From: Isoptericola jiangsuensis
GTDB taxonomy: Bacteria > Actinomycetota > Actinomycetes > Actinomycetales > Cellulomonadaceae
Assembly: GCF_002563715.1 (NCBI RefSeq)
Contig: NZ_PDJJ01000001.1
Span: 1,302,001 to 1,366,000, forward strand
Direction of reading: 5' to 3'
Length of the DNA stretch: 64,000 nt
Shown here piece by piece: positions 1-64,000 of this stretch. The notes below the pieces were generated by a model. The model did no database searches. It saw only the letters and a list, made by a program, of their open reading frames with translations, and was not told the DNA's origin. Numbering within the stretch: position 1 is the first letter of the stretch; every line of letters begins with the position of its first letter. A program made the position numbers and the translations under genes.

Positions 1-1185
1 CAGATCGCCTCGGGCGGCTGGGCGGTGTCGCTGGGCGCCGTGCTGCTGGCCGTGATCGCCGGGTCGCTGATGATCATCGTCACCGACGAGTCCGTGCAGG
101 AGGCCGCGACGTACTTCTTCGCCCGGCCGCAGGACACGCTGGCGGCGGTCGGCCAGGCGGTGGGCGGCGCCTACTCGGCGCTGTTCCAGGGTGCGGTCTA
201 CAACTTCCGGGCGGACGACTTCGCGTCCGGGATCAGGCCGCTGACGCAGACGTTGACGAACGCGACGCCGCTGGTCGCCGCGGGCCTGGGCGTGGCCGTC
301 GCCTTCAAGGCCGGCCTGTTCAACATCGGTGGTCAGGGCCAGATGCTGATGTCCGCCACCGCGGCCGGCTGGGTCGGCTTCGGGGTGACGGGGCTGCCGT
401 TCCCGATCCACCTGATCGTGGCGCTGGCCGCGGGCCTCCTGGCGGGTGCGCTGTGGGCCGGGATCGCGGGCCTGCTGCGGGCCCGCACCGGTGCGCACGA
501 GGTCATCGTGACGATCATGCTCAACTACGTCGCGTTCTACCTGCTGTCGTACTTCCTGGCGACGCCGGGGCTCATGCAGGCGCCGGGCTCGGCGAACCCG
601 AAGACCCCGGGCATGCAGGAGTCGGCGATCCTCCCGCCGCTGCTCGGCGACCGGTACCCGCTGCACTGGGGTTTCGTCCTCATGCTGGTCGCCGTCGCGA
701 TCGTGTGGTGGCTGCTCAACCGGTCCGCCGTCGGGTTCTCCTACAAGGCCGTCGGCGAGAACCCGCGTGCCGCGCGGGTCGCGGGCATCGACGTCTCCCG
801 GGCGACCGTGTCGGTCATGCTGGTCGCCGGTGCGCTCGTGGGTCTCGCGGGCGTGACCCAGGTGCTCGGCACCTCCACCACCGGGTTCAGCTCGGACGTC
901 GACGCCGGCATCGGCTTCGACGCCATCACCGTCGCCCTGCTGGGCAACTCCAACCCGATCGGCGTGCTCGGCGCGGGCATCCTGTTCGGCGGCTTCAAGG
1001 CGGGCGGCTCCGCCATGCAGGCCTCCCAGGGCATCCCCATCGAGATCGTCCTGGTCGTCCAGTCGCTCATCGTGCTGTTCATCGCCGCGCCGCCGCTGGT
1101 CCGCGCGATCTTCCGGCTCCCGCAGCCCGGCAGCGCCCCGAAGAAGAAGCGGTCCAAGGCCGCCGCGAAGGAGGTGTCGGCATGA
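1..1185 (+). CDS. Nucleoside-type ABC transporter permease, 5' end outside window
   Basis: Inner-membrane permease of the BPD_transp_2 class (YufP/NupP/RnsB-like), which with a BmpA-type lipoprotein and an ATPase imports nucleosides. The frame is open from the first base, and the residues before the first in-frame GTG (base 25) continue without a stop, so the true start lies upstream. Family signatures visible are GLFNIGGQGQML and HEVIVTIMLNYVA between hydrophobic helices, with a Lys-rich tail (KKKRSK). It overlaps the next permease by four bases (ATGA). Cytidine deaminase and thymidine phosphorylase follow in the same operon, which is the main argument for nucleosides as substrate. The binding protein and ATPase are expected upstream, outside the window. 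Confidence 0.9.
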   Translation, partial: QIASGGWAVSLGAVLLAVIAGSLMIIVTDESVQEAATYFFARPQDTLAAVGQAVGGAYSALFQGAVYNFRADDFASGIRPLTQTLTNATPLVAAGLGVAVAFKAGLFNIGGQGQMLMSATAAGWVGFGVTGLPFPIHLIVALAAGLLAGALWAGIAGLLRARTGAHEVIVTIMLNYVAFYLLSYFLATPGLMQAPGSANPKTPGMQESAILPPLLGDRYPLHWGFVLMLVAVAIVWWLLNRSAVGFSYKAVGENPRAARVAGIDVSRATVSVMLVAGALVGLAGVTQVLGTSTTGFSSDVDAGIGFDAITVALLGNSNPIGVLGAGILFGGFKAGGSAMQASQGIPIEIVLVVQSLIVLFIAAPPLVRAIFRLPQPGSAPKKKRSKAAAKEVSA

Positions 1186-2477
1186 CCGCCCCCGCCGTCG
1201 AGAACACGTCCGCCGCGACGCCGGACGCCCCCCGCCGGGTCAGCACGACCTCCTGGAAGACCGCGATCGTCCTGGGTGTCGTCCTGGCGCTCTACGTGCT
1301 GCTCCTGCTCGTGGTGCCGCACGAGGGCGACTCCCGGTTCTCGCTGTCCACCCCCACGGACTTCGTGGTGTTCCCCGTGCTCGTCGTGCCCGCCATGGCC
1401 ACGGCCTGGGTGTGCGGCGCGGTCGCGGCCGTGATGGTCGTGCTGAGCGTGCTCGCCACGCGGGCGCAGCGCCGCACCCCGCGCTGGGCGGTCGGGGTGT
1501 TCGCGGCGCTCCTGCTCGTCGGGTTCCTCGCCTGGGCGGCCGCCGGCAGCCCGCGCGACCTCTCCGTGGTCGGCCTGCTCAGCGGCGCGCTCGTGCTGTC
1601 CGTGCCGCTGGTCTACGGCGCCATGACCGGCGTCATCGGCGAGCGCTCGGGCGTCACCAACATCGCGATCGAGTCCAACCTGCTGGCCGGCGCGTTCACC
1701 GCGGCCATCGCGGGCTCGCTGACGAACAGCCCGTGGGCCGGCCTGGTCGCGGCGATGCTCGCCTCGGCGCTCGTGTCGCTCGTGCTGGCGGTCTTCACCA
1801 TCACGTACCGCGTCAACCAGATCATCGTGGGCGTCGTGCTCAACGTGCTGGTCATCGGCCTGACGAGCTTCTTCTACTCGCTCGTGCTGGTGCCGAACAC
1901 CGAGGCGCTCAACGCCACGACCCGGTTCGCGCGCCTCCCGATCCCGGTGCTGGAGCGGATCCCCGTCATCGGGCCCGTGCTCTTCGACCAGACGATCATC
2001 GTGTACCTCATGTTCGTCGTCGTCGCGGCGGTCTGGTTCGCGCTGTTCCGCACGAAGTGGGGTCTGCGCCTGCGCGCCGTGGGCGAGCACCCGCGCGCCG
2101 CGGACACCGTCGGCATCGACGTGCTGCGCACCCGCTACCAGGCGCTGCTCATCGCGGGCGCCGTCGGTGGCATCGGCGGCGCATTCTACACCGTGGTCTC
2201 CATCAACCAGTTCAACAAGGAGATGACGGCGGGCGCGGGCTTCATCGCCCTGGCCGCGATGATCTTCGGCAAGTGGGACCCGGTCCGCGCGGCGCTGGCC
2301 GGCCTGCTGTTCGGGTTCGCGACCAACCTGCAGAACGTGCTGTCGGTCGTCGGCTCGCCGGTGCCCAGCCAGTTCATGCTCATGCTCCCGTACGTGGTGA
2401 CGCTGTTCGCCGTGGCGGGCCTCGTGGGCCGGTCGCGGCCGCCCGCCGCGCTCGCCGAGCCGTACACCAAGGAGTAG
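1182..2477 (+). CDS. Nucleoside-type ABC transporter permease, second subunit
   Basis: Partner permease of the same importer, 431 aa. The ATG overlaps the stop of the first permease and is preceded by a strong AAGGAGG ribosome binding site, which fixes the start although the frame is open far upstream. An N-terminal extension of about 30 polar residues precedes a first helix, and further helices follow before the transport domain. In that domain GVTNIAIE and VNQIIVGVVLNVL correspond to the conserved cytoplasmic-loop region of the family. The gene ends two bases before the cytidine deaminase start, so uptake and the first catabolic step are probably co-translated. Confidence 0.9.
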   Translation: MTAPAVENTSAATPDAPRRVSTTSWKTAIVLGVVLALYVLLLLVVPHEGDSRFSLSTPTDFVVFPVLVVPAMATAWVCGAVAAVMVVLSVLATRAQRRTPRWAVGVFAALLLVGFLAWAAAGSPRDLSVVGLLSGALVLSVPLVYGAMTGVIGERSGVTNIAIESNLLAGAFTAAIAGSLTNSPWAGLVAAMLASALVSLVLAVFTITYRVNQIIVGVVLNVLVIGLTSFFYSLVLVPNTEALNATTRFARLPIPVLERIPVIGPVLFDQTIIVYLMFVVVAAVWFALFRTKWGLRLRAVGEHPRAADTVGIDVLRTRYQALLIAGAVGGIGGAFYTVVSINQFNKEMTAGAGFIALAAMIFGKWDPVRAALAGLLFGFATNLQNVLSVVGSPVPSQFMLMLPYVVTLFAVAGLVGRSRPPAALAEPYTKE

Positions 2478-2479
2478 GC

Positions 2480-2865
2480 GTGAGCGTCGACTGGGAGGCG
2501 CTGCGCGCCGCGGCCGTCGAGGTGGCCGGACGCGCGTACGCGCCCTACTCGGGCTACCCGGTGGGGGCCGCCGCGTACGCGGACGACGGCCGCCTGCTGG
2601 TCGGCTGCAACGTGGAGAACGCCGCCTACGGCGTCACGCTGTGCGCCGAGTGCTCGCTGGTGTCCGCGCTGGTCACGGGGGGTGGCGGCCGTCTGGTCGC
2701 CTTCACCTGCGTGGACTCCGCCGGCACCGTCATCTCCCCGTGCGGTCGCTGCCGCCAGCTCCTGTGGGAGCACGGGGGCCCCGACCTGCTCGTCGAGACG
2801 CCCCAGGGGGTCGTGCCCATGACGGCCGTGTTGCCCCAGGCGTTCGGACCGGAGAACCTGAACCG

Positions 2866-2869
<4 letters not shown>
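2480..2869 (+). CDS. cdd: Cytidine deaminase
   Basis: Zinc enzyme converting cytidine and deoxycytidine to uridine and deoxyuridine in pyrimidine salvage. The 129-residue length fits the small homotetrameric class. All catalytic elements are present: the CNVENAAYG substrate loop (residues 43-51), CAEC with zinc ligand Cys55 and proton shuttle Glu57, and PCGRC with zinc ligands Cys88 and Cys91. The GTG start lies two bases after the permease stop. The stop overlaps the deoA start (ATGA), so product passes to the next enzyme of the operon. Confidence 0.96.
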
Positions 2870-4161
<1,292 letters not shown>

Positions 4162-4162
4162 C

Positions 4163-4981
4163 ATGACCACGCTGCGCCTCACCGACCTGGTCGCGGGGGT
4201 GCGGCTGTTCTCCGGGTCGTCCGGCGCCCTGCCGGCGACGCCGCCGTCGGCGCCGCCCGACGACGTCGAGCGGGCGCTGCGGGAGCTCGACCCCGCGGTG
4301 GCGCGCTGGGTGCGCGACCCGCTCGCGCGTTCCCGGCCGCCGCAGCGCTGGGTGCCGCGCGTGCTCGTGCTGCCGGGCGGCCACGTCGCCCGGCAGACGT
4401 CGCCGGTGACCTGCGGCGCGGCGGTCCTGACCATGCTGGCCCTCGCCGGCGACGCCCGCCTGGCCCTGCGCCTCGCCCGGGCGGCGGACCCGACGGCGGC
4501 GTTCTCCGCCGCGCAGCAGCGGGTGCACGCCGCGTCCACGCGGGGCCCGGCCGGCCTGTCGTTGTGGCCGCGCGCCCTGGGTACCCCGCCGTGGGGCGCG
4601 GCGGCGCAGGCGCGGTTCGGTCCGGTGCGGTACACGCACCGCGTGGTCGGGCGGGACGCCGCGGCCGTGCTCGGTCAGGCGGTGACCGCGGCGGGGCAGG
4701 GCCTGCCCGTCCCCCTGTACTCGGGCGGCGACCTGTCGGGCGGTCCCGGGCGGGCGGTGCCCCGGCACGTCGTGCTGCTGGCCGGTGTGCGGGGGAGCGG
4801 CGCCGAGGCCGCGGCGACCCTCTACGAACCGTCGTCGGGGACCCTGCACACGCTGCCGGTGGCGGTGCTGCTGGAGGCGCCCGCCGAGCCCCGTGCCCGG
4901 GCCGCGCGGACCCGCGCGCTCGGCGGCTGGCCCCACGTGGTGTGGGCCGTCCTGCCGTGCGAGCCCCGTGCGCGCGGGTGA
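4163..4981 (+). CDS. C39/papain-like cysteine peptidase homologue, function unknown
   Basis: A 272-residue protein starting one base after the deoA stop. Its core looks like a C39-type cysteine peptidase. Gln78 followed six residues later by Cys84 (QTSPVTCGAA) matches the oxyanion Gln and nucleophile, and His202 (VPRHVVLLAG) fits the general base. The third position, usually Asp or Asn in a YDPSSG-like turn, is Glu222 in YEPSSGTL. I see no signal peptide and no transporter domain, so it is not a bacteriocin exporter. An Arg/Pro-rich segment (about 48-66) precedes the core. Whether it is an active protease, and why it sits in a nucleoside operon, is unknown. Confidence 0.7.
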   Translation: MTTLRLTDLVAGVRLFSGSSGALPATPPSAPPDDVERALRELDPAVARWVRDPLARSRPPQRWVPRVLVLPGGHVARQTSPVTCGAAVLTMLALAGDARLALRLARAADPTAAFSAAQQRVHAASTRGPAGLSLWPRALGTPPWGAAAQARFGPVRYTHRVVGRDAAAVLGQAVTAAGQGLPVPLYSGGDLSGGPGRAVPRHVVLLAGVRGSGAEAAATLYEPSSGTLHTLPVAVLLEAPAEPRARAARTRALGGWPHVVWAVLPCEPRARG

Positions 4982-4991
4982 CGATGACGCC

Positions 4992-5225
4992 ATGACCACG
5001 ACGCCGTCCGACGCCTGGCGCGACGCCGGCCTGGAGGAGCCCGACGAGGTGACGAGCCTCGTCGACGAGGCCGAGCGCGACACCACGCCGCCCCGCGGTC
5101 CCGACACGGAGGAGTACCGGCCCCGCACCGCGCGGCCGGACCTCGACGGCTCCGCGGACGAGGCGGACGTCGCCGAGCAGGCCAGCGACGTCCCCGACGG
5201 GTCGGACGACCCGGACGTGGGGTGA
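4992..5225 (+). CDS. Small acidic hypothetical protein
   Basis: A 77-residue protein with no membrane segment. It is strongly acidic and rich in Asp, Glu, Pro and Ser, and so probably disordered. The segment SADEADVAEQ resembles the short 'EADxADVxEQ' motif I recall from small actinobacterial proteins of unknown function. It starts ten bases after the peptidase-like gene with little ribosome-binding sequence. Composition matches the neighbours. No function is assigned. Confidence 0.6.
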   Translation: MTTTPSDAWRDAGLEEPDEVTSLVDEAERDTTPPRGPDTEEYRPRTARPDLDGSADEADVAEQASDVPDGSDDPDVG

Positions 5226-5275
5226 GCCCCGCCACGGCGGCGCCCCGCAGGGCGGCGCAGCCCCGGGCGCGCCGG

Positions 5276-5281
5276 TAGGTT
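5276..5281 (+). promoter_or_regulatory. -10 hexamer for add, leaderless start
   Basis: TAGGTT sits 7 bp before the ATG. The intervening GGGCCCC has no Shine-Dalgarno character, so transcription probably begins at or next to the start codon. This marks add-deoC as a separate transcription unit from the permease-cdd-deoA operon. Confidence 0.5.
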
Positions 5282-5288
5282 GGGCCCC

Positions 5289-6392
5289 ATGACGCAAGCC
5301 CTCCTGGACGCGATCCCCGACCTGCCGAAGGTCCTCCTGCACGACCACCTCGACGGCGGCCTGCGCCCGCAGACCGTCCTCGAGCTCGCCGCCGCCGTGG
5401 GGCACGAGCTGCCCGCCCGGGACGCCGAGGCCCTGGGCGACTGGTTCCAGGCCGCCGCGGACTCCGGCTCCCTGCCGCGGTACCTGGAGACGTTCGACCA
5501 CACCATCGCGGTCATGCAGACGCCCGAGGCGCTGGCCCGCGTCGCGAAGGAGGCCGTGCTCGACCTGGCCGCGGACGGCGTGGTCTACGCCGAGCAGCGC
5601 TGGGCGCCCGAGCAGCACCTCCGGCGCGGCATGACGCTGCCCGAGACCGTGGAGGCCGTGCAGGCGGGCATCGACGCGGGCGTGCGCGAGGCCGCCGCGG
5701 CGGGCCGCACCATCCGCGTCGGGCAGCTCGTCACGGCGATGCGTCACGCGGACCGCTGGCAGGAGATCGCCGAGCTCGCCGTCGCGTACCGCGACGCGGG
5801 CGTCGTCGGCTTCGACATCGCGGGTGCCGAGGACGGGTTCGCCCCCGACCGGCACGCCGGGGTGTGGAAGTTCCTGGCCGAGCAGAACTTCCCCACGACC
5901 ATCCACGCCGGCGAGGCCGCGGGCGTGGGGTCCATCGCGCAGGCCGTCCACCTCGGCCAGGCGGACCGCCTCGGGCACGGCGTGCGGCTCATGGAGGACG
6001 TGCAGCTCTCGGAGCACGACCGCACCGCCGAGCTCGGGCCGCTCGCGCACTGGGTGCGCGACCACCAGATCGTCCTCGAGGTGTGCCCGGTGTCGAACCT
6101 GCAGACCGACGCCGCGCCCGGCGTGACGACGATCGCGGACCACCCGATCACGCGCCTCAAGGAGCTCGACTTCGCGGTCACGCTCAACACGGACAACCGC
6201 CTCATGTCGCGCACGTCGATGTCGCACGAGATGCGCCTCCTCGTCGCCGAGGCGGGCTGGACGATCGACGACCTCGCCGACGTCACCCTGACGGCCGCGT
6301 GGAGCGCGTTCATGCACCACGACGAGCGTCGCGCCCTCGTGGACGACGTCATCCTGCCCGGGTACCAGAAGATCGAGGGGGCGCTGCGATGA
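5289..6392 (+). CDS. add: Adenosine deaminase
   Basis: Deaminates adenosine and deoxyadenosine to inosine and deoxyinosine in the cytoplasm. It has 367 residues. Metal ligands are visible as HDH (His18, His20) and the HAGE motif (His206-Glu209). The catalytic His of LGHG is residue 230, and the metal Asp is in NTDNR (Asp302). The stop overlaps the deoC start by four bases. Its product feeds the purine nucleoside phosphorylase encoded about 6 kb downstream on the other strand. Confidence 0.95.
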
Positions 6393-7111
6393 GCGAGGCC
6401 CAGGTGCCGACGACGGCCGCGGAGCTCGCGGCGTACGTCGACCACACGCTGCTCAAGCCGGAGGCGACCGCCGCGGACGTCACCGCGCTCGTCGAGGAGG
6501 GCGCCGCGCTCGGGGTCTTCTCGGTGTGCGTGTCGCCGACGTTCGTCGCGCACGCCGTCGAGACGGCGGCCGGACGCCTGGCCGTCGCCACGGTGTGCGG
6601 CTTCCCGTCGGGCAAGCACGCGAGCGACATCAAGGCGGCCGAGGCGGCCCGCTCCGTGCTCGACGGCGCGGACGAGGTCGACATGGTGATCGACGTCGGC
6701 GCGGCCAAGGCCGGCGGCTTCGACCTCGTGCAGGCCGACGTCGCCGCCGTGCGTGCCGCCGTGCCGGCGGACAAGGTCCTCAAGGTCATCATCGAGTCCG
6801 CGGCGCTGACCGACGACGAGATCGTCGCGGTCTGCCGCGCGGCCGAGGCCGCGGGCGCCGACTTCGTCAAGACGTCCACCGGGTTCCACCCCACGGGTGG
6901 CGCGTCCGTGCACGCCGTCGAGCTGATGGCGGCGACCGTCGGCGGGCGGCTCGGCGTCAAGGCGTCGGGCGGGGTGCGCACCCTGGCCGACGCCCAGGCG
7001 ATGATCGCCGCCGGCGCGACCCGCCTCGGGCTGTCCGGCACCGCCGCGGTGCTCGCCGGGTTCGCGGGCGCTGCGGCGGCCGCCGACGGTGACGCGGAGG
7101 GCGGCTACTGA
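6389..7111 (+). CDS. deoC: Deoxyribose-phosphate aldolase
   Basis: Class I aldolase splitting 2-deoxyribose-5-phosphate into acetaldehyde and glyceraldehyde-3-phosphate. It has 240 residues. The Schiff-base lysine lies in FVKTSTGF (Lys161) and the second catalytic lysine in GVKASGGVR (Lys191), the classic DeoC pair. The start overlaps the add stop. The gene ends in a long hairpin, so it is the last gene of this unit. It connects deoA and the phosphorylases to central metabolism. Confidence 0.96.
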
Positions 7112-7130
7112 GCCCGCCACGACCGACCCT

Positions 7131-7170
7131 CGACGGGGCGGTGCCCGCCGGTGCGGGCGCCGCCCCGTCG
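7131..7170 (+). terminator. Intrinsic hairpin terminator after deoC
   Basis: An 18-bp stem (7131-7148 with 7153-7170, one G-U pair) closed by a CGGT tetraloop, beginning 20 bp after the deoC stop. There is no T-tract, as is common for actinobacterial I-shaped terminators. Confidence 0.75.
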
Positions 7171-7221
7171 GCGTCCCGCGCCCGGGACGCGGACGTGCCC
7201 GGCGCACCGCGGACGGGGCGA

Positions 7222-7227
7222 TAGCCT
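7222..7227 (+). promoter_or_regulatory. -10 hexamer for the ABC ATPase gene
   Basis: TAGCCT, 7 bp before the GTG start, just downstream of the deoC terminator. Confidence 0.5.
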
Positions 7228-7234
7228 CGACGCC

Positions 7235-7876
7235 GTGACAGCGCTCGTCGAGGTCTCCGCCGCCAGCCGCACCCACGGCACCGTCGAGGTGCTCGCCCCG
7301 ACGTCGCTGCGCCTGCACGCCGGGCAGGGCGCCGCCGTCGTCGGCCCCAACGGCGCGGGCAAGTCCACCCTGCTGCGGCTGGTCGCCGGGACCGACACCC
7401 CGACCTCCGGACGGGTGGAGGTCCTCGGACTGCCCGCCGCCGAGGCCCGGCGGAGGCGCCGAGCGCAGGTCGCGCGCCTGCTCGGCGCCGCGCCCACCTA
7501 CCCCGACCTCACCGTCGCCGAGCACCTGCGGCTCGTGCGGGTCGCGTGGGGCGGGCACCACCCCGGGCCGGACGTCGACGACGCCCTCGCGGGCGCCCAC
7601 CTCGACCGGGTGCGCGACCAGTACCCGGGCGAGCTGTCGTCGGGGGAGTCGCAGCTCTTCGCCCTGGCCCTCACCCTCTACCGGCCGGCCGCGGTCGTGC
7701 TCCTCGACGAGCCCGAGCAGCGGCTCGACGCCGCCTGGCGGGACGTCGCACGGCAGCTCGTCCTCGCCGCCCTCGACCAGGGCCGGGCCGTCCTCGCCGC
7801 CACCCACGACCCCGGCCTGCGCGACGCTCTCGCCGACCACGGTCCTGTCGTCGAGCTCGCCGCCCCCGCCCGATGA
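7235..7876 (+). CDS. ABC transporter ATP-binding protein
   Basis: A 213-residue ATPase subunit. Walker A is GPNGAGKST (37-45). The signature region reads LSSGESQ and Walker B is AVVLLDEP, followed by a D-loop-like EQRLD and the switch His in ATHD. The GTG start is set by the promoter spacing. The stop overlaps the next gene (ATGA), whose product is a polytopic membrane protein, so the two form one transporter. The substrate cannot be read from the sequence; the ATPase resembles those of small exporters. Confidence 0.88.
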   Translation: MTALVEVSAASRTHGTVEVLAPTSLRLHAGQGAAVVGPNGAGKSTLLRLVAGTDTPTSGRVEVLGLPAAEARRRRRAQVARLLGAAPTYPDLTVAEHLRLVRVAWGGHHPGPDVDDALAGAHLDRVRDQYPGELSSGESQLFALALTLYRPAAVVLLDEPEQRLDAAWRDVARQLVLAALDQGRAVLAATHDPGLRDALADHGPVVELAAPAR

Positions 7877-9513
7877 GCGACCTCCCCGACCCCGGCGCAG
7901 CCGCCGGCGTGCCGTCCGGTGCCGACCCGGCAGGCTCCGCCGCCCTCGACGCGCTCGACCCGGCGCTGCTCGTGCCCTACGGCCGCTGGCGGCGCTGGGT
8001 GCGCGCGCTGCGGGTCCGCGGCGGACGACGGCGCGAGCACGACGCCGGCGGCGACCGGGCCTACCTCGCCTACGGCGCGACCCTCCTCGCCCTGATGTAC
8101 CTGCCCGTCGGCTGGGTCGCCGTCCAGCAGGCGGGGCTCGCCCTCACCGGGCCGGCGGTCGCCGTCCCCGGGGGCGGCACCGGCGCGGGGGCCGGCACGC
8201 TCGTGGCGGTGGGCGCGGCGCTCGTCGCGGCGGCCGCCCTCGGCGCGTCCGCGCTGCCCCGCGTGGGCCTGCCCCTGGCCGTGGCGGAGACGGACGCCCG
8301 GTTCGTGCTCACCGGCGTCTGGCGCGCCCGCACCGTGCTGTGGCGCCGCGGCGTCCTGGCCCTCGCGCTCGCGGCCCTGGTCGGCGGACTCGTCGGGTCC
8401 GCGCTGGCGGCCGCGTTCGTGGGCGGGCCGCAGGACGGGATCGCCCCGGTCGCGCTGGCCGCGTGGACGCTGTGCGCCGCCGGGTTCTCCCTCGCCCCCG
8501 TCGCCGTGGGGGTCGCCGGGCAGGGTTCACGACGGCGGTCCATCGGGCTCGTGGCGGTCGTCGGGCTCGTCGTCGTCGCCGTGGCCGCCGCGCTCGGGGG
8601 TGCGGAGCTCGTCGCCGACCCGACGACGGCGCCGGCGTGCGTCGGCGGGCTCCCGGCCGCCTGCGCGTCGTCCGGGCCGCCCGCGCTCGTCGCCGGCGCG
8701 GCCGTCCTCGTCGCCGCGACCTCGTCCTGGCTGGTGCTCGCGGTCCTGCCGGAGACCGTCGACCCCGACACCGCCGCCGCCGCGGGCGCGACGGCGCGCA
8801 CCACGGGCGTCGGCCTCGCGGCGGGGGAGGCCGCCGGGCTCCGGCCCGTCATCGCGCCACCGCGCCGCGGCGTGCCGGGCCGGCTGCCCGGCGTCCTGCT
8901 GCCGCACGTCCCTCTCGTCGCGCGCGACGTCCTGGGCCTGTGGCGACGACGGCGGGCCACGGGCACCGCGCTGCTCGTGGGCGCCGCGGGGGCGTTCCTC
9001 GTCGCGGCCCACGGCGGCGTGCTGGTCACGGTGGTGGGAGCGCTGCTCCTCTACGGGGCCGCGGCCGCCTGGACCCGAGGGCTCGACGCGACCGCCGCCC
9101 ATCCCGTGCCGGGCGGTCTGCTGCCCCACCGTCCCGGTCGGCTGCTGACCGAGCACGCCGTGGTCCCGACCGTCGCCGGTGTCGTCGTGGCCGTCGCCGG
9201 GCTCGCGACCGCGGCCGGGGTGGGCGCCGCGTCCGCCGCGCCCGCCGTCGCCGTCGTGGCCGTCGCCGTCCTCGGCGCCCGGGTCGGCGTGGCCGGGGCG
9301 ACCACGGTGCCGCCCGGCCTGTTCACCCCCGTCGCCGGACCGGCGGGTGACGTGTCGCCGCTGGTCGTCGGCGCCTGGTACCTGCGGGGGTGGCTCGTGG
9401 TCGCGGCGGTCGCCTGGGCGACCGTGCGGTCCTGGCCGCTGGCGGTCGTGCTGGTCGCGGGCGTCGTCACGTGGGCGGCGGCGGGTGCGGTGCACCGTCT
9501 CGCGCGGTCCTGA
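7873..9513 (+). CDS. Polytopic membrane protein, ABC permease partner (DUF6297-like)
   Basis: A 546-residue membrane protein, the predicted permease of the preceding ATPase. A hydrophilic N-terminus of about 55 residues with a basic patch is followed by numerous Ala/Val/Leu-rich helices. A cytoplasmic central loop (around 295-345) separates two hydrophobic halves. The layout resembles the DUF6297 family of actinobacterial ABC-linked permeases; that family name is recalled, not tested. It lacks the EAA loop of importers, so export or a regulatory role is more likely. It starts within the ATPase stop codon. Confidence 0.7.
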   Translation: MSDLPDPGAAAGVPSGADPAGSAALDALDPALLVPYGRWRRWVRALRVRGGRRREHDAGGDRAYLAYGATLLALMYLPVGWVAVQQAGLALTGPAVAVPGGGTGAGAGTLVAVGAALVAAAALGASALPRVGLPLAVAETDARFVLTGVWRARTVLWRRGVLALALAALVGGLVGSALAAAFVGGPQDGIAPVALAAWTLCAAGFSLAPVAVGVAGQGSRRRSIGLVAVVGLVVVAVAAALGGAELVADPTTAPACVGGLPAACASSGPPALVAGAAVLVAATSSWLVLAVLPETVDPDTAAAAGATARTTGVGLAAGEAAGLRPVIAPPRRGVPGRLPGVLLPHVPLVARDVLGLWRRRRATGTALLVGAAGAFLVAAHGGVLVTVVGALLLYGAAAAWTRGLDATAAHPVPGGLLPHRPGRLLTEHAVVPTVAGVVVAVAGLATAAGVGAASAAPAVAVVAVAVLGARVGVAGATTVPPGLFTPVAGPAGDVSPLVVGAWYLRGWLVVAAVAWATVRSWPLAVVLVAGVVTWAAAGAVHRLARS

Positions 9514-9555
9514 CGGCGGGTGTGACCAGGAGCACCCTGACGGCCGCGCGGCGTC

Positions 9556-9574
9556 GGAGGTTAGGCTCACCTGC
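9556..9574 (+). promoter_or_regulatory. IdeR/DtxR-type iron box over the start of the siderophore-interacting protein gene
   Basis: GGAGGTTAGGCTCACCTGC agrees with the 19-bp DtxR/IdeR consensus (TTAGGTTAGGCTAACCTAA) at 14 positions, including the whole core GGTTAGGCT and ACCT. It ends one base before the ATG and covers the TAGGCT -10 element (9562-9567), so a bound iron-loaded repressor would block transcription. Iron control also suits the gene product. Confidence 0.65.
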
Positions 9575-9575
9575 G

Positions 9576-10436
9576 ATGGAGACCTCGACGCAGCCGACCG
9601 ACCGCCCGGGCCCGTCCCGGCGGGGCACGCCCCACCGCGCGACGGTCACCGCGGTGCGCCGGCTCACCCAGCACACCGTGCGCGTGACCCTCGGCGGGCC
9701 GGAGATCGCCGCGCTCGACGCCGGCGTGCACACCGACCGGTACCTCAAGCTCGTCCTCGGGCCGCCGCCGGTCGAGGGCGCCCGGCCCGTGGTCCGCACC
9801 TACACGATCCGCGCGGTGCGCGACGGTGAGTGGGACGTCGACCTCGTCGTCCACGGTGACGCCGGGCTCGGCGGCCCCTGGGCCGCTCGTGTGCAGCCGG
9901 GGGAGGAGGTCACGTTCCTCGGTCCGGGCGGCGGGTACGCGCCCGACCCCGAGGCGCCCTGGCACCTGCTCGTCGGCGACGACTCCGCCCTGCCCGCCAT
10001 CGCCGCGGCCGTCGAGTCCCTGCCCGCCGGCGCGCGGGCCGTCGCGTTCGTCGAGGTACCCGGCCCCGGGGACGAGCAGCCCCTCGGGACCGCCGCCGAC
10101 GTCACCGTCGTGTGGGTGCACCGCGGCACCGCGGACCTGGCGGACGTCGTCGCCGCCGCGCACGCCGCCGGCGACCTCCCCGCCGGCGTCCCGCACGCGT
10201 TCCTGCACGGCGAGGCCGGGTGCGTGCGCACCCTGCGGCGCTGGGCGCGCGCCGAGCTCGGCGTCGGCACGGACCGGCTCTCGGCGTCGGGCTACTGGCG
10301 GCTCGGGCACGACGACGAGGCGTGGCGCGCCGCGAAGCGCGACTGGAACGCCGCCGTCGAGCAGGACGACGCCACCCTCCGACCCTCCGGTGGCAGCGAC
10401 GAGCGTGCTGGCTTCGTACCTCATCCCACAGGATGA
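9576..10436 (+). CDS. Siderophore-interacting protein, FAD/NAD(P)H ferric-siderophore reductase
   Basis: A 286-residue cytoplasmic flavoprotein of the SIP family, which reduces imported ferric siderophores to release iron. The N-terminal FAD domain carries RPVVRTYTIR (the RxYTxR flavin motif) and the FLGPGGGY loop. The C-terminal NAD(P)H domain ends in the family signature SASGYWRLGHDDEAWR. The last roughly 20 residues are encoded by a large palindrome and look like a run-on tail, because the stop codon lies inside the right arm. No siderophore importer is next to it. Confidence 0.92.
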   Translation: METSTQPTDRPGPSRRGTPHRATVTAVRRLTQHTVRVTLGGPEIAALDAGVHTDRYLKLVLGPPPVEGARPVVRTYTIRAVRDGEWDVDLVVHGDAGLGGPWAARVQPGEEVTFLGPGGGYAPDPEAPWHLLVGDDSALPAIAAAVESLPAGARAVAFVEVPGPGDEQPLGTAADVTVVWVHRGTADLADVVAAAHAAGDLPAGVPHAFLHGEAGCVRTLRRWARAELGVGTDRLSASGYWRLGHDDEAWRAAKRDWNAAVEQDDATLRPSGGSDERAGFVPHPTG

Positions 10437-10458
10437 GGTACGAAGCCAGCACGCTCGT
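10399..10458. terminator. Perfect 28-bp hairpin between convergent genes
   Basis: Arms 10399-10426 and 10431-10458 are perfect complements around a CACA loop. It follows the phosphomutase stop on the minus strand and contains the SIP stop codon in its right arm, so it can end transcription in both directions. No T-tract is present. The arm is less GC-rich than its surroundings. Confidence 0.75.
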
Positions 10459-10479
10459 TCGTGCGGCAGGGGTGGGACG

Positions 10480-12246
10480 TCAGAGGCCCAGCGCCGCCGA
10501 CAGCTCCTTCTTCAGGCCCGCCAGCCGCTCCCGGGCCGCGACGCGGGCGTGCCCCACGTCCAGGGCGGAGGCGTCCACCGCCACGGGGGTGACGACCTCC
10601 AGGTAGCACTTCACCTTGGGCTCGGTCCCGGACGGGCGCACGATGACGCGGGTGTGGTCCTCGGCGAGCAGCAGCATGCCGTCGGTGGGCGGCAGGCCGT
10701 CGTACCCGGCGGACAGGTCCACCACGGTGTGCACGGGCGACCCGCCGAGCGTCGCCGGGGGAGCGGAGCGCAGCCGCGCCATGGTCTCCGGGATCTGGTC
10801 GAGGTCGTCGAACCGGGCGGAGAGCTGGTCGGTGACGTACAGCCCGTGGGCGCGCGCCACGTCGTCGAGGGCGTCCACGAGGGTGTGGCCCTCCGCCTTG
10901 AGGCGGGCGGCGAGGCCGGCCACGACGACGGCGGCGCTGATGCCGTCCTTGTCCCGAACGGTGGCCGGGTCCACGCAGTACCCGAGGGCCTCCTCGTAGC
11001 CGAACACCAGCTGCGGCGTGCGGGAGATCCACTTGAAGCCCGTCAGGGTGGTGACGTGCCCGACGCCCGCGTCGGCCGCGATCCGGCCGAGCGCCCGCGA
11101 CGACACGACCGAGCTCGCGACGGTCGCCCCGGGGCGGGCGACCGCACCGGCCACCGCCTCCGCGCCGAGCAGCATCCCGACCTCGTCGCCGTGCAGCATG
11201 CGCCACCCGCTGGAGCGGGCCGTCTCGACGCCCAGGTGCGTACCGAGCGTCACGTCGCGCACCGCGACGGCGCAGCGGTCGGCGTCCGGGTCGTTGGCGA
11301 TGACGAGGTCCGCGCCCCAGTCCTGCGCCACCCCGAGGGCGAGGTCGATCGCCCCCGTCTCCTCGGGGTTGGGGAACGCCACCGACGGGAAGTCGGGGTC
11401 GGGGGCGACCTGCTCCTCCACCGGGGTGACGTGCGTGAACCCGGCGTCGGCCAGGGCTCGCGCCAGCACGCGGCCACCGACGCCGTGCAGCGACGTCGTC
11501 ACGACGCGCAGCGCGGCGGCGGCCTCACCCGCGGCCGTGCGCAGCGGCACCAGGGACGCGAGGTAGGCCTCCACGACGTCCGTGCCGAGCACCGTCCAGC
11601 CGCCCTCGGCGCGCGGCACCTCGTCGGCGGGCCCGACCGCCGCGATCCGCTCCGCGATCCCGGCGTCGTGCGGCGGCACGATCTGCGCACCTTGCCCGGC
11701 GCCCGGCTCGACCCGCCCGCCGAGGTACACCTTGTAGCCGTTGTCCGCGGCCGGGTTGTGGCTCGCGGTCACCATGACCCCGGCGTCGGCCTCGAACCGC
11801 CGGACCGCGAACGCCAGCACCGGGGTGGGCAGCGGGGCGGGCAGGAGCAGCACCTCCGCGCCGGCCGCGGCGAGGACCGCCGCCGTGTCGTGCGCGAAGT
11901 CCGCCGAGCGGTGCCGGGCGTCGTAGCCCACCACGACCCGCGGGCCCGAGCCGGGCCCGAGCGTCGCCGCGAGGTACGCGCCCAGGCCCGCCGCCGCCCG
12001 GGTCACCACGGCGCGGTTCATCCGGTTCGGCCCGGCCGCCATCGCGCCGCGCAGGCCCGCCGTGCCGAACTGCAGGGTGCCGTCGAACCGGTCGCGCAGC
12101 TCGGCCAGCGCCCGCGGGTGACGCTCGCCGTCGTCGGCGCTCGCCCGCGCCACGAGCCGCGTCAGCTCGTCGGCGTCACGGTCGTCGACGTCGTGCCTGA
12201 TCCAGGTCTCGACGCGCGCCAGCAGGGACTCCAGGGACTCGGGCAT
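10480..12246 (-). CDS. Alpha-D-phosphohexomutase family (phosphoglucomutase/phosphomannomutase), possible phosphopentomutase
   Basis: Phosphosugar mutase of 588 residues. All four domain signatures are present: active serine loop TASHNP, metal loop DPDADR, the sugar-binding EEALGY, and the phosphate-binding RPSGTEPK. The GFKWI segment and the length fit the PGM2-like branch, which includes phosphopentomutases. A GGGAGG ribosome site points to the ATG used here rather than a GTG four codons upstream. It follows purine nucleoside phosphorylase by 12 bp, and no deoB is visible in the salvage set. I therefore infer that it converts (deoxy)ribose-1-phosphate to the 5-phosphate; classical glucose or mannose phosphate activity is the alternative. 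Confidence 0.85.
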   Translation of the reverse strand: MPESLESLLARVETWIRHDVDDRDADELTRLVARASADDGERHPRALAELRDRFDGTLQFGTAGLRGAMAAGPNRMNRAVVTRAAAGLGAYLAATLGPGSGPRVVVGYDARHRSADFAHDTAAVLAAAGAEVLLLPAPLPTPVLAFAVRRFEADAGVMVTASHNPAADNGYKVYLGGRVEPGAGQGAQIVPPHDAGIAERIAAVGPADEVPRAEGGWTVLGTDVVEAYLASLVPLRTAAGEAAAALRVVTTSLHGVGGRVLARALADAGFTHVTPVEEQVAPDPDFPSVAFPNPEETGAIDLALGVAQDWGADLVIANDPDADRCAVAVRDVTLGTHLGVETARSSGWRMLHGDEVGMLLGAEAVAGAVARPGATVASSVVSSRALGRIAADAGVGHVTTLTGFKWISRTPQLVFGYEEALGYCVDPATVRDKDGISAAVVVAGLAARLKAEGHTLVDALDDVARAHGLYVTDQLSARFDDLDQIPETMARLRSAPPATLGGSPVHTVVDLSAGYDGLPPTDGMLLLAEDHTRVIVRPSGTEPKVKCYLEVVTPVAVDASALDVGHARVAARERLAGLKKELSAALGL

Positions 12247-12258
12247 CGTGCCTCCCAC

Positions 12259-13110
12259 TCAGATCGCCCGGACGATCCGGGCCAGCAGATCGCTGATGCG
12301 CGGACCGGCGGCCTGACCCGCCTCGAGCACCTCGGCGTGGGACAGCGGCTCGGGGCTGATCCCCGCCGCGAGGTTCGTCACCAGCGAGATCCCCAGCACC
12401 TCCATGCCGCAGTGCCGGGCCGCGATGGCCTCCAGCGTCGTCGACATCCCCACCAGGTCGGCGCCCATGATCCCCGCCATCCGCACCTCGGCCGGGGTCT
12501 CGTAGTGCGGGCCGGGGAACTGCGCGTACACGCCCTCCGGCAGCTCCGGGTCGACCGACCGGGCCACGTCCCGCAGCCGCGGCGAGTACAGGTCCGTCAG
12601 GTCGACGAACGTCGCGCCCTCCAGCGGGGAGCGCGCCGTGAGGTTGAGGTGGTCCTTCAGCAGCACCGGCTGTCCGGGACGCCAGGAGATGTGGAGTCCG
12701 CCACAGCCGTTCGTCAGCACGACGGCGCTGCAGCCCGTCGCGGCGGCCGTGCGCACGCCGTGCGCCACCCGGCGCACACCCTTGCCCTCGTAGAGGTGGG
12801 TGCGGCTGCCGATGACCAGCGCGTGGCGCGTGGAGCCGTCGGGCCGCTCGACCCGGATCGACCGCGTCGTCGCGACGTGACCGTCCACCGACGGGCGCGA
12901 GAAGCCCGGGATCTCGTGGGTCGGGATCTCGGCGACGACCTCGCCCACGAGCTCGGCGGCGCCGCCCCAGCCGGAACCGAGGACGAGGGCCACGTCGTGA
13001 CCGGACACCCCGGTGGCGGTGGCGATGTGGTCCGCGGCGGCGCGGGCGACGTCGAACGGGTCCGTCGTCGGGTCGTCGAGATCAGCGGTCGTGGGGGCGT
13101 CGGTGCTCAT
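12259..13110 (-). CDS. punA: Purine nucleoside phosphorylase
   Basis: Phosphorolysis of inosine, guanosine and their deoxy forms. It has 283 residues, typical of the trimeric class. Visible motifs are the phosphate loop GSGWGG, the SRTHLYEG segment, TNGCGGL, FPGPHYETPAE, and VGMSTTLEAIAARH with VTNLAAG, where the Asn contacts the purine. A promoter hexamer lies 6 bp before the ATG. The phosphohexomutase-type gene follows on the same strand with a 12-bp gap, forming a two-gene unit that takes over from add. Confidence 0.94.
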   Translation of the reverse strand: MSTDAPTTADLDDPTTDPFDVARAAADHIATATGVSGHDVALVLGSGWGGAAELVGEVVAEIPTHEIPGFSRPSVDGHVATTRSIRVERPDGSTRHALVIGSRTHLYEGKGVRRVAHGVRTAAATGCSAVVLTNGCGGLHISWRPGQPVLLKDHLNLTARSPLEGATFVDLTDLYSPRLRDVARSVDPELPEGVYAQFPGPHYETPAEVRMAGIMGADLVGMSTTLEAIAARHCGMEVLGISLVTNLAAGISPEPLSHAEVLEAGQAAGPRISDLLARIVRAI

Positions 13111-13116
13111 GGGCCG

Positions 13117-13122
13117 AGCGTA
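13117..13122 (-). promoter_or_regulatory. -10 hexamer for punA
   Basis: TACGCT on the minus strand, 6 bp before the ATG. It lies back to back with the lpdA promoter in a 54-bp divergent spacer. Confidence 0.5.
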
Positions 13123-13152
13123 TATCCGCCCGCACCGACCCGCCGGGCCTGC

Positions 13153-13158
13153 CACAAT
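13153..13158 (+). promoter_or_regulatory. -10 hexamer for lpdA
   Basis: CACAAT, 6 bp before the GTG. It is weaker than the TAGNNT boxes of other genes here. Confidence 0.35.
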
Positions 13159-13164
13159 GGGCGC

Positions 13165-14619
13165 GTGCCTGAGCAGAACGCAGCCCTCGCCGGTCCCAAC
13201 CAGAGCGTCGTCGTCCTCGGTGGTGGCCCCGGCGGCTACGAGGCCGCGCTGGTGGCGCGCCGTGCCGGCGCCGCCGTGACGGTGGTCGAGCGTGCCGGTC
13301 TGGGCGGCGCGGCCGTCCTCACCGACGTCGTCCCGTCGAAGACCCTCATCGCGACCGCGGAGTGGCTCACCATCGCCGAGTCCGCGCCCGAGCTCGGCAT
13401 CCGCACGGGCGCCGCCCCGGTGTCCCCGACGGACGGCCAGCAGGCCCGCCGCGCGCTCGTCGACCTGGAGGCCGTCAACACGCGCGTGCTCGCGCTCGCG
13501 GCCGCGCAGTCGGCCGACGTCCGGGGGCGGCTGGAGCGCGAGGGCGTCGTCGTCGTCGACGGGTCGGGACGCCTCGACGGTCCGGGCCGCGTGGTCGCGA
13601 CGCCGTCCGACGGAGGCCCGGAGGTCTCGTTCGACGCCGACATCGTGCTGGTCGCCACCGGGGCGACGCCGCGCACGCTCGCCACGGCGGAGCCGGACGG
13701 CGAGCGCATCCTCACCTGGACCCAGCTCTACGACCTCGACGAGCTGCCGGAGCGGCTGATCGTCGTCGGGTCGGGTGTCACCGGCGCCGAGTTCGCGGGC
13801 GCCTACCTGGCGCTCGGCTCCGACGTCGTGCTCGTCTCCTCGCGCGACCGCGTGCTCCCCGGCGAGGACGAGGACGCCGCCGAGCTGCTCGAGGGCGTGT
13901 TCCGGTCCCGCGGGATGACGGTCATGTCCCGCTCGCGCGCCGCGGCCGCGGAGCGCACCGCCGACGGCGTGGTCGTCACCCTCACCGACGGCCGGACCGT
14001 CGAGGGGTCCCACGTCCTCATCGCGGTCGGCGGCGTGCCCAACACCGCGGGCATCGGCCTGGAGGAGGCGGGCGTCCGTCTCACGGAGTCCGGGCACATC
14101 GCCGTCGACAAGGTGTCCCGCACGTCCGTGCGCGGCGTGTACGCCGCCGGTGACTGCACCGGCGTGCTGCCGCTCGCCTCGGTCGCGGCCACGCAGGGTC
14201 GCGTCGCGATGGCGCACGCCCTCGGCGACGCCGTCGTGCCGCTGCACCTGGGCAACGTCGCCGCGAACATCTTCACCGCGCCCGAGATCGCGACCGTCGG
14301 CTACTCCGAGCAGGGCCTGCGTACGCAGGGCTCCCGCTACGTCACCACCACGCTGCCGCTGGCCCGCAACCCGCGCGCCAAGATGCACGGCGTGCACGAC
14401 GGGTTCGTCAAGCTGTTCGCCCACCCGGAGGCGGGGGTCGTGCTCGGCGGCGTCGTCGTCGGGCCGCGCGCCAGCGAGCTGATCTTCCCCGTGACCCTCG
14501 CCGTGTCCCACCGCCTCACCGTCGACGACGTCGCCGAGGCGTTCACCGTCTACCCGTCCCTGACGGGCACCATCGGCGAGGCCGCGCGCGTCCTGCACGG
14601 CCAGCTCACCCCGCGCTGA
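13165..14619 (+). CDS. lpdA: NAD(P)H-quinone dehydrogenase, LpdA-type flavoprotein
   Basis: A 484-residue FAD/NAD-binding protein of the lipoamide dehydrogenase superfamily. The FAD dinucleotide fold is GGGPGGYEAA near the N-terminus, the NAD fold is VVGSGVTGAEFA, and FAD contacts are in YAAGDCTG. The redox-active CxxxxC is absent: the segment reads GGAAVLTDVVPSK. The C-terminal dimer region reads YPSLTGTIGEAAR without the His-Glu catalytic pair. Both losses match M. tuberculosis LpdA (Rv3303c), which reduces quinones instead of lipoamide. It is transcribed divergently from punA. Confidence 0.88.
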   Translation: MPEQNAALAGPNQSVVVLGGGPGGYEAALVARRAGAAVTVVERAGLGGAAVLTDVVPSKTLIATAEWLTIAESAPELGIRTGAAPVSPTDGQQARRALVDLEAVNTRVLALAAAQSADVRGRLEREGVVVVDGSGRLDGPGRVVATPSDGGPEVSFDADIVLVATGATPRTLATAEPDGERILTWTQLYDLDELPERLIVVGSGVTGAEFAGAYLALGSDVVLVSSRDRVLPGEDEDAAELLEGVFRSRGMTVMSRSRAAAAERTADGVVVTLTDGRTVEGSHVLIAVGGVPNTAGIGLEEAGVRLTESGHIAVDKVSRTSVRGVYAAGDCTGVLPLASVAATQGRVAMAHALGDAVVPLHLGNVAANIFTAPEIATVGYSEQGLRTQGSRYVTTTLPLARNPRAKMHGVHDGFVKLFAHPEAGVVLGGVVVGPRASELIFPVTLAVSHRLTVDDVAEAFTVYPSLTGTIGEAARVLHGQLTPR

Positions 14620-14638
14620 CCTCCTCCCGCGCCGCGTC

Positions 14639-14664
14639 GGCCCGTCACGTCACCGTGGCGGGCC
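14639..14664. terminator. Bidirectional hairpin between lpdA and the EEP-domain gene
   Basis: An 11-bp stem (14639-14649 with 14654-14664, one G-U pair) and a TCAC loop, starting 19 bp after the lpdA stop. The facing gene ends about 40 bp away. Confidence 0.65.
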
Positions 14665-14706
14665 GTCGTGCGTGCGAGGGTCGGGTCGTGGGGGCGTGCG
14701 GCGCCG

Positions 14707-16698
14707 TCAGGGCAGGTCGAGCGTGACGAGCAGCGGCCGGTGGTCGGAGTCCACGACGTCGATCACCTCGGACGACGTCGCCGGGACGTCGGGGCCCGAG
14801 AACACCCAGTCGACGCGGTAGCGGGGCACGACGGCCGGGGACGTGAGCGCGGCGGGGTCGCCGACGGCGTCCTGCGCGCTGACCAGACCCTCGTCGGTGA
14901 TCGCGGCGATCTCGGCCCAGCCCGGCTCGGCGTTGAGGTCGCCCGCCAGCACGTACGGTCCGTCGACGGGCTCCGCGGCGAAGATCGCGTCGAGCTGCGC
15001 GAGCCGGGTCGCGTGGTTCTCCTCGCGGTGCTGCAGGTGCGTGGTGACGAGCCGGAACGGCACGGCCCGCGGGGCGGCGTGCACGGTGACGGTCGCCGCG
15101 AGGGCGGAGCGGCGCTGCGGTCCGGCGCCGTACGGCAGCTCGACGACGGCGACGTCCGTGACGTCCGCGCGGTCCGGGTCCCACAGCAGCGCGTTGCCGA
15201 ACTGCCGGTCCGCCGCGGGCGCCCAGGCGAGCTCCCGGCCGGTCGCGCGCGCCAGCGCCGACGCCATGTCGCCGCCGCCGCCCAGCACCCAGCCGCGCGA
15301 GACCTCCTGGAGCACGACGACCTCGGGGTCGGCCGAGGCGATGACGTCGACCATCTCGTCCAGGCGCACCGACGGGTCCGCGCTGACGCCGTAGTGCACG
15401 TTCCAGGACAGCACCCGGACCGCTCCGGCGTCCACGTCCGGGTCGTCCCCGGCCGTGCCCGGGAGGGCCACCACGACCGTCCCCGCGACGGCGACCGCCG
15501 CGACCGCACCGCACAGTACCGCGCCGCCGGGGGCCGGGACGGTGACCCCTCGACGTGCCTGCACCACCGCGGGCAGCGCCACGGCGAGGGCCGCCACGAC
15601 CGGGGCGAGGCCGTTCGGGAACGGCAGGGGCACGTCGTAGTCGAGCTGGTAGACCAGCAGCGGCAGCGCGGTGCCGAGCCCGACCGCCGCGGCGGTGCCC
15701 GTCAGCCATGCCGTGCCGTGGACCCGCGCCGGCTGCGACCACAGCGGTGCCACGGCGCGGGCCCCGGCGGCGGGCAGCGCCGTCGCGACGGCCAGCAGCA
15801 GCCACGCCGCGACCGGGCCGGGCGGGGCGGCGAGGAACAGCACCCACACGCCGAGGACCAGGACGACGGCCGCGGCGAGGGGGCCGGCCAGCGGCCGCAG
15901 GAGGGACAGGGCGGCGCCGGTGGCGAGGGTCGCGACGGCCAGCGCGGCGCCGGCGACGGGGAGCGGGAGGTTCGCGTCGGAGGCGACGAACGCGGGATTG
16001 GCGAACACCTGCACGCCGAGGGCCACGTAGGGGCCCAGCACCCACAGGCTGCGCGTGCAGGGTCCGGCGGGGCGGCCGCGCAGCAGCCAGGCCGTGGCGA
16101 GCGTCCCGGCGGACAGCACGCCGACGACGACCCACGCCGCCGCGTCGGCGCGCCAGACGGCGTCCCAGGTGCCGAGCAGCAGGTGGACGGCCGCCGACCC
16201 GAGCAGTCCGTACGTGACACCGCGGGCGACGAGCGAGCCGCGGGCCGCGGGGGTGTCGGTCCCGGGCTCGGACGGCGGCTGGTCGCGCGCCGTCGGCTCG
16301 TCCGCGGGGGCCGAGACGAACGCGGCCACGACGACCAGCACGCCGAGCCCGAGCGCGACCGTCGCCAGCCCGAGCCAGGCCCGGGCCTCGCCCGCACCGG
16401 GGGCGAGGTCGACGGCCGCGACCTGCGCGCCGAGCACCTGCAGGGCGACCCGTGCCGCGACCAGCAGCGCCACCGCGAGCAGCACCACCCGGCCGGAGAC
16501 CCGCCGTCCGACCGTCAGCGCCGCCACCACGACCGCGGGGGCGACGTAGGTGACGAGCGCGACCGTGGCGGCCGTCGTCACCCCCTGGGCGAACGCGCGG
16601 TCCAGCAGCGGGCCGCTCGCCCGCACGAGCTCCGCGACGAGGCCCGTGACGAGCGCGAGCAGGAACAGCTCGGAGCGTGCGCGCGACGCCGGGTTCAC
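14707..16698 (-). CDS. Membrane-anchored endonuclease/exonuclease/phosphatase family protein
   Basis: A 663-residue protein. The N-terminal half has many hydrophobic helices with an acidic cytoplasmic loop near residues 100-125. The last 260 residues form an EEP (DNase I-like) domain with RVLSWNVHYG, VVLQEVSRG, THLQH, LAGDLNAEP, YRVDWVF and SDHRPLL, which supply the metal and catalytic residues. The GTG start overlaps the stop of the Nudix gene (GTGA), so translation is coupled. Substrates of such proteins range from nucleic acid to phospholipid, and none can be chosen here. The EEP domain should face outward if the helix count is even. Confidence 0.85.
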   Translation of the reverse strand: MNPASRARSELFLLALVTGLVAELVRASGPLLDRAFAQGVTTAATVALVTYVAPAVVVAALTVGRRVSGRVVLLAVALLVAARVALQVLGAQVAAVDLAPGAGEARAWLGLATVALGLGVLVVVAAFVSAPADEPTARDQPPSEPGTDTPAARGSLVARGVTYGLLGSAAVHLLLGTWDAVWRADAAAWVVVGVLSAGTLATAWLLRGRPAGPCTRSLWVLGPYVALGVQVFANPAFVASDANLPLPVAGAALAVATLATGAALSLLRPLAGPLAAAVVLVLGVWVLFLAAPPGPVAAWLLLAVATALPAAGARAVAPLWSQPARVHGTAWLTGTAAAVGLGTALPLLVYQLDYDVPLPFPNGLAPVVAALAVALPAVVQARRGVTVPAPGGAVLCGAVAAVAVAGTVVVALPGTAGDDPDVDAGAVRVLSWNVHYGVSADPSVRLDEMVDVIASADPEVVVLQEVSRGWVLGGGGDMASALARATGRELAWAPAADRQFGNALLWDPDRADVTDVAVVELPYGAGPQRRSALAATVTVHAAPRAVPFRLVTTHLQHREENHATRLAQLDAIFAAEPVDGPYVLAGDLNAEPGWAEIAAITDEGLVSAQDAVGDPAALTSPAVVPRYRVDWVFSGPDVPATSSEVIDVVDSDHRPLLVTLDLP

Positions 16699-17213
16699 GC
16701 CGCCGAGGCTACCGCGAGCAGGTGCGGCAGGGCGTCCGCGAAGCCGGGGTGCAGGGGCAGCGCGGGGATCCGGTCCACCGGCACCCAGCGCACCTCGATG
16801 CTCTCGGAGTCGGTGGCCGCCGGCACCACGTCCGCGTCCGGCGCGACCTCCGCCACGACGGTCGTGTACGACCAGGGTCCGTGGTCGAGCAGGTGCTCGC
16901 CCAGCACCCGCACGGTGGCCGGGTCGACGCCGGCCTCCTCCGCCGCCTCCCGCAGGGCGCCCGCCTCGGGGGACTCGTGCGGCGCCACCGCGCCGCCCGG
17001 GACGCCCCACGTGCCGCCCTCGTGGGACCACGCCGCGCGGTGCTGCAGCACCACGTCGGTCACCCGCGGCACGCCGTCCGCGTCGAGCGCGCGCCGCACG
17101 AGGAACAGCCCGGCCGCGCCGTGCAGACCCCAGTGGCGGTGGTCGCCGCACTCCACCCAACCGTCACCGGGGTGCCGGTGGATCGCGTCCCGCGGCGGAA
17201 TTGGACTTGGCAC
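16695..17213 (-). CDS. Nudix hydrolase
   Basis: A 172-residue pyrophosphohydrolase. The complete Nudix box starts at GGAVAPHESPEAGALREA and continues through EEAGV, with all catalytic Glu and Arg positions intact. After it, DHGPWSYTTVVAEV and EIRWV-like strands are typical of NUDIX proteins acting on nucleoside diphosphate compounds. The GTG start is supported by a -10 box 6 bp upstream. Downstream it is coupled to the EEP-domain gene. Specificity is unknown. Confidence 0.88.
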   Translation of the reverse strand: MPSPIPPRDAIHRHPGDGWVECGDHRHWGLHGAAGLFLVRRALDADGVPRVTDVVLQHRAAWSHEGGTWGVPGGAVAPHESPEAGALREAAEEAGVDPATVRVLGEHLLDHGPWSYTTVVAEVAPDADVVPAATDSESIEVRWVPVDRIPALPLHPGFADALPHLLAVASAA

Positions 17214-17219
17214 CCGGTC

Positions 17220-17225
17220 AGGCTA
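17220..17225 (-). promoter_or_regulatory. -10 hexamer for the Nudix-EEP operon
   Basis: TAGCCT on the minus strand, 6 bp before the GTG start. Confidence 0.5.
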
Positions 17226-17303
17226 CCGGCGAGAGTAGGCGCACCGTCGGCCGCGCCCACCCGGCGCGCCCCGACGGCCGCCCGACCAGGACGAGGAAGA
17301 ACC

Positions 17304-18671
17304 ATGACCGGACCCGCCCCCGCCGACCCGACGCCCGCCGCCGGGCACGACGGACCCGCCGCACCCGCCGACGGCGCCACGCACCCCGGCTGGGTGCGGA
17401 ACGTCGCCGTGTTCCTCACCGGGCAGACCGTGTCCCTGCTGGGCTCGATGCTCGTCCAGTACGCCGTCATGTGGCACCTGACCATCACCACGCAGTCCGG
17501 GTCCGTGCTCATGCTGAGCATCGTGTTCGGCATGCTGCCGCAGGCGTTCGTCTCGATCTTCGGCGGCGTGTGGGCCGACCGGCACCACCGCAAGCTGCTC
17601 ATCATCGGCGCGGACTCCGCCATCGCGGTGGCGACGCTCGCCCTGGCGCTCCTCATGGTGTCCGGCATCGACGACCTGTGGATCATCTACGCGGCGCTCG
17701 CAGTGCGGTCCACGTTCGCCGGGATCCAGACCCCGGCGGTGAGCGCGATGATCCCGCAGATCGTGCCCACCGCCCAGCTCGTCCGGATCAACGGCGTCAA
17801 CCAGACCATCCAGTCCGGCATGATGCTGCTCGCGCCCGTCGTCGCGGCCGCGATCTACGCCAACTTCGACATCGTGGCCGTGTTCTTCATCGACGTCGTC
17901 ACCGCGCTCGTCGGCGTCGGGCTGCTCCTCGCCGTGCGCGTGCCGCGGCTCGTGCGGTCGGACGCCGCGGCCCCGCCGAGCTACTTCGGCGACCTCGCCG
18001 CAGGCGTGCGGTACATCCGCTCCCACGGGCCCGTGAAGTGGCTCATGACGGTGTTCGCCGTGACCATGGTGCTCGTCGGCGCGCCCTCCTACCTGACCCC
18101 CCTCATGGTGGCCCGCACGTTCGGGCCCGAGGTCTGGAAGCTCACCGCCAACGAGATCTTCTGGGCCGTGGGCATGCTGCTCGGCGGCATCGCCATGGCC
18201 GTCGTCGGACCGCGGGTGACGAACCGGATGGGTCTGATCGTCGGCGTCGTGCTGGGGGCGGGCGTCTTCACCGCCGGGCTCGGGCTCGCCACCGACATGT
18301 GGGTGTTCTTCGTGCTCGGCCTGCTCGTCGGCACGTCGTTCACCCTCATGTCCGCGCCCGCGATGGCGATCCTCCAGGAGACCGTCGAGCCCGAGATGCA
18401 GGGCCGCGTCTTCGGGTTCGTCGGCATCGTCATGACCGTCGCGATGCCGCTCAGCATGGTCGCGTTCGGGCCGCTCGCCGACCGGTACGCCGTCGAGACC
18501 CTGCTCGTCGTCGCCGGAGCCCTGCTCACCGCGTTCGTGCTCGTCGTCCTCGCGATCCCGACGGCACGACGGTCCCTCGCCGCGGTCTCCCGGCCGGTCG
18601 CCGCACCGGACGCCACGACCGACGACGCCGACGCGTCGGCCGCCGAGGTCGCCCCGTCCACCCGGAACTGA
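17304..18671 (+). CDS. MFS transporter, DHA3-like efflux protein
   Basis: A 455-residue major facilitator with about twelve helices, a 35-residue polar N-terminus and a polar C-terminal tail. The loop 2-3 motif reads GGVWADRHHRK, a form seen in the macrolide-efflux-like DHA3 branch. The AILQETVEPEMQGRVFG segment is likewise characteristic of that branch. The ATG follows an AGGAAGAA ribosome site. No regulator is adjacent, so the substrate is unknown. Confidence 0.85.
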   Translation: MTGPAPADPTPAAGHDGPAAPADGATHPGWVRNVAVFLTGQTVSLLGSMLVQYAVMWHLTITTQSGSVLMLSIVFGMLPQAFVSIFGGVWADRHHRKLLIIGADSAIAVATLALALLMVSGIDDLWIIYAALAVRSTFAGIQTPAVSAMIPQIVPTAQLVRINGVNQTIQSGMMLLAPVVAAAIYANFDIVAVFFIDVVTALVGVGLLLAVRVPRLVRSDAAAPPSYFGDLAAGVRYIRSHGPVKWLMTVFAVTMVLVGAPSYLTPLMVARTFGPEVWKLTANEIFWAVGMLLGGIAMAVVGPRVTNRMGLIVGVVLGAGVFTAGLGLATDMWVFFVLGLLVGTSFTLMSAPAMAILQETVEPEMQGRVFGFVGIVMTVAMPLSMVAFGPLADRYAVETLLVVAGALLTAFVLVVLAIPTARRSLAAVSRPVAAPDATTDDADASAAEVAPSTRN

Positions 18672-18721
18672 CCCGCCCGCCGACGAGCCCGCGCCCGGGT
18701 GCGTCGGCCACGCACGACGAA

Positions 18722-18748
18722 GGGCCGCCCCGCAGCGCAGGACGGCCC
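18722..18748. terminator. Hairpin between convergent MFS and biotin carboxylase genes
   Basis: GGGCCGCCC (18722-18730) can pair with GGACGGCCC (18740-18748) with one mismatch, leaving a 9-nt loop. The position suits both convergent genes. Confidence 0.5.
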
Positions 18749-18769
18749 CTCGGGAGGACGGGACGCGGA

Positions 18770-20587
18770 TCAGTCCGCGTCGACGATGTCGCAGATCGCG
18801 GCGCCCGCGGTCACGCCCGCGCCCGGCTCCAGAGCCAGGCCGCGCACGACGCCCGCCCGGTGCGCCACCAGCGGCTGCTCCATCTTCATCGCCTCCAGGA
18901 CGACGACGAGGTCGCCCTCGGCCACCAGGTCGCCCTCGGCGACGGCCACCTTGACGATCGTGCCCTGCATGGGGGAGGCGAGCGTCGCACCGGTCGCACC
19001 GGTCGCGGCGGACCCGCCGGACCGACCCGTGCGGCGCGCCGGACGGCGTGCGGAGCCACGCCCCGCGCTCGCCGACCGGGCACGCGCCATACCCAGACCG
19101 GCGGGCAGCACCACCTCCAGGCGGCGACCCCCCACCTCGACGACGACGCGCTCCGGCTCCGCGTCCGGCTCGTCGTCGGCCGCGGGCTCCGCCGACGCGG
19201 CCGGGGCCAGCGCGGCGAGCTCCTCGGCGAACTCCGTCTCGATCCAGCGGGTGTGCACCCCGAACCCGGTGGCGTCCTCGCCCGCGGCCGGCACGAACGC
19301 CTCCGCCTCCAGCACCGCCCGGTGGAACGGCACCACCGTCGGGATGCCCGCCACCTCCAGCTCGCGCAGCGCACGGCGGGCGCGCTGCACGGCCTGCGTG
19401 CGGGTCGCACCCGTCACGATCAGCTTCGCGATCATCGAGTCGAACATCCCCGACACCGTGTCGCCCTCGACCACGCCCGTGTCGACGCGCACGCCCGGCC
19501 CCGACGGCCAGCGCAGCGTCGAGATCGTGCCCGGCGCGGGCAGGAACCCGGCGGCCGGGTCCTCCCCGTTGATGCGGAACTCCAGCGAGTGCCCACGGAC
19601 CGTCGTGACGTCGTAGCCGAGCGGCTCGCCCGCCGCGATCCGGAGCTGCTCGCGCACCAGGTCGATGCCCGTGACCTCCTCGGTCACCGGGTGCTCCACC
19701 TGGAGACGCGTGTTCACCTCGAGGAAGGACAGCGTGCCGTCCACCCCCACGAGGAACTCGCACGTGCCCGCCCCGACGTACCCCGCCTCGCGCAGGATCG
19801 CCTTCGACGCCCGGTCCAGCTCCGCGCGCTGCTCGTCCGACAGGAACGGGGCCGGGGCCTCCTCGACCAGCTTCTGGTGACGGCGCTGCAGCGAGCAGTC
19901 GCGCGTCGACACCACCACGACGTTCCCGTGCGCGTCCGCCAGGCACTGCGTCTCCACGTGCCGCGGCCTGTCCAGGTACCGCTCCACGAAGCACTCGCCG
20001 CGCCCGAACGCCGCGACCGCCTCACGGACCGCCGAGTCGTACAGCTCCTCGATCTCGTCGTGGGTGCGCGCCACCTTCAGCCCGCGGCCGCCACCGCCGA
20101 ACGCCGCCTTGATCGCGATCGGCAGACCGTGCTCCGCCGCGAACGCCCGCACCTCCGAGGCGTCCGCCACCGGGTCCTTCGTGCCGGGCACCAGCGGCGC
20201 CCCCGCACGGTCCGCGATGTGCCGGGCGCTCACCTTGTCGCCCAACGACTCGATCGCCGCCGGCGGCGGACCGATCCACGTCAGACCCGCGTCGATGACC
20301 GCCTGCGCGAACGCCGCGTTCTCCGACAGGAACCCGTAGCCCGGGTGCACGGCGTCCGCACCCGACCGGCGCGCCACGTCGAGCAGCTTCGCGACGTCCA
20401 GGTACGTGTCGGCCGCCCGGACGCCGTCGAGGGCGAACGCCTCGTCGGCGAGCTGGACGTGCAGGGCCTGGCGGTCCGGGTCGGCGTACACCGCGACGGA
20501 CGCGATGCCGGCGTCGGCGCAGGCACGGGCGATGCGGACGGCGATCTCACCGCGGTTCGCGACGAGGACCTTCGTGATGGTGGGCAC
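18770..20587 (-). CDS. Acyl-CoA carboxylase alpha subunit (biotin carboxylase plus biotin carboxyl carrier)
   Basis: A 605-residue biotin-dependent subunit that carboxylates biotin with ATP and bicarbonate, for malonyl- or methylmalonyl-CoA synthesis. The biotin carboxylase part (1-450) carries [18 protein letters not shown], the ATP-grasp glycine loop GGGGRGLK, and [15 protein letters not shown] variable linker leads to the C-terminal biotinyl domain with EAMKMEQ; the modified lysine is residue 568. It matches the AccA3 type, whose beta and epsilon partners are encoded near 25-27 kb. The GTG start has a TACGGT box 5 bp upstream. A 19-bp element about 90 bp upstream is shared with the beta-subunit promoter. 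Confidence 0.95.
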
Positions 20588-20592
20588 GGCTC

Positions 20593-20598
20593 ACCGTA
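20593..20598 (-). promoter_or_regulatory. -10 hexamer for the biotin carboxylase gene
   Basis: TACGGT on the minus strand, 5 bp before the GTG start. Confidence 0.4.
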
Positions 20599-20677
20599 AC
20601 GCGCCCGGCCGCAGCGACCAGCACCCGCACGGCCCCGCCGGGGAAGTCTGTGCCCCCGGCCAACGGCCCTCGGGTGC

Positions 20678-20696
20678 GTTTTGGAGGGTTCCCACA
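20678..20696 (-). promoter_or_regulatory. Shared acyl-CoA carboxylase promoter element, copy 1
   Basis: On the plus strand it reads GTTTTGGAGGGTTCCCACA. It agrees at 16 of 19 positions with the element at 27352-27370 in front of the beta-subunit gene, in the same orientation relative to the gene. It lies about 90 bp before the start codon and 80 bp before the -10 box. I propose an operator for a fatty-acid regulator; the protein is unknown. Confidence 0.55.
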
Positions 20697-20751
20697 TTGG
20701 CACCGGCCCACGACGCCCCGGGAGAACCTCGCGCTTGGTGGAATCGGCAGG

Positions 20752-20791
20752 TCGGCCCCCACCTGCGGGACGCTCCGGGTCAGCCCTCGCG
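20752..20791 (+). repeat. 40-bp direct repeat, copy A
   Basis: Identical to the segment at 20843-20882, with starts 91 bp apart. This copy is entirely intergenic. The other copy contains the last codons and stop of maf, so this one looks like a duplicated 3' end of maf plus downstream sequence. Confidence 0.85.
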
Positions 20792-20842
20792 GTGACATGG
20801 TCGGGCCGGCCCTGCGCGTCCCTGCGGCGGGTGCCTCGTTCC

Positions 20843-20882
20843 TCGGCCCCCACCTGCGGGACGCTCCGGGTCAGCCCTCGCG
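20843..20882 (+). repeat. 40-bp direct repeat, copy B, overlapping the 3' end of maf
   Basis: Matches copy A base for base. The maf stop codon is at 20871-20873 within it, so about a dozen bases are coding and the remainder is downstream sequence. Confidence 0.85.
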
Positions 20883-21518
20883 CAGCGCGTGCCAGGGGAC
20901 GTCGATCTCCGCCAGCACCTCGCGCAGCAGCGGCAGGCTGACGCCCACCACGCCGTGGTGGTCGCCCTCGATCCGCTCCACGTACGGACCGCCCAGACCG
21001 TCGATCGTGAATGCGCCGGCGACCTGCAGCGGCTCGCCCGTGGCGACGTACGCGTCGATCTCCTCGTCGTCGAGGTCCGCGAAGAACACCGTCGTGGACG
21101 ACGTCGCGCCGAGCGTCGCGCCCGTGCCGCCGTCCTCCACGTCGCGCACGTCGACCACCCAGTGGCCCGTGTGCAGCACGCCGGAACGGCCGCGCATCCG
21201 CCGCCAGCGCTCCGCCGCCGTCTCCGGCGTGCCCGGCTTGCCGACGATCTCCCCGTCGATCTCCAGCATCGAGTCGCAGCCCAGCACCAGCGCGCTCGGA
21301 CCGTCCGTGTCCTCGACGTGGTTCGCCACCGCCTCCGCCTTCGCCTGCGCGAGTGCCAGCACGGCGTCCTCCGGCGGGAGGTCCGCGAACCGCTCCCGCA
21401 CGTCGGCGAGGACGGCGTCCTCGTCCACGTCCGAGACGATCACGGTCGGGTCGACGCCCGCCGACCGCAGGGTGGACAGACGGGCGGGGGACTGGCTGGC
21501 CAGCACGAGATGCACCAC
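20871..21518 (-). CDS. maf: Maf family nucleoside triphosphate pyrophosphatase
   Basis: Hydrolyses non-canonical or modified nucleoside triphosphates. It has 215 residues. The N-terminal loop LASQSPARL is the family S-x-S-P-x-R signature with Ala in place of the first Arg. The base Asp lies in GCDSMLEIDG and is followed by KPGTP, and the C-terminal GLGGPYVERIEGD is typical. The first of two adjacent GTG codons is taken as start because a TAGGGT box lies 6 bp before it. The gene's 3' end is partly duplicated downstream. Confidence 0.93.
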   Translation of the reverse strand: MVHLVLASQSPARLSTLRSAGVDPTVIVSDVDEDAVLADVRERFADLPPEDAVLALAQAKAEAVANHVEDTDGPSALVLGCDSMLEIDGEIVGKPGTPETAAERWRRMRGRSGVLHTGHWVVDVRDVEDGGTGATLGATSSTTVFFADLDDEEIDAYVATGEPLQVAGAFTIDGLGGPYVERIEGDHHGVVGVSLPLLREVLAEIDVPWHALREG

Positions 21519-21524
21519 GGGACG

Positions 21525-21530
21525 ACCCTA
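21525..21530 (-). promoter_or_regulatory. -10 hexamer for maf
   Basis: TAGGGT on the minus strand, 6 bp before GTG. It also decides between the two tandem GTG start candidates. Confidence 0.55.
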
Positions 21531-21540
21531 ACCGCTGCGG

Positions 21541-22461
21541 TCAGGTCAGCAGCGCGGTCGCGACGAGCATCACCACGGGCGAGGCGAGCGTCGTGACCAG
21601 GACGACGTCGCGCGCCAGGACGTCACCGCGGCGGAACCGCGCCGCGTAGTTGTAGACGTTCTGGGCCGTGGGCAGCGCGGCGAGGGTGACCGCCGCGACG
21701 ACGTCGGCGTCGTCGAGCCCGAACGCGAGCCGGGCGGCGACGAACGCGACCGCCGGCATGACGACGGCCTTGAGCACGGACGCCACGACGACCGGCCCGC
21801 GGCCCTCCTCGCCGCGCAGCGGCCGCGACCCGTGCAGGGACATGCCGAACGCGAGCAGGATCATCGGGACGGCGGCGCCGCCGAGGATCTCCAGCGGCGC
21901 GAGGACGACGTCGGGCACGCCCACGCCCGTCAGGGACACGACGGCGCCGGCGAGCGCACCGAGGATGATCGGGTTGCGCACCGGCTGGCTGAGCACGAAC
22001 CGCCACGACACCGTGCCGCTGGTCGAGGTGTCCAGCAGGAGCAGCACCAGCGGGCTGACGACGAGCAGCTGGAGCCCGATGACGGGCACGACGGCCGTCG
22101 CGTCCCCGAGCACGTACACCGCGACGGGCAGGCCGATGTTGCCCGCGTTGACGTACCCGGCGCCGAGCGCGCCGATCGTGGCCTCCGGCACGCGCAGCCG
22201 GAACCACAGCAGGTTCACGGCGACGAACACCGCCGCCACGGTGGCCGCCGCGACGAGCTGCACCAGCAGCGGGGCGCCCAGCAGGGCGCCCAGGTCGGCG
22301 TCCGCCACGACGGTGAACAGCAGCGCCGGGCTGGCCACGAAGAACCCGATGCGGTTGAGCGCCGTCGTCGCGTCCGGGCCCCCGAGGCGCAGCCGCGCCG
22401 CGAGGTACCCGGCCGCGATGACGACCCCGATGATCGCGAAGCCGGTGACGATCCCCTGCAC
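21541..22461 (-). CDS. AEC family (auxin efflux carrier-like) transporter
   Basis: A 306-residue membrane protein with about ten helices in two repeats. The AEC hallmark is clear: GAGYVNAGNIGLPVAVYVLG in the first half and the matching LPTAQNVYNYAARF at the second crossover. Bacterial members carry malate, malonate or other organic acids. The GTG start is one base after the DUF885 stop, so the two are translated together. That hints at export or import of a product of the peptidase-like partner, but this is weak. Confidence 0.85.
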   Translation of the reverse strand: MQGIVTGFAIIGVVIAAGYLAARLRLGGPDATTALNRIGFFVASPALLFTVVADADLGALLGAPLLVQLVAAATVAAVFVAVNLLWFRLRVPEATIGALGAGYVNAGNIGLPVAVYVLGDATAVVPVIGLQLLVVSPLVLLLLDTSTSGTVSWRFVLSQPVRNPIILGALAGAVVSLTGVGVPDVVLAPLEILGGAAVPMILLAFGMSLHGSRPLRGEEGRGPVVVASVLKAVVMPAVAFVAARLAFGLDDADVVAAVTLAALPTAQNVYNYAARFRRGDVLARDVVLVTTLASPVVMLVATALLT

Positions 22462-22462
22462 G

Positions 22463-24214
22463 TCAGGCGAGCGCCTCGCGCAGCACGTCCAGGCCCACCG
22501 AACCCAGGCCGAGCGCGCGGGCGTGGAAGGCGCGCAGGTCGAACTCCTCGCCGCGAGCCTCGGCGGCCGCGCGGGCGTCGTCGCGGACCTGCTCCCACAG
22601 CCGCTGCCCGACCTTGTACGACGGCGCCTGCCCCGGCCAGCCGAGGTAGCGGTCCAGCTCGAACCGCAGGAACGACTCGTCCATGTTGGCGTTGGCCGCC
22701 AGGAACGTCCACGCCTTGTCGGCGTCCCACACCCCGCCGCCCCACTCGTCCGGGCACGGCTTGCCGAGGTGCACGCCGAGGTCGAGGACGACGCGGGCCG
22801 CGCGCAGCCGCTGCGCGTCGAGCATGCCGAACCGGTCGCCCGGGTCGTCGAGGTGGCCGAGGTCCGCCATGAGCCGCTCGGCGTACAGGGCCCAGCCCTC
22901 GCCGTGCCCCGACACCCAGCAGGCGAGCCGGCGCCACGAGTTCAGGGTGTCGCGCGCGGCCACCGCGGCGGCGCACTGCAGGTGGTGACCCGGGACGCCC
23001 TCGTGGTAGACGGTCGTGGTCTCGCGCCAGGTCGTGAACTCCGTGACGCCCGCCGGCACGGACCACCACATGCGCCCCGGGCGGGAGAAGTCGTCGCTCG
23101 GCGGGGTGTAGTAGATGCCGCCGGTCTGCGTGGGCGCGATCACGCACTCGATGGTGCGTACGGGGCCCTCGATGTCGAAGTGGACGCCCGCGAGGTCCGC
23201 GACCGCGCGGTCGGCGGTCTCCTGCATCCAGGCGCGCAGCTCGTCGGTGCCGTGCAGCTGACCGGCCGGGTCGGCGTCCAGCACCGCGACGGCGTCCGCC
23301 ACCGTCGCGTCCGGCCCGGCGATCTCGCGCGCCAGGGCCTCCTGCTCGGCGACGATCCGGCCCAGCTCCGCCAGGCCCCACTCGTACGTCTCGTCGAGGT
23401 CGACCGCCGCGCCGAGGAACTCGCGCGAGTACCGTGCGTACGCCTCCCGGCCGACGGCGTCCTCCTGCGGTGCCTGCGGCGCGATCTCGGACTCCAGGAG
23501 GTCCGCCAGCTCCGCGTACGCCGCCCGCGCGGCGGTCGCGCCCCGCTCCAGCTCCGCGCGCACCAGCGAGCACGCCGCCGAGTCGTCCAGGACGCGGGCC
23601 GCCTCCTGGCCGGTCACCAGTGCCGTGAACGTCGAACCGTCGCCCGCGAGGTCGCGGGCCTGCTCGACGCACGCGCGCACCTGGCGGACCGCCGCCACCC
23701 GGCCGCGCGCCGCGCTCCAGCGCAGCGACTCCGCGTACCCGGCCAGCGCGGCGGGGATCGCGTTCAGACGAGCGGCGATGTTCTCCCACGCCTCCACCGT
23801 GCCCGTCGGCATCACGTCGAACAGGTCCCGCAGGTCCTGCACCGGCGACGCGATGTTGTTGAGGCTCATCTGCGGGTCGCCCGCCTCGTGCTGCTCCACC
23901 GCCAGCCCGACGCGCTCCCGCAGCGCCGCGAGGGTCACCCGGTCGACGTCGTCCACCGGCGTCTCGCCGGCGGCCTCCAGCTCGTCCAGCCGGCGCAGCA
24001 GCGCCCGGTCCAGGTCCGCGCGCGCGTCGTGGCCCGCGGGGGACAGGTCCGGCAGCTCGTGGTCGTGCCCCGGCAGCCCCATGACCGTCGCGGCGTCCGG
24101 ACGCAGCGCCGCGGCCTCCTTGACGTAGGCGTCGGCGACGGCGTCCAGCGGCGTCGGGGTGCGGGGGGTGTGCTGCGCGCCGGTGTGGGGGGCGCCGGAG
24201 GTGTCGTGGGTCAC
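22463..24214 (-). CDS. DUF885 family protein, zinc-peptidase-like
   Basis: A 583-residue soluble protein of the DUF885 family. The zinc-binding motif HEGVPGHH is present in TTVYHEGVPGHHLQ, and the family's second conserved block is GHGEGWALYAE, which probably gives the third ligand. No signal peptide is seen. A -10 box 6 bp before the GTG fixes the start. Peptidase activity is inferred from gluzincin-like motifs. The AEC transporter is coupled downstream. Confidence 0.85.
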   Translation of the reverse strand: MTHDTSGAPHTGAQHTPRTPTPLDAVADAYVKEAAALRPDAATVMGLPGHDHELPDLSPAGHDARADLDRALLRRLDELEAAGETPVDDVDRVTLAALRERVGLAVEQHEAGDPQMSLNNIASPVQDLRDLFDVMPTGTVEAWENIAARLNAIPAALAGYAESLRWSAARGRVAAVRQVRACVEQARDLAGDGSTFTALVTGQEAARVLDDSAACSLVRAELERGATAARAAYAELADLLESEIAPQAPQEDAVGREAYARYSREFLGAAVDLDETYEWGLAELGRIVAEQEALAREIAGPDATVADAVAVLDADPAGQLHGTDELRAWMQETADRAVADLAGVHFDIEGPVRTIECVIAPTQTGGIYYTPPSDDFSRPGRMWWSVPAGVTEFTTWRETTTVYHEGVPGHHLQCAAAVAARDTLNSWRRLACWVSGHGEGWALYAERLMADLGHLDDPGDRFGMLDAQRLRAARVVLDLGVHLGKPCPDEWGGGVWDADKAWTFLAANANMDESFLRFELDRYLGWPGQAPSYKVGQRLWEQVRDDARAAAEARGEEFDLRAFHARALGLGSVGLDVLREALA

Positions 24215-24220
24215 GCCGCG

Positions 24221-24226
24221 AGCCTA
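24221..24226 (-). promoter_or_regulatory. -10 hexamer for the DUF885-AEC operon
   Basis: TAGGCT on the minus strand, 6 bp before the GTG start. Confidence 0.5.
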
Positions 24227-24271
24227 CCGGCCGGGAGAAACCGCTTCCTGCGTGCGGGGCCTTCCCGGGAT

Positions 24272-24340
24272 CGCCGTCGAGCGTCTCTGAAAGTCCGCCG
24301 TCAGCCCCGCAGGGCTGACGTTCAGAGACGCTCGACGGCG
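24272..24340 (-). terminator. Two-tier hairpin after the acyl-CoA carboxylase operon
   Basis: A perfect 20-bp outer stem (24272-24291 with 24321-24340) encloses an 8-bp inner stem (24300-24307 with 24312-24319) and a CGCA loop. The tiers are separated by an asymmetric bulge. It starts 11 bp after the last stop codon of the operon on the minus strand. Confidence 0.75.
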
Positions 24341-24350
24341 GGACGCACGG

Positions 24351-24911
24351 TCAGCGTCGGGCGCGACGCCGCACGTCGTCCGCCCAGCCGCGGTGGTACC
24401 GGGCCACGACGACGTCGGTGCCCGGCGCCCACCAGACGGCGACGGGGTCGCCGGGGCGCGGTCCGGGGGCGTCGTCGTCGCCGACGAGGAGCGACCAGGT
24501 GTCCTCGGCGGTGTCGGTGCCCCGCGGGTAGGTGAGCAGGCCGCGGAGCATGACGCCGTCGGCGACGGGCCGCTCGGACACCGTCACGGAGCCGGTGGTG
24601 GAGCGGGCGTCGCGGCGCAGCGCCTCGACGGCCCGGGTCTCGGTGGCGCGGAGCTGGTCGTCGCGGTACCGCACGAGCGCGGCGACGGCGGTCACGGCCA
24701 GCGCGCCGAGCAGCGCGAGCATGAGCCACATCTCGAGCTCGCCGGACGGGTTCTGGACGAGCCGCTGCGCGGCGTACACGCCGACGGTGACGACGAGCGC
24801 GGCGAGCCACAGCCAGCGCCGCGCGAGACCGGGCCTGCGGGGTGCGGGGAGGTCGCCGAGGGGCGCCTCGACGTCGGCGGGGGAGCCGACCTGCTGCCAG
24901 CGGACGCTCAC
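24351..24911 (-). CDS. Hypothetical membrane protein at the end of the carboxylase operon
   Basis: A 186-residue protein with two adjacent transmembrane helices (about 32-50 and 60-82). An Arg/Glu-rich helix follows (RYRDDQLRATETRAVEALRR), then a beta-rich soluble domain with SLLVGDDDAPGPRPGDPV and WWAPGTDVVVARYHRGW. The GTG start overlaps the epsilon-subunit stop (GTGA). No domain is recognised. Position suggests a link to lipid metabolism, without direct evidence. Confidence 0.75.
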   Translation of the reverse strand: MSVRWQQVGSPADVEAPLGDLPAPRRPGLARRWLWLAALVVTVGVYAAQRLVQNPSGELEMWLMLALLGALAVTAVAALVRYRDDQLRATETRAVEALRRDARSTTGSVTVSERPVADGVMLRGLLTYPRGTDTAEDTWSLLVGDDDAPGPRPGDPVAVWWAPGTDVVVARYHRGWADDVRRRARR

Positions 24912-25147
24912 GAGCGCAGGCTCCAGCGCCAGGAGTCCATGTTGTGACGTCCCGAGCGGCCGCCGAAGCTGCGGGCGGTGGCCGCGCCGTTGCCGCGCAG
25001 GTTGCGGGCCCGGTTGGTCCACTCCTCCACGGGGGCGACGTCGTCGGGGAGGTCGTCGCGGGCGGAGACGGCGGCGAGGCCGGCCACAAGCGCGGCCACC
25101 TCGACGTCGTCCGGGGCCCCGCGCACGACGCGCACCTGCGGGCTCAT
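24908..25147 (-). CDS. accE: Acyl-CoA carboxylase epsilon subunit
   Basis: A 79-residue protein with the N-terminal signature of the actinobacterial epsilon subunit, RVVRGAPDDVEVAALVAGLAA. A basic Arg/Ser-rich C-terminus ends in MDSWRWSLRS. Such subunits bind the beta carboxyltransferase and help assembly of the alpha-beta complex. It overlaps both neighbours by four bases (ATGA before, GTGA after), so expression is tightly coupled. Similarity is judged from motif and position. Confidence 0.85.
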   Translation of the reverse strand: MSPQVRVVRGAPDDVEVAALVAGLAAVSARDDLPDDVAPVEEWTNRARNLRGNGAATARSFGGRSGRHNMDSWRWSLRS

Positions 25148-25686
25148 GCCTCGTCCTCCTCGTCGTCCGCGTCGTCGCCGAACCCGGGGGGCAGGCCGCG
25201 CGACGCCGCCCACTCCATGACGTGGTAGCCGCCGTCGACGAGCCGCGAGGCGGCCTGCTCGCCCGCCTCGTCGAGGAGCTCGATGACGCCGTCGAGCGTC
25301 ATGGACGCGCCGGCGGGGGAGTCCGCGACGACGAACCCGAGGTAGAACGCCTCGGCGGGGACGGTGCCCTCGGGCAGCTCGCCGGCGTCGTCGTGCTCGT
25401 CGTCGTCCTCGGGCTCCCACACGGACGTGGTGAGGTCGGGGTGCATGCCGAGCGCGTCGTGCAGCGTGTCGAACAGGGTGCCGTTGAGCGTGCCGACGCG
25501 GTGCTCGAGGGCGAGGATCCGGGGGTCCTCGTCGGCCTCGTGCGCACCGAACTCGGCGCGCACGCCGACGGCGGCGTCGACGTACTCGTGCAGCGCCGCG
25601 GCGAGCGCGTCGACGGCCCGGTGCATCGGGTCGGCGTCCACGTCGCCCAGGGGCGAGGGTCCGTGGGTCGTGTCCTCGTGGCTCAT
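25144..25686 (-). CDS. Hypothetical acidic protein between carboxylase beta and epsilon genes
   Basis: A 180-residue soluble acidic protein with no known domain that I recognise. An N-terminal helix-rich part (ALAAALHEYVDAAVGVRAEF) and a central EPEDDDEHDDAG linker lead to a compact C-terminal region ending in an Asp/Glu run. It sits 23 bp after the beta subunit and overlaps accE. In mycobacteria accD5 and accE5 are adjacent, so this is an insertion in the operon. Confidence 0.75.
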   Translation of the reverse strand: MSHEDTTHGPSPLGDVDADPMHRAVDALAAALHEYVDAAVGVRAEFGAHEADEDPRILALEHRVGTLNGTLFDTLHDALGMHPDLTTSVWEPEDDDEHDDAGELPEGTVPAEAFYLGFVVADSPAGASMTLDGVIELLDEAGEQAASRLVDGGYHVMEWAASRGLPPGFGDDADDEEDEA

Positions 25687-25709
25687 CGTCCGATCCTCTC
25701 AGACACCGC

Positions 25710-27287
25710 TCACAGCGGGATGTTGCCGTGCTTCTTCGGGGGCAGGCTGGCGCGCTTGGTGCGCAGCGCGCGCAGGGCGCGCACGATCTGCACGCGGGTC
25801 TCGGACGGCCGGATGACGGCGTCGACGTAGCCGCGCTCGGCGGCGTCCCACGGGTTGACGATGGCCTCGGTGTACTCGTCGGTGAGGCGGGTGCGCTCGG
25901 CGTCGACGTCGAGCCCGTCGTTCGCGGCGGCCTGCAGGGCGCGGCGCTGGAGGATGTTGACCGCGCCGGAGGCGCCCATGACCGCGACCTGCGCGGTGGG
26001 CCAGGCGAGGTTGACGTCGGCGCCGAGCTGCTTGGACCCCATGACGATGTACGCGCCGCCGTACGCCTTGCGGGTGATGACGGTGACGAGCGGGACCGTG
26101 GCCTCGGCGTACGCGTAGATGAGCTTGGCGCCGCGGCGGATGATGCCCTGGTGCTCCTGGCCGACGCCGGGCAGGAACCCGGGCACGTCGACGAACGTCA
26201 GGACGGGGATGTTGAAGGCGTCGCAGGTGCGCACGAACCGGGCGGCCTTCTCGGAGGCGTTGATGTCGAGCGTGCCCGCCATCTGCTGCGGCTGGTTCGC
26301 GATGACGCCCACGGCCTGGCCCTCGACGTGGCCGAACCCGACGAGCACGTTGGGCGCGTACAGCGGCTGGACCTCGAGGAACGAGTCGGGGTCGAGGACG
26401 GTCTCGACGACGGCCCGCATGTCGTACGGCTGGTTGTCGCCGTCGGGGACGATCGTGTCGAGCGCCTCGTCGTCGGCGGTGACCTCGAGCTCGGTCTCGT
26501 CCTCCGGCGCGAACGTCGGAGCGTCGGACAGGTTGTTCTGCGGCAGGTAGCCGAGGAGGTGGCGGACGTAGTCGATCGCGTCGTCCTCGTCCTCGCCGAG
26601 GTAGTGCGCGACGCCGGAGGTCGCGTTGTGCGTGCGACCGCCGCCGAGGGTCTCGAAGTCGACGTCCTCGCCGGTGACGGTCTTGATGACGTCGGGGCCG
26701 GTGATGAACATGTTCGACGTCTGGTCGGCCATGACGATGAAGTCCGTCAGCGCGGGGGAGTAGACGGCACCGCCGGCGCTCGGCCCGAGGATGAGGGAGA
26801 TCTGCGGGATCACGCCCGACGCGGCGACGTTGCGCCGGAACATCTCCGCGAACTGGGTGAGCGCCGCGACGCCCTCCTGGATGCGGGCGCCGCCGCCGTC
26901 GGAGATCCCGACGATGGGCACGCCGGTGCGCAGCGCGAGGTCCTGCACCTTGGCGATCTTCTCGCCGTGCACCTCGCCGAGCGATCCGCCGAACACGGTG
27001 AAGTCCTGCGAGAACACGCACACCTGGCGGCCGTCGACGGTGCCGTACCCCGTCACGACGCCGTCGCCCGGCAGCCGCTTGGCGTCCATGCCGAAGTTGC
27101 GGCTGCGGTGCGTGGCCAGCGCGTCGAGCTCGACGAAGGACCCCTCGTCGAGCAGCGCCTCGATGCGCTCGCGGGCCGTCTTCTTGCCGCGCGCGTGCTG
27201 CTTGGTGCGGGCGGCCTCCTCGGGCGCGGTGATCGCGGCGGCGCGGCGGCGGTCGAGCTCGGCGAGCTTGTCGGCAGTGGTCTTCAC
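25710..27287 (-). CDS. Acyl-CoA carboxylase beta subunit (carboxyltransferase, AccD5/PccB-like)
   Basis: Transfers carboxyl from biotin to acyl-CoA. It has 525 residues with two crotonase-like halves. Recognisable are [15 protein letters not shown] at the N-terminus, the acyl-CoA pocket [14 protein letters not shown], the biotin pocket [14 protein letters not shown], and [19 protein letters not shown]-terminal KHGNIPL ending is typical of PccB-type subunits, which favours propionyl- or acetyl-CoA. The GTG start has a TAGGGT box 7 bp upstream. Divergent birA encodes the ligase that loads the alpha subunit. Confidence 0.95.
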
Positions 27288-27294
27288 TCTCGTG

Positions 27295-27300
27295 ACCCTA
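27295..27300 (-). promoter_or_regulatory. -10 hexamer for the carboxylase beta operon
   Basis: TAGGGT on the minus strand, 7 bp before the GTG start. The shared carboxylase element lies 52 bp further upstream. Confidence 0.55.
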
Positions 27301-27351
27301 GGTGGTGGGGCGGCGAGGATCGATGCGCGACAGGCCCGCGCCCCTCCCACA

Positions 27352-27370
27352 GTTTTGTGCGGTTCCCACA
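27352..27370 (-). promoter_or_regulatory. Shared acyl-CoA carboxylase promoter element, copy 2
   Basis: On the plus strand it reads GTTTTGTGCGGTTCCCACA. Read toward the carboxylase gene, this copy contains the inverted half-sites TTTGTG and CACAAA around seven bases. It lies between birA and the beta-subunit gene, so it could act on both. Confidence 0.55.
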
Positions 27371-27410
27371 AACCGGGTCCGTCGTGGTGCCCGCGGGTGG
27401 TGCGGGCGGG

Positions 27411-27416
27411 CAGCAT
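27411..27416 (+). promoter_or_regulatory. -10 hexamer for birA
   Basis: CAGCAT, 6 bp before the ATG. A weak match to TANNNT. Confidence 0.3.
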
Positions 27417-27422
27417 GGGCGC

Positions 27423-28295
27423 ATGACCCGTGACGCCTCCCGCGCCCCCCTCGACGTCGACCGGTTGCGCCGCGCCCTGCTGCGCCCCGCGGGGCCGCTG
27501 GCCCGCCTCGACGTCGTGACCGAGGCCGCCTCGACGCACGTCGACCTGGTGGCCCGGGCCCGCGCGGGCGGGGCCGAGGTCCCGGCGCTCCTGGTGGCGG
27601 AGCACCAGTCGGCCGGCCGGGGCCGGGCGGGGCGGACGTGGACGACGCCGCCCGGGGCGGCGCTGGCCGCGTCGTTCCTGGTGCGTCCCGAGGTCCCGGC
27701 GGTCGCGCTGGGCTGGGTGCCGCTGCTCACCGGCCTGGCGGTGGTGCGGGCGCTCGCCGGGGCGGGGGTGGACGCCCGCGTGAAGTGGCCGAACGACGTC
27801 CTGCTCGCGCACCCGGACGAGATCGAGGGGTTCGGCGGGTCCCGCAAGGTCGCGGGCGTGCTCGCCGAGGCCGTGCCCGCGGCGGACGGGGGGCGGCCCG
27901 CCGTCGTCCTCGGCGTGGGGCTCAACGTGGACCAGCGCGCCGACGAGCTGCCCGTGCCGACGGCGACGTCCTTGCGCCTGGCGGCCGCGCCGGGCACGAC
28001 GACGCCCGGGAGGGTGTCCCTGCTCGTGGCGCTGACGCAGGAGCTGAGCGAGTTGCTGGCCCGGCTCGGGGAGGCCGGCGGCGACGCGGCCGCCGCCGGG
28101 ATCGCCGACGGGTACGCGGCGGCGTCCGCGACCCTGGGCGCGCGGGTGCGGGCCGAGCTCGCCGGTGACGGCGGCACCGTGGAGGGCGTGGCGGTGCGCC
28201 TCGCCGACGACGGCTCGCTCGTGGTGGCGACCCCGGCGGGGGAGCGGACCGTGACGGCCGGCGACGTGCACCACCTGAGGCTCGCCGACGGGTGA
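27423..28295 (+). CDS. birA: Biotin--[acetyl-CoA-carboxylase] ligase
   Basis: Activates biotin to biotinyl-AMP and attaches it to the carrier lysine of the alpha subunit. It has 290 residues, class I without an N-terminal DNA-binding domain, so it is not a repressor itself. The substrate-binding elements are STHVDL, the adenylate loop GRGRAGRTW, and [14 protein letters not shown] follows, and a short SH3-like C-terminal domain ends the protein. It is divergent from the carboxylase beta operon. Confidence 0.93.
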
Positions 28296-28341
28296 CCCGG
28301 AGGGCCCCGGACGGGCCGCCGTCGCAGCGGGTGACCGCCGT

Positions 28342-28347
28342 TACAGT
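28342..28347 (+). promoter_or_regulatory. -10 hexamer for the nucleotide cyclase gene
   Basis: TACAGT, 6 bp before the GTG start. Confidence 0.5.
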
Positions 28348-28353
28348 AAGGGC

Positions 28354-29424
28354 GTGACCAGCAAGACCCCCCAGGAGGCCCCCGAGGCCTCCGTGCCCGC
28401 GGCGCCGGACGCCTCCCCGACCGCCACGCCCCGAGACGCCGCCGCCCGCATCGACGAGCTGATCCTCGGCGGCCCGCGACGGTTCGACTTCGACGACCTC
28501 CTGCGGGAGACGGGGGCGTCGGCCGAGTTCGTCGAGGACTACTGGCGCTGGCTGGGGCTGCCCGTCACGGACCCCCACGAGGCCCGGTTCAGCGCCGCCG
28601 ACCTGGAGTCGCTGCGCGAGATCCGCGACCTCATCGAGCGCGGCCAGCTCGACGAGCAGGCGCAGATGACCCTGGTGCGTTCCCTCGGCCACACCGCGGA
28701 CCGGCTCGCCCTGTGGCAGGTCGAGGCGTTCGTCGAGCACCTGTCGCGTCGGTTCGACCTCGACGACGTCGCCGCCCGGCAGGCGACCCTGGACCAGGTG
28801 CCGCACTTCGCGGACGTCCTGGCGCGCCAGCTCGACCACGCGTGGCGCCGCCAGCTCGCCGCGCTGATGGGCCGGTTCGCCACCGAGCTGCGGGGCGTCG
28901 ACGGCTCGGAGGTGTCCCGCGGTCAGCTCCCGCTGCGCCGCGCCGTCGGGTTCGCCGACATCGTGTCGTTCACCAAGCGCACGGCGGGCCTGGGCTCCCA
29001 GGAGCTCAGCGAGTACGTGCAGGCCTTCGAGTCGCGCGCGAGGGACGTCATCGTCGAGGCGGGCGGCCGGGTCGTCAAGACCATCGGCGACGCCGTGCTG
29101 TTCGTCGCGGACGACGTCGTCACGGGCGCCGAGGTGGCGCTCGGGCTCGCCGCGCCGCACGCCAGCGCCGAGGAGATCCCGGTCCGGGTGGGGTTCGTGT
29201 GGGGCCGCGTGCTGTCCCGGTTCGGCGACGTGTTCGGCCCGGACGTCAACCTGGCCTCGCGCATCACCGAGCTCGCCGAGCCGTCGACCGTGCTGGTGGA
29301 CCCGACGACGGCGGCGCTGCTGTCCTCGTCGGCTCGGTACGCGCTGACGGCGCAGTCGCCGCAGGCCGTGCAGGGGCTGGGGGAGATCCAGCCCGTGCGG
29401 CTCCAGCGCGCCTACACGGGCTGA
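28354..29424 (+). CDS. Class III adenylate/guanylate cyclase
   Basis: A 356-residue cytosolic cyclase. A disordered Pro/Ala N-terminus (1-30) leads to an all-helical sensor-like region (30-185) and the catalytic domain (about 190-350). Catalytic residues are present: metal Asp202 (FADIVSFT), Lys242 and Asp246 in KTIGDAVLF, Asp297, and the transition-state Asn299 and Arg303 in DVNLASR. The arrangement resembles M. tuberculosis Rv1647, so an active adenylate cyclase is likely. The stop is one base from the stop of the convergent gene. Confidence 0.9.
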   Translation: MTSKTPQEAPEASVPAAPDASPTATPRDAAARIDELILGGPRRFDFDDLLRETGASAEFVEDYWRWLGLPVTDPHEARFSAADLESLREIRDLIERGQLDEQAQMTLVRSLGHTADRLALWQVEAFVEHLSRRFDLDDVAARQATLDQVPHFADVLARQLDHAWRRQLAALMGRFATELRGVDGSEVSRGQLPLRRAVGFADIVSFTKRTAGLGSQELSEYVQAFESRARDVIVEAGGRVVKTIGDAVLFVADDVVTGAEVALGLAAPHASAEEIPVRVGFVWGRVLSRFGDVFGPDVNLASRITELAEPSTVLVDPTTAALLSSSARYALTAQSPQAVQGLGEIQPVRLQRAYTG

Positions 29425-29425
29425 G

Positions 29426-30208
29426 TCACAGCAGCACGACGTCCGGGTCGAGGGGGTCCGGGTCCGGCTCGAGCAGCGACGGGTCGTCGTGGCGCACGTT
29501 GCCCACGGCCGCGCGCACGGGTCGGGTGCTGAGCGCGACCTCGGCGTCGTCGAGCAGGTCGTAGGCGTCCTGCGCGCCGACGGCGGGGTCGAGCCAGTCG
29601 TCCCACCGCGCGGCGGGCAGGTGCACGGGCATGCGGTCGTGGATGCGGTCGAGCCCGGGCGCGGCGTCGCGGGTGATGATCGTGGTGGAGACGAGCCAGC
29701 GGTCGGGGTCGTCGTCGGCGCGCGAGCGGTCGCGCCAGAACTCGTAGAGCCCGGCGAACGCGACGACGCCGCCGTCGGCCGGGTGGATCCAGTACGCCTG
29801 CTTGGGGACCTTGCGCGTGCCCTGCCCGGCGGGCAGTCGGCGCCACTCCCAGTAGCCGTCGGCGGGGACGAGGCAGCGGCGCACGCCGAGCGGCTTCGCG
29901 AACGCGCTCTTGTCGAGCAGGGTCTCGCGGCGGGCGTTGATCATCCGTGCGCCGACGCCGGGATCCTTCGCCCACGAGGGCACGAGGCCCCACCGCGCCG
30001 CCTGGAGGGAGCGCGTGATCTCCCCGGCGGTGGTGCCGCCGTCGGGCAGGGGCTCCCGGCGGGGCCGCTCGACGACGATCCGGACGTCGTCGGTGGGGGC
30101 GACGTTCCACCGGGGGCCGAGCAGGCGGACGTCGTCGGCGACCTCGGCGACGGCGAGCTCGTCGGCGAGGTCCTGGGACTCGGTGAAGGACGCGTACCTG
30201 CCGCACAT
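29426..30208 (-). CDS. SOS response-associated peptidase (YedK/HMCES family)
   Basis: A 260-residue protein that shields abasic sites in single-stranded DNA by forming a covalent link through Cys2. The start is fixed because the processed N-terminus must be Cys: MCGRYASF. Further conserved elements are RWNVAPTD, INARRETL, VPADGYWEW with the catalytic Glu, and IHDRMPVHLP with the catalytic His. A GGAG site precedes the ATG. The gene converges with the cyclase gene with a single base between stop codons. Confidence 0.94.
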   Translation of the reverse strand: MCGRYASFTESQDLADELAVAEVADDVRLLGPRWNVAPTDDVRIVVERPRREPLPDGGTTAGEITRSLQAARWGLVPSWAKDPGVGARMINARRETLLDKSAFAKPLGVRRCLVPADGYWEWRRLPAGQGTRKVPKQAYWIHPADGGVVAFAGLYEFWRDRSRADDDPDRWLVSTTIITRDAAPGLDRIHDRMPVHLPAARWDDWLDPAVGAQDAYDLLDDAEVALSTRPVRAAVGNVRHDDPSLLEPDPDPLDPDVVLL

Positions 30209-30276
30209 GACTCCATCGTCGCGCACGCCTCCGACAGTCGGGTGAGCGGGGTCACCGGCATTTCCGTCGCCCTCGT

Positions 30277-30293
30277 CGTATCGATTCGATACG
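30277..30293 (+). promoter_or_regulatory. Perfect 8-1-8 palindromic operator of the Bcr-type exporter
   Basis: CGTATCGATTCGATACG is a perfect inverted repeat with one central base. It overlaps the start of the TACGAT -10 element (30290-30295), which is 7 bp before the chosen ATG. A repressor bound here would block RNA polymerase. No regulator gene is adjacent. Confidence 0.65.
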
Positions 30294-30302
30294 ATGTTCG
30301 CC

Positions 30303-31529
30303 ATGCCCGACGACCTGACCTCACCCCGGCGTGCCCGCACCTACCGCTGGGTGATCATGCTCGGCGCGCTCGCCGCGCTGCCCGCGTTCACGGTCGACAT
30401 GTACCTGCCCTCGCTGCCCGAGGTCGCCGCCGACCTCGGCTCCACGGACTCCTTCGCCCAGCTGTCGGTCTCGATCATGCTCATCGGCGGCGCCTTCGGG
30501 CAGCTCGTCATCGGGCCGCTGTCCGACCGCTGGGGCCGTCGCGCCCCGCTGATGTGGGGCCTCGCGCTGCACGTCGTCACCTCGCTGCTGTGCGCGTTCG
30601 CGCCCACGATGGACGTCCTCATCGGGCTGCGTCTCCTCCAGGGGTTCTTCAACGCCGCCTGCGGCGTCGCCGCCATGGCCGTCGTGCGCGACCGGTTCGT
30701 CGGCGCCGAGGCCGCCCGCATCCTCTCGCGCCTCATGCTCATCATCGGCGTCGCGCCGATGCTCGCCCCCGCCTTCGGGTCCGCCGTCGCCGCGGCCGCC
30801 GGCTGGCGCTGGGTCTTCGCGTTCCTCGCCCTCGCCGGCGTCGGCATGGCGGTCGTCGTGTGGCGCCTCATGCCCGAGACCCTGCCCGTCGAGCGCCGCC
30901 AGGGCGGCGGCCCCCGCACCGTCCTCGGCGGCTACGGCACCCTCCTGCGCGACAAGCACTTCATGGCGCTCGCCGTCCTGCCGGGCCTCGGCCAGGCCGT
31001 CCTCATGAGCTACGTCGTCGGCTCGCCGTTCGTGTTCCAGGAGTACTACGGCCTCAGCCACACCCAGTTCTCGCTGCTGTTCGCGATCAACGGGCTCGGG
31101 CTCGTGCTGTCCGCCCAGGTCAACGCGTCCCTCGTGCGCCGCGTCGCCCCCATCCGGCTGCTGCGGTCCGCGCTGCTCGTCCAGGGCGTGTTCGCCGTCG
31201 GGCTGCTGGTCGTGGCGATCACCCAGTTCGGCGGTGTCGTCGGGCTCCTCGTCATGCTGTGGATCGTCCTGGCGTTCCAGGGCCTCATCCCCGCCAACGC
31301 GTCCGCCATCGCCCTGTCGCGGCACGGCGAGCGCGCCGGGACCGCCGCCGCCGTCATCGGCGCCGTCCAGTCCGGCGTCGCGGGCGCCGTCTCGCCGCTC
31401 GTCGGCGTCCTCGGCGGCGACGCCGTGGCCATGTCCGCCGTCATGCTCGGCGCCTGGGTGTGCGCGCTCGCCGTGCTCGCCCTCGCCACGCCCGCCTACC
31501 GCCGCGGCGGCTGGACCCAGCTCGCCTGA
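30303..31529 (+). CDS. Bcr/CflA family multidrug efflux MFS transporter
   Basis: A 408-residue twelve-helix proton antiporter of the DHA1 family. The Bcr/CflA signature is seen in the first helix, PAFTVDMYLPSLPEV. Loop 2-3 motif A is GPLSDRWGRR, and motif C-like GVAPMLAPAFGSAVA lies in helix 5. An ATG three codons upstream lies inside the -10 element, so the later ATG is preferred. The palindrome at the promoter suggests drug-inducible expression. Confidence 0.9.
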   Translation: MPDDLTSPRRARTYRWVIMLGALAALPAFTVDMYLPSLPEVAADLGSTDSFAQLSVSIMLIGGAFGQLVIGPLSDRWGRRAPLMWGLALHVVTSLLCAFAPTMDVLIGLRLLQGFFNAACGVAAMAVVRDRFVGAEAARILSRLMLIIGVAPMLAPAFGSAVAAAAGWRWVFAFLALAGVGMAVVVWRLMPETLPVERRQGGGPRTVLGGYGTLLRDKHFMALAVLPGLGQAVLMSYVVGSPFVFQEYYGLSHTQFSLLFAINGLGLVLSAQVNASLVRRVAPIRLLRSALLVQGVFAVGLLVVAITQFGGVVGLLVMLWIVLAFQGLIPANASAIALSRHGERAGTAAAVIGAVQSGVAGAVSPLVGVLGGDAVAMSAVMLGAWVCALAVLALATPAYRRGGWTQLA

Positions 31530-31532
31530 CGA

Positions 31533-31576
31533 CTTCACCCGGCCGCCGCCCAGGTTTCACCCGGGGTTCGGCCGGA
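31533..31576 (+). promoter_or_regulatory. PHO-box-like array upstream of the phytase-like/GDPD gene
   Basis: TTCACCCGG occurs at 31534 and exactly 22 bp later at 31556, and TTCGGCCGG follows 11 bp later at 31567. A degenerate unit (GCCGCCCAG) fills the gap at 31545. The 11-bp period and the GTTCACC-type unit match the Streptomyces PhoP-binding PHO box. The array ends 17 bp before the -10 element, as expected for activation. Confidence 0.6.
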
Positions 31577-31592
31577 CGACGTCCCGCGCCGC

Positions 31593-31598
31593 TGACAT
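31593..31598 (+). promoter_or_regulatory. -10 hexamer for the phytase-like/GDPD gene
   Basis: TGACAT, 6 bp before the ATG. This is a weak box, consistent with dependence on an activator bound upstream. Confidence 0.4.
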
Positions 31599-31604
31599 GG
31601 GCGC

Positions 31605-33881
31605 ATGCGACGAACACGGCAGTCCGTTGTCCTTGCCCGCACGGTCGCGGCCACCGCCGCCGCGACCCTCCTGCTCACCACCGCGGCCGCCGGGGTCGCG
31701 GCCGCCGCCCCGGCCACCGGTCGCGGGCACGACCCGCACGATCCCGGGCGCTCCGGCACCCGGGTGGTCCCCGTCCTGGAGGGCCGCGCCACCCTGAGCG
31801 CGGACTTCCTCGCCGACGGCCCGCCGTCGGGCGCCCGGGCCTCCGCCGCCAACGGTCGCCAGGGCCCCTGGGACGGCCAGGTCGTCCCCGGGTTCTCCGC
31901 CATGGTCGACAACGGCGACGGCACGTTCTGGGCGCAGCCCGACAACGGCTTCGGCGCGAAGGGCAACAGCGCCGACTTCCTCCTGCGCAACTACCTCGTG
32001 CGGCCCGACTGGGACACCGGTACGCGCGGCTCGGGCGAGATCGAGATCCTCGACCGCATCGACTACGACGACGCCGACCACGTGCTCGACTTCCCGATCG
32101 TGCACGAGGACACCGAGCAGCGGCTGCTCACCGGCGCCGACTTCGACGTCGAGTCCGTGGTGCGGGCGAAGGACGGCACGTTCTGGGTGGGGGAGGAGTT
32201 CGGGCCGTACGTGCTGCACTTCGACGCGACCGGCACCCTGATGTCCGCGCCCGTCGCGCTGCCCGACGGCCTGAAGTCCCCACAGAACCCCACCCTCGCC
32301 GCCGGCGAGACAGCCCGCGTGCGCGCCAGCGGCGGCTTCGAGGCGATGAGCGCCTCGCCCGACGGCCGCTACCTCTACCCGGTCGTGGAGAACGGGCTCG
32401 TCGGCGACGACGAGCGGCGTCGGGTCGTGTTCGAGCTCGACACCCGCCGTGGCGAGTACACGGGTCGCACCTGGAGCTACCAGGTGGACGCCCCCGGGAA
32501 CCTCGTGGCCGACGCGTTCACGGTCGGCAAGGGCCGCTTCTGGATGGTGGAGCGGGACAACGCCGACGGCGCCGCGTCGGTGACCAAGCGGGTGTACGAG
32601 GTCGACCTGCGCCGCACCGACGCCGAGGGCCACCTGCGCAAGGAGCTGGTCCTCGACGCGCTGAAGATCGCCAACCCCCGCGGGATCGACGCGGGCGAGG
32701 GCTACGGCCTCGGCGAGACCTACGCGCTGCCCGTGCAGTCCTTCGAGACCGTCCTGCGGCTGCGCGACGGCCGCGTCCTGATCGGCAACGACAACAACTA
32801 CCCCGGCAACGACGCCCGCGTCCCGGGCACGCCGGACGACACCGAGATGGTCGTCGTCGACCTGCGTCGCGAGCGGGTCCGCGACGACGGCGTCACCGTC
32901 GTGGGGCACCGCGGCGCGTCGGGCGACCGGCCCGAGCACACGCTGGCCTCCTACGAGCAGGCGATCCTGCAGTGCGCCGACTACATCGAGCCCGACGTCG
33001 TCGCCACGAAGGACGGCGTGCTCGTGGCCCGGCACGAGAACGAGATCGGTGGCACCACCGACGTCGCCGACCGGCCCGAGTTCGCCGACCGCCGCACCAC
33101 CAAGCAGATCGACGGCCGTGCCGTCACCGGATGGTTCACCGAGGACTTCACGCTCGCCGAGCTGCGCACCCTGCGGGCCGTCGAGCGCCTGCCGCAGCTG
33201 CGACCGGCGAGCGCCGCCTTCGACGGTCTCTACCAGGTGCCGACCCTCGACGAGGTGATGGACCTGGCGCGCCGCTCGGTGACGTGCGACGGGGACCAGG
33301 TGGGCGTCTACCCGGAGACGAAGCACCCGACGTACTTCGACTCCGTCGGGCTGTCCCTGGAGGAGCCGCTCGTGGCGGCGCTGCAGGCGAACGGGCTGGA
33401 CTCGCGGCGCGCCCCGGTGATCCTGCAGTCGTTCGAGACGGGCAACCTGCGCGAGCTCGACCGGATGACCCACGTGCGGATCGCGCAGCTGGTCTCGGCG
33501 AGCGGCGCACCGTACGACCTGGAGGCCGCCGGGTCGCCGGTCACGTACGCGGACCTGCTGACCGCGCGGGGCCTGCGGGACGTCGCCCGGTACGCCGACG
33601 GTCTCGGCGCGGTGAAGGACGTGCTGGTGCCGCGGCGCGCGGACGGCACGCTGGGCACCCCGACGTCCGTGGTCCGGGACGCGCACCGCGCCGGGCTCGA
33701 CGTGCACGCGTGGACGTTCCGGGCGGAGAACACGTTCCTGCCCGCGGACCTGCGCACCTCGGCCGACCCGGCCGCGCACGGCGACCTCGCGGCGGAGATC
33801 GAGGTGTTCCTCGACGCGGGCGTCGACGGGATCTTCACCGACCAGCCGGCCGTCGCGGCCGGGCTCCTGGGCCGCGACTGA
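31605..33881 (+). CDS. Secreted phytase-like esterase fused to a glycerophosphodiester phosphodiesterase
   Basis: A 758-residue exported protein. A basic N-terminus and hydrophobic segment ending AAAAPA (about residue 36) form a signal peptide without a lipobox Cys. Residues 60-430 form an esterase-like phytase domain with WAQPDNGFG, WVGEEFGPYVLHF, GGFEAMSASPDGRYLY and IGNDNNYPGNDAR. Residues 430-755 are a GDPD domain with HRGASGDRPEHT (His435), EPDVV (Glu462, Asp464), His477, a PETKHP substrate segment and GIFTDQP at the end. It probably releases phosphate and glycerol-3-phosphate from extracellular phosphodiesters. It stands alone, followed by a strong terminator. Confidence 0.88.
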   Translation: MRRTRQSVVLARTVAATAAATLLLTTAAAGVAAAAPATGRGHDPHDPGRSGTRVVPVLEGRATLSADFLADGPPSGARASAANGRQGPWDGQVVPGFSAMVDNGDGTFWAQPDNGFGAKGNSADFLLRNYLVRPDWDTGTRGSGEIEILDRIDYDDADHVLDFPIVHEDTEQRLLTGADFDVESVVRAKDGTFWVGEEFGPYVLHFDATGTLMSAPVALPDGLKSPQNPTLAAGETARVRASGGFEAMSASPDGRYLYPVVENGLVGDDERRRVVFELDTRRGEYTGRTWSYQVDAPGNLVADAFTVGKGRFWMVERDNADGAASVTKRVYEVDLRRTDAEGHLRKELVLDALKIANPRGIDAGEGYGLGETYALPVQSFETVLRLRDGRVLIGNDNNYPGNDARVPGTPDDTEMVVVDLRRERVRDDGVTVVGHRGASGDRPEHTLASYEQAILQCADYIEPDVVATKDGVLVARHENEIGGTTDVADRPEFADRRTTKQIDGRAVTGWFTEDFTLAELRTLRAVERLPQLRPASAAFDGLYQVPTLDEVMDLARRSVTCDGDQVGVYPETKHPTYFDSVGLSLEEPLVAALQANGLDSRRAPVILQSFETGNLRELDRMTHVRIAQLVSASGAPYDLEAAGSPVTYADLLTARGLRDVARYADGLGAVKDVLVPRRADGTLGTPTSVVRDAHRAGLDVHAWTFRAENTFLPADLRTSADPAAHGDLAAEIEVFLDAGVDGIFTDQPAVAAGLLGRD

Positions 33882-33892
33882 GGGCGTCCGGT

Positions 33893-33935
33893 CGGGCGGC
33901 GGCGGTCGCGGACGCACCGCGGCCGTCGCCGCCCG
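33893..33935 (+). terminator. Long hairpin after the phytase-like/GDPD gene
   Basis: A 19-bp stem (33893-33911 with 33917-33935, two G-U pairs) and an ACGCA loop, starting 12 bp after the stop. Confidence 0.75.
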
Positions 33936-33974
33936 GCACGGACCTCTCGATCCTCGCCAAGGTGACATTCGACA

Positions 33975-33980
33975 TAGGCT
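33975..33980 (+). promoter_or_regulatory. -10 hexamer for the LCP gene
   Basis: TAGGCT, 6 bp before the GTG start. Confidence 0.5.
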
Positions 33981-33986
33981 GAGCAG

Positions 33987-35270
33987 GTGACGAAAGCCCA
34001 CCCCCGGCACACCGGCCCCGTCGCCGGTCATCCCGTGATCCGCTGGGTCGCCCTCGGCGTCACCGCCGTGCTGGCGTTCACCGCGTCGGCGGCGGTGGCC
34101 GCCTACGTGGACCTGCGGTCGCAGATGGAGGTGTCCGACGTCGACGCGCTGCTGGGCCGCGACGACCCGGAGCCCGTCGCGGAGCCGGCGGACGAGCCCG
34201 CCGACCCGAGCGACCCGTTCGCGGGCAAGGCGCGCAACATCCTCGTCATGGGCACGGACTTCCGTGACGCGCAGAACGCGAAGATCGCGGGGGCGGGCGA
34301 GGAGTTCCACTCCGACACCACCCTGCTGGTGCACATCAGCGGGGACCGGACCCGCATCGAGGCGGTGTCGATCCCGCGCGACTCGCTGGTCGACATCCCG
34401 TCGTGCCCGCGCCCGGACGGCAGCTCGACGTCGCCGCAGTACAACGCCATGTTCAACACGGCGTTCGCGCTGGGCGGCGGCCCGGAGCAGGACATCACGG
34501 GCGCGGCGGCCTGCACCATCCTCACGGTGGAGGCGCTGACCGGGCTGCGGATCCAGGACCACGTCGTGGTGAAGATGACGGGCGTCGTCGACATCGTGGA
34601 CGCGCTCGGTGGCGTGCCGATGTGCTTCCCGGAGCCGGTCAAGGGCGACACCCGCTACTCGGACCTCGACCTGCCGGAGGGTCCGCACACCCTCGACGGG
34701 GAGGAGTCGATCCAGTTCCTGCGCGTCCGCAAGGGCGAGGGCATGGGCCTGGAGTACGGCAGCGACCTCAAGCGCATCGAGCGGCAGCAGGCGTTCATCG
34801 ACTCGATGCTGCGCGAGGTCCTCGACCAGAACGTCATCACGGACACGTCGTCCCTGTACCGGATGGTGCGGGCCGCCCTCGGCGCGATGTCCACCAGCCC
34901 GCGGCTCGGCAGCCCGGCCGCGCTCGCCGGGCTGGCGTGGAGCATCAAGGACATCGACCCGGCGAACATCGTGTTCGAGTCCGTGCCCGTGGCGACCGCC
35001 CCGACCGACGCCAACCGGGTGGTGTGGACGTCCGAGGCCGACGAGATCTGGGCACGGCTCGACGCCGACGAGCCCCTGCGGGAGACCCCGAGCCCGACGC
35101 CGACGCCGAGCGTCACGGCGACGACGAAGGCGACCGACGAGAAGTCGTCGGGCGAGGAGTCGTCCGGCCAGGGCGACGGCGGGGGCTCGGACGGCGCGGG
35201 CAGCGGGTCGCAGGACGCCTCGCCGTCCCCGTCGCCCAGCCCGTCACTACTGCCCGGCGTCTGCGGCTGA
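33987..35270 (+). CDS. LytR-CpsA-Psr (LCP) family cell-wall glycopolymer ligase
   Basis: A 427-residue membrane-anchored enzyme that transfers lipid-linked glycopolymers to peptidoglycan. A short cytoplasmic tail and one helix (about 18-40) are followed by an acidic stalk (48-75). The LCP domain (about 80-300) carries NILVMGTDFRD, SDTTLLVHI, EAVSIPRDSLVDIP and LDGEESIQFLRVRKGEG, with Asp and Arg residues for pyrophosphate and Mg binding. The C-terminus (350-427) is a Ser/Thr/Pro/Gly-rich wall-spanning tail. The 3' end overlaps the convergent lysG-like gene by 24 bp. Confidence 0.92.
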   Translation: MTKAHPRHTGPVAGHPVIRWVALGVTAVLAFTASAAVAAYVDLRSQMEVSDVDALLGRDDPEPVAEPADEPADPSDPFAGKARNILVMGTDFRDAQNAKIAGAGEEFHSDTTLLVHISGDRTRIEAVSIPRDSLVDIPSCPRPDGSSTSPQYNAMFNTAFALGGGPEQDITGAAACTILTVEALTGLRIQDHVVVKMTGVVDIVDALGGVPMCFPEPVKGDTRYSDLDLPEGPHTLDGEESIQFLRVRKGEGMGLEYGSDLKRIERQQAFIDSMLREVLDQNVITDTSSLYRMVRAALGAMSTSPRLGSPAALAGLAWSIKDIDPANIVFESVPVATAPTDANRVVWTSEADEIWARLDADEPLRETPSPTPTPSVTATTKATDEKSSGEESSGQGDGGGSDGAGSGSQDASPSPSPSPSLLPGVCG

Positions 35271-36179
35271 CGGCTGCGGCAGGGCCCGGCGCGCCGCCTC
35301 GCGCAGCGCGTCGGTGACGCGGTCCAGCACGGTCGAGCGCAGCCGCCACTGCTGCAGGTGCAGCGGCACCTCGACGACCGTGTCGTCGAGGGCGACCACG
35401 TCGGCGTCCGGCTCCAGCACGGCGAACCGGGCGCCGGCGCGGGGGAGCGGACCCCACATGCCCCACCCCAGGCCGTGCCGCACCGCGTCGAGGAACTCCG
35501 CGGTCGAGGGCACGTGGTGGCGCGGCGGGTCCGGCACGGCGGTGCCCGCGGCCGCGGCGACGTCCCGCAGCCAGCGGTCCTGCAGGTCGTCGGTGCGGGC
35601 GAACACCACCATCGGCGCGCTGTCGAGGGCGTCGGGCGTCGGTCCGTCGGGGAACCAGCGGACGGCCGCGTCCCGCCGGGCCGAGGGCCGGTACCGCGTG
35701 AGGCCGAGCGGCGTCGAGGTGCAGCCCTGCACCGGCTCCGCCCGGGACGTCACCGCCGCCATGACGGCGCCGTCGGGCAGCAGGTCGACCGTGCGGTCCT
35801 GGTCGGCGACGTGCACGTCGAACACGACGCCGTCCACCGCCGCCAGCGCGGGCAGCACCCAGGTGGCCAACGAGTCCGCGTTGACGGCGACCGGCACGGT
35901 GACGGGCCGGCGGTCGTCGTCGGTCGGCCCGAGCTCGTCGGCGGCCTCGGCGCCGAGCAGTTCCACCTGCCGGGCCAGGCGCAGCAGCACCCGGCCGGGG
36001 TCGGTGGCCCGCACGGGACGCGACCGGCGCACCAGGACGGCGCCCGCGGCCGCCTCCAGCGCGCGGATGCGCTGGCTCACCGCCGACGGTGTGACGTGCA
36101 GGGCGCGCGCGGCGCCCTCGAACGAGCCCTCGGCGACGACGGCCGCGAGGGCGGCGAGCTGTCCGGAGTCCCAACGCAT
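35247..36179 (-). CDS. LysG/ArgP-type LysR family transcriptional regulator
   Basis: A 310-residue LysR regulator, predicted to activate the divergent amino-acid exporter when lysine or arginine accumulates. The winged helix-turn-helix is residues 5-60, with SFEGAARALHVTPSAVSQRI as the recognition region. The co-inducer domain contains VNADSLATWVLPAL, a sequence characteristic of LysG and ArgP proteins. The stop (TAG) lies inside the 3' end of the LCP gene. A GATACT box lies 6 bp before its ATG in the shared control region. Confidence 0.92.
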   Translation of the reverse strand: MRWDSGQLAALAAVVAEGSFEGAARALHVTPSAVSQRIRALEAAAGAVLVRRSRPVRATDPGRVLLRLARQVELLGAEAADELGPTDDDRRPVTVPVAVNADSLATWVLPALAAVDGVVFDVHVADQDRTVDLLPDGAVMAAVTSRAEPVQGCTSTPLGLTRYRPSARRDAAVRWFPDGPTPDALDSAPMVVFARTDDLQDRWLRDVAAAAGTAVPDPPRHHVPSTAEFLDAVRHGLGWGMWGPLPRAGARFAVLEPDADVVALDDTVVEVPLHLQQWRLRSTVLDRVTDALREAARRALPQPSAADAGQ

Positions 36180-36181
36180 GT

Positions 36182-36231
36182 CTGAAGTATCGCTTCATCA
36201 GGTGCAGGAACGATCGCTGGACTTCATCAGG
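36182..36231. promoter_or_regulatory. lysG-lysE divergent control region
   Basis: A small inverted repeat TGAAG-N5-CTTCA (36183-36197) lies next to the regulator start. A direct repeat CTTCATCAGG occurs at 36193-36202 and 36222-36231, the second ending ten bases before the lysE -10 box. This layout suits a LysR activator with recognition and activation half-sites. Confidence 0.5.
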
Positions 36232-36240
36232 GTGTCTGCC

Positions 36241-36246
36241 TAGCGT
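36241..36246 (+). promoter_or_regulatory. -10 hexamer for lysE
   Basis: TAGCGT, 7 bp before the GTG start. Confidence 0.5.
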
Positions 36247-36253
36247 CGACGGC

Positions 36254-36868
36254 GTGATCCTCCTCGCCGGGTTCGGCCTCGGGCTGTCCCTCATCGTCGC
36301 CATCGGCGCCCAGAACGCCTTCGTCCTGCGCCAGGGCGTGCGCCGCGAGCACGTCGGCGTCGTCGTCGCCGTCTGCGCGCTCAGCGATGCCGTGCTCTAC
36401 TCCCTCGGCGGCGCCGGCCTCGGCGTCCTCGTCGAGGCGCACCCCGGGTTCGTCACCGCCGCCCGGTACGCCGGGGCCGCCGTCGTCCTCGGCTACGGCG
36501 CGCTCGCCGCCCGCCGGGCCCTGCGCGGCGGCGAGGAGCTCGTCGCCACCGCCGACACCAGCGTCCCCGACGCCGGCCGCCGCCTGCGCCCCGTCCTGCT
36601 CACCGCGCTCGCCCTCACCTGGCTCAACCCCCACGTCTACCTCGACACCGTCGTCCTCCAGGGCGCCGTCGCCGCCTCCTACGGCGACGACCGCTGGTGG
36701 TTCACCGCCGGCGCCGTGGCGTCCAGCCTCGTCTGGTTCGTCGCCCTCGGGTACGGCGCCCGCCTCGCCGCGCCCCTGCTCGCCCGCCCCGGTGCGTGGC
36801 GCGTCGTCGACGGCGTCATCGCGGTCGTCATGCTCGCCGTCGCGGCGTCCCTCGTCGCCGGCGCCTGA
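36254..36868 (+). CDS. LysE/ArgO family basic amino acid exporter
   Basis: A 204-residue inner-membrane exporter with about six helices. The family N-terminus GLSLIVAIGAQNAFVLRQGV is diagnostic, as is the central LLTALALTWLNPHVYLDTVVL motif around helix 4. The GTG start is placed by the -10 box. Divergence from a LysG-type regulator makes lysine or arginine export the best assignment. Confidence 0.94.
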   Translation: MILLAGFGLGLSLIVAIGAQNAFVLRQGVRREHVGVVVAVCALSDAVLYSLGGAGLGVLVEAHPGFVTAARYAGAAVVLGYGALAARRALRGGEELVATADTSVPDAGRRLRPVLLTALALTWLNPHVYLDTVVLQGAVAASYGDDRWWFTAGAVASSLVWFVALGYGARLAAPLLARPGAWRVVDGVIAVVMLAVAASLVAGA

Positions 36869-36893
36869 CGGCCCCGGCGCGACCGCCGGCTCG

Positions 36894-36990
36894 GCGTGAG
36901 TCAGCGCGGCTCGGCGCGACTCAGCGTGAAATCCGTTCACTCAGCGCTCGAGATCGCGAGTCAGCGCTCGATGGCGTGAGTCAGCGCGAG
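36894..36990. repeat. Tandem array A: GASTCAGCG motif at 20-bp period, five copies
   Basis: TCAGCG begins at 36901, 36921, 36941, 36961 and 36981, exactly 20 bp apart. Each is preceded by GAG, GAC or CAC to form GASTCAGCG-like units. The bases between motifs vary. The last copy supplies the stop codon of the convergent aminotransferase gene. Adjacent C- and G-centred copies can pair into short hairpins. The motif is the reverse complement of the one in the array near 44,400. Confidence 0.85.
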
Positions 36991-38186
36991 CCGGCGAGCG
37001 TGGCGAGCCGCCCGACGGCGTCCTGAAGGACCTCCGGCCGCTTGACGAACGTGAACCGCACCCGCGACGCGAAGGCGTCCGCCGCCGTCGACCCGGGGCG
37101 GCAGAACGCCGACACCGGTACGCCGACCACCCCCGCGAGGTCGGGCAGCCGGCGGCACAGGTCGTGACCGTCGGCGAACCCCAGCGGGGCGCCGTCCGCC
37201 ACGACGAAGTACGTCCCCTGCGGCACGACGACGTCGAACCCTGCGGCCCGCAGCCCGTCGCACAGCAGGTCCCGGCGGGCCGCCAGCGACGCGGCGAGCT
37301 CGCGCGGCACGTCGTCGTCGGCCAGCGCCCGGGCGATGGCGGGCTGGAACGGCGAGCCCGAGGCGTACGTGACGAACTGCTTGACGGTGCGGATCGCCGT
37401 GACGAGCTCGGCCGGTCCGTGGACCCAGCCGACCTTCCAGCCGGTGAGGCTGAACGTCTTGCCCGCCGACGACACCGTGAGCGTGCGCCCCGCCATCCCG
37501 GGCAGCGTCGCGACGGGCACGTGGCGGGCGTCGTCGAACACCAGGTGCTCATACACCTCGTCGGTGACGACGACGGCATCACGCTCGCGGGCGACGGCGG
37601 CGACGTGCTCCAGCTCGGCGCGGGTGAGCACGGTGCCCGTCGGGTTGTGGGGTGTGTCGACCAGGATCATCGCGGTGCGGTCGCTCGCGGCGGCGCGCAG
37701 GGCGGCGACGTCGAGCCGCAGGTCGGCGGTGAGCGGCACCGGGACGTGGGTCGCGCCGGCCATCGCGATCGCCGCGGCGTGCGAGTCGTAGAACGGTTCG
37801 AGGGTGATGACCTCGTCGCCCGGGCCGACCAGGGCGAGCACGGCGGCGGTGAGGGCCTCGGTGGCGCCGGTGGTGACGAGGACCTCGGTGTCCGGGTCGA
37901 CGTCGAGGCCGTAGTGGCGGTGCTGGTGGGCGGCGACGGCGGCCCGCAGCTCGGGCACCCCGTCGCCCGGGGCGTACTGGTTGCGGCCCGCGTCGATGGC
38001 GTCCTTCGCGGCGGCCTTGACCCAGTCGGGGCCGTCGACGTCGGGGAACCCCTGGCCGAGGTTGATCGCGCCCGTGGAGGCCGCGAGCGTGGTCATCTCC
38101 GCGAAGATCGTGCGGGCCACGGTGCCGTCGGCGGCGAGCAGGCCGGTCGCCGCCGCGACCGCGCGCCAGCGGGGGGTCGTCGTCAT
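36981..38186 (-). CDS. PLP-dependent aminotransferase, DapC-like (class I/II)
   Basis: A 401-residue fold-type I aminotransferase. Visible are INLGQGFPDVDGP near the N-terminus, VDTPHNPTGTV, and the Schiff-base lysine in SSAGKTFSLTGWKVGW (Lys243). The phosphate-binding region and the C-terminal Arg for the substrate carboxylate (RVRFTFVKR) are also present. The sequence resembles N-succinyldiaminopimelate aminotransferases of Actinobacteria (DapC), and also kynurenine or methionine aminotransferases. The nearby lysine exporter makes a lysine-pathway role attractive but not proven. Its stop codon is part of the repeat array downstream. Confidence 0.85.
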   Translation of the reverse strand: MTTTPRWRAVAAATGLLAADGTVARTIFAEMTTLAASTGAINLGQGFPDVDGPDWVKAAAKDAIDAGRNQYAPGDGVPELRAAVAAHQHRHYGLDVDPDTEVLVTTGATEALTAAVLALVGPGDEVITLEPFYDSHAAAIAMAGATHVPVPLTADLRLDVAALRAAASDRTAMILVDTPHNPTGTVLTRAELEHVAAVARERDAVVVTDEVYEHLVFDDARHVPVATLPGMAGRTLTVSSAGKTFSLTGWKVGWVHGPAELVTAIRTVKQFVTYASGSPFQPAIARALADDDVPRELAASLAARRDLLCDGLRAAGFDVVVPQGTYFVVADGAPLGFADGHDLCRRLPDLAGVVGVPVSAFCRPGSTAADAFASRVRFTFVKRPEVLQDAVGRLATLAGSR

Positions 38187-38490
38187 GCGTCGACACTACC
38201 GACCGGGCCGCGGGCCGCCCCTGCGCGGTGTTCAGCACGTGAGACGAACCAGTGGCGACCGCAGCGCACGGGTGTGAGCCCGGTCACATCTCGTCATCCA
38301 CCGGGCTCCCACCCGGCACGGCCGGACCCCGGCATCGCTGGACTTCCGGCCGTCCACAGTCCCGCATCCGGGGTCGCCGTCGCAGCCGACCATCCGTCGT
38401 CCACAGGGCGCCGACCTGCCCCGACAGGACTTCGCTACTCTCGGCGCGCTTGGTGGAAGGCCCCGGAAGTCCCCGACGAGAGGTAGACCG
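38187..38490. other. 304-bp intergenic control region between the aminotransferase and Tad operon
   Basis: No gene is apparent. On the left is the minus-strand TAGTGT box of the aminotransferase gene. Two TCCACA 9-mers (38350-38358 and 38397-38405) fit the loose actinobacterial DnaA-box form, but there are only two. A TACTCT hexamer at 38436-38441 is the best -10 for the Tad operon, which would give a leader of roughly 42 nt. AGAGG before the GTG at 38491 serves as ribosome site. Confidence 0.5.
38193..38198 (-). promoter_or_regulatory. -10 hexamer for the DapC-like gene
   Basis: TAGTGT on the minus strand, 6 bp before the ATG. Confidence 0.5.
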
Positions 38491-39753
38491 GTGACCATCG
38501 ACGTCATGGCCCGCGACGACGCCGTCAGCACCGTCGCGCGCGAGGTCCGCGAGCTCGTCCGGCGGCGCGGCCTCGACCCCGTCAGCGACCGCGCCGGCCT
38601 CGACCAGCTCGTCGCCGACGCCCTCGCCGACTACGCCGAACGCGCCGCCCTCGGCGTCGTGCCCGCCCTCGCCGACCCCGCCGCCACCGCGCGCGCCGTC
38701 GCCGACTCCCTCGGCGGGCTCGGACCCCTGCAGCCCTACCTCGACGACCCCGAGGTCGAGGAGATCTGGATCAACTCCCCGGCGCAGGTGTTCGTCGCGC
38801 GGCGCGGCGTCAGCGAGCTCACCACCACGCTGCTCACCGCCGACCAGGTCCGCGACCTCGTCGAACGGATGCTCAAGGTCAGCGGCCGCCGCCTCGACCT
38901 GTCCAGCCCGTTCGTCGACGCCACCCTCCCCGGCGGCGAGCGCCTCCACGTGGTCATCCCCGACGTCACGCGCGAGCACATGGCCGTCAACATCCGCAAG
39001 CACGTCGTGCGGGCCCACCATCTCGACCACCTCGTCCGCCTCGGGTCGCTCACCCCGCACGCCGCGCGCTTCCTCGACGCGTCGGTCCGCGCCGGGGCGA
39101 ACGTCCTCGTCGCCGGGGCCACCCAGGCCGGCAAGACGACCATGCTCAACGCGCTCGCGGGCTCCATCCCCGCCGGGCAGCGAGTCATCTCCTGCGAGGA
39201 GGTGTTCGAGCTGCGCCTGCCCGTGCGCGACCAGGTGGCCATGCAGTGCCGTCAGCCCTCCCTGGAGGGCACCGGCGAGATCCCGCTGCGACGGCTCGTC
39301 AAGGAGGCGCTGCGGATGCGTCCCGACCGCATCGTCATCGGCGAGGTCCGCGAGGCCGAGAGCTTCGACCTGCTCGTCGCGCTCAACGCCGGCGTGCCGG
39401 GGATGTGCACGCTGCACGCCAACTCCGCCCGCGAGGCCGTGACCAAGATGTGCACCCTCCCGCTGCTGGCGGGGGAGAACGTCTCGGACCGGTTCGTCAC
39501 GCCCGCCGTCGCGTCGTCCCTCGACCTCGTCGTCCACCTCGGGGTCACCCCCGACGGCGTGCGGCAGGTCCGTGAGGTGGTCGCCGTCACGGGTCGGGTC
39601 GAGGAGGGACGGGTGGAGACCGCGCAGATCTTCCGGCGGCGGCCCGGCGCGCTCGGCGGTGATCTCGTGCGCGGCGACGGGTTCCCCACCGGCGTCGAAC
39701 GGTACGAGCGGGTCGGGGTGGACGTCCACGCGCTGCTCAGCGGGGAGGCCTGA
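38491..39753 (+). CDS. tadA: TadA/CpaF-type pilus secretion ATPase
   Basis: A 420-residue hexameric ATPase powering Flp pilus assembly. The N-terminal domain (1-130) includes GLGPLQPYLDDPEVEEIWIN. Walker A is GATQAGKTT (209-217). The Asp box region is ISCEEVFEL, the Walker B area is MRPDRIVIGEVREAE, and the His box is MCTLHANS. It is the first gene of a seven-gene operon and its stop overlaps the next start (TGATG). Confidence 0.95.
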   Translation: MTIDVMARDDAVSTVAREVRELVRRRGLDPVSDRAGLDQLVADALADYAERAALGVVPALADPAATARAVADSLGGLGPLQPYLDDPEVEEIWINSPAQVFVARRGVSELTTTLLTADQVRDLVERMLKVSGRRLDLSSPFVDATLPGGERLHVVIPDVTREHMAVNIRKHVVRAHHLDHLVRLGSLTPHAARFLDASVRAGANVLVAGATQAGKTTMLNALAGSIPAGQRVISCEEVFELRLPVRDQVAMQCRQPSLEGTGEIPLRRLVKEALRMRPDRIVIGEVREAESFDLLVALNAGVPGMCTLHANSAREAVTKMCTLPLLAGENVSDRFVTPAVASSLDLVVHLGVTPDGVRQVREVVAVTGRVEEGRVETAQIFRRRPGALGGDLVRGDGFPTGVERYERVGVDVHALLSGEA

Positions 39754-40610
39754 TGGGTGTCGTCGTGGGTCTCGTCGGGGGTGCGGGGCTGTTCAGCGTC
39801 TGGTGGTCGTGCTGGGAGCGTCCGCCCCGGGCGCGTCGCCGCAGCGCACGCCAGCAGCGGGTGCAGGACCTCCTCGTCCAGGCGGGTGCACCGACGGTCA
39901 CCCCCGGCGGGCTCTACGCGGTCAGCGCGGGCGCGGCGGCCGTCGTCCTCCTCGTCGTCGTCGCCCTCACCCGGTCCGGCGTCATCGCGGCCGCGTTCGC
40001 CGCTATCGCCGCCGTCGCGCCCGGTGCGCTCGTGCGGGCCCGCGCCCGACGACGGCGCGACGACCTGCGGCAGGTGTGGCCCGACGTCGTCGACCACCTC
40101 TCCTCCGGCGTGCGGGCCGGGCTGTCGCTGCCCGAGGCCGTCGCGCAGCTCGGGGAGCGGGGACCCGTCCCCCTGCGCGAGCCGTTCGCGCGGTTCGCGG
40201 CCGACTACCGGGCGACCGGACGCTTCGGGGAGTGCCTCGACCTGCTCAAGGACCGGCTCGCGGACCCCGTCGCCGACCGTATCGTCGAGGCGCTTCGCCT
40301 GACCCGCGAGGTCGGCGGCACCGACCTCGGCCGGCTGCTGCGCAGCCTGTCGGAGTTCCTGCGCGAGGACGCCCGCACCCGCGGTGAGCTCGAGGCACGT
40401 CAGTCCTGGACCGTGAACGGCGCCCGTGTCGCCGCCGCCGGACCCTGGGTCGTCCTGGCGCTGCTGGCCACCCGGCCGCAGACGGCCGCCGCGTACGACT
40501 CCGCGGCCGGCGTCGCCGTGCTGGCCTCCGGCGCCGTCTGCACCGTCGTCGCGTACCGGGTGATGCGTCGCATCGGACGGCTCCCCGAGGAGAGGAGGGT
40601 GCTGCGATGA
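39753..40610 (+). CDS. TadB-like pilus inner-membrane platform protein
   Basis: A 285-residue protein with a type II secretion F (GspF) domain. One N-terminal helix and a basic stretch precede two helices (about 55-90). The cytoplasmic T2SSF helices (about 105-215) contain VWPDVVDHLSSGVRAGLSLP and EVGGTDLGRLLRSLSEFLRED, and two C-terminal helices follow. It forms the platform with the TadC-like product. It overlaps the next gene by four bases (ATGA). Confidence 0.9.
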   Translation: MGVVVGLVGGAGLFSVWWSCWERPPRARRRSARQQRVQDLLVQAGAPTVTPGGLYAVSAGAAAVVLLVVVALTRSGVIAAAFAAIAAVAPGALVRARARRRRDDLRQVWPDVVDHLSSGVRAGLSLPEAVAQLGERGPVPLREPFARFAADYRATGRFGECLDLLKDRLADPVADRIVEALRLTREVGGTDLGRLLRSLSEFLREDARTRGELEARQSWTVNGARVAAAGPWVVLALLATRPQTAAAYDSAAGVAVLASGAVCTVVAYRVMRRIGRLPEERRVLR

Positions 40611-41539
40611 CCCCGGTCGCCCTCGGGGCGCTGGTCGGGCTCGTGGCCGCGCTGGGGCTGCTGCTCGTCGCGTCGGGGCTGCGCCGCCGTCGGATCAGCC
40701 TCGACGAGCGTCTCGCCCCCTCCCTGCGCCCCCGGGACCGACGGTCCGGGCTGCTGCGCGACACCGACGTCCCCCGGACGCTCGGCCCCCTCGAACGGCT
40801 GCTCGCACCCGTCGTCGTCGACGCCGCGGAGTGGTTCGAGCGGCTCGGCTCCACCCGGGCGGACGTCAGGCGGCGCCTCGACCGGGCAGGGCTGGCGGAC
40901 TCGGTCGAGCAGTTCCGCGCCCGGCAGCTGGTGTGGACCACCACCGCGCTCGCGGGCGGGTTGCTGCTCGCCCTCGCCCTGGCCGCCGGCCGCGGTAGCC
41001 CACCGCTCGTCCTCGCGGTCCTCGTGCTCCTCGCCGGGGCCGTCGGCTTCGTGGCGTGCGACCAGCAGCTCACCGCCGCGGCCCGCCGCCGCGAGGAGCA
41101 GATGCTCGCCGAGTTCCCGACCGTCGCCGAGCTCCTCGCGCTGGCCGTCACCGCGGGGGAGGGGCCCGTGCCCGCCCTCGAACGCGTCGCTGCCACCGCG
41201 CGGGGCGAGCTCTCCGACGAGTTCGCGGCGATGCTCGCCGACGTCCGCTCGGGCACCCCGATCGTCGGGGCCCTGCACGCCATGGCGGACCGCACCGGGC
41301 TGCCCACGCTCACCCGGTTCGCCGAGGGCGTCGCCGTGGCGCTCGAACGGGGCACGCCCCTCGCGGACGTGCTGCGCGCCCAGGCGCAGGACGTCCGCGA
41401 GGCCGGGCGCCGCGCCCTCATGGAGACCGGCGGCAAGAAGGAGGTGGCCATGCTCGTCCCGGTGGTCTTCCTCGTGCTGCCCATCACCGTCGTCTTCGCC
41501 GTCTTCCCCTCCCTGGCAACCCTCCGGATCGGTCTGTGA
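40607..41539 (+). CDS. TadC-like pilus inner-membrane platform protein
   Basis: A 310-residue second GspF-domain protein. An N-terminal helix and a long basic linker (25-95) precede two helices (110-150). The T2SSF domain contains EFPTVAELLALAVTAGEGPV and ETGGKKEVAMLVPVVFLVLP. Such TadB/TadC pairs heterodimerise in Tad systems. The gene follows in the same operon by overlap. Confidence 0.9.
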   Translation: MTPVALGALVGLVAALGLLLVASGLRRRRISLDERLAPSLRPRDRRSGLLRDTDVPRTLGPLERLLAPVVVDAAEWFERLGSTRADVRRRLDRAGLADSVEQFRARQLVWTTTALAGGLLLALALAAGRGSPPLVLAVLVLLAGAVGFVACDQQLTAAARRREEQMLAEFPTVAELLALAVTAGEGPVPALERVAATARGELSDEFAAMLADVRSGTPIVGALHAMADRTGLPTLTRFAEGVAVALERGTPLADVLRAQAQDVREAGRRALMETGGKKEVAMLVPVVFLVLPITVVFAVFPSLATLRIGL

Positions 41540-41563
41540 CCGTCCCCTCGTGAAAGGTGCACC

Positions 41564-41746
41564 ATGCTCGTCGACCCCACCGACCGACCCGACCTGACAC
41601 CGTCCGACCCCGAGCGGGGGGACGTGCCGGGCTGGGTGCTGGTCACCCTCATGACCGCCGGGCTGGTCGTCGCGCTGTGGGCGCTGGCCGGCCCGCTGCT
41701 GGAGCAGACCTTCACCGACGCGATCCAGAGCGTCACCGGGCCGTGA
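41564..41746 (+). CDS. Small single-helix protein, candidate Flp pilin-like component
   Basis: A 60-residue protein in the position normally held by the Flp pilin. A polar N-terminal leader of about 21 residues ends in ERGD. One hydrophobic helix follows (PGWVLVTLMTAGLVVALWALAG), then a short amphipathic tail. A prepilin-type cleavage after the Gly of ERG is conceivable, but the canonical Glu at +5 is absent (DVPGW). It is preceded by a GAAAGG ribosome site and overlaps the next gene by GTGA. Confidence 0.7.
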   Translation: MLVDPTDRPDLTPSDPERGDVPGWVLVTLMTAGLVVALWALAGPLLEQTFTDAIQSVTGP

Positions 41747-42138
41747 ACGGTCCGCCCGACGCGGGAGCCGCCGAGCGCGGGTCGGCGGTGGCGGAGTTCG
41801 TCCTGGTCTCGGCGCTCCTGGTCGCGCTGTTCCTGGCCGTGTTCCAGCTCGCGCTGGCGCTGCACGTGCGGGTGCTCGTCGTCGACGCCGCGGCGGAGGG
41901 CGCACGCGTCGCGGCGCGCGCGGACCGGGACCTCGCCGCGGGGGCGGCGCGGACGCGCGACCTGCTCACGGCCGCGCTGGACGAGCGGTACGCGCGCAGC
42001 GTCAGCGTCCGGGAGACGACCCGGTCCGGTCTGCCCGTCGTCGAGGTGACGGTCCGGGCGCCGCTGCCCGTGGTGGGGCTCCTCGGTCCCGGCGGCACGC
42101 TCACGGCCACCGGTCACGCGCTGGACGAGGACGCGTGA
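41743..42138 (+). CDS. TadE-like minor pseudopilin
   Basis: A 131-residue protein with a class III prepilin signature: ERG followed by SAVAEF, with Glu at +5, then a helix (LVSALLVALFLAVFQLALAL). The TadE-type VDAAAEGARVAAR segment follows. It is predicted to be cleaved by a prepilin peptidase not encoded in this window. It overlaps both neighbours by four bases. Confidence 0.88.
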   Translation: MNGPPDAGAAERGSAVAEFVLVSALLVALFLAVFQLALALHVRVLVVDAAAEGARVAARADRDLAAGAARTRDLLTAALDERYARSVSVRETTRSGLPVVEVTVRAPLPVVGLLGPGGTLTATGHALDEDA

Positions 42139-42662
42139 CGGGGCCCGTCCGGTCCGCCGGTGCCCGACGGGCCGGTGACCCTCGCCGGCACGAGGCCGCC
42201 CGTCGGCGGGGCGACGGCGGGGTCGACCCCGACGGCGAGCGCGGTGCGGCGATGGTCGAGTTCCTCGGCGTCGGCGTGCTCCTGCTCGTTCCCCTCGTCT
42301 ACCTGGTCGTGGTCCTCGCGCAGGTGCACGCGGCCGCGTTCGCCGTCGAGGGTGCGGCGCGGGAGGCGGCCCGGGCCGTGGTCACCGCCGAGTCCTCCGC
42401 GCAGGGCGTCGCACGGGCGCAGGCCGCCACGGCCCTCGCGCTCGGCGACCAGGGGTTCGACGTCGACCCGGCCGATCTGCTCACGGTGGAGTGCTCGTAC
42501 CAGCCCTGCCTCACCCCGGGCGCGACCGTCGGCGTGCGGGTCCGGTACGACGTGCCCCTCCCGCTGGTGCCCGCGGCCCTCCAGGGTTGGGTTCCCGTCG
42601 CGGTGCCCGTCGAGGCGGCGCACGTCGCCGACGTCGAGGACCACGTGGAGGCCCGGCCATGA
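42135..42662 (+). CDS. TadE/TadF-like minor pseudopilin
   Basis: A 175-residue second pseudopilin with a long basic leader (about 37 residues) ending ERG. AAMVEF carries Glu at +5 and is followed by the hydrophobic helix GVGVLLLVPLVYLVVVLAQV. VEGAAREAARAVVTAESS is the usual TadE/F continuation. Two cysteines (CSYQPC) probably form a disulfide outside the membrane. It overlaps the preceding and following genes. Confidence 0.88.
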   Translation: MTGPVRSAGARRAGDPRRHEAARRRGDGGVDPDGERGAAMVEFLGVGVLLLVPLVYLVVVLAQVHAAAFAVEGAAREAARAVVTAESSAQGVARAQAATALALGDQGFDVDPADLLTVECSYQPCLTPGATVGVRVRYDVPLPLVPAALQGWVPVAVPVEAAHVADVEDHVEARP

Positions 42663-43117
42663 CCGGCGGACGGGAGGACGGCCGGATCATGCTGCTCGGC
42701 ATCGGATTCCTCGCGGTCGGGCTCATGCTGATCGCGATGGTGTCGTCGGTGGCCGCTGTCCACCTCGACCGCAAGCACCTCTTCGACCTGGCGGACTCCC
42801 TGGCGGTCGCCGGCGCGGACTCGATGTCGCCCGACGACTACTACGACCAGGCCGTCACCGCACCGGACGGCACCGGCACCCTGACGCTCACCGACGCCAC
42901 GGTCGCGCAGGCGGTGCGCGAGCACCTCGGGCTGCAGCCTGCCGGGACGGCGCCGGGGCTGCGCGACGTCGTCGTGGTCGACGCGTCCACCCCGGACGGC
43001 CGGTCCGCCACCGTGACCCTCGCCGCCACGTCCCACCCGCCGCTGCTGCGCTGGTTCACCGACGCGCTCGGGGGCGGGTTCTCGGTGACCGCGACCGCCA
43101 CGGCGCGCGCCGGCTGA
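42659..43117 (+). CDS. TadG-like pilus-associated membrane protein
   Basis: A 152-residue protein with one N-terminal helix (IMLLGIGFLAVGLMLIAMVSS) followed by VHLDRKHLFDLADSLAVAGAD, the hallmark of the TadG/Rv3660c-neighbour type. The outer domain is small and lacks the von Willebrand A domain of full-length TadG. It is the last gene of the pilus operon, coupled to the upstream gene by ATGA. Confidence 0.82.
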   Translation: MTGGREDGRIMLLGIGFLAVGLMLIAMVSSVAAVHLDRKHLFDLADSLAVAGADSMSPDDYYDQAVTAPDGTGTLTLTDATVAQAVREHLGLQPAGTAPGLRDVVVVDASTPDGRSATVTLAATSHPPLLRWFTDALGGGFSVTATATARAG

Positions 43118-43129
43118 CGCGTCCCGCCC

Positions 43130-43144
43130 GCGGCGTCACGCCGC
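43130..43144 (+). terminator. Short hairpin after the Tad operon
   Basis: A six-base GCGGCG/CGCCGC stem with a TCA loop, 13 bp after the last stop. A further palindrome (CCCGCCCGGGCGGG, 43167-43180) follows before prfB. Confidence 0.35.
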
Positions 43145-43199
43145 CTGCGGCCGGTCGCGTCTCACGCCCGCCCGGGCGGGATCCGCGCCCACCCGGCGG

Positions 43200-43205
43200 T
43201 AGGGT
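43200..43205 (+). promoter_or_regulatory. -10 hexamer for prfB
   Basis: TAGGGT, 8 bp before the GTG start. Confidence 0.5.
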
Positions 43206-43213
43206 GGTACCTC

Positions 43214-44323
43214 GTGGCCACCATCGACTTCCCCGCCGAGATCAAGGCGCTTCGCAGCACCCTCGAGTCCATCGAGGCTGTGAGCGACCCCACCGCCCTC
43301 CAGGCGAAGATCGCGGACCTGTCGGAGCAGGCCGCCGCCCCCGACCTGTGGGACGACCCCGAGCAGGGGCAGAAGGTCACGTCCGCGCTGTCCTCGGCGC
43401 AGGCCGAGCTCGACCGCGTCAAGAAGCTCTCGCAGCGCATCGACGACGTCGAGACCCTCGTCGAGCTCGGGAACGAGATGGAGGACGCGGACTCCCTCAC
43501 CGAGGCCGAGGCCGACGTCGCCGCGATCCGCAAGGACCTCGACGCCCTCGAGGTGCGCACCCTGCTCAGCGGCGAGTACGACGCCCGCGAGGCCGTCGTC
43601 ACGATCCGCGCCGGCGCGGGCGGTGTCGACGCCGCCGACTTCGCCGAGATGCTCATGCGCATGTACCTGCGCTGGGCGGAGCGCCACGGCTACCCGACCA
43701 AGGTCATGGACACGTCCTACGCCGAGGAGGCCGGGCTCAAGTCCGCGACCTTCGAGGTCAACACGCCCTACGCCTTCGGCAACCTCTCCGTCGAGGCCGG
43801 CACGCACCGCCTCGTGCGCATCTCGCCGTTCGACAACCAGGGTCGCCGCCAGACGTCGTTCGCCGCCGTCGAGGTCGTCCCGCTCATCGAGCAGACCGAC
43901 AGCATCGAGATCCCCGAGTCCGAGCTGAAGATCGACGTCTTCCGCTCCTCCGGCCCCGGCGGCCAGTCGGTCAACACGACCGACTCCGCCGTCCGCATGA
44001 CGCACATCCCCACGGGCACCGTCGTGTCGATGCAGAACGAGAAGTCGCAGATCCAGAACCGCGCCGCCGCGCTGCGCGTCATGCAGTCCCGCCTGCTGCT
44101 CATCCGCCAGCAGGAGGAGGCCGCGAAGAAGAAGGAGCTCGCCGGCGACATCAAGGCGAGCTGGGGCGACCAGATGCGGTCCTACGTGCTGCAGCCCTAC
44201 CAGATGGTCAAGGACCTGCGCACCGAGCACGAGTCCGGCAACACGCAGGCCGTGTTCGACGGCGCCATCGACGACTTCATCGAGGCCGGCATCCGCTGGC
44301 GTCGCTCCGGCGGCAACGACTGA
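43214..44323 (+). CDS. prfB: Peptide chain release factor 2
   Basis: A 369-residue factor terminating translation at UGA and UAA. The stop-codon tripeptide SPF is at residues 204-206 and the catalytic GGQ at 249-251, whose Gln is normally methylated. The frame is continuous from the GTG start, so there is no programmed +1 frameshift. It stands before ftsE-ftsX and smpB, an order also found in mycobacteria, but is separated from them by a repeat array. Confidence 0.97.
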
Positions 44324-44731
44324 CGTCGGCTCCGTCCCGAACCCTCTCCGGCCCTGGCCGATCGCGTCGGCGCCCAGCTCCAGCGCTGAGTCGCACGGTC
44401 GTGTGCTGACTCGCGTGGCGCTTCGCTGACTCGCGCGATCCGACGCTGAGTCACCGGGAAGTGCGCTGACTCGCGGGACGCCGCGCTGACGCGCGCGATC
44501 CGACGCTGAGTCACCGGGAAGTGCGCTGACTCGCGGGACGCCGCGCTGACGCGCGCGATCCGACGCTGAGTCACCGGGAAGTGCGCTGACTCGTGCGGGT
44601 CTGACGGGTGTCCCGGGCAACCGACGAACCCGTGGCGCCCCGGCGTGTCGTCCGCCGGGCGCCGGTGACGTGCGTGCGACGCTCGAACTCGGCAGGCGCC
44701 CCGACCGGTGCAGGCCGGGAAGGGGCACGCC
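44324..44731. other. 408-bp intergenic region holding the second repeat array
   Basis: No plus-strand gene is supported. Just over half of the region is the 20-bp-period array described separately. Reading frames through it encode repeated peptides only because the 60-bp higher-order unit is a multiple of three. Between 44600 and 44731 is the ftsE leader, with GGAAGGGG as ribosome site. I see no convincing terminator for prfB apart from hairpins the array itself could form. Confidence 0.7.
44381..44597. repeat. Tandem array B: GCTGASTC motif at 20-bp period, eleven copies, with a 60-bp higher-order unit
   Basis: GCTGA begins at 44385 and then every 20 bp up to 44585. The blocks 44461-44520 and 44521-44580 are identical over 60 bp, and 44401-44460 is a diverged version. 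Within a 60-bp unit the three motifs read GCTGACTC, GCTGACGC and GCTGAGTC. G-centred and C-centred copies can pair. It is the same motif as array A in the opposite orientation. Confidence 0.92.
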
Positions 44732-45772
44732 GTGATCCGTTTCGAGAACGTCTCGAAGGTCTACGAGCGCGGGGCACGTCCGGCGCTCGACGACGTCTCG
44801 GTCGACGTCGAGCGGGGCGAGTTCGTGTTCCTCGTCGGCGCGTCCGGGTCGGGCAAGTCGACGTTCCTGCGGTTGGTGCTGCGCGAGGAGCGTCCGACGG
44901 GTGGCCGCGTGTACGTGGCGGGCCGCGACCTGACACGGTTGTCGTCGTGGCGGGTGCCGGGGCTGCGGCGGGGCATCGGGATGGTGTTCCAGGACTTCCG
45001 GCTGCTGCCGAACAAGTCGGTGTACGAGAACGTCGCGTTCGCGCTGCAGGTCATCGGCAAGCCGCGCCACGTCATCCGCAGCACGGTGCCGGAGGTGCTG
45101 GAGTGGGTGGGCCTGGACGGCAAGGAGAAGCGGCGGCCGCACGAGCTGTCGGGCGGTGAGCAGCAGCGGGTCGCGATCGCGCGCGCGTTCGTCAACCGGC
45201 CGCCGATCCTGCTGGCGGACGAGCCGACGGGCAACCTGGACCCGACGACGTCGCTGGGCATCATGCGGCTGCTGGACCGCATCAACCGGACGGGCACCAC
45301 GGTGGTGATGGCGACGCACGACGACGAGATCGTCAACGAGATGCGGCGTCGTGTCGTGGAGCTGTCCACGGGTCACGTGGTGCGCGACGAGGCGGAGGCG
45401 GCCTACGGGCGCCGCGAGGAGATCCTGCCGGCGGTCGGTCCGGCGCCGGGGCTGGACGCCCCGGGCCGCGGGGTACCGACACCGCGCATCACGGTGCAGC
45501 CCGAGCCGGGCGACGTGGCGGCCGAGCGGGCGGCGCGGGTCGCCGCCGCGCACGGCGTGTTCGAGGACGTGCCCGCGGCGGATCCGGAGCCCGAGCCGCT
45601 GCCGTCGCGACGCACGCGCGGCGGGGCGTCCGCGTACCGGTCCGCCGGTCCCGACGACCTCGACGTGGAGCCCGACGACGCACACGGCCCCGACGAGCGG
45701 GCGGACGGTCCCGACGAGCGGTCGCTGCGGCACGAGATGTCCGGTGCCGCGCACGGGCGACGGGAGGACTGA
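44732..45772 (+). CDS. ftsE: Cell division ATP-binding protein FtsE with extended C-terminal tail
   Basis: A 346-residue ATPase of the FtsEX complex that activates wall hydrolases during division. The core (1-230) is standard: [14 protein letters not shown], Walker [10 protein letters not shown] (36-44), signature [14 protein letters not shown], Walker B ILLADEP, and the switch His in [15 protein letters not shown]. Residues 232-346 are an unusual acidic, Pro/Arg-rich, low-complexity tail. GTG with GGAAGGGG upstream is chosen because family members begin MIRFENV. ftsX follows two bases later. Confidence 0.94.
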
Positions 45773-45774
45773 GG

Positions 45775-46686
45775 GTGCGTCTCCAGTTCGTCCTCGGCGA
45801 GGTGCTGCTCGGCCTGCGCCGCAACGCGACGATGGTGGTCTCCGTGGTCCTCGTGACGTTCGTGTCGCTGACGTTCGTCGGCGCCGCGGCGCTGCTCCAG
45901 CTCCAGGTGACCAAGCTCAAGGGCGACTGGTACGACCTGGTCGAGGTGTCGGTGTTCCTGTGCCCGGACGGGTCGACGGCGCCGACGTGCGCGGGTGGTG
46001 AGGCGACGGACGATCAGGTGGCCGCGCTGGAGCGGACGATCGAGTCCGACCTGGGCGACGTCGTCGCGACGACGTACTACGAGTCGAAGGCGGAGGCGTT
46101 CGAGGCGTTCAGCGCGCGCTACCCGGACGGCTACGAGGGGACGCAGCTCACCGAGGACGACATGCAGGCGTCGTTCCGGCTGAAGCTGTCCGACCCGGAG
46201 CAGTACCAGGTGGTCGACGAGGTCCTGTCGGGGCGTGACGGCGTCGAGGTGGTGGAGGACCAGCGGGCGGCGTTCGAACCGTTGTTCCTCGTGCTGAACC
46301 GGGCGTCGCTCGTGGCGGTGGGCCTGGCCGGCGTGATGCTGCTGGCGGCGACCCTGCTCATCGTGACGACGATCCGGCTGTCCGCGGTGTCGCGGCAGCG
46401 CGAGACGGGGATCATGCGTCTGGTGGGCGCGTCCACGCTGTTCGTGCAGCTCCCGTTCATGCTGGAGGGGGCGATCGCGGCGCTGGTGGGGGCGGTGCTC
46501 GCGGTGGCGGGCCTGTGGGCGGCCGTGCAGTATCTGGTCGTGGACTGGCTCGCGGAGTCCGTGGACTGGGTGAGCAGCGTGACCACCACGGACGTGCTGA
46601 CGATCGCGCCCCTGCTGCTGGGGGTGGCGGTCGGTCTGGCCGCCGTCTCCTCCGCCCTGACCCTGCATCGCTACACGAGGGTGTGA
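45775..46686 (+). CDS. ftsX: Cell division protein FtsX
   Basis: A 303-residue polytopic partner of FtsE with four helices. Helix 1 is near 20-45. A large extracellular loop (45-170) contains a Cys pair (CPDGSTAPTC) and EDDMQASFRLKLSDPEQYQVV. A C-terminal FtsX domain has three helices with RLSAVSRQRETGIMRLVGAS. The extracellular loop is expected to contact a coiled-coil hydrolase activator, which the next gene encodes. Confidence 0.95.
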   Translation: MRLQFVLGEVLLGLRRNATMVVSVVLVTFVSLTFVGAAALLQLQVTKLKGDWYDLVEVSVFLCPDGSTAPTCAGGEATDDQVAALERTIESDLGDVVATTYYESKAEAFEAFSARYPDGYEGTQLTEDDMQASFRLKLSDPEQYQVVDEVLSGRDGVEVVEDQRAAFEPLFLVLNRASLVAVGLAGVMLLAATLLIVTTIRLSAVSRQRETGIMRLVGASTLFVQLPFMLEGAIAALVGAVLAVAGLWAAVQYLVVDWLAESVDWVSSVTTTDVLTIAPLLLGVAVGLAAVSSALTLHRYTRV

Positions 46687-46689
46687 CCC

Positions 46690-48156
46690 GTGAGGACTCC
46701 TGACCTGCGCAAGGTGATCGGTGCCGTCCTGGTGGGGCTGCTGCTGGCAGGACCGGCGGTGCCCGCGGGCGCGGACGAGCTGGACGACCAGCGCGCCGCG
46801 GCCGAGAAGCAGCAGCGCCAGAAGGAGGCGGAGCGCGAGGACCTCCAGCACGAGCTGGAGGACGCCAACGACGAGTTCCGGCAGGCGGTCCTCGACCTCA
46901 ACGAGGTGGAGGGGCGGCTCCCGGTGGCGCAGGCGGAGCTGTCGCAGGCGCAGGCGGTGCTCGCCGAGGCGCGGCGCAAGGCGGAGGTCCTGGCCGACCG
47001 CCTGACGGCGGCCGAGGCCGAGGAGCGGGAGGTCGCGGGGCAGATCGCGGACGGCGAGGGCAAGGTCGCCGAGGCCCGCTCCGACGTCGTCGCGATGGCG
47101 CGCGAGGCGTACCGGCGCGGCGACGACCTGTCCACGCTGGGCCTGGTGACGGGCGCGCAGTCCACACGCGAGTTCCTCGACGACGTCGCCGTGACGTCGT
47201 CGGCGGCGCGCAGCCGGTCGCGTGCGGTGACGGACCTGCAGGAGGCGGAGACGGTCGCGCGCAACCAGCAGGCGCGCCTCGACGCGGTGCGGGAGACCAT
47301 CGCGGAGCTCAAGGCGGAGGCGGACGCGAACGTCGTCGCCGCGCAGGAGGCCGAGCAGGAGGCGGCGGAGCGCAAGGCGGAGGTCGAGCGGCTCATCGCC
47401 GAGCAGCAGGAGCTCAAGGCGTCGATCGCGGCCCAGCGCGAGGACACGATCGCGGAGCTGGAGGAGAACGAGGACCAGCGCGCCGACCTCGAGGCCCAGA
47501 TCAAGGACCTCATGGTCAAGCAGGAGGAGCGTGACCGCCGGCTGGAGGAGGAGCGCCAGCGCCGCCTGGAGGCCGAGCGCAAGAAGCGCGAGGAGGAGGC
47601 CGCGGCGGCGGCCGAGGCGCAGCGCAAGGCCGAGCAGGAGTCGAGCAGGGGCGGGTCCGGCGGCGGTGGTTCCTCCTCGGGCGGTGGTTCCTCCTCGGGT
47701 GGTGGGTCGAGCAGCTCCGGCGGCTCGGGCGGCGGCGGGTCGTCCTCGTCGGGTCCGTTCCTCGGCTGGCCGACGAACTACCACGTGGTGACCAGCTCGT
47801 ACGGGATGCGCTTCCACCCGTCGCTCAACTACTGGCGACTGCACGCCGGTACCGACATCCGCTCCTACTGCGGCACGCCGATCTACGCCGCGGAGAGCGG
47901 CTACGTGGAGCAGGCGTACTACGGCAGCGGGCCGGGCAACAACGTGCTCATCAACCACGGCCGGTACAAGGGTGACAGCGTGATGACGCGCTACCTGCAC
48001 CTGTCGCGGGACACGGTGTTCGTGGGGGAGAAGGTCGACCGCGGCGAGATCATCGGCTACTCGGGCTCGTCGGGGACCTCCACGGCGTGCCACCTGCACT
48101 TCGAGGTGTACGTCAACGGCAGCACGGTCGACCCGATGGGCGGCTGGCTGAACTGA
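46690..48156 (+). CDS. Secreted coiled-coil M23 peptidase, FtsEX-linked murein hydrolase or activator
   Basis: A 488-residue exported protein. The signal peptide is about residues 1-28 (cleavage near AGA-DEL). A long Glu/Gln/Ala/Arg coiled coil spans 30-315, and a Ser/Gly-rich flexible linker spans 316-357. The C-terminal M23 (LytM) domain has HAGTDIRS and CHLHFEVY, giving the zinc ligands, plus TRYLHLS. All metal residues are present, so it could be an active endopeptidase rather than an EnvC-like activator. Position after ftsEX parallels PcsB in streptococci and RipC in mycobacteria. Confidence 0.9.
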
Positions 48157-48162
48157 CGGGTG

Positions 48163-48178
48163 CCGGCCCCGCGGCCGG
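48163..48178 (+). terminator. Hairpin after the ftsEX-M23 operon
   Basis: CCGGCC pairs with GGCCGG around a CCGC loop, 7 bp after the stop. Confidence 0.45.
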
Positions 48179-48201
48179 GCTGCGCCGGGGGAGAAATCCG
48201 C

Positions 48202-48229
48202 TGGACCGGCGTCGTCGTCCGCGTATCCT
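48202..48229 (+). promoter_or_regulatory. smpB promoter
   Basis: A -10 TATCCT (48224-48229) with a possible -35 TGGACC (48202-48207) 16 bp upstream. Unlike many genes here, smpB has a leader of about 20 nt and a strong ribosome site. Confidence 0.45.
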
Positions 48230-48243
48230 GGGTCGTCGCACCT

Positions 48244-48252
48244 GGAAGGAGG
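48244..48252 (+). promoter_or_regulatory. Strong ribosome binding site of smpB
   Basis: GGAAGGAGG, four bases before the GTG. It fixes the smpB start. Confidence 0.8.
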
Positions 48253-48256
48253 AGCC

Positions 48257-48748
48257 GTGGCCAAGAACGCCAGGAAGAAGCCGGAAGACCCCCGCAAGGT
48301 GGTGGCGAACAACAAGAAGGCGCGTCACGACTACGTGATCGAGGACGTCTTCGAGGCGGGCATCGTGCTCTCCGGCACGGAGGTCAAGGCCCTGCGGATG
48401 GGTCGCGCGTCGCTGGTGGACGGCTACGTCGCGATCGACCGCGACGAGGCGTGGCTGGAGAACGTCCACATCCCGGAGTACTTCCAGGGCACGTGGAACA
48501 ACCACACGCCGCGGCGCAAGCGCAAGCTGCTGCTGCACCGCGAGGAGATCGACCGCCTCGGGGTGAAGTCGCGCGAGAAGGGGCACACGATCATCCCGCT
48601 GCGCCTGTACTTCCTGGACGGCCGGGCCAAGGTGGAGATCGCCCTGGCGCGCGGCAAGAAGGAGTACGACAAGCGGCACGCGCTGCGCGAGCAGCAGGAC
48701 ATGCGCGAGGCGCACCGGGCGATCCGGCACCAGGAGCTGCTGTCCTGA
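48257..48748 (+). CDS. smpB: SsrA-binding protein SmpB
   Basis: A 163-residue RNA-binding protein that carries tmRNA to stalled ribosomes. The OB-fold core has [23 protein letters not shown] and SLVDGYVAI. The C-terminal tail [19 protein letters not shown] and the following basic helix mimic the anticodon arm in the decoding centre. Its RNA partner is encoded about 100 bp downstream on the same strand. Confidence 0.97.
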
Positions 48749-48763
48749 CGGGCCGCGACGGGT

Positions 48764-48786
48764 CCGCGCCGGAAATACCGGTGCGG
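48764..48786 (+). terminator. Hairpin after smpB
   Basis: A nine-base stem CCGCGCCGG/CCGGTGCGG with one G-U pair and an AAATA loop, 15 bp after the stop. Confidence 0.55.
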
Positions 48787-48804
48787 GCCGCCGCGTTGTT
48801 CCAC

Positions 48805-48810
48805 TACGAT
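48805..48810 (+). promoter_or_regulatory. Possible -10 of the tmRNA gene
   Basis: TACGAT lies about 40 bp before the mature 5' end, so the precursor would have a leader removed by RNase P. A clear -35 is not seen. Confidence 0.35.
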
Positions 48811-48850
48811 GGGACGGTCGGCCTGCGGGCCGGCGTTTGACAACACCACA

Positions 48851-49215
48851 GGGGCTGATCGGTTTCGACGGTGGTCGTGCTTCCAGGAGAAGCGGGCCGA
48901 GGACGCAGGCTCATCTCGTGAACGCTTGCCTGCAAACCTATAGGTGCCGATAACAAGCGCACCGACTTCGCCCTCGCCGCCTGAGCGAGCCTCGAAGTCC
49001 GTGAGCCCGGGATCGCTCTCGACCCGGTAGCTCGCGTCATCTAGAGAGCCACTGCTCGTCGCCCTCGTCATCGGGGCGGCGGGGACTTCCAGGTGACTGG
49101 GCCCGTCCGCACCTTGTCTGCGTGAGTGCGGGGGCCGAGAAAAGCACAGCAGACTGCGCCCGGAGAAGTCCTGGGATAGCGCCACCGGACCGGGGTTCGA
49201 TTCCCCGCAGCTCCA
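48851..49215 (+). ncRNA. ssrA: Transfer-messenger RNA (tmRNA)
   Basis: A roughly 365-nt RNA that rescues stalled ribosomes together with SmpB. The 5' end GGGGCTGATCGGTTTCGACG and the 3' end GGTTCGATTCCCCGCAGCTCCA-like segment form the tRNA-like domain. GGGGCTG pairs with CAGCTCC in the acceptor stem. The discriminator A is followed by CAG, so CCA is not encoded and must be added. The internal reading frame gives the tag ADNKRTDFALAA. Pseudoknot regions fill the middle. Confidence 0.96.
48946..48984 (+). other. tmRNA proteolysis tag reading frame
   Basis: Resume codon GCC then GAT AAC AAG, encoding ADNKRTDFALAA followed by TGA. The terminal LAA is the ClpXP-type degron. Confidence 0.9.
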
Positions 49216-49222
49216 CAGCCCT

Positions 49223-49250
49223 GAGAGGCCCCGCCACGGCGGGGCCTCTC
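49223..49250 (+). terminator. Strong hairpin terminator of tmRNA
   Basis: A perfect 13-bp stem (GAGAGGCCCCGCC with GGCGGGGCCTCTC) with only two bases between arms, so the apical pairs will open. It starts 8 bp after the tmRNA 3' end. Confidence 0.85.
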
Positions 49251-49319
49251 GTCGTTCCCGGGCAGCGACGACGCGCTCGATGTGAGGTTGGTCGCTTCGA
49301 GGGTCGTGGGCCCCTTTTT

Positions 49320-49333
49320 CATGCGAATGCATG
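49320..49333 (+). promoter_or_regulatory. Inverted repeat at the alcohol dehydrogenase promoter
   Basis: CATGC-GAAT-GCATG, ending two bases before a TACGGT -10 candidate (49336-49341). The position would suit a repressor. The local base composition is less GC-rich than the surroundings. Leader to the GTG is about 65 nt. Confidence 0.4.
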
Positions 49334-49412
49334 CTTACGGTGAGGGTGATCCCGTTGCCGCGAGCAACGGACCGCCGATGACGTCAACCCGCGTCAGGAA
49401 GAAGGGATCGCC

Positions 49413-50465
49413 GTGCGCGCCGTCGTGTTCGAGAAGTTCCAGTCCGCTCCCGTCGTCACCGAGGTGGACCGTCCGGTCCCCGGCCCCGGTGAGGTGCTCC
49501 TCAAGGTCGCCGGCTCGGGCGCCTGCCACTCCGACGTGAGCATCTACGCCGACTTCACCGCCGACAACCCGGCCGGCATCCGGCCCCCGTTCGTCCTGGG
49601 CCACGAGGTCTCCGGCTGGGTCGAGGAGCTCGGCGAGGGCGTCGCGGGCGTCGAGGTCGGCAGCGCCCACCTCGTCTACGGCCCGATCGGCTGCGGCCGC
49701 TGCCGCGCCTGCTCGCGCGGGCAGGACACCTACTGCGAGAACGTCGCGAGCATGGACTACCTGGCGACCGGTATCGGCCGCGACGGCGGCATGGCCGAGT
49801 ACGTGACCGTCCCGGTGCGGAACCTGGTGCCGCTCGGCGACGCCGACCCCGTCGCGGCGGCCCCGCTGAGCGACGCCGCCCTCACGCCGTACCACGCGAT
49901 CAAGCTCGCGCTGCCGCACCTGGCGGGCGGCGGACGCTTCGCGCTCGTCATCGGCCTGGGCGGGCTGGGTCAGATCGCCGTCCAGATCCTCACCGCGCTG
50001 ACCGGCGCGACCGTCATCGCCACCGACATGAAGCCCGAGGCGATGGAGCGCGCGGCCGCCGCGGGCGCCGTGACGGTCCCGGGCGGCGAGGGCCAGGTGG
50101 AGGCGATCCGGGAGATCACCGGCGGGCAGGGCGTGGACGCCGCCTTCGACTTCGTGGGAGCGGGCCCGACGATCCGTACCGCGCAGGCGTCGATGGCGCG
50201 ACAGGGGCGACTCACGGTCGTCGGCATCGCCGGGGGCACGGCCGAGTGGTCGTTCTTCGCCAACCCGTACGAGGCGACGCTGACCAACACCTACTGGGGC
50301 ACCGTCGAGGAGCTGCACGAGGTGGTCGCGATGTACCGCGCCGGGCAGATCCGCCCCGACGTCGAGCGGTTCTCCCTCGACGACGCCCTCGAGGCGTACC
50401 GCCGGCTGGAGGAGGGCACCCTGACCGGCCGGGCCGTCGTGGTCCCGCACGGCCCCGCGGCCTGA
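49413..50465 (+). CDS. Zinc-dependent NAD(P) alcohol dehydrogenase (MDR family)
   Basis: A 350-residue medium-chain dehydrogenase. Catalytic zinc ligands are Cys38 (GACHSD) and His64-Glu65 (GHE). The structural zinc site is CGRCRACSRGQDTYC (Cys94, 97, 100 and 108). The Rossmann glycines are GLGGLG. The D after the beta strand (VIATDMKPE) suggests NAD rather than NADP. AGAAGGGA serves as ribosome site for the GTG. Substrate is unknown; the sequence is closest in feel to aryl/alkyl alcohol dehydrogenases. Confidence 0.9.
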   Translation: MRAVVFEKFQSAPVVTEVDRPVPGPGEVLLKVAGSGACHSDVSIYADFTADNPAGIRPPFVLGHEVSGWVEELGEGVAGVEVGSAHLVYGPIGCGRCRACSRGQDTYCENVASMDYLATGIGRDGGMAEYVTVPVRNLVPLGDADPVAAAPLSDAALTPYHAIKLALPHLAGGGRFALVIGLGGLGQIAVQILTALTGATVIATDMKPEAMERAAAAGAVTVPGGEGQVEAIREITGGQGVDAAFDFVGAGPTIRTAQASMARQGRLTVVGIAGGTAEWSFFANPYEATLTNTYWGTVEELHEVVAMYRAGQIRPDVERFSLDDALEAYRRLEEGTLTGRAVVVPHGPAA

Positions 50466-50495
50466 CCTGCGGGGACGGCGTGTCGGGACGGGAGA

Positions 50496-50527
50496 TTGTC
50501 AGGACGACTCCCTAATTCCGCTAGGGT
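50496..50527 (+). promoter_or_regulatory. Promoter of the hexosaminidase operon with possible ROK half-operator
   Basis: The -10 is TAGGGT (50522-50527), 7 bp before the GTG, with TTGTCA (50496-50501) as a possible -35 at long spacing. The stretch TTGTCAGGACG-N5-CTAA (50496-50515) agrees at 14 of 20 positions with the segment in front of the ROK regulator gene. CCCTA and TAGGG also form a 5-7-5 inverted repeat over the -10. Confidence 0.5.
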
Positions 50528-50534
50528 GGGCCGG

Positions 50535-52304
50535 GTGGCCGACGACACACCGCTCCCGGCGCCGACGACGGCGCCGCCCACCGTGCCGAGACCTGCTCGG
50601 GCCGAGCCGGGAGGCGGTGCCGTCGTCCTGACCGACGGCACCCGTCTCCACGTCCATCCCGCCCTGCGCCCCGCCGCCCGCTGGTGGCGCCGCGTCACCG
50701 AGGACGCGTTCGGGATCGACCTGGTGACCGAGGACCCCGGCGCCCCGTCCCGCGGGACCGGCACGACGCCGTCCGTCGACCTCGACCTCGACCCCGGGCT
50801 GCCCGCCGGCGGGTACGCGCTGCGCACGAGCCACGACGCCGTCCGTGTGCGGGCCGCGGACCTCGCCGGCGCGCACGCCGCCGTGCAGACGCTGCGCCAG
50901 CTCGCCGGTCCCGACGCCTTCCGCCGGGCGCCGCTGCGCCCGGGCACCGGCCCGGGGCTCCCGGCCGTGGACCTGCACGACGCCCCCGCCCACGGCTGGC
51001 GCGGCGTGCTGCTCGACGTCGCCCGCCACTTCCTGCCGAAGGCGGACGTGCTGCGGTTCGTCGACCTCGCGGCGGCGCACCACCTCGACGTGCTGCAGCT
51101 GCACCTCACGGACGACCAGGGCTGGCGGTTCGAGTCGCGTCGCCACCCGCGCCTGCACGAGGTCGGGTCGTGGCGCACCTCGACGACGGTCGGGACCTGG
51201 CGCACCGGAACGCCCGACGGCCGCCCGCACGGCGGCTACTACACGGCCGACGACCTCCGCGAGGTCGTGGCCTACGCGCGCGAGCGCGGCGTGACGGTGG
51301 TCCCGGAGATCGACGTGCCGGGCCACACGCAGGCGGTGCTGGCGGCGTACCCGCACCTGGCGGCCCAGGACGGCCCGCACGAGGTCCTCACCACGTGGGG
51401 CGTGAGCGCGGACGTCCTCGACCCGTCCGAGGAGGCGCTCGCGGTGTTCCGCGACGTCCTCGACGAGGTGTGCGAGGTGTTCGACTCCCCGTTCGTGGCC
51501 CTCGGCGGCGACGAGGTGCCGCTGACGGCGTGGCGCGCCCGCCCGGACCTGGCGGAGCGGGCGGCGTCGCTGGGACTGACGCGCCCGGACGGGTCGGGTG
51601 ACGTCGCACGGCTGCACGGCTGGTTCGTGGCCCGGCTCGCCGACCACCTGCGCGGGCTCGGACGCCGTGCGGTGGTGTGGGACGAGGCGTTCGGCCCCGA
51701 CCTGCCGCGGGACGCCGTCGTGCTGTGCTGGCGCGGGCACGAGGTCGCGCTGGAGGCGATGGCCGCGGGCCACGACGTGGTGCTCGCCCCGGAGCAGGAG
51801 GTCTACCTGGACCACCGGGCGGCCGAGGACCCGGACGAGCCGGTGCCCGTCGGGTTCGCGCGGACCACCGCCGACGTGTACGCGTTCGAGCCGATGCCGG
51901 ACGCGGTGCGGGCGTCCCGCCCGGACCTGCCGGCGGACCTGCCGGGCCGCCTGCTGGGTGCGCAGGCGCAGGTCTGGACTGAGCACCTCGACTCGGTGCG
52001 CCGCGTCGACTACGCGACGTTCCCGCGCCTGGCGGCGTTCGCCGAGGCCGTGTGGACGACGCGCGAGGTGTCGCGGGAGGTGGGCGGTGCGGCGTCAGCG
52101 GAGTTCCTGGAGCGCCTGGAGCACCACCACCTGCCGCGGCTCGACGCCGCAGGGGTGGAGTACCGACCGACGGCGGGTCCGCGGCCCTGGCAGCGGCGTC
52201 CCGGCGTCGAGGGCTTCCCGCGGGACCTGGCCGCGGAGCGGGCGGCGGCCGGGTGGCGCGGCGCCGGCGGCTGGGTCGAGGACGACGCCGAGGTGACCTC
52301 GTGA
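50535..52304 (+). CDS. Cytosolic GH20 beta-N-acetylhexosaminidase
   Basis: A 589-residue glycosidase releasing terminal GlcNAc or GalNAc by substrate-assisted catalysis. An N-terminal GH20b domain (about 30-150) precedes the (beta/alpha)8 catalytic domain. HGWRGVLLDVARHFLP is the family entry strand, and the catalytic pair Asp326-Glu327 lies in LGGDEVP. Tryptophans typical of the sugar pocket follow (VWDEAF, VWTEHLD). No signal peptide is present, so it acts on imported chitobiose or muropeptide fragments. A GTG placed by the -10 box is used as start. The stop overlaps the deacylase gene. Confidence 0.93.
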   Translation: MADDTPLPAPTTAPPTVPRPARAEPGGGAVVLTDGTRLHVHPALRPAARWWRRVTEDAFGIDLVTEDPGAPSRGTGTTPSVDLDLDPGLPAGGYALRTSHDAVRVRAADLAGAHAAVQTLRQLAGPDAFRRAPLRPGTGPGLPAVDLHDAPAHGWRGVLLDVARHFLPKADVLRFVDLAAAHHLDVLQLHLTDDQGWRFESRRHPRLHEVGSWRTSTTVGTWRTGTPDGRPHGGYYTADDLREVVAYARERGVTVVPEIDVPGHTQAVLAAYPHLAAQDGPHEVLTTWGVSADVLDPSEEALAVFRDVLDEVCEVFDSPFVALGGDEVPLTAWRARPDLAERAASLGLTRPDGSGDVARLHGWFVARLADHLRGLGRRAVVWDEAFGPDLPRDAVVLCWRGHEVALEAMAAGHDVVLAPEQEVYLDHRAAEDPDEPVPVGFARTTADVYAFEPMPDAVRASRPDLPADLPGRLLGAQAQVWTEHLDSVRRVDYATFPRLAAFAEAVWTTREVSREVGGAASAEFLERLEHHHLPRLDAAGVEYRPTAGPRPWQRRPGVEGFPRDLAAERAAAGWRGAGGWVEDDAEVTS

Positions 52305-53905
52305 GGGGCGCCGTCGACGTGGTCCGCGGCGCGGTGCTGCCCCTGCCCGACGGCGGGCTGAGCGAGCCCCGCGACCTGCACCTGGCGGGCGGGCGCGTGA
52401 GCGCCGTCGTCCCGGCGGGGGCGCGCCCCGTGGCGGGCCGCGTGCTGGACGCGGGCGGGCGCATCGCGATGCCCGGCTTCGTGGACTCCCACGTCCACGC
52501 GGGCGGCGCGGTGTTCGACCCGGCGGTGCAGCTCGCGCTGCTGCGCCAGGGCGTGACGTCGATCGTGACGGGCGCGGACGGCGTCGGGTACGCGCCGTCG
52601 GACCGGGCGAGCCTGCTCTGGGCGAGCGGCTACTTCGCCGGGATCGACGGCGACCACCCGCGCTTCTCGGGCGGGACCGTGGCGGAGCTCCTGGCGACCT
52701 ACGACCGGGCGACGCCCGTCAACGTGGGCGTCCTGGTGCCGCACGGGACGGTGCGCCACCTCGTGCTCGGCACGGCGCAGCGGCGCGCGAGCACGGCCGA
52801 GGCGGAGAAGATGGCCGCGATCGCCGAGCAGGCGTTCGCCGACGGCGCCCTGGGGCTGTCCACGGGGCTGGAGTACGTGCCGGCGGCCTGGGCCGACCAG
52901 GCCGAGCTGGTGGCGCTGGCCCGGGTCGCGGCGGCGCACGACCTGCCGCACGTGTCGCACATGCGGGGCTACGAGGCGAAGGCGGCGCGCGCGTTCGCCG
53001 AGCTGCTGCGGCTGTCCGCCGAGACGGGTGTGGCGACCCACGTGTCGCACCTGCACGGCCCGGCGGACACGCTCGTGCCCATGCTCGACGCGGCGCTCGA
53101 CGACGGTCACGACGTCACGTTCGACTCCTACCCGTACCTGCGCGGCTGCTCGATCCTCGCGATGGTGGCGCTGCCGACGTGGCTGCCCCTCGCGGACCCC
53201 GACGCCACGCTGTCCGCGATCGACGCGCCGGCGCTGACGCTGCGGCTGCGCGCGCACCTGGCGGGCCTGGACGACCTGTGGCCGCGGGTGACGCTCGCCT
53301 GGGTGCCCGGGCTCGACCCGGACGAGGACGTCGCGGGGCGGCCGCTGACCGAGGTGGCGCGGCGCTGGGGCGTGAGCCCGGGCGACGCGGCGCTGCGGGT
53401 GCTGCGCGCGTCCCGACTGCGGGCGAGCTGCGTGTTCGCGCAGCCGCCGACGAACAGCGAGGAGTCGGTGCGCAGGCTCGCCACGCACCGCGCGCACCTC
53501 GGCGGCTCGGACGCGATCTACCAGCCGGTGGGCGCCGACGCGGCCCAGGGCAGGCCGCACCCGCGCGGCTGGGGGGCGTTCGCCCGGTTCCTGCGCGAGC
53601 GGGTGCTGGAGTCCGGCGACTGGTCGTGGCACGACGCGGCGGAGCACCTGTCGGGGCGGGCGGCCCGTCGCTTCCGCCTGGAGGGCCGGGGCTCCCTGGT
53701 GCCCGGGTCGGTCGCCGACGTCGTCCTGGTGGACCCGGCGACGCTCGCGGACCGCGCCACGTACGACGCCCCCCGCGTCCCGGCGACGGGCGTCGACGAC
53801 GTCCTGGTCGCCGGGGTCCCGGTACTGGTGGACGGCGTGGCGACGCGGTCCCGTCCGGGCCGGGCGCTGCGACCGGGCGGCCCGGACGGGGCGGACCGGG
53901 CGTGA
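52301..53905 (+). CDS. N-acyl-D-amino-acid deacylase (amidohydrolase superfamily)
   Basis: A 534-residue metal hydrolase. The N-terminal beta-sandwich and entry strand give PGFVDSHVHAGG with the metal histidines. GALGLSTGLEYVP is a segment typical of D-aminoacylases. VSHMRGYE and VATHVSHLHG provide further metal contacts, and the C-terminal strand LVPGSVADVVLVDPATL completes the sandwich. It probably removes acetyl groups from N-acetyl-D-amino acids. Coupling to a hexosaminidase (GTGA) and to a D-amino-acid lyase supports this. Confidence 0.88.
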   Translation: MRGAVDVVRGAVLPLPDGGLSEPRDLHLAGGRVSAVVPAGARPVAGRVLDAGGRIAMPGFVDSHVHAGGAVFDPAVQLALLRQGVTSIVTGADGVGYAPSDRASLLWASGYFAGIDGDHPRFSGGTVAELLATYDRATPVNVGVLVPHGTVRHLVLGTAQRRASTAEAEKMAAIAEQAFADGALGLSTGLEYVPAAWADQAELVALARVAAAHDLPHVSHMRGYEAKAARAFAELLRLSAETGVATHVSHLHGPADTLVPMLDAALDDGHDVTFDSYPYLRGCSILAMVALPTWLPLADPDATLSAIDAPALTLRLRAHLAGLDDLWPRVTLAWVPGLDPDEDVAGRPLTEVARRWGVSPGDAALRVLRASRLRASCVFAQPPTNSEESVRRLATHRAHLGGSDAIYQPVGADAAQGRPHPRGWGAFARFLRERVLESGDWSWHDAAEHLSGRAARRFRLEGRGSLVPGSVADVVLVDPATLADRATYDAPRVPATGVDDVLVAGVPVLVDGVATRSRPGRALRPGGPDGADRA

Positions 53906-53919
53906 GGCAGGCTGAGAGC

Positions 53920-55059
53920 ATGAGGATCGACGACCCGGGCCGCTCGTGGCCGCTGCTGACCCTGGACCGCGACGCGGTGGAGCACAACGTGGCGACGGTC
54001 GCGGAGGTGATGGCGTCCCGCGGCGTCGACCATGCGCCGCACGTCAAGACGCACCTGTCGCGCGGACTGTGGGAGCGGCAGGCCGCGGCGGGCGCGTGGG
54101 GTGCGACGGTGGCGACGCCGACGCAGCTCGCGACGGTCCTGGGCTGGGGCGTGCGCCGCGCGTTCCTGGCGAACGAGCTGGTGGACCCGCGCGACGCCGC
54201 GTGGCTGCGGGGCGTGCTGGACGACGACGGCGCCGACGAGGTCTGGGTGTACGTCGACTCCGCGCACGGCGTCCGCACGCTGGCCGCCGCGTTCGACGGT
54301 GCCCCGCACGACCGGCTGGGCGTGCTCGTCGAGCTCGGCGTCCCGGGCGGGCGGACGGGCGTGCGCGGCGTGGACGCCGCGGTGGCGCTGGCGCACGACC
54401 TGGTCGCGGCGGGGCTGCGGCTGGTCGGCGTCGCGGGCTACGAGGGTCCGGCGGCGTCGGGCCCCGACCCGCGGGCGGGCGTGGCCCGGTGGTGCGCGGA
54501 CCTCCTCGCCGCGGCTGACGGGCTCCGGGCGTCGATCGACGGGCCGGTGGTGGTCAGCGCGGGCGGCAGCGCGTTCGCCGACGTCGTCCTGGACGCGCTG
54601 GCGGACCGGGCGGGCGTCCGTGCGGTGCTGCGGTCCGGTGCGTACGTCACGCACGACCACGGTCACTACCTGCGCGCGGACCCGTGGACGCGGCTGGGGG
54701 CCGAGGCCCTGCGTCCCGCGATCACGGTGTGGGCGTCGGTGCTGTCCGCGCCCGAGCCCGGACGCGCGGTGTGCGCGATGGGCCGCCGGGACGTCTCGTT
54801 CGACATCGACCTGCCGTTCCCGCTGCGGGTGCACCCCGTGGACGCCGCCGGCCGGCTCGGGCCGGGGCGGCCGGTGACCGCCACCGTGACGGCGCTCGAC
54901 GACCAGCACGCCTACCTCGAGGTGCCCGACGACGACCTCGCCCCCGGCGAGGTGGTCGCGTTCGGCGTCTCGCACCCCTGCACGACCCTGGACAAGCACC
55001 GTTCGGGCCTGCTCGTCGACGGCCCGGAGGTCGTCGCCGAGCTCGCCCTCGAGCTCTGA
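53920..55059 (+). CDS. D-threonine aldolase / D-serine dehydratase-like PLP enzyme (DSD1 type)
   Basis: A 379-residue fold-type III PLP enzyme. The Schiff-base lysine is Lys43 in APHVKTHLS within an alanine-racemase-like barrel. The C-terminal domain carries the metal site SHPCTT (His352, Cys354) of the DSD1/D-threonine aldolase family. It should cleave or deaminate D-threonine or D-serine released by the preceding deacylase. It starts 14 bp after that gene. Dehydratase and aldolase activities cannot be separated from sequence alone. Confidence 0.87.
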   Translation: MRIDDPGRSWPLLTLDRDAVEHNVATVAEVMASRGVDHAPHVKTHLSRGLWERQAAAGAWGATVATPTQLATVLGWGVRRAFLANELVDPRDAAWLRGVLDDDGADEVWVYVDSAHGVRTLAAAFDGAPHDRLGVLVELGVPGGRTGVRGVDAAVALAHDLVAAGLRLVGVAGYEGPAASGPDPRAGVARWCADLLAAADGLRASIDGPVVVSAGGSAFADVVLDALADRAGVRAVLRSGAYVTHDHGHYLRADPWTRLGAEALRPAITVWASVLSAPEPGRAVCAMGRRDVSFDIDLPFPLRVHPVDAAGRLGPGRPVTATVTALDDQHAYLEVPDDDLAPGEVVAFGVSHPCTTLDKHRSGLLVDGPEVVAELALEL

Positions 55060-55068
55060 GGAGGAGCG

Positions 55069-55479
55069 ATGAGCAAGACCCCCATCAGCACGCCCCACGC
55101 ACCGGCGCCCGCCCACACCTTCCACCAGGGGGTGCGGCGTGGCCCGTTCCTCCAGGTGTCGGGGCAGGGGCCGGTCGACCCGGCGTCGGGGGAGTACCTG
55201 CACCCGGGCGACGTGGCCGCGCAGACCACCCGCACGCTGGAGAACGTCCGGGCGATCGTGGAGGCGGGCGGCGCCACGTTCGACGACGTGATGATGCTGC
55301 GCGTGTACCTGACGACGCGGGACGACTTCGCGGCGATGAACGAGGCCTACGGCGCGTTCGTGCAGGAGCACTGCCCGTCCGGCGTGCTGCCGTCGCGCAC
55401 CACCGTCATGACGGGGCTGCCGCGGGAGGAGATGCTGGTCGAGATCGACGCCTTCGCGGTGGTCGACGACCAGGCCTGA
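55069..55479 (+). CDS. RidA family reactive-imine deaminase
   Basis: A 136-residue trimeric RidA/YjgF protein. Conserved pieces are FLQVSGQGPVDPASG, the TLENVRAIVEAGGATFDDV helix, and SRTTVMTGLPREEMLVEID, in which the Arg binds the substrate carboxylate. It hydrolyses 2-aminoacrylate and related enamines produced by PLP dehydratases, which fits its place directly after the DSD1-type gene. A GAGGAG ribosome site precedes the ATG. Confidence 0.92.
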   Translation: MSKTPISTPHAPAPAHTFHQGVRRGPFLQVSGQGPVDPASGEYLHPGDVAAQTTRTLENVRAIVEAGGATFDDVMMLRVYLTTRDDFAAMNEAYGAFVQEHCPSGVLPSRTTVMTGLPREEMLVEIDAFAVVDDQA

Positions 55480-55490
55480 CGAAGGGGGCC

Positions 55491-55518
55491 GCCGGGGCGG
55501 GGTGACGCCCGCCCCGGC
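55491..55518. terminator. Bidirectional hairpin between ridA-like and DUF4349 genes
   Basis: A perfect 11-bp stem (GCCGGGGCGGG with CCCGCCCCGGC) and a GTGACG loop, 11 bp after one stop and 7 bp from the facing one. Confidence 0.75.
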
Positions 55519-55525
55519 GACACGT

Positions 55526-56476
55526 CTACGGGGTGAGCGCGGGCTCGCGCTCGGGGTCCTGCACGGGGGCCCCGGGGGCGGGCCCGTCGTCGTCCCCGGG
55601 ACCGTGGTCCCCGCCGCCGGGCCCGGTGGGCGGCGTGGCCCGGCGGCGGCGCACCAGCCGGTAGACGACGTAGGCCGCGGCGACGGGCAGGAGCCAGGGC
55701 AGCAGCACGCCGACGACGAGGACGACGGTGCCGACGGTCGCGACGAGCGCCGCCCACCCGGTGCCGAGCCCGTCGACGAACCCGCTGCGCGGCGCGGCGA
55801 CGGGGGCCGAGGTGGCGGTGACGGAGATGTCGATGGTGGACATCGCGACCTGGTCGCTGAGCGCCTCGCGCTGGGCGACGAGCGAGTCGAGGTCGGTCTG
55901 GCGCGCCGCCAGCTCGCGCTCGACGTCGAGCAGGTCCGCGGTGGTGGCCGCCGAGCCCATGAGCTCGGTGAGCCGGGTGGTGGAGGTCGTCAGCGCGGAG
56001 ATCCGGGCGTCGAGGTCCTGGCCCTGGCTGGTGACGTCCTGGCGGCCGATCTCGACGCGGCGCAGCTCGGCGACGTCCGCGAGCGCGTCGACGGTGCCGG
56101 TGGTGAGGTCGACGGGCAGGCGGGCGGTGGCCGAGGCGTAGCCGGGCTCGCCGTCGGTGCCGGGGGACTCGACGAGGTTCTCGATGCGCCCGCCCGCCTG
56201 CTCGACCATGCGGACGATCTCGTCGATCGTCGCCACGGGGTCGTCGGCCACGAGCTCGGCCCAGCCGGTGACGACGACCTCGCGGTCGACGACCGCGCTC
56301 TCCTCGTCGGCGGCGCCGGGGGCGACGGAGGCGGCGGCCCCGGCGTCCTGCTGGGCGACGGAGCCGCCGGACTCCGCGGTGCTCTCGTCGGCGCCGGACC
56401 CCGAGCAGGCGGCGAGGGCGAGCGTGATCAGCAGCGCGAGGGCCGTGCCGGCGACCGGGCGCGCGGGAGACGTCAT
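55526..56476 (-). CDS. DUF4349 domain lipoprotein
   Basis: A 316-residue envelope protein. The signal peptide ends in a lipobox LAAC with Cys24. A Ser/Ala/Gly-rich spacer leads to the DUF4349 region (about 62-220), including a coiled coil (LDVERELAARQTDLDSLVAQ). A transmembrane helix lies at about 238-270 and a Pro/Gly-rich cytoplasmic tail ends the protein. Lipid anchor and C-terminal helix together would hold the domain as a loop on the outer face. Function unknown. Confidence 0.88.
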   Translation of the reverse strand: MTSPARPVAGTALALLITLALAACSGSGADESTAESGGSVAQQDAGAAASVAPGAADEESAVVDREVVVTGWAELVADDPVATIDEIVRMVEQAGGRIENLVESPGTDGEPGYASATARLPVDLTTGTVDALADVAELRRVEIGRQDVTSQGQDLDARISALTTSTTRLTELMGSAATTADLLDVERELAARQTDLDSLVAQREALSDQVAMSTIDISVTATSAPVAAPRSGFVDGLGTGWAALVATVGTVVLVVGVLLPWLLPVAAAYVVYRLVRRRRATPPTGPGGGDHGPGDDDGPAPGAPVQDPEREPALTP

Positions 56477-56482
56477 GGGTCG

Positions 56483-56488
56483 ACTCTA
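56483..56488 (-). promoter_or_regulatory. -10 hexamer for the DUF4349 gene
   Basis: TAGAGT on the minus strand, 6 bp before the ATG. Confidence 0.5.
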
Positions 56489-56625
56489 GGGCGCTGACCT
56501 GCTGGGACGGCGGGGCTGGTGCCGATCGTGATGGGACCGTGCCATGGTCGTGACCTGCGCGCGTCCTGCGCGCCGCGCACCCGGAGTAACGATCCGATAA
56601 CGAAGGAGTGCGGACATTGACCGAG

Positions 56626-56652
56626 GCTTGTAAGGACGGTGTACTAACAAAC
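56626..56652 (+). promoter_or_regulatory. Inverted repeat at the ROK regulator promoter, probable autoregulatory operator
   Basis: GCTTGTAAG and CTAACAAAC are inverted repeats matching at 7 of 9 positions across 9 bp. The right arm abuts the ATG and covers the TACTAA -10 (56642-56647). TTGACC at 56617-56622 is a possible -35. A dimeric ROK protein fits such a site. Confidence 0.55.
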
Positions 56653-57807
56653 ATGACCACGACGACGACACGTCCCGGCCGACGAGGGCTGGGCAACGGT
56701 CTGCGCGCCACCTCGAAGGTGCTCCCCGAGCACGCTCGCGCGCACAACCGGTCCCTCGTGCTCCAGCACCTCTTCCACGAGGGCCCCACCTCCCGCGCCG
56801 ACCTCGCGCGGGCCACCGGGCTCACCCGCGTCACCATCTCCGACCTCGTCAACGTCCTCCTCGCGGAGGCGCTCGTCGAGGAGCTCGGCACGCAGCCCGG
56901 CCGCCGGGTCGGCAAGCCCGCCATCCTCGTCGGGATGCGCACCGACGCCTACCAGATCGTCGCGCTCGACCTGTCCGACGACACCGTGCTGCGCGGCGCG
57001 GTCCTCACCCTGACGGGCGAGGCCGTCGAGCGCCAGTCGCTCGCGGTGGACGGCCGTCGCGGGGACGACCTCGTCGACCTCCTCGGCCGGTTCGCCCGTC
57101 GCCTCGTCGCCGCCGCGACCCGCCCCGTCATCGGCATCGGCGTCGGCTCGCCCGGCGTCGTGGACCCGTCGGGCCGCGTCGTCGAGGCGCCCAACGTCGA
57201 GTGGACCGACCTGCCGCTCGCCGCCGTGCTGAGCGACCGTCTCGGCCTGCCCGTCCACGTCGCCAACGACGCCAACTCCGCCGCCCTGGCCGAGTACACC
57301 TACGGCGGTGCCACCGGGTCCACGCTCGTCCTCACGGTCGGCAAGGGCGTCGGTGCCGGGGTCATGGTCGACGGCGCGCGCGTCCACGGGGCGCGGGACG
57401 CCGCCGGCGAGCTCGGCCACGTCACGGTCGTCGACACCGGCGGCGAGGTGTGCGCCTGCGGTCGCACCGGCTGCCTGGAGACGGTGCTGTCCGCGCCCGC
57501 GCTGCGCCGCGCGGTCGAGGGCCTCGACGACGCCGCCGCCGACGCCGTCCTGGCGGACGTCGGGCAGACCCTCGGTCGTGTCCTCGCCCCGGTGGTCAGC
57601 GTGCTCGACCTGCGCGAGGTGATCCTCGCGGGGCCGCCGGAGCTCCTGGCCGGCCCGCTGGGCGAGGCCGCGCTGGCGACCATCACCGCTCGCACCATGC
57701 CCACCATCGCGGCCGGCCTGGAGCTGCGCATGTCCACCCTCGACGACGACGCCGTCCTGGCCGGGGCCGCCGTCCTCGTGCTCGGGGCGCAGCTCGGAGT
57801 CTCCTGA
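56653..57807 (+). CDS. ROK family transcriptional repressor
   Basis: A 384-residue regulator. The N-terminal winged helix (about 30-90) has TSRADLARATGLTRVTISDLV. The ROK sugar-binding domain follows, with PVIGIGVGSPGVVD, VHVANDANSAALAEY and GAAGELGHV-like residues, and the zinc motif CACGRTGCLE. The N-terminal DNA-binding part distinguishes it from the ROK kinase downstream. The Asp-Gly-Gly-Thr-Lys-type ATP loop of kinases is absent. It lies just upstream of the transporter operon and is its likely controller, with an amino sugar as effector. Confidence 0.92.
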   Translation: MTTTTTRPGRRGLGNGLRATSKVLPEHARAHNRSLVLQHLFHEGPTSRADLARATGLTRVTISDLVNVLLAEALVEELGTQPGRRVGKPAILVGMRTDAYQIVALDLSDDTVLRGAVLTLTGEAVERQSLAVDGRRGDDLVDLLGRFARRLVAAATRPVIGIGVGSPGVVDPSGRVVEAPNVEWTDLPLAAVLSDRLGLPVHVANDANSAALAEYTYGGATGSTLVLTVGKGVGAGVMVDGARVHGARDAAGELGHVTVVDTGGEVCACGRTGCLETVLSAPALRRAVEGLDDAAADAVLADVGQTLGRVLAPVVSVLDLREVILAGPPELLAGPLGEAALATITARTMPTIAAGLELRMSTLDDDAVLAGAAVLVLGAQLGVS

Positions 57808-57839
57808 TCCCCCCGACCCCCAACCCCCGCCGGACGGCT

Positions 57840-57851
57840 CGGCTCGAGCCG
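57840..57851 (+). promoter_or_regulatory. 12-bp palindrome before the first binding-protein gene
   Basis: CGGCTCGAGCCG, a perfect palindrome 28 bp before the start. It could be a repressor site or a small hairpin in the intercistronic stretch. GC-rich palindromes occur by chance in this genome, so support is weak. Confidence 0.25.
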
Positions 57852-57879
57852 CCCGACACCCAGTGAGAGGAAATCCCCA

Positions 57880-59217
57880 GTGAAGAGGAACCGTCTCGTC
57901 GCCGCGACCGCGGCGTCGACCATCACCCTGGCGCTCACGCTCACCGCGTGCTCGTCCGAGTCCGAGGCCCCGGCGGAGTCCGAGGAGACCACGGCGGCCG
58001 AGGTCGAGCCCGGCGACATCACCCTGTGGGTCGCCGGTGGCGACACGCCGGAGCCGCTGCGCGAGTACCTCGTCGAGACCTTCGAGTCCGAGAACCCCGG
58101 CTCGAGCCTCACCATCGAGCAGCAGGACTGGACCGACCTCGTCACCAAGCTGACGACGGCCCTGCCCGACGCCGCGAACACCCCGGACGTCGTCGAGCTC
58201 GGCAACACGCAGGCGCCGACCTTCACCTACGCGGGCGCGTTCCGCGAGATCTCCCCGGAGCTCTACGAGGAGCTCGGCGGCGAGAACCTGCTGCAGTCCT
58301 TCGTGGACGCCGGTTCGGTGGACGACACCGTCTACGCCCTGCCGTACTACTTCGGCTCGCGCTACATGTTCTACCGCGCGGACGTCTGGGAGAAGGCCGG
58401 GGTCGAGGTCCCGACCACGCTCGAGGAGTTCGGCACCGCGGTCAACGAGCTCAAGACCAAGAACATGTCCGGCTTCGCCCTGGGCGGCCAGGACTGGCGC
58501 AACGGCATCTCCTGGGTGTTCGCGAACGGCGGCGAGCTCGCCGTCAAGGAGGGCGACCAGTGGGTCTCCACCCTGTCCGACCCGAACACGGTCGCGGGCC
58601 TGGAGCAGTGGCAGGACGTCTACTCCGCCTCGAACCTGCCGGCGACCGAGCGTGACGTCGCCTACTGGGACTTCCTGAACGACGCCGAGGACGGTGGCGA
58701 CCCCGCCGCCGCGACCATCATGGCGCCGGGCTGGGCCCGCTGGTCCATCGGTGACCTCACCACCAACGACGACGGTGACGAGGTCCGCGACGGCATGGCG
58801 GACGAGTCCAAGTTCGACATCTTCGCCCTGCCGGGTGTCGACGGCGGCCTGGCCCCGGTCTTCGCCGGTGGTTCGAACCTCGCCATCTCGGCGCAGTCGC
58901 AGCACCCGGAGCTCTCCGAGAACCTCCTGCGGATCATCTACTCGGAGGAGTACCAGACCCTCCTCGCCGAGAACGGTCTCGGTCCGGCCAACACCGAGTA
59001 CACCGACGTGATGGCCACCGACAAGTTCGGTGAGGTCACCGTCGAGACCGCCAAGGCCTCGAAGCTCACCCCGGCCGCCCCGGGCTGGGCCGCCATCGAG
59101 GGTGCCTTCGTCTACGAGGAGCTCTTCCAGAAGATCGCCGAGGGTGGTGACGTGACCGCTCTCGCCACCGAGTACGACGAGAAGCTCACGCCGATGCTCA
59201 ACGGCCAGGCCGGCTGA
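57880..59217 (+). CDS. Sugar ABC transporter substrate-binding lipoprotein, paralogue 1
   Basis: A 445-residue family 1 solute-binding protein. The lipobox LTAC places the acylated Cys at residue 24, followed by an acidic spacer. The mature part contains LGNTQAPTFTYAGAFREI, ALPYYFGSRYMFYR and the hinge segment GGQDWRNGISWVFANGGELA. GAGAGGAAA is the ribosome site. The codons lean toward GGT and GAG, as in strongly expressed genes. A hairpin separates it from the permeases. Neighbouring amino-sugar genes suggest GlcNAc or chitobiose as ligand. Confidence 0.92.
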   Translation: MKRNRLVAATAASTITLALTLTACSSESEAPAESEETTAAEVEPGDITLWVAGGDTPEPLREYLVETFESENPGSSLTIEQQDWTDLVTKLTTALPDAANTPDVVELGNTQAPTFTYAGAFREISPELYEELGGENLLQSFVDAGSVDDTVYALPYYFGSRYMFYRADVWEKAGVEVPTTLEEFGTAVNELKTKNMSGFALGGQDWRNGISWVFANGGELAVKEGDQWVSTLSDPNTVAGLEQWQDVYSASNLPATERDVAYWDFLNDAEDGGDPAAATIMAPGWARWSIGDLTTNDDGDEVRDGMADESKFDIFALPGVDGGLAPVFAGGSNLAISAQSQHPELSENLLRIIYSEEYQTLLAENGLGPANTEYTDVMATDKFGEVTVETAKASKLTPAAPGWAAIEGAFVYEELFQKIAEGGDVTALATEYDEKLTPMLNGQAG

Positions 59218-59238
59218 CGCCGACCGACACCCCTCCGT

Positions 59239-59267
59239 GGGCGGGGCGGCGACCCGTCGCCCCGCCC
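59239..59267 (+). terminator. Intercistronic hairpin between binding protein and permeases
   Basis: A 13-bp stem (59239-59251 with 59255-59267, one G-U pair) and a three-base loop, 21 bp after the binding-protein stop and 27 bp before the permease start. It probably attenuates transcription or protects upstream mRNA, so that binding protein exceeds permease. Confidence 0.7.
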
Positions 59268-59294
59268 TCGGTACGACCGGAGAAGGACCCTCGT

Positions 59295-60236
59295 ATGACC
59301 AGTCCCGCGCAGGCAGCGCCCCAGGCGCCGGCGGTGGAGATCCGGCACCGACGCCGCCCCGTCGTCCCGTACATCCTGCTGATCCCGTCCGTGGTGGCGC
59401 TGCTCGTCGGCCTCGGCTATCCCGTCTACTGGCAGGTCGTCACCTCCATGCAGGAGTTCGGTCTCCTGCAGCAGTTCGGTGCGCCGCCGACCTTCGTCGG
59501 GCTGGACAACTACGTCCGCATCTTCACCGACGAGCGACTGTGGATCGTCGTCGGCCGGTCGATCGTCTTCTGCCTGGTCAACGCCTTCGTCACGGTCGCC
59601 GTGGGCATGGGTCTCGCCCTGCTCATGCGTGCCGTGCACGGCGCGGTGCGCATCACCATCCAGATCGCGCTGCTGCTCGCGTGGGCGACCCCGATGGTCG
59701 CCGCCGTCACCGTCTTCCGGTGGCTGTTCGACTACCGCACCGGTGTCGTCAACTACCTCCTGCAGAACGTCGGCGTCACGCCGCCGCACGGCGGCGCCTG
59801 GCTCTCGGACCCCCTGACGTTCTTCGTCGTCGCGTCCCTGGTCATCATCTGGATGTCCGTGCCGTTCGTCGCGATGTCCGTCTACGCGGGCCTCACGCAG
59901 GTCTCCGAGGAGATGCTCGAGGCCGCGCGCCTCGACGGCGCCAACGGTGGCCAGATCCTGCGCCACATCCTCCTGCCCCTGGTCCGCCCGGTGCTCGCGA
60001 TCGTCCTGCTGCTGCAGATCATCTGGGACCTGCGCGTCTTCGCCCAGATCCGCCTGCTCCAGGACGCCGGCGCCCCGGTCTCGGAGACCAACCTCCTGGG
60101 CAACTTCATCTACGAGCTCGGTATCGGCCAGCAGGACTTCGCCGGTGCCGCCGCCGTCTCGATCTTCGTCCTGCTGCTGACCGTCGTGCTCTCCGCGCCG
60201 TACGTCCGTAGCCTCATGAAGGAGGACGCAGCATGA
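59295..60236 (+). CDS. Sugar ABC transporter permease, first subunit (MalF-like)
   Basis: A 313-residue permease with six helices. The EAA loop that contacts the ATPase reads EAARLDGANGGQILRHILLP. A short polar N-terminus with RHRRRP precedes helix 1. It overlaps the second permease by four bases. No ATPase gene is present in the locus, so a shared MsiK-type ATPase is expected elsewhere. Confidence 0.93.
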   Translation: MTSPAQAAPQAPAVEIRHRRRPVVPYILLIPSVVALLVGLGYPVYWQVVTSMQEFGLLQQFGAPPTFVGLDNYVRIFTDERLWIVVGRSIVFCLVNAFVTVAVGMGLALLMRAVHGAVRITIQIALLLAWATPMVAAVTVFRWLFDYRTGVVNYLLQNVGVTPPHGGAWLSDPLTFFVVASLVIIWMSVPFVAMSVYAGLTQVSEEMLEAARLDGANGGQILRHILLPLVRPVLAIVLLLQIIWDLRVFAQIRLLQDAGAPVSETNLLGNFIYELGIGQQDFAGAAAVSIFVLLLTVVLSAPYVRSLMKEDAA

Positions 60237-61180
60237 GCGCCGCGACCACTTCCCCGGTTCCCGCCACGGACGGCGCGTCCGCCCCCGGCACCCCGACCGG
60301 CGTCGAGCTCCGGCCGGCCCCGCGTCGTCGGTTCCGTCCCGGCAAGGTCCTGCTGAGCCTGCTCGGGATCGCCGTCGCCCTGGCCTGGGTGTTCCCCGTC
60401 TACTGGATGCTGCTGTCGGCCGTCACCCCGAACGCCCGGCTGCGCAGCACCACCCCCACCTTCCTGCCGATCTACTTCACGACGTCGAACTTCGAGTCCG
60501 TCATCACCGACGGCGGGTTCACCAAGGCGCTCGGCATGAGCCTCATGATCACGGGCGTCACCCTCGTGTGCGTCCTCGTCTTCGCGTTCTTCGGCGCGCT
60601 CGCGATCAGCCGGTGGAAGTTCCGCGGCCGCACCGCCTTCATCCTCGCCGTGCTGTTCATCCAGATGCTGCCGGCCGAGGGCCTGTTCATCGCGCAGTAC
60701 AAGATGCTCTCGACGTTCGGCGAGACCGCCCCGATGTTCGGCCTCAACTCCGTCCTGGGCATCTCGATCCTCTACACGGCGATGCTCATCCCCTTCACGA
60801 TCTGGATGCTGCGCGGGTTCGTCGCGGGCGTCCCGGCCGAGCTGGAGGAGGCCGCGATGGTCGACGGGCTGTCCCGCACCAAGGCGTTCATCCGCATCAC
60901 GTTCCCGCTGCTGGCACCCGGCCTCGTCGCCTCCGGCGTCTACGCGTTCCTCCAGGCGTGGAACGAGTTCACGACGGCCCTGGTCGTCCTGCCCGCCGAG
61001 TCCAAGCAGACGCTGCCGGTCTGGCTGCGCAGCTTCCTGTCCGCCTCGGCGAACCAGGGCATCAACTGGGCCGAGGTGATGGCGGCCTCCACCCTGATCG
61101 CGATCCCGGTCATCGTCTTCTTCATGATCGTCCAGGGCCGGATGACCTCCGGGCTCGTGTCCGGAGCGGTGAAGGGCTGA
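60233..61180 (+). CDS. Sugar ABC transporter permease, second subunit (MalG-like)
   Basis: A 315-residue permease. Helix 1 contains LGIAVALAWVFPVYWMLLSA. The EAA loop is LEEAAMVDGLSRTKAFIRIT, and the QAWNEFTTALV segment is typical of CUT1 permeases. It pairs with the preceding gene and is followed after one base by the ROK kinase. Confidence 0.93.
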   Translation: MSAATTSPVPATDGASAPGTPTGVELRPAPRRRFRPGKVLLSLLGIAVALAWVFPVYWMLLSAVTPNARLRSTTPTFLPIYFTTSNFESVITDGGFTKALGMSLMITGVTLVCVLVFAFFGALAISRWKFRGRTAFILAVLFIQMLPAEGLFIAQYKMLSTFGETAPMFGLNSVLGISILYTAMLIPFTIWMLRGFVAGVPAELEEAAMVDGLSRTKAFIRITFPLLAPGLVASGVYAFLQAWNEFTTALVVLPAESKQTLPVWLRSFLSASANQGINWAEVMAASTLIAIPVIVFFMIVQGRMTSGLVSGAVKG

Positions 61181-61181
61181 C

Positions 61182-62171
61182 GTGAACGACCTCGCAACGG
61201 CGACGCCCGTGGCGTCGCCCGGCCTGAGCGTGGGCCTGGACATCGGCGGCACCAAGACCCTCGCGGTCCTGCTCGCCCCGGACGGCGCGGTCCTCGCGCA
61301 GTCGCGCCTCGCCACGGAGCAGGGCGCGGCCGGGGTGATCGACGGTGCCGTCCGGGCCGTGGAAGGCGTGACCCGGCAGGCCGGGGTGCCCGTCTCCGCG
61401 GTCACGGGCGTGGGCGTCGGCGTGCCCGGCCTGGTCGACGCGGACGACGGCACGGTGCGCCACGCGGTGAACCTCGGCCTCAACGGCGACCCCCTGGAGC
61501 TCGCGGCCCTGCTGTCGGATCGTCTCGGCGGCGTCGGCGTGGAGGTCGAGAACGACCTCAACGCCGCCGCCGTCGGCGCGGCCCACCTCGTCGAGGCCGA
61601 GAGTGGCAGCGGTGCCACCGACCTGGCGTTCCTCGCCCTGGGGACGGGCCTGGCGGCCGGTCTGGTGCTCGGCGGCCGGCTCCGGCGCGGCGCCTCCGGG
61701 GCCGCGGGGGAGATCGGGCACGTCCCGGTCGACCCGGCGGGCCCGCTGTGCGGCTGCGGCCAGCGCGGCTGCCTCGAGCTGTACGCGTCCGGCACGGCCG
61801 TGTCCACGATGTGGCCGTCCCGGGGCGACCGGCCGGCGCCCGTGGAGCTCTTCGATGCCGCCGCGCGGGGTGACCTCGCCGCGATCGCCGCCCGCGACCG
61901 GTACGCTCGCGCCGTCGCCGCCGCCGTGCGGATGCTCGTGCTGAGCGTCGACGTGCAGCACGTCGTGCTCGGTGGTGGCGTCGCCCAGCTCGGCGTCCCG
62001 CTCCTGGACGCCGTGCGCTCCGCCCTGACCGACGAGTCCGACCTCTCGCCGTTCCTGCGCTCGCTGGACCTGCCCGCGCGGGTCCGGCTGGCCCCGGGAC
62101 GCGTGCCGGTCGGCGCGGTCGGTGCGGCGGTCGTCGGGCGCGGTCCCACCGCGCGGGCGACCCGCCCGTAA
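61182..62171 (+). CDS. ROK family sugar kinase, probable amino-sugar kinase
   Basis: A 329-residue kinase. The ATP phosphate loop is LDIGGTKT (about 19-26), the sugar and catalytic Asp region is VENDLNAAA, and the zinc motif is GEIGHVPVD followed by CGCGQRGCLE. There is no N-terminal DNA-binding domain. Position between permeases and nagB suggests phosphorylation of incoming GlcNAc or a related hexosamine; glucokinase activity is the alternative. It starts one base after the permease stop. Confidence 0.9.
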   Translation: MNDLATATPVASPGLSVGLDIGGTKTLAVLLAPDGAVLAQSRLATEQGAAGVIDGAVRAVEGVTRQAGVPVSAVTGVGVGVPGLVDADDGTVRHAVNLGLNGDPLELAALLSDRLGGVGVEVENDLNAAAVGAAHLVEAESGSGATDLAFLALGTGLAAGLVLGGRLRRGASGAAGEIGHVPVDPAGPLCGCGQRGCLELYASGTAVSTMWPSRGDRPAPVELFDAAARGDLAAIAARDRYARAVAAAVRMLVLSVDVQHVVLGGGVAQLGVPLLDAVRSALTDESDLSPFLRSLDLPARVRLAPGRVPVGAVGAAVVGRGPTARATRP

Positions 62172-62246
62172 CGAACGAACCCCGAGCCGGAGCGCGGCAC
62201 CCACCCCCCTGACCGCGCCCGGCACGACCGAGAGGACACCCACCCC

Positions 62247-63560
62247 GTGAACCCCCGTCGTCGCGCCGCGGCCCTTGCCGCGACCTTGGCGCTGGTCCCT
62301 GCCCTTGCCGCCTGCGGGTCCGGTGAGCCGGTCCCGGAGAGCTCGAACGACATCGTGATGTGGCTGGTCGGCCCCGACACGGGCGACGCCCTGCGCGAGC
62401 ACCTCGTCACGACGTTCGAGGAGCGCAACCCCGGCGCCACGCTCACGATCGAGGAGAAGGACTGGTCGACGATCCTCGAGGACCTCGACACGTCCCTCGG
62501 TGACCCCGCGCTCACGCCGGACGTCGTCGAGATGGGCAACACCCAGGCCCCGACGTACACGACGGCGGGCGCGTTCCGCGAGATCTCCCCGGAGCTGTAC
62601 GCCGAGCTCGGCGGCGACGACCTGCTCCAGTCGTTCGTCGAGGCCGGCTCCGTCGACGGGACCGTCTACGCGCTGCCCTACTACTTCGGCTCCCGGTACG
62701 TCTTCTACCGCAAGGACGTGTGGAAGGCCGCGGGCGTGGACGTGCCCAAGACGCTCGACGAGTTCGGCGACGCCGTCAAGAAGCTCCACGCCGACACGAT
62801 GGCGGGCTTCGCCATGGGCGGCCAGGACTGGCGCAACGGCATCTCCTGGGTGTTCGCGAACGGCGGCGAGCTGGCCGTCAAGCAGGGCGACTCGTGGGTC
62901 TCGACGCTCTCCGACCCGAACACAGTCAAGGGTCTGGAGCAGTGGCAGGACGTCTACGTCAACGCCTCGTACCTCCCGGCCACCGAGATCGACAACTCCT
63001 ACTGGGACTTCGTCAACGACGGCGTGGAGTCCGAGGCCCCGGCCGCGGCGACCATGATGGCGCCGGCGTGGGCCCGCTGGTCCATCGGTGACCTCGTGCG
63101 CAACGACGACGGTGCCGAGGTCCGCGACGGCATGGCGGACTCGAGCCGCTTCGACATCTTCGCGCTGCCCGGCGTCGACGGCGGCGTCGCCCCGGTGTTC
63201 GCCGGCGGCTCGAACCTGGCGATCTCCGCGATGACCCGCAACGTCGAGCTGTCCGAGGACCTGCTGCGCGTCGTCTACTCGGACGAGTACCAGACCCTCC
63301 TCGCGGAGTCGGGCCTGGGGCCGGCCAACCAGACGTTCACCGAGGCGATGGAGGGCGACAAGTTCGGGCGCACCCTCGTCGAGACGGCCCAGGCGTCCCA
63401 GCTGACGCCGCCCGCGCCGGGCTGGGCCGACATCGAGGCGCAGGGCATCTACGAGAACCTCTTCAAGGAGATCGCGCGCGGTGGCGACGTGGCGCAGGTC
63501 GCCGCGAAGTACGACGCGATCATCACGCCGCTGCTCGACGGCACGGCCGACGACGAGTGA
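62247..63560 (+). CDS. Sugar ABC transporter substrate-binding lipoprotein, paralogue 2
   Basis: A 437-residue solute-binding protein with lipobox LAAC (Cys23). It is clearly a paralogue of the protein at 57880, sharing long blocks such as GGQDWRNGISWVFANGGELA, STLSDPNTV and ALPYYFGSRY, with most differences in surface loops and the N-terminus. Only one permease pair exists, so both probably dock on it with different ligand ranges. A GAGAGGA ribosome site lies upstream of the GTG. Confidence 0.92.
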   Translation: MNPRRRAAALAATLALVPALAACGSGEPVPESSNDIVMWLVGPDTGDALREHLVTTFEERNPGATLTIEEKDWSTILEDLDTSLGDPALTPDVVEMGNTQAPTYTTAGAFREISPELYAELGGDDLLQSFVEAGSVDGTVYALPYYFGSRYVFYRKDVWKAAGVDVPKTLDEFGDAVKKLHADTMAGFAMGGQDWRNGISWVFANGGELAVKQGDSWVSTLSDPNTVKGLEQWQDVYVNASYLPATEIDNSYWDFVNDGVESEAPAAATMMAPAWARWSIGDLVRNDDGAEVRDGMADSSRFDIFALPGVDGGVAPVFAGGSNLAISAMTRNVELSEDLLRVVYSDEYQTLLAESGLGPANQTFTEAMEGDKFGRTLVETAQASQLTPPAPGWADIEAQGIYENLFKEIARGGDVAQVAAKYDAIITPLLDGTADDE

Positions 63561-63609
63561 CCCCGGGGGTGCGGCGGCGCCGCGCCCCGGTGACAGGAAG
63601 GAAGGAACC

Positions 63610-64000
63610 ATGGAGGTCGTGATCGCTCCCGCCGAGGAGCTCGCGGTGCTGGCCGCGGACGCGATCGAGGCGCTGCTGCGCCGTCGCTCCGACGCCGTGC
63701 TCGGGCTGGCGACGGGGTCGAGCCCGCTCAAGGTCTACGACGAGCTGGCTCGCCGGCACGCCGAGGAGGGGCTGTCGTTCGCGCAGGCCCGCGGCTTCAT
63801 GCTCGACGAGTACGTGGGCCTCGACGCCGAGCACCCGGAGCGGTACCGCAACGTCATCGCGACCGAGATCGCGGAGCGCGTCCGGTGGCCGGCCGAGCAG
63901 GTCCAGGGGCCGGACGGCCTCGCCGCGGACCTGCCGGCGGCCTGCGCGGCCTACGAGGAGGCGATCGAGGCCGCCGGGGGCGTGGACCTGCAGATCCTCG
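63610..64000 (+). CDS. nagB: Glucosamine-6-phosphate deaminase, 3' end outside window
   Basis: The first 130 residues of an aldose-ketose isomerase/deaminase converting glucosamine-6-phosphate to fructose-6-phosphate and ammonia. LGLATGSSPLKVYDEL is the phosphate-binding loop, and MLDEYVGLDAEHPERYRN is the family signature with the catalytic Asp. GGAAGGAA precedes the ATG. It follows paralogue 2 by 49 bp, so uptake leads to glycolysis. The matching deacetylase NagA is not in the window. Confidence 0.94.
   Translation, partial: MEVVIAPAEELAVLAADAIEALLRRRSDAVLGLATGSSPLKVYDELARRHAEEGLSFAQARGFMLDEYVGLDAEHPERYRNVIATEIAERVRWPAEQVQGPDGLAADLPAACAAYEEAIEAAGGVDLQIL

Follow-up and report, generated by a model that had tools for sequence, protein, structure and literature searches.

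The stretch of Isoptericola jiangsuensis DNA analyzed here (64,000 nucleotides; the window) carries two members of a genome-wide family of intergenic arrays, in which an asymmetric word of about 13 bp is repeated head to tail at an exact 20-bp pitch. The family has a constrained spacing, lies at the 3' ends of genes, partly conserves its positions between species and is spelled in a lineage-specific manner. We propose, with a probability of about 0.4, that the arrays are head-to-tail sites for a putative DNA-binding protein and would act as orientation-independent transcription stops or insulators at gene ends.

Arrays of the window

The two arrays and the genes around them are as follows.

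43214..44323, plus strand: prfB, release factor 2 (TIGR00020, above the NCBIfam cut-off)
44385..44592, plus strand: array 1, eleven head-to-tail units at an exact 20-bp pitch, nine exact GCTGASTC and two GCTGACGC
44432..44593, plus strand: 60-bp higher-order repeat within array 1, an exact lag-60 match over 102 bases from 44432 (TRF period 60)
44708..45772, plus strand: ftsE (TIGR02673, above the NCBIfam cut-off), start as called
36254..36868, plus strand: LysE-like exporter, to the left of array 2 (top NCBIfam score 186.7 bits, under the cut-off of 213.65)
36898..36985, minus strand: array 2, with four exact motifs at spacings of 20/40/20 and weaker units among them
36981..38186, minus strand: PLP-dependent aminotransferase, to the right of array 2 (top NCBIfam score 550.3 bits, slightly under the cut-off of 553)

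Array 1 starts 62 bp after the stop of prfB, and the true start of ftsE may be a GTG near 44734. As a preliminary description of this DNA had stated, the eleven-unit lattice runs without drift; nine units are exact, and those at 44485 and 44545 have one mismatch each to GCTGASTC. The two identical 60-bp blocks and the diverged third block of that description are also present: the blocks from 44444 and 44504 agree at 60/60 positions and the next 30 bases at 30/30, and the block from 44384 matches the later ones at 49/60. Growth by 60-bp units, which it had read from these blocks, holds for array 1, but units of other lengths are found in some other arrays. Both C- and G-centred copies occur, but they do not quite alternate as described; the centres follow the order G-C-C, repeated every 60 bp.

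Lattices of eleven 20-bp steps in 200 simulated order-1 Markov windows, read on both strands, never held more than one motif, so a chance origin of array 1 is rejected. GCTGASTC occurs 14 times in the window against 6.87 expected, and 13 of these copies lie within arrays 1 and 2. Array 2, absent from the preliminary finding, occupies a convergent gap and reaches with its last motif into the end of the minus-strand gene.

A genome-wide family with a fixed pitch

G000, the single-contig genome of 4.04 Mb to which the window belongs, contains 396 GCTGASTC-N12-GCTGASTC pairs, 194 forward and 202 reverse, compared to 18 forward and 35 reverse for the pattern read backwards. Array loci were mapped over 3.64 Mb, giving 39 below 2.84 Mb and 23 in the 2.84-3.64 Mb tile (62 in total), and the last 0.4 Mb (3.64-4.04 Mb) adds 102 further pairs. 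The unit consensus is CTGCGCTGASTCGCGGGAAC, with about 13 informative positions, and the site itself is asymmetric, approximately 13 bp long (GCGCTGASTCGCG) and arranged head to tail on one or both strands.

Among 307 same-strand neighbour motifs no more than 60 bp apart in sampled G000, 298 are separated by 20, 40 or 60 bp, the remainder comprising four at 10 bp and five at other distances. Motif-free matching of 7-mers in the gaps of tiles from G000 and two further species (G116 and G141) gave a peak at lag 20 alone, with 7.4-11.8 matches per kb, compared to at most 1.5 per kb at other lags; the array-free genome G072, scored on gaps without N runs, gave 0.2 per kb at lag 20. A word recurring three times at lag 20 was found in 10 gaps of G000a, 10 of G116, 12 of G141 and none of G072, and other lags from 15 to 25 gave at most 1 per gap class in this three-fold test.

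The spacers are much more variable: 134 of 266 adjacent spacer pairs have no more than four of the eight central bases in common. Mean spacer identity is 0.59 between neighbours versus 0.44 between arrays in G000, and 0.64 versus 0.39 in G141. In G116 it is 0.42 for neighbours (lag 1), 0.46 for other arrays and 0.66 for second neighbours (lag 2), a 40-bp alternation that departs from the 60-bp growth of array 1. These features support the earlier suggestion of a lineage-specific intergenic repeat that keeps its motif and spacing as its spacers vary.

Such units could instead belong to a selfish or neutral short repeat family, spreading and expanding by copying or recombination. We consider this doubtful, but it is the main rival and stands close behind a DNA-level boundary. 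The fixed pitch might then stem from the copying of whole 20-, 40- or 60-bp units, a tentative explanation favoured by the exact duplication of 40- and 60-bp units and by the fast change of array copy number. It is opposed by the divergence of the spacers, across which the spacing is almost unchanged.

Where a plus-strand array meets a minus-strand array in G000, the motif starts lie 10 bp apart at four of six junctions. The junctions at 374552, 566491, 798708 and 3451648 are near-perfect palindromes in which the half-pitch phase is kept. At 33691-33728, next to what we take to be an inositol-phosphate-synthase-like gene, motifs are also set 10 bp apart, half the normal pitch.

Placement at the 3' ends of genes

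Placement was scored on contiguous tiles of G000 (1.15 Mb), G116 (0.4 Mb) and G141 (0.4 Mb), with genes called by a simple purpose-built codon model and an array defined as at least two exact motifs. Across the tiles of these three species, arrays occupy 24 of 273 convergent, 29 of 1104 tandem and none of 274 divergent gaps. The preliminary description had set random spacing in other genomes, or arrays inside conserved coding sequence, against a shared binding or termination role; the spacing proved non-random, and the midpoint lies between genes for 81 of the 82 tile arrays and inside a called gene for one. A coding repeat is therefore rejected. The avoidance of divergent gaps is strong but not absolute, since 5 of 87 arrays were scored in such gaps in a set of segments partly picked for having arrays.

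The motif sometimes provides the stop codon of the gene, as GC-TGA-CTC or, in G141, as CGAGG-TAG, and genes adjoining arrays include prfB, citrate synthase, sdhB, ettA and valS. In convergent gaps, 33 of 43 arrays run against the nearest gene. In tandem gaps, 17 run with the genes and 21 against them, and this even orientation is more easily reconciled with an element acting at the DNA level than with a one-way signal in RNA.

REP/BIME elements of the GTAG and CGTC super-families are described as intergenic, near 3' ends and in convergent and unidirectional gaps, and the excerpted account reports this 3'-end placement without proof of a terminator role (PMC3733652). The arrays lie in gaps of these same types. 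They further resemble REP/BIME in their many copies, intergenic position at 3' ends, lineage-specific sequence and paired orientations (PMC3733652). The same placement of REPs (PMC3733652) lends some weight to a selfish repeat, whose units might be allowed to persist at 3' ends and be purged from promoters and genes, although we hold this to be rather unlikely. Unlike REP/BIME, the arrays are direct repeats of a non-palindromic 13-bp word at an exact 20-bp pitch, without Y1_Tnp. The consensus CTGCGCTGASTCGCGGGAAC is not a palindrome beyond GASTC, and a profile search with PF01797 (Y1 transposase, RAYT) found no match in the 18 genomes of the genus, with 5 of 14 control genomes positive. RAYT-driven REPs are not supported on these two grounds, and the absence of RAYT from the 18 genomes also counts against a selfish repeat more generally.

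Similar to the arrays, the TAACTGA repeats of Beggiatoaceae form many intergenic direct-repeat sets of a fixed short word (PMC4679880). They are heptamers, which in the Guaymas genome are reported mostly just before start codons (PMC4679880), whereas the arrays consist of 20-bp units at 3' ends and have dialects. Placement of the TAACTGA type, just upstream of start codons, was not seen in the tiles, where the arrays follow stop codons and the 274 divergent gaps are free of them. For Isoptericola sp. AK164, the genome report counts 566 tandem repeats, 521 of them minisatellites (PMC10425560). Among the matches listed in the literature search, mostly titles and abstract openings, we recognised no published account of these arrays.

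Each lineage has its own spelling

Arrays of the general type are present in 14 of the 18 genus genomes, most of which have the core CTACCTCG in place of CTGACTCG. The general pattern, with three copies of CTNNCTCG at 20-bp spacing, was scored as positive at four or more matches, with controls giving 0-2; it is positive in 27 of 221 family genomes in all, and no match was found in G021, G072, G127 and G132. G090 has 119 matches, but 22 control matches too. Of the 18 genus genomes, only the two G000 and G116 are rich in the GCTGASTC form, and G094 carries a single GCTGASTC pair per strand. Other genera have their own words, such as CTATCTCG (G090) and CTTGCTCG (G052), and the flanking bases are species-specific (GCCTACCTCG, AACTACCTCG, TACTACCTCG, TTCTACCTCG and GCGCTACCTCG).

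The prfB-ftsE gap is readable in 14 genomes, and seven of these have arrays there, five of them spelled otherwise than in the window: CTACCTCG in G042, G137, G141 and G156, and CCTGACTCG in G094. In a single-gene tree built from prfB of 17 genomes, G094 groups with G058 (97/94), which requires the CTGACTCG spelling to have arisen twice. The word is almost wholly replaced between G000 and G141. Intergenic G000 has 233 GCTGASTC (179 GCTGACTC and 54 GCTGAGTC) versus 2 GCTACCTC, and intergenic G141 has 47 GCTACCTC versus 4 GCTGASTC (GCTGACTC and GCTGAGTC twice each). Were the family a selfish repeat, the dialect of a lineage might simply be that of its last spreader, a possible but weaker account, with which the gain and loss of arrays between species and their absence from 4 of the 18 genus genomes agree.

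A DNA-uptake word, or a chromosome-organizing site for gyrase, condensin or a nucleoid protein, is an improbable explanation of the family. The arrays recall the DUS of Neisseriaceae in having dialects around a common core, inverted pairs at terminators and gene ends, and a stop codon within the word (PMC3630211); on the other hand, fixed-pitch arrays do not appear in the excerpted description of DUS (PMC3630211). The window's dialect is neither enriched nor depleted in genes: GCTGACTC occurs twice inside G000 genes against 3.9 expected by codon shuffle, and a DUS is not supported on this count. CTACCTCG exceeds the shuffle inside genes (118 versus 84 in G000, 37 versus 29 in G116 and 64 versus 38 in G141), but it does so even in species not using it as their dialect, which also argues against an uptake word. 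In favour of an organizing site, array loci are scarce near the expected terminus of G000 (dnaA at 57 kb), where the interval of 1.6-2.4 Mb holds 2 of the 62 loci mapped up to 3.64 Mb, but this scarcity may merely follow conserved operons.

Arrays occupy many of the same gaps after the word has changed

Orthologous gaps were compared under a relaxed definition of an array, at least two units with no more than two mismatches in 11 each. G000 and G116 have arrays in eight common gaps, with one and none unique and 210 empty (p 8e-14); seven is safer than eight, because the G000 gap at 1475621 has only two weak units beside a plain hairpin. G000 and G141, with a median protein identity of 79%, have five common gaps, three unique to each and 129 empty (p 7e-6), and G116 and G141 have five common, two and four unique and 151 empty (p 3e-6). 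The control motif used with this relaxed definition gives no independent comparison, as a mere two bases separate the two dialects.

A strict definition gives fewer common gaps. The common, unique, unique and empty gaps are 4/4/1/210 for G000-G116, 2/5/4/129 for G000-G141 and 2/3/5/152 for G116-G141, so that G000 shares 4 of 8 array positions with G116 and 2 of 7 with G141. Arrays are gained and lost between species. Their stay at orthologous gaps after the change of word speaks against a selfish repeat. G116 and G141 carry arrays on both strands in an orthologous convergent gap where G000 has a plain GC hairpin.

Hairpins and transcription ends

The preliminary description had suggested that array 1 pairs as hairpins in RNA, a suggestion that the folding results do not sustain. 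Compared to shuffled sequences, the sense fold of array 1 has z values of -0.61 and -0.63, and that of array 2, in the sense of the array, -1.30. The window arrays therefore lack the stable transcript hairpin expected of an intrinsic terminator. The antisense of array 1 folds somewhat better than shuffles, at z -2.45, and array 1 as DNA at z -1.49. Similar to intrinsic hairpin terminators, the arrays occupy gene ends and are exchanged for a hairpin at one orthologous convergent gap, but array 1 differs in having no sense-strand hairpin beyond shuffles.

High-GC actinomycetes are generally poor in classical U-tailed terminators. Stems of at least 10 bp are present in 82 of 121 convergent gaps without arrays versus 7 of 24 with arrays (array masked; p 0.0009), a comparison in which 8 of the 24 have no room outside the array and were counted as without a stem; for the 16 testable array gaps alone, the figure is 7/16 (p 0.09). 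Arrays seem to replace hairpins in convergent gaps. No hairpin difference was found in tandem gaps (10/28 with arrays, 147/529 without; p 0.39), and the G072 orthologues of array gaps showed no significant hairpin excess (3/5 versus 4/14 for the convergent gaps of G000, p 0.31). Altogether, the hairpin-poor array gaps and a sense fold no better than shuffles favour a DNA-level, protein-bound and orientation-independent boundary.

An RNA-level terminator or 3'-UTR element, in which inverted arrays would form long hairpins and end transcription or protect 3' ends, appears unlikely. One-directional arrays such as those of the window would, still on this unlikely account, be decayed or derived forms. 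It agrees with the placement at gene ends, with the presence of a hairpin and of arrays at one convergent gap in different species, and with the strong hairpins of six outgroup elements (z -6.9 to -15.4) and of part of the inverted array at prfB in G141 (z -5.45). Against it, sense-direction folds of the window arrays are much like those of shuffles, tandem gaps have no orientation preference, and RNA pairing needs no exact pitch.

Proposed function of the arrays

We propose that a putative sequence-specific DNA-binding protein lines up along the array, one protomer per 20 bp. The protein-bound array would halt RNA polymerase, or insulate against it, from either side, and a polymerase blocked in this manner would keep one transcription unit from running into the next. 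For array 1, its sequence and setting are consistent with the protein-binding array or transcription barrier proposed in the preliminary description. An actinomycete precedent is BldC, described as polymerizing asymmetrically, head to tail, on direct repeats (PMC5859096); its sites differ from the arrays in being AT-rich promoter sites (AATTXXXX(C)) with a much shorter repeat (PMC5859096).

If the specificity of the protein shifted and the sites of the genome followed, each lineage would acquire its own spelling at the same gene ends, and such co-evolution would be the cause of the word turnover. It is conceivable, though we put it no higher, that the putative protein polymerizes into phased head-to-tail filaments along the 20-bp arrays where transcription units end, and that its word has been respecified wholesale. 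Two central bases would then have changed (AC, GA, AT, TG) in separate lineages and taken hundreds of sites along, a step we likewise regard as speculative. If true, bacteria would have their own equivalent of the satellite or hotspot systems that evolve fast, and a class of boundary between transcription units that does without hairpins.

The arrays, which sit at the ends of housekeeping genes, bear on the question of transcription termination in high-GC actinomycetes. With its natural dialect, each species supplies matched and mismatched arrays with which to fish out a candidate binding protein. The dialects also let one ask how a whole set of sites is respelled while many of its places stay.

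Related elements outside the genus

The pattern CTACCTCG-N11..13-CTACCTCG has a match in 59 of 396 genomes of the order, and the strongest outside the genus are G023 (33), G043 (32), G361, of another family (28), G093 (10), G248 (6) and G427 (6). Their form is a four-site module of two CGAGGTAG followed by two CTACCTCG at a pitch of 19 bp; of nine outgroup loci read, three have four exact sites, five have one weakened site and one is without the module. The genus arrays may descend from this four-site hairpin module, stretched into phased arrays. As the outgroup forms make strong RNA hairpins, they may have an RNA role. A related inverted pattern, which misses one-directional arrays, has matches in 13 of 396 genomes drawn from the phylum, with a single match in each of the 12 other than G000.

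A blastn search with the arrays against plasmids and phages gave no match, which counts against a selfish repeat. In viral contigs, the three-copy pattern occurs in 13 stretches, 12 of them with one match, and the four-site module was not found. Phage or plasmid cargo is not supported, given the lack of blastn matches and of the module in viral contigs.

A scan of named genomes for three GCTGASTC copies returned 24 stretches, most with one match. The exception is the Firmicute Bacillus fonticola (NZ_CP052135.1), with 20-bp arrays that contain GCTGAGTC in the unit GCTGAGTCTGCGYATTYCYC. They comprise 50 pairs (control 0) in three long loci at 1151065-1151632, 1791576-1792063 and 2420630-2420757, and are probably independent of the genus arrays. 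The same scan picked up, in Pseudoalteromonas luteoviolacea, a roughly 20-bp minisatellite that includes GAGTCAGC and whose spacers are almost identical.

A second repeated hairpin element

A second repeat, found outside the window, is a long hairpin whose core, GAAGTGGAGGGCCCCCTGGGGCCCGTGAA, is conserved, whereas its arms differ from locus to locus yet keep pairing. Over 26 arm positions in 24 copies, 95% are paired, with several pair types at most positions. There are 29 copies in G000 and 25 in G116, and the element is present in 30 of 220 family genomes. Its positions include at least 1292453, 1292758, 2854991, 3280334, 3325685, 3428885, 3429336, 3496087 and 3496541 in G000, 1165393 and 1412166 in G116, and 1047417 in G141. 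An Rfam search at the gathering score of six 20-kb loci with the hairpin gave no match there. In the G000, G116 and G141 tiles, 13 of 19 copies (up to seven mismatches) lie within 75 bp of an array.

In three genomes of genus g7, the core occurs as an opposed pair 25.7-27.0 kb apart, as if bracketing one region: C1:3522493 and 3548177 in G117, C35:174628 and 201588 in G006, and C1:90655 and 117055 in G111.
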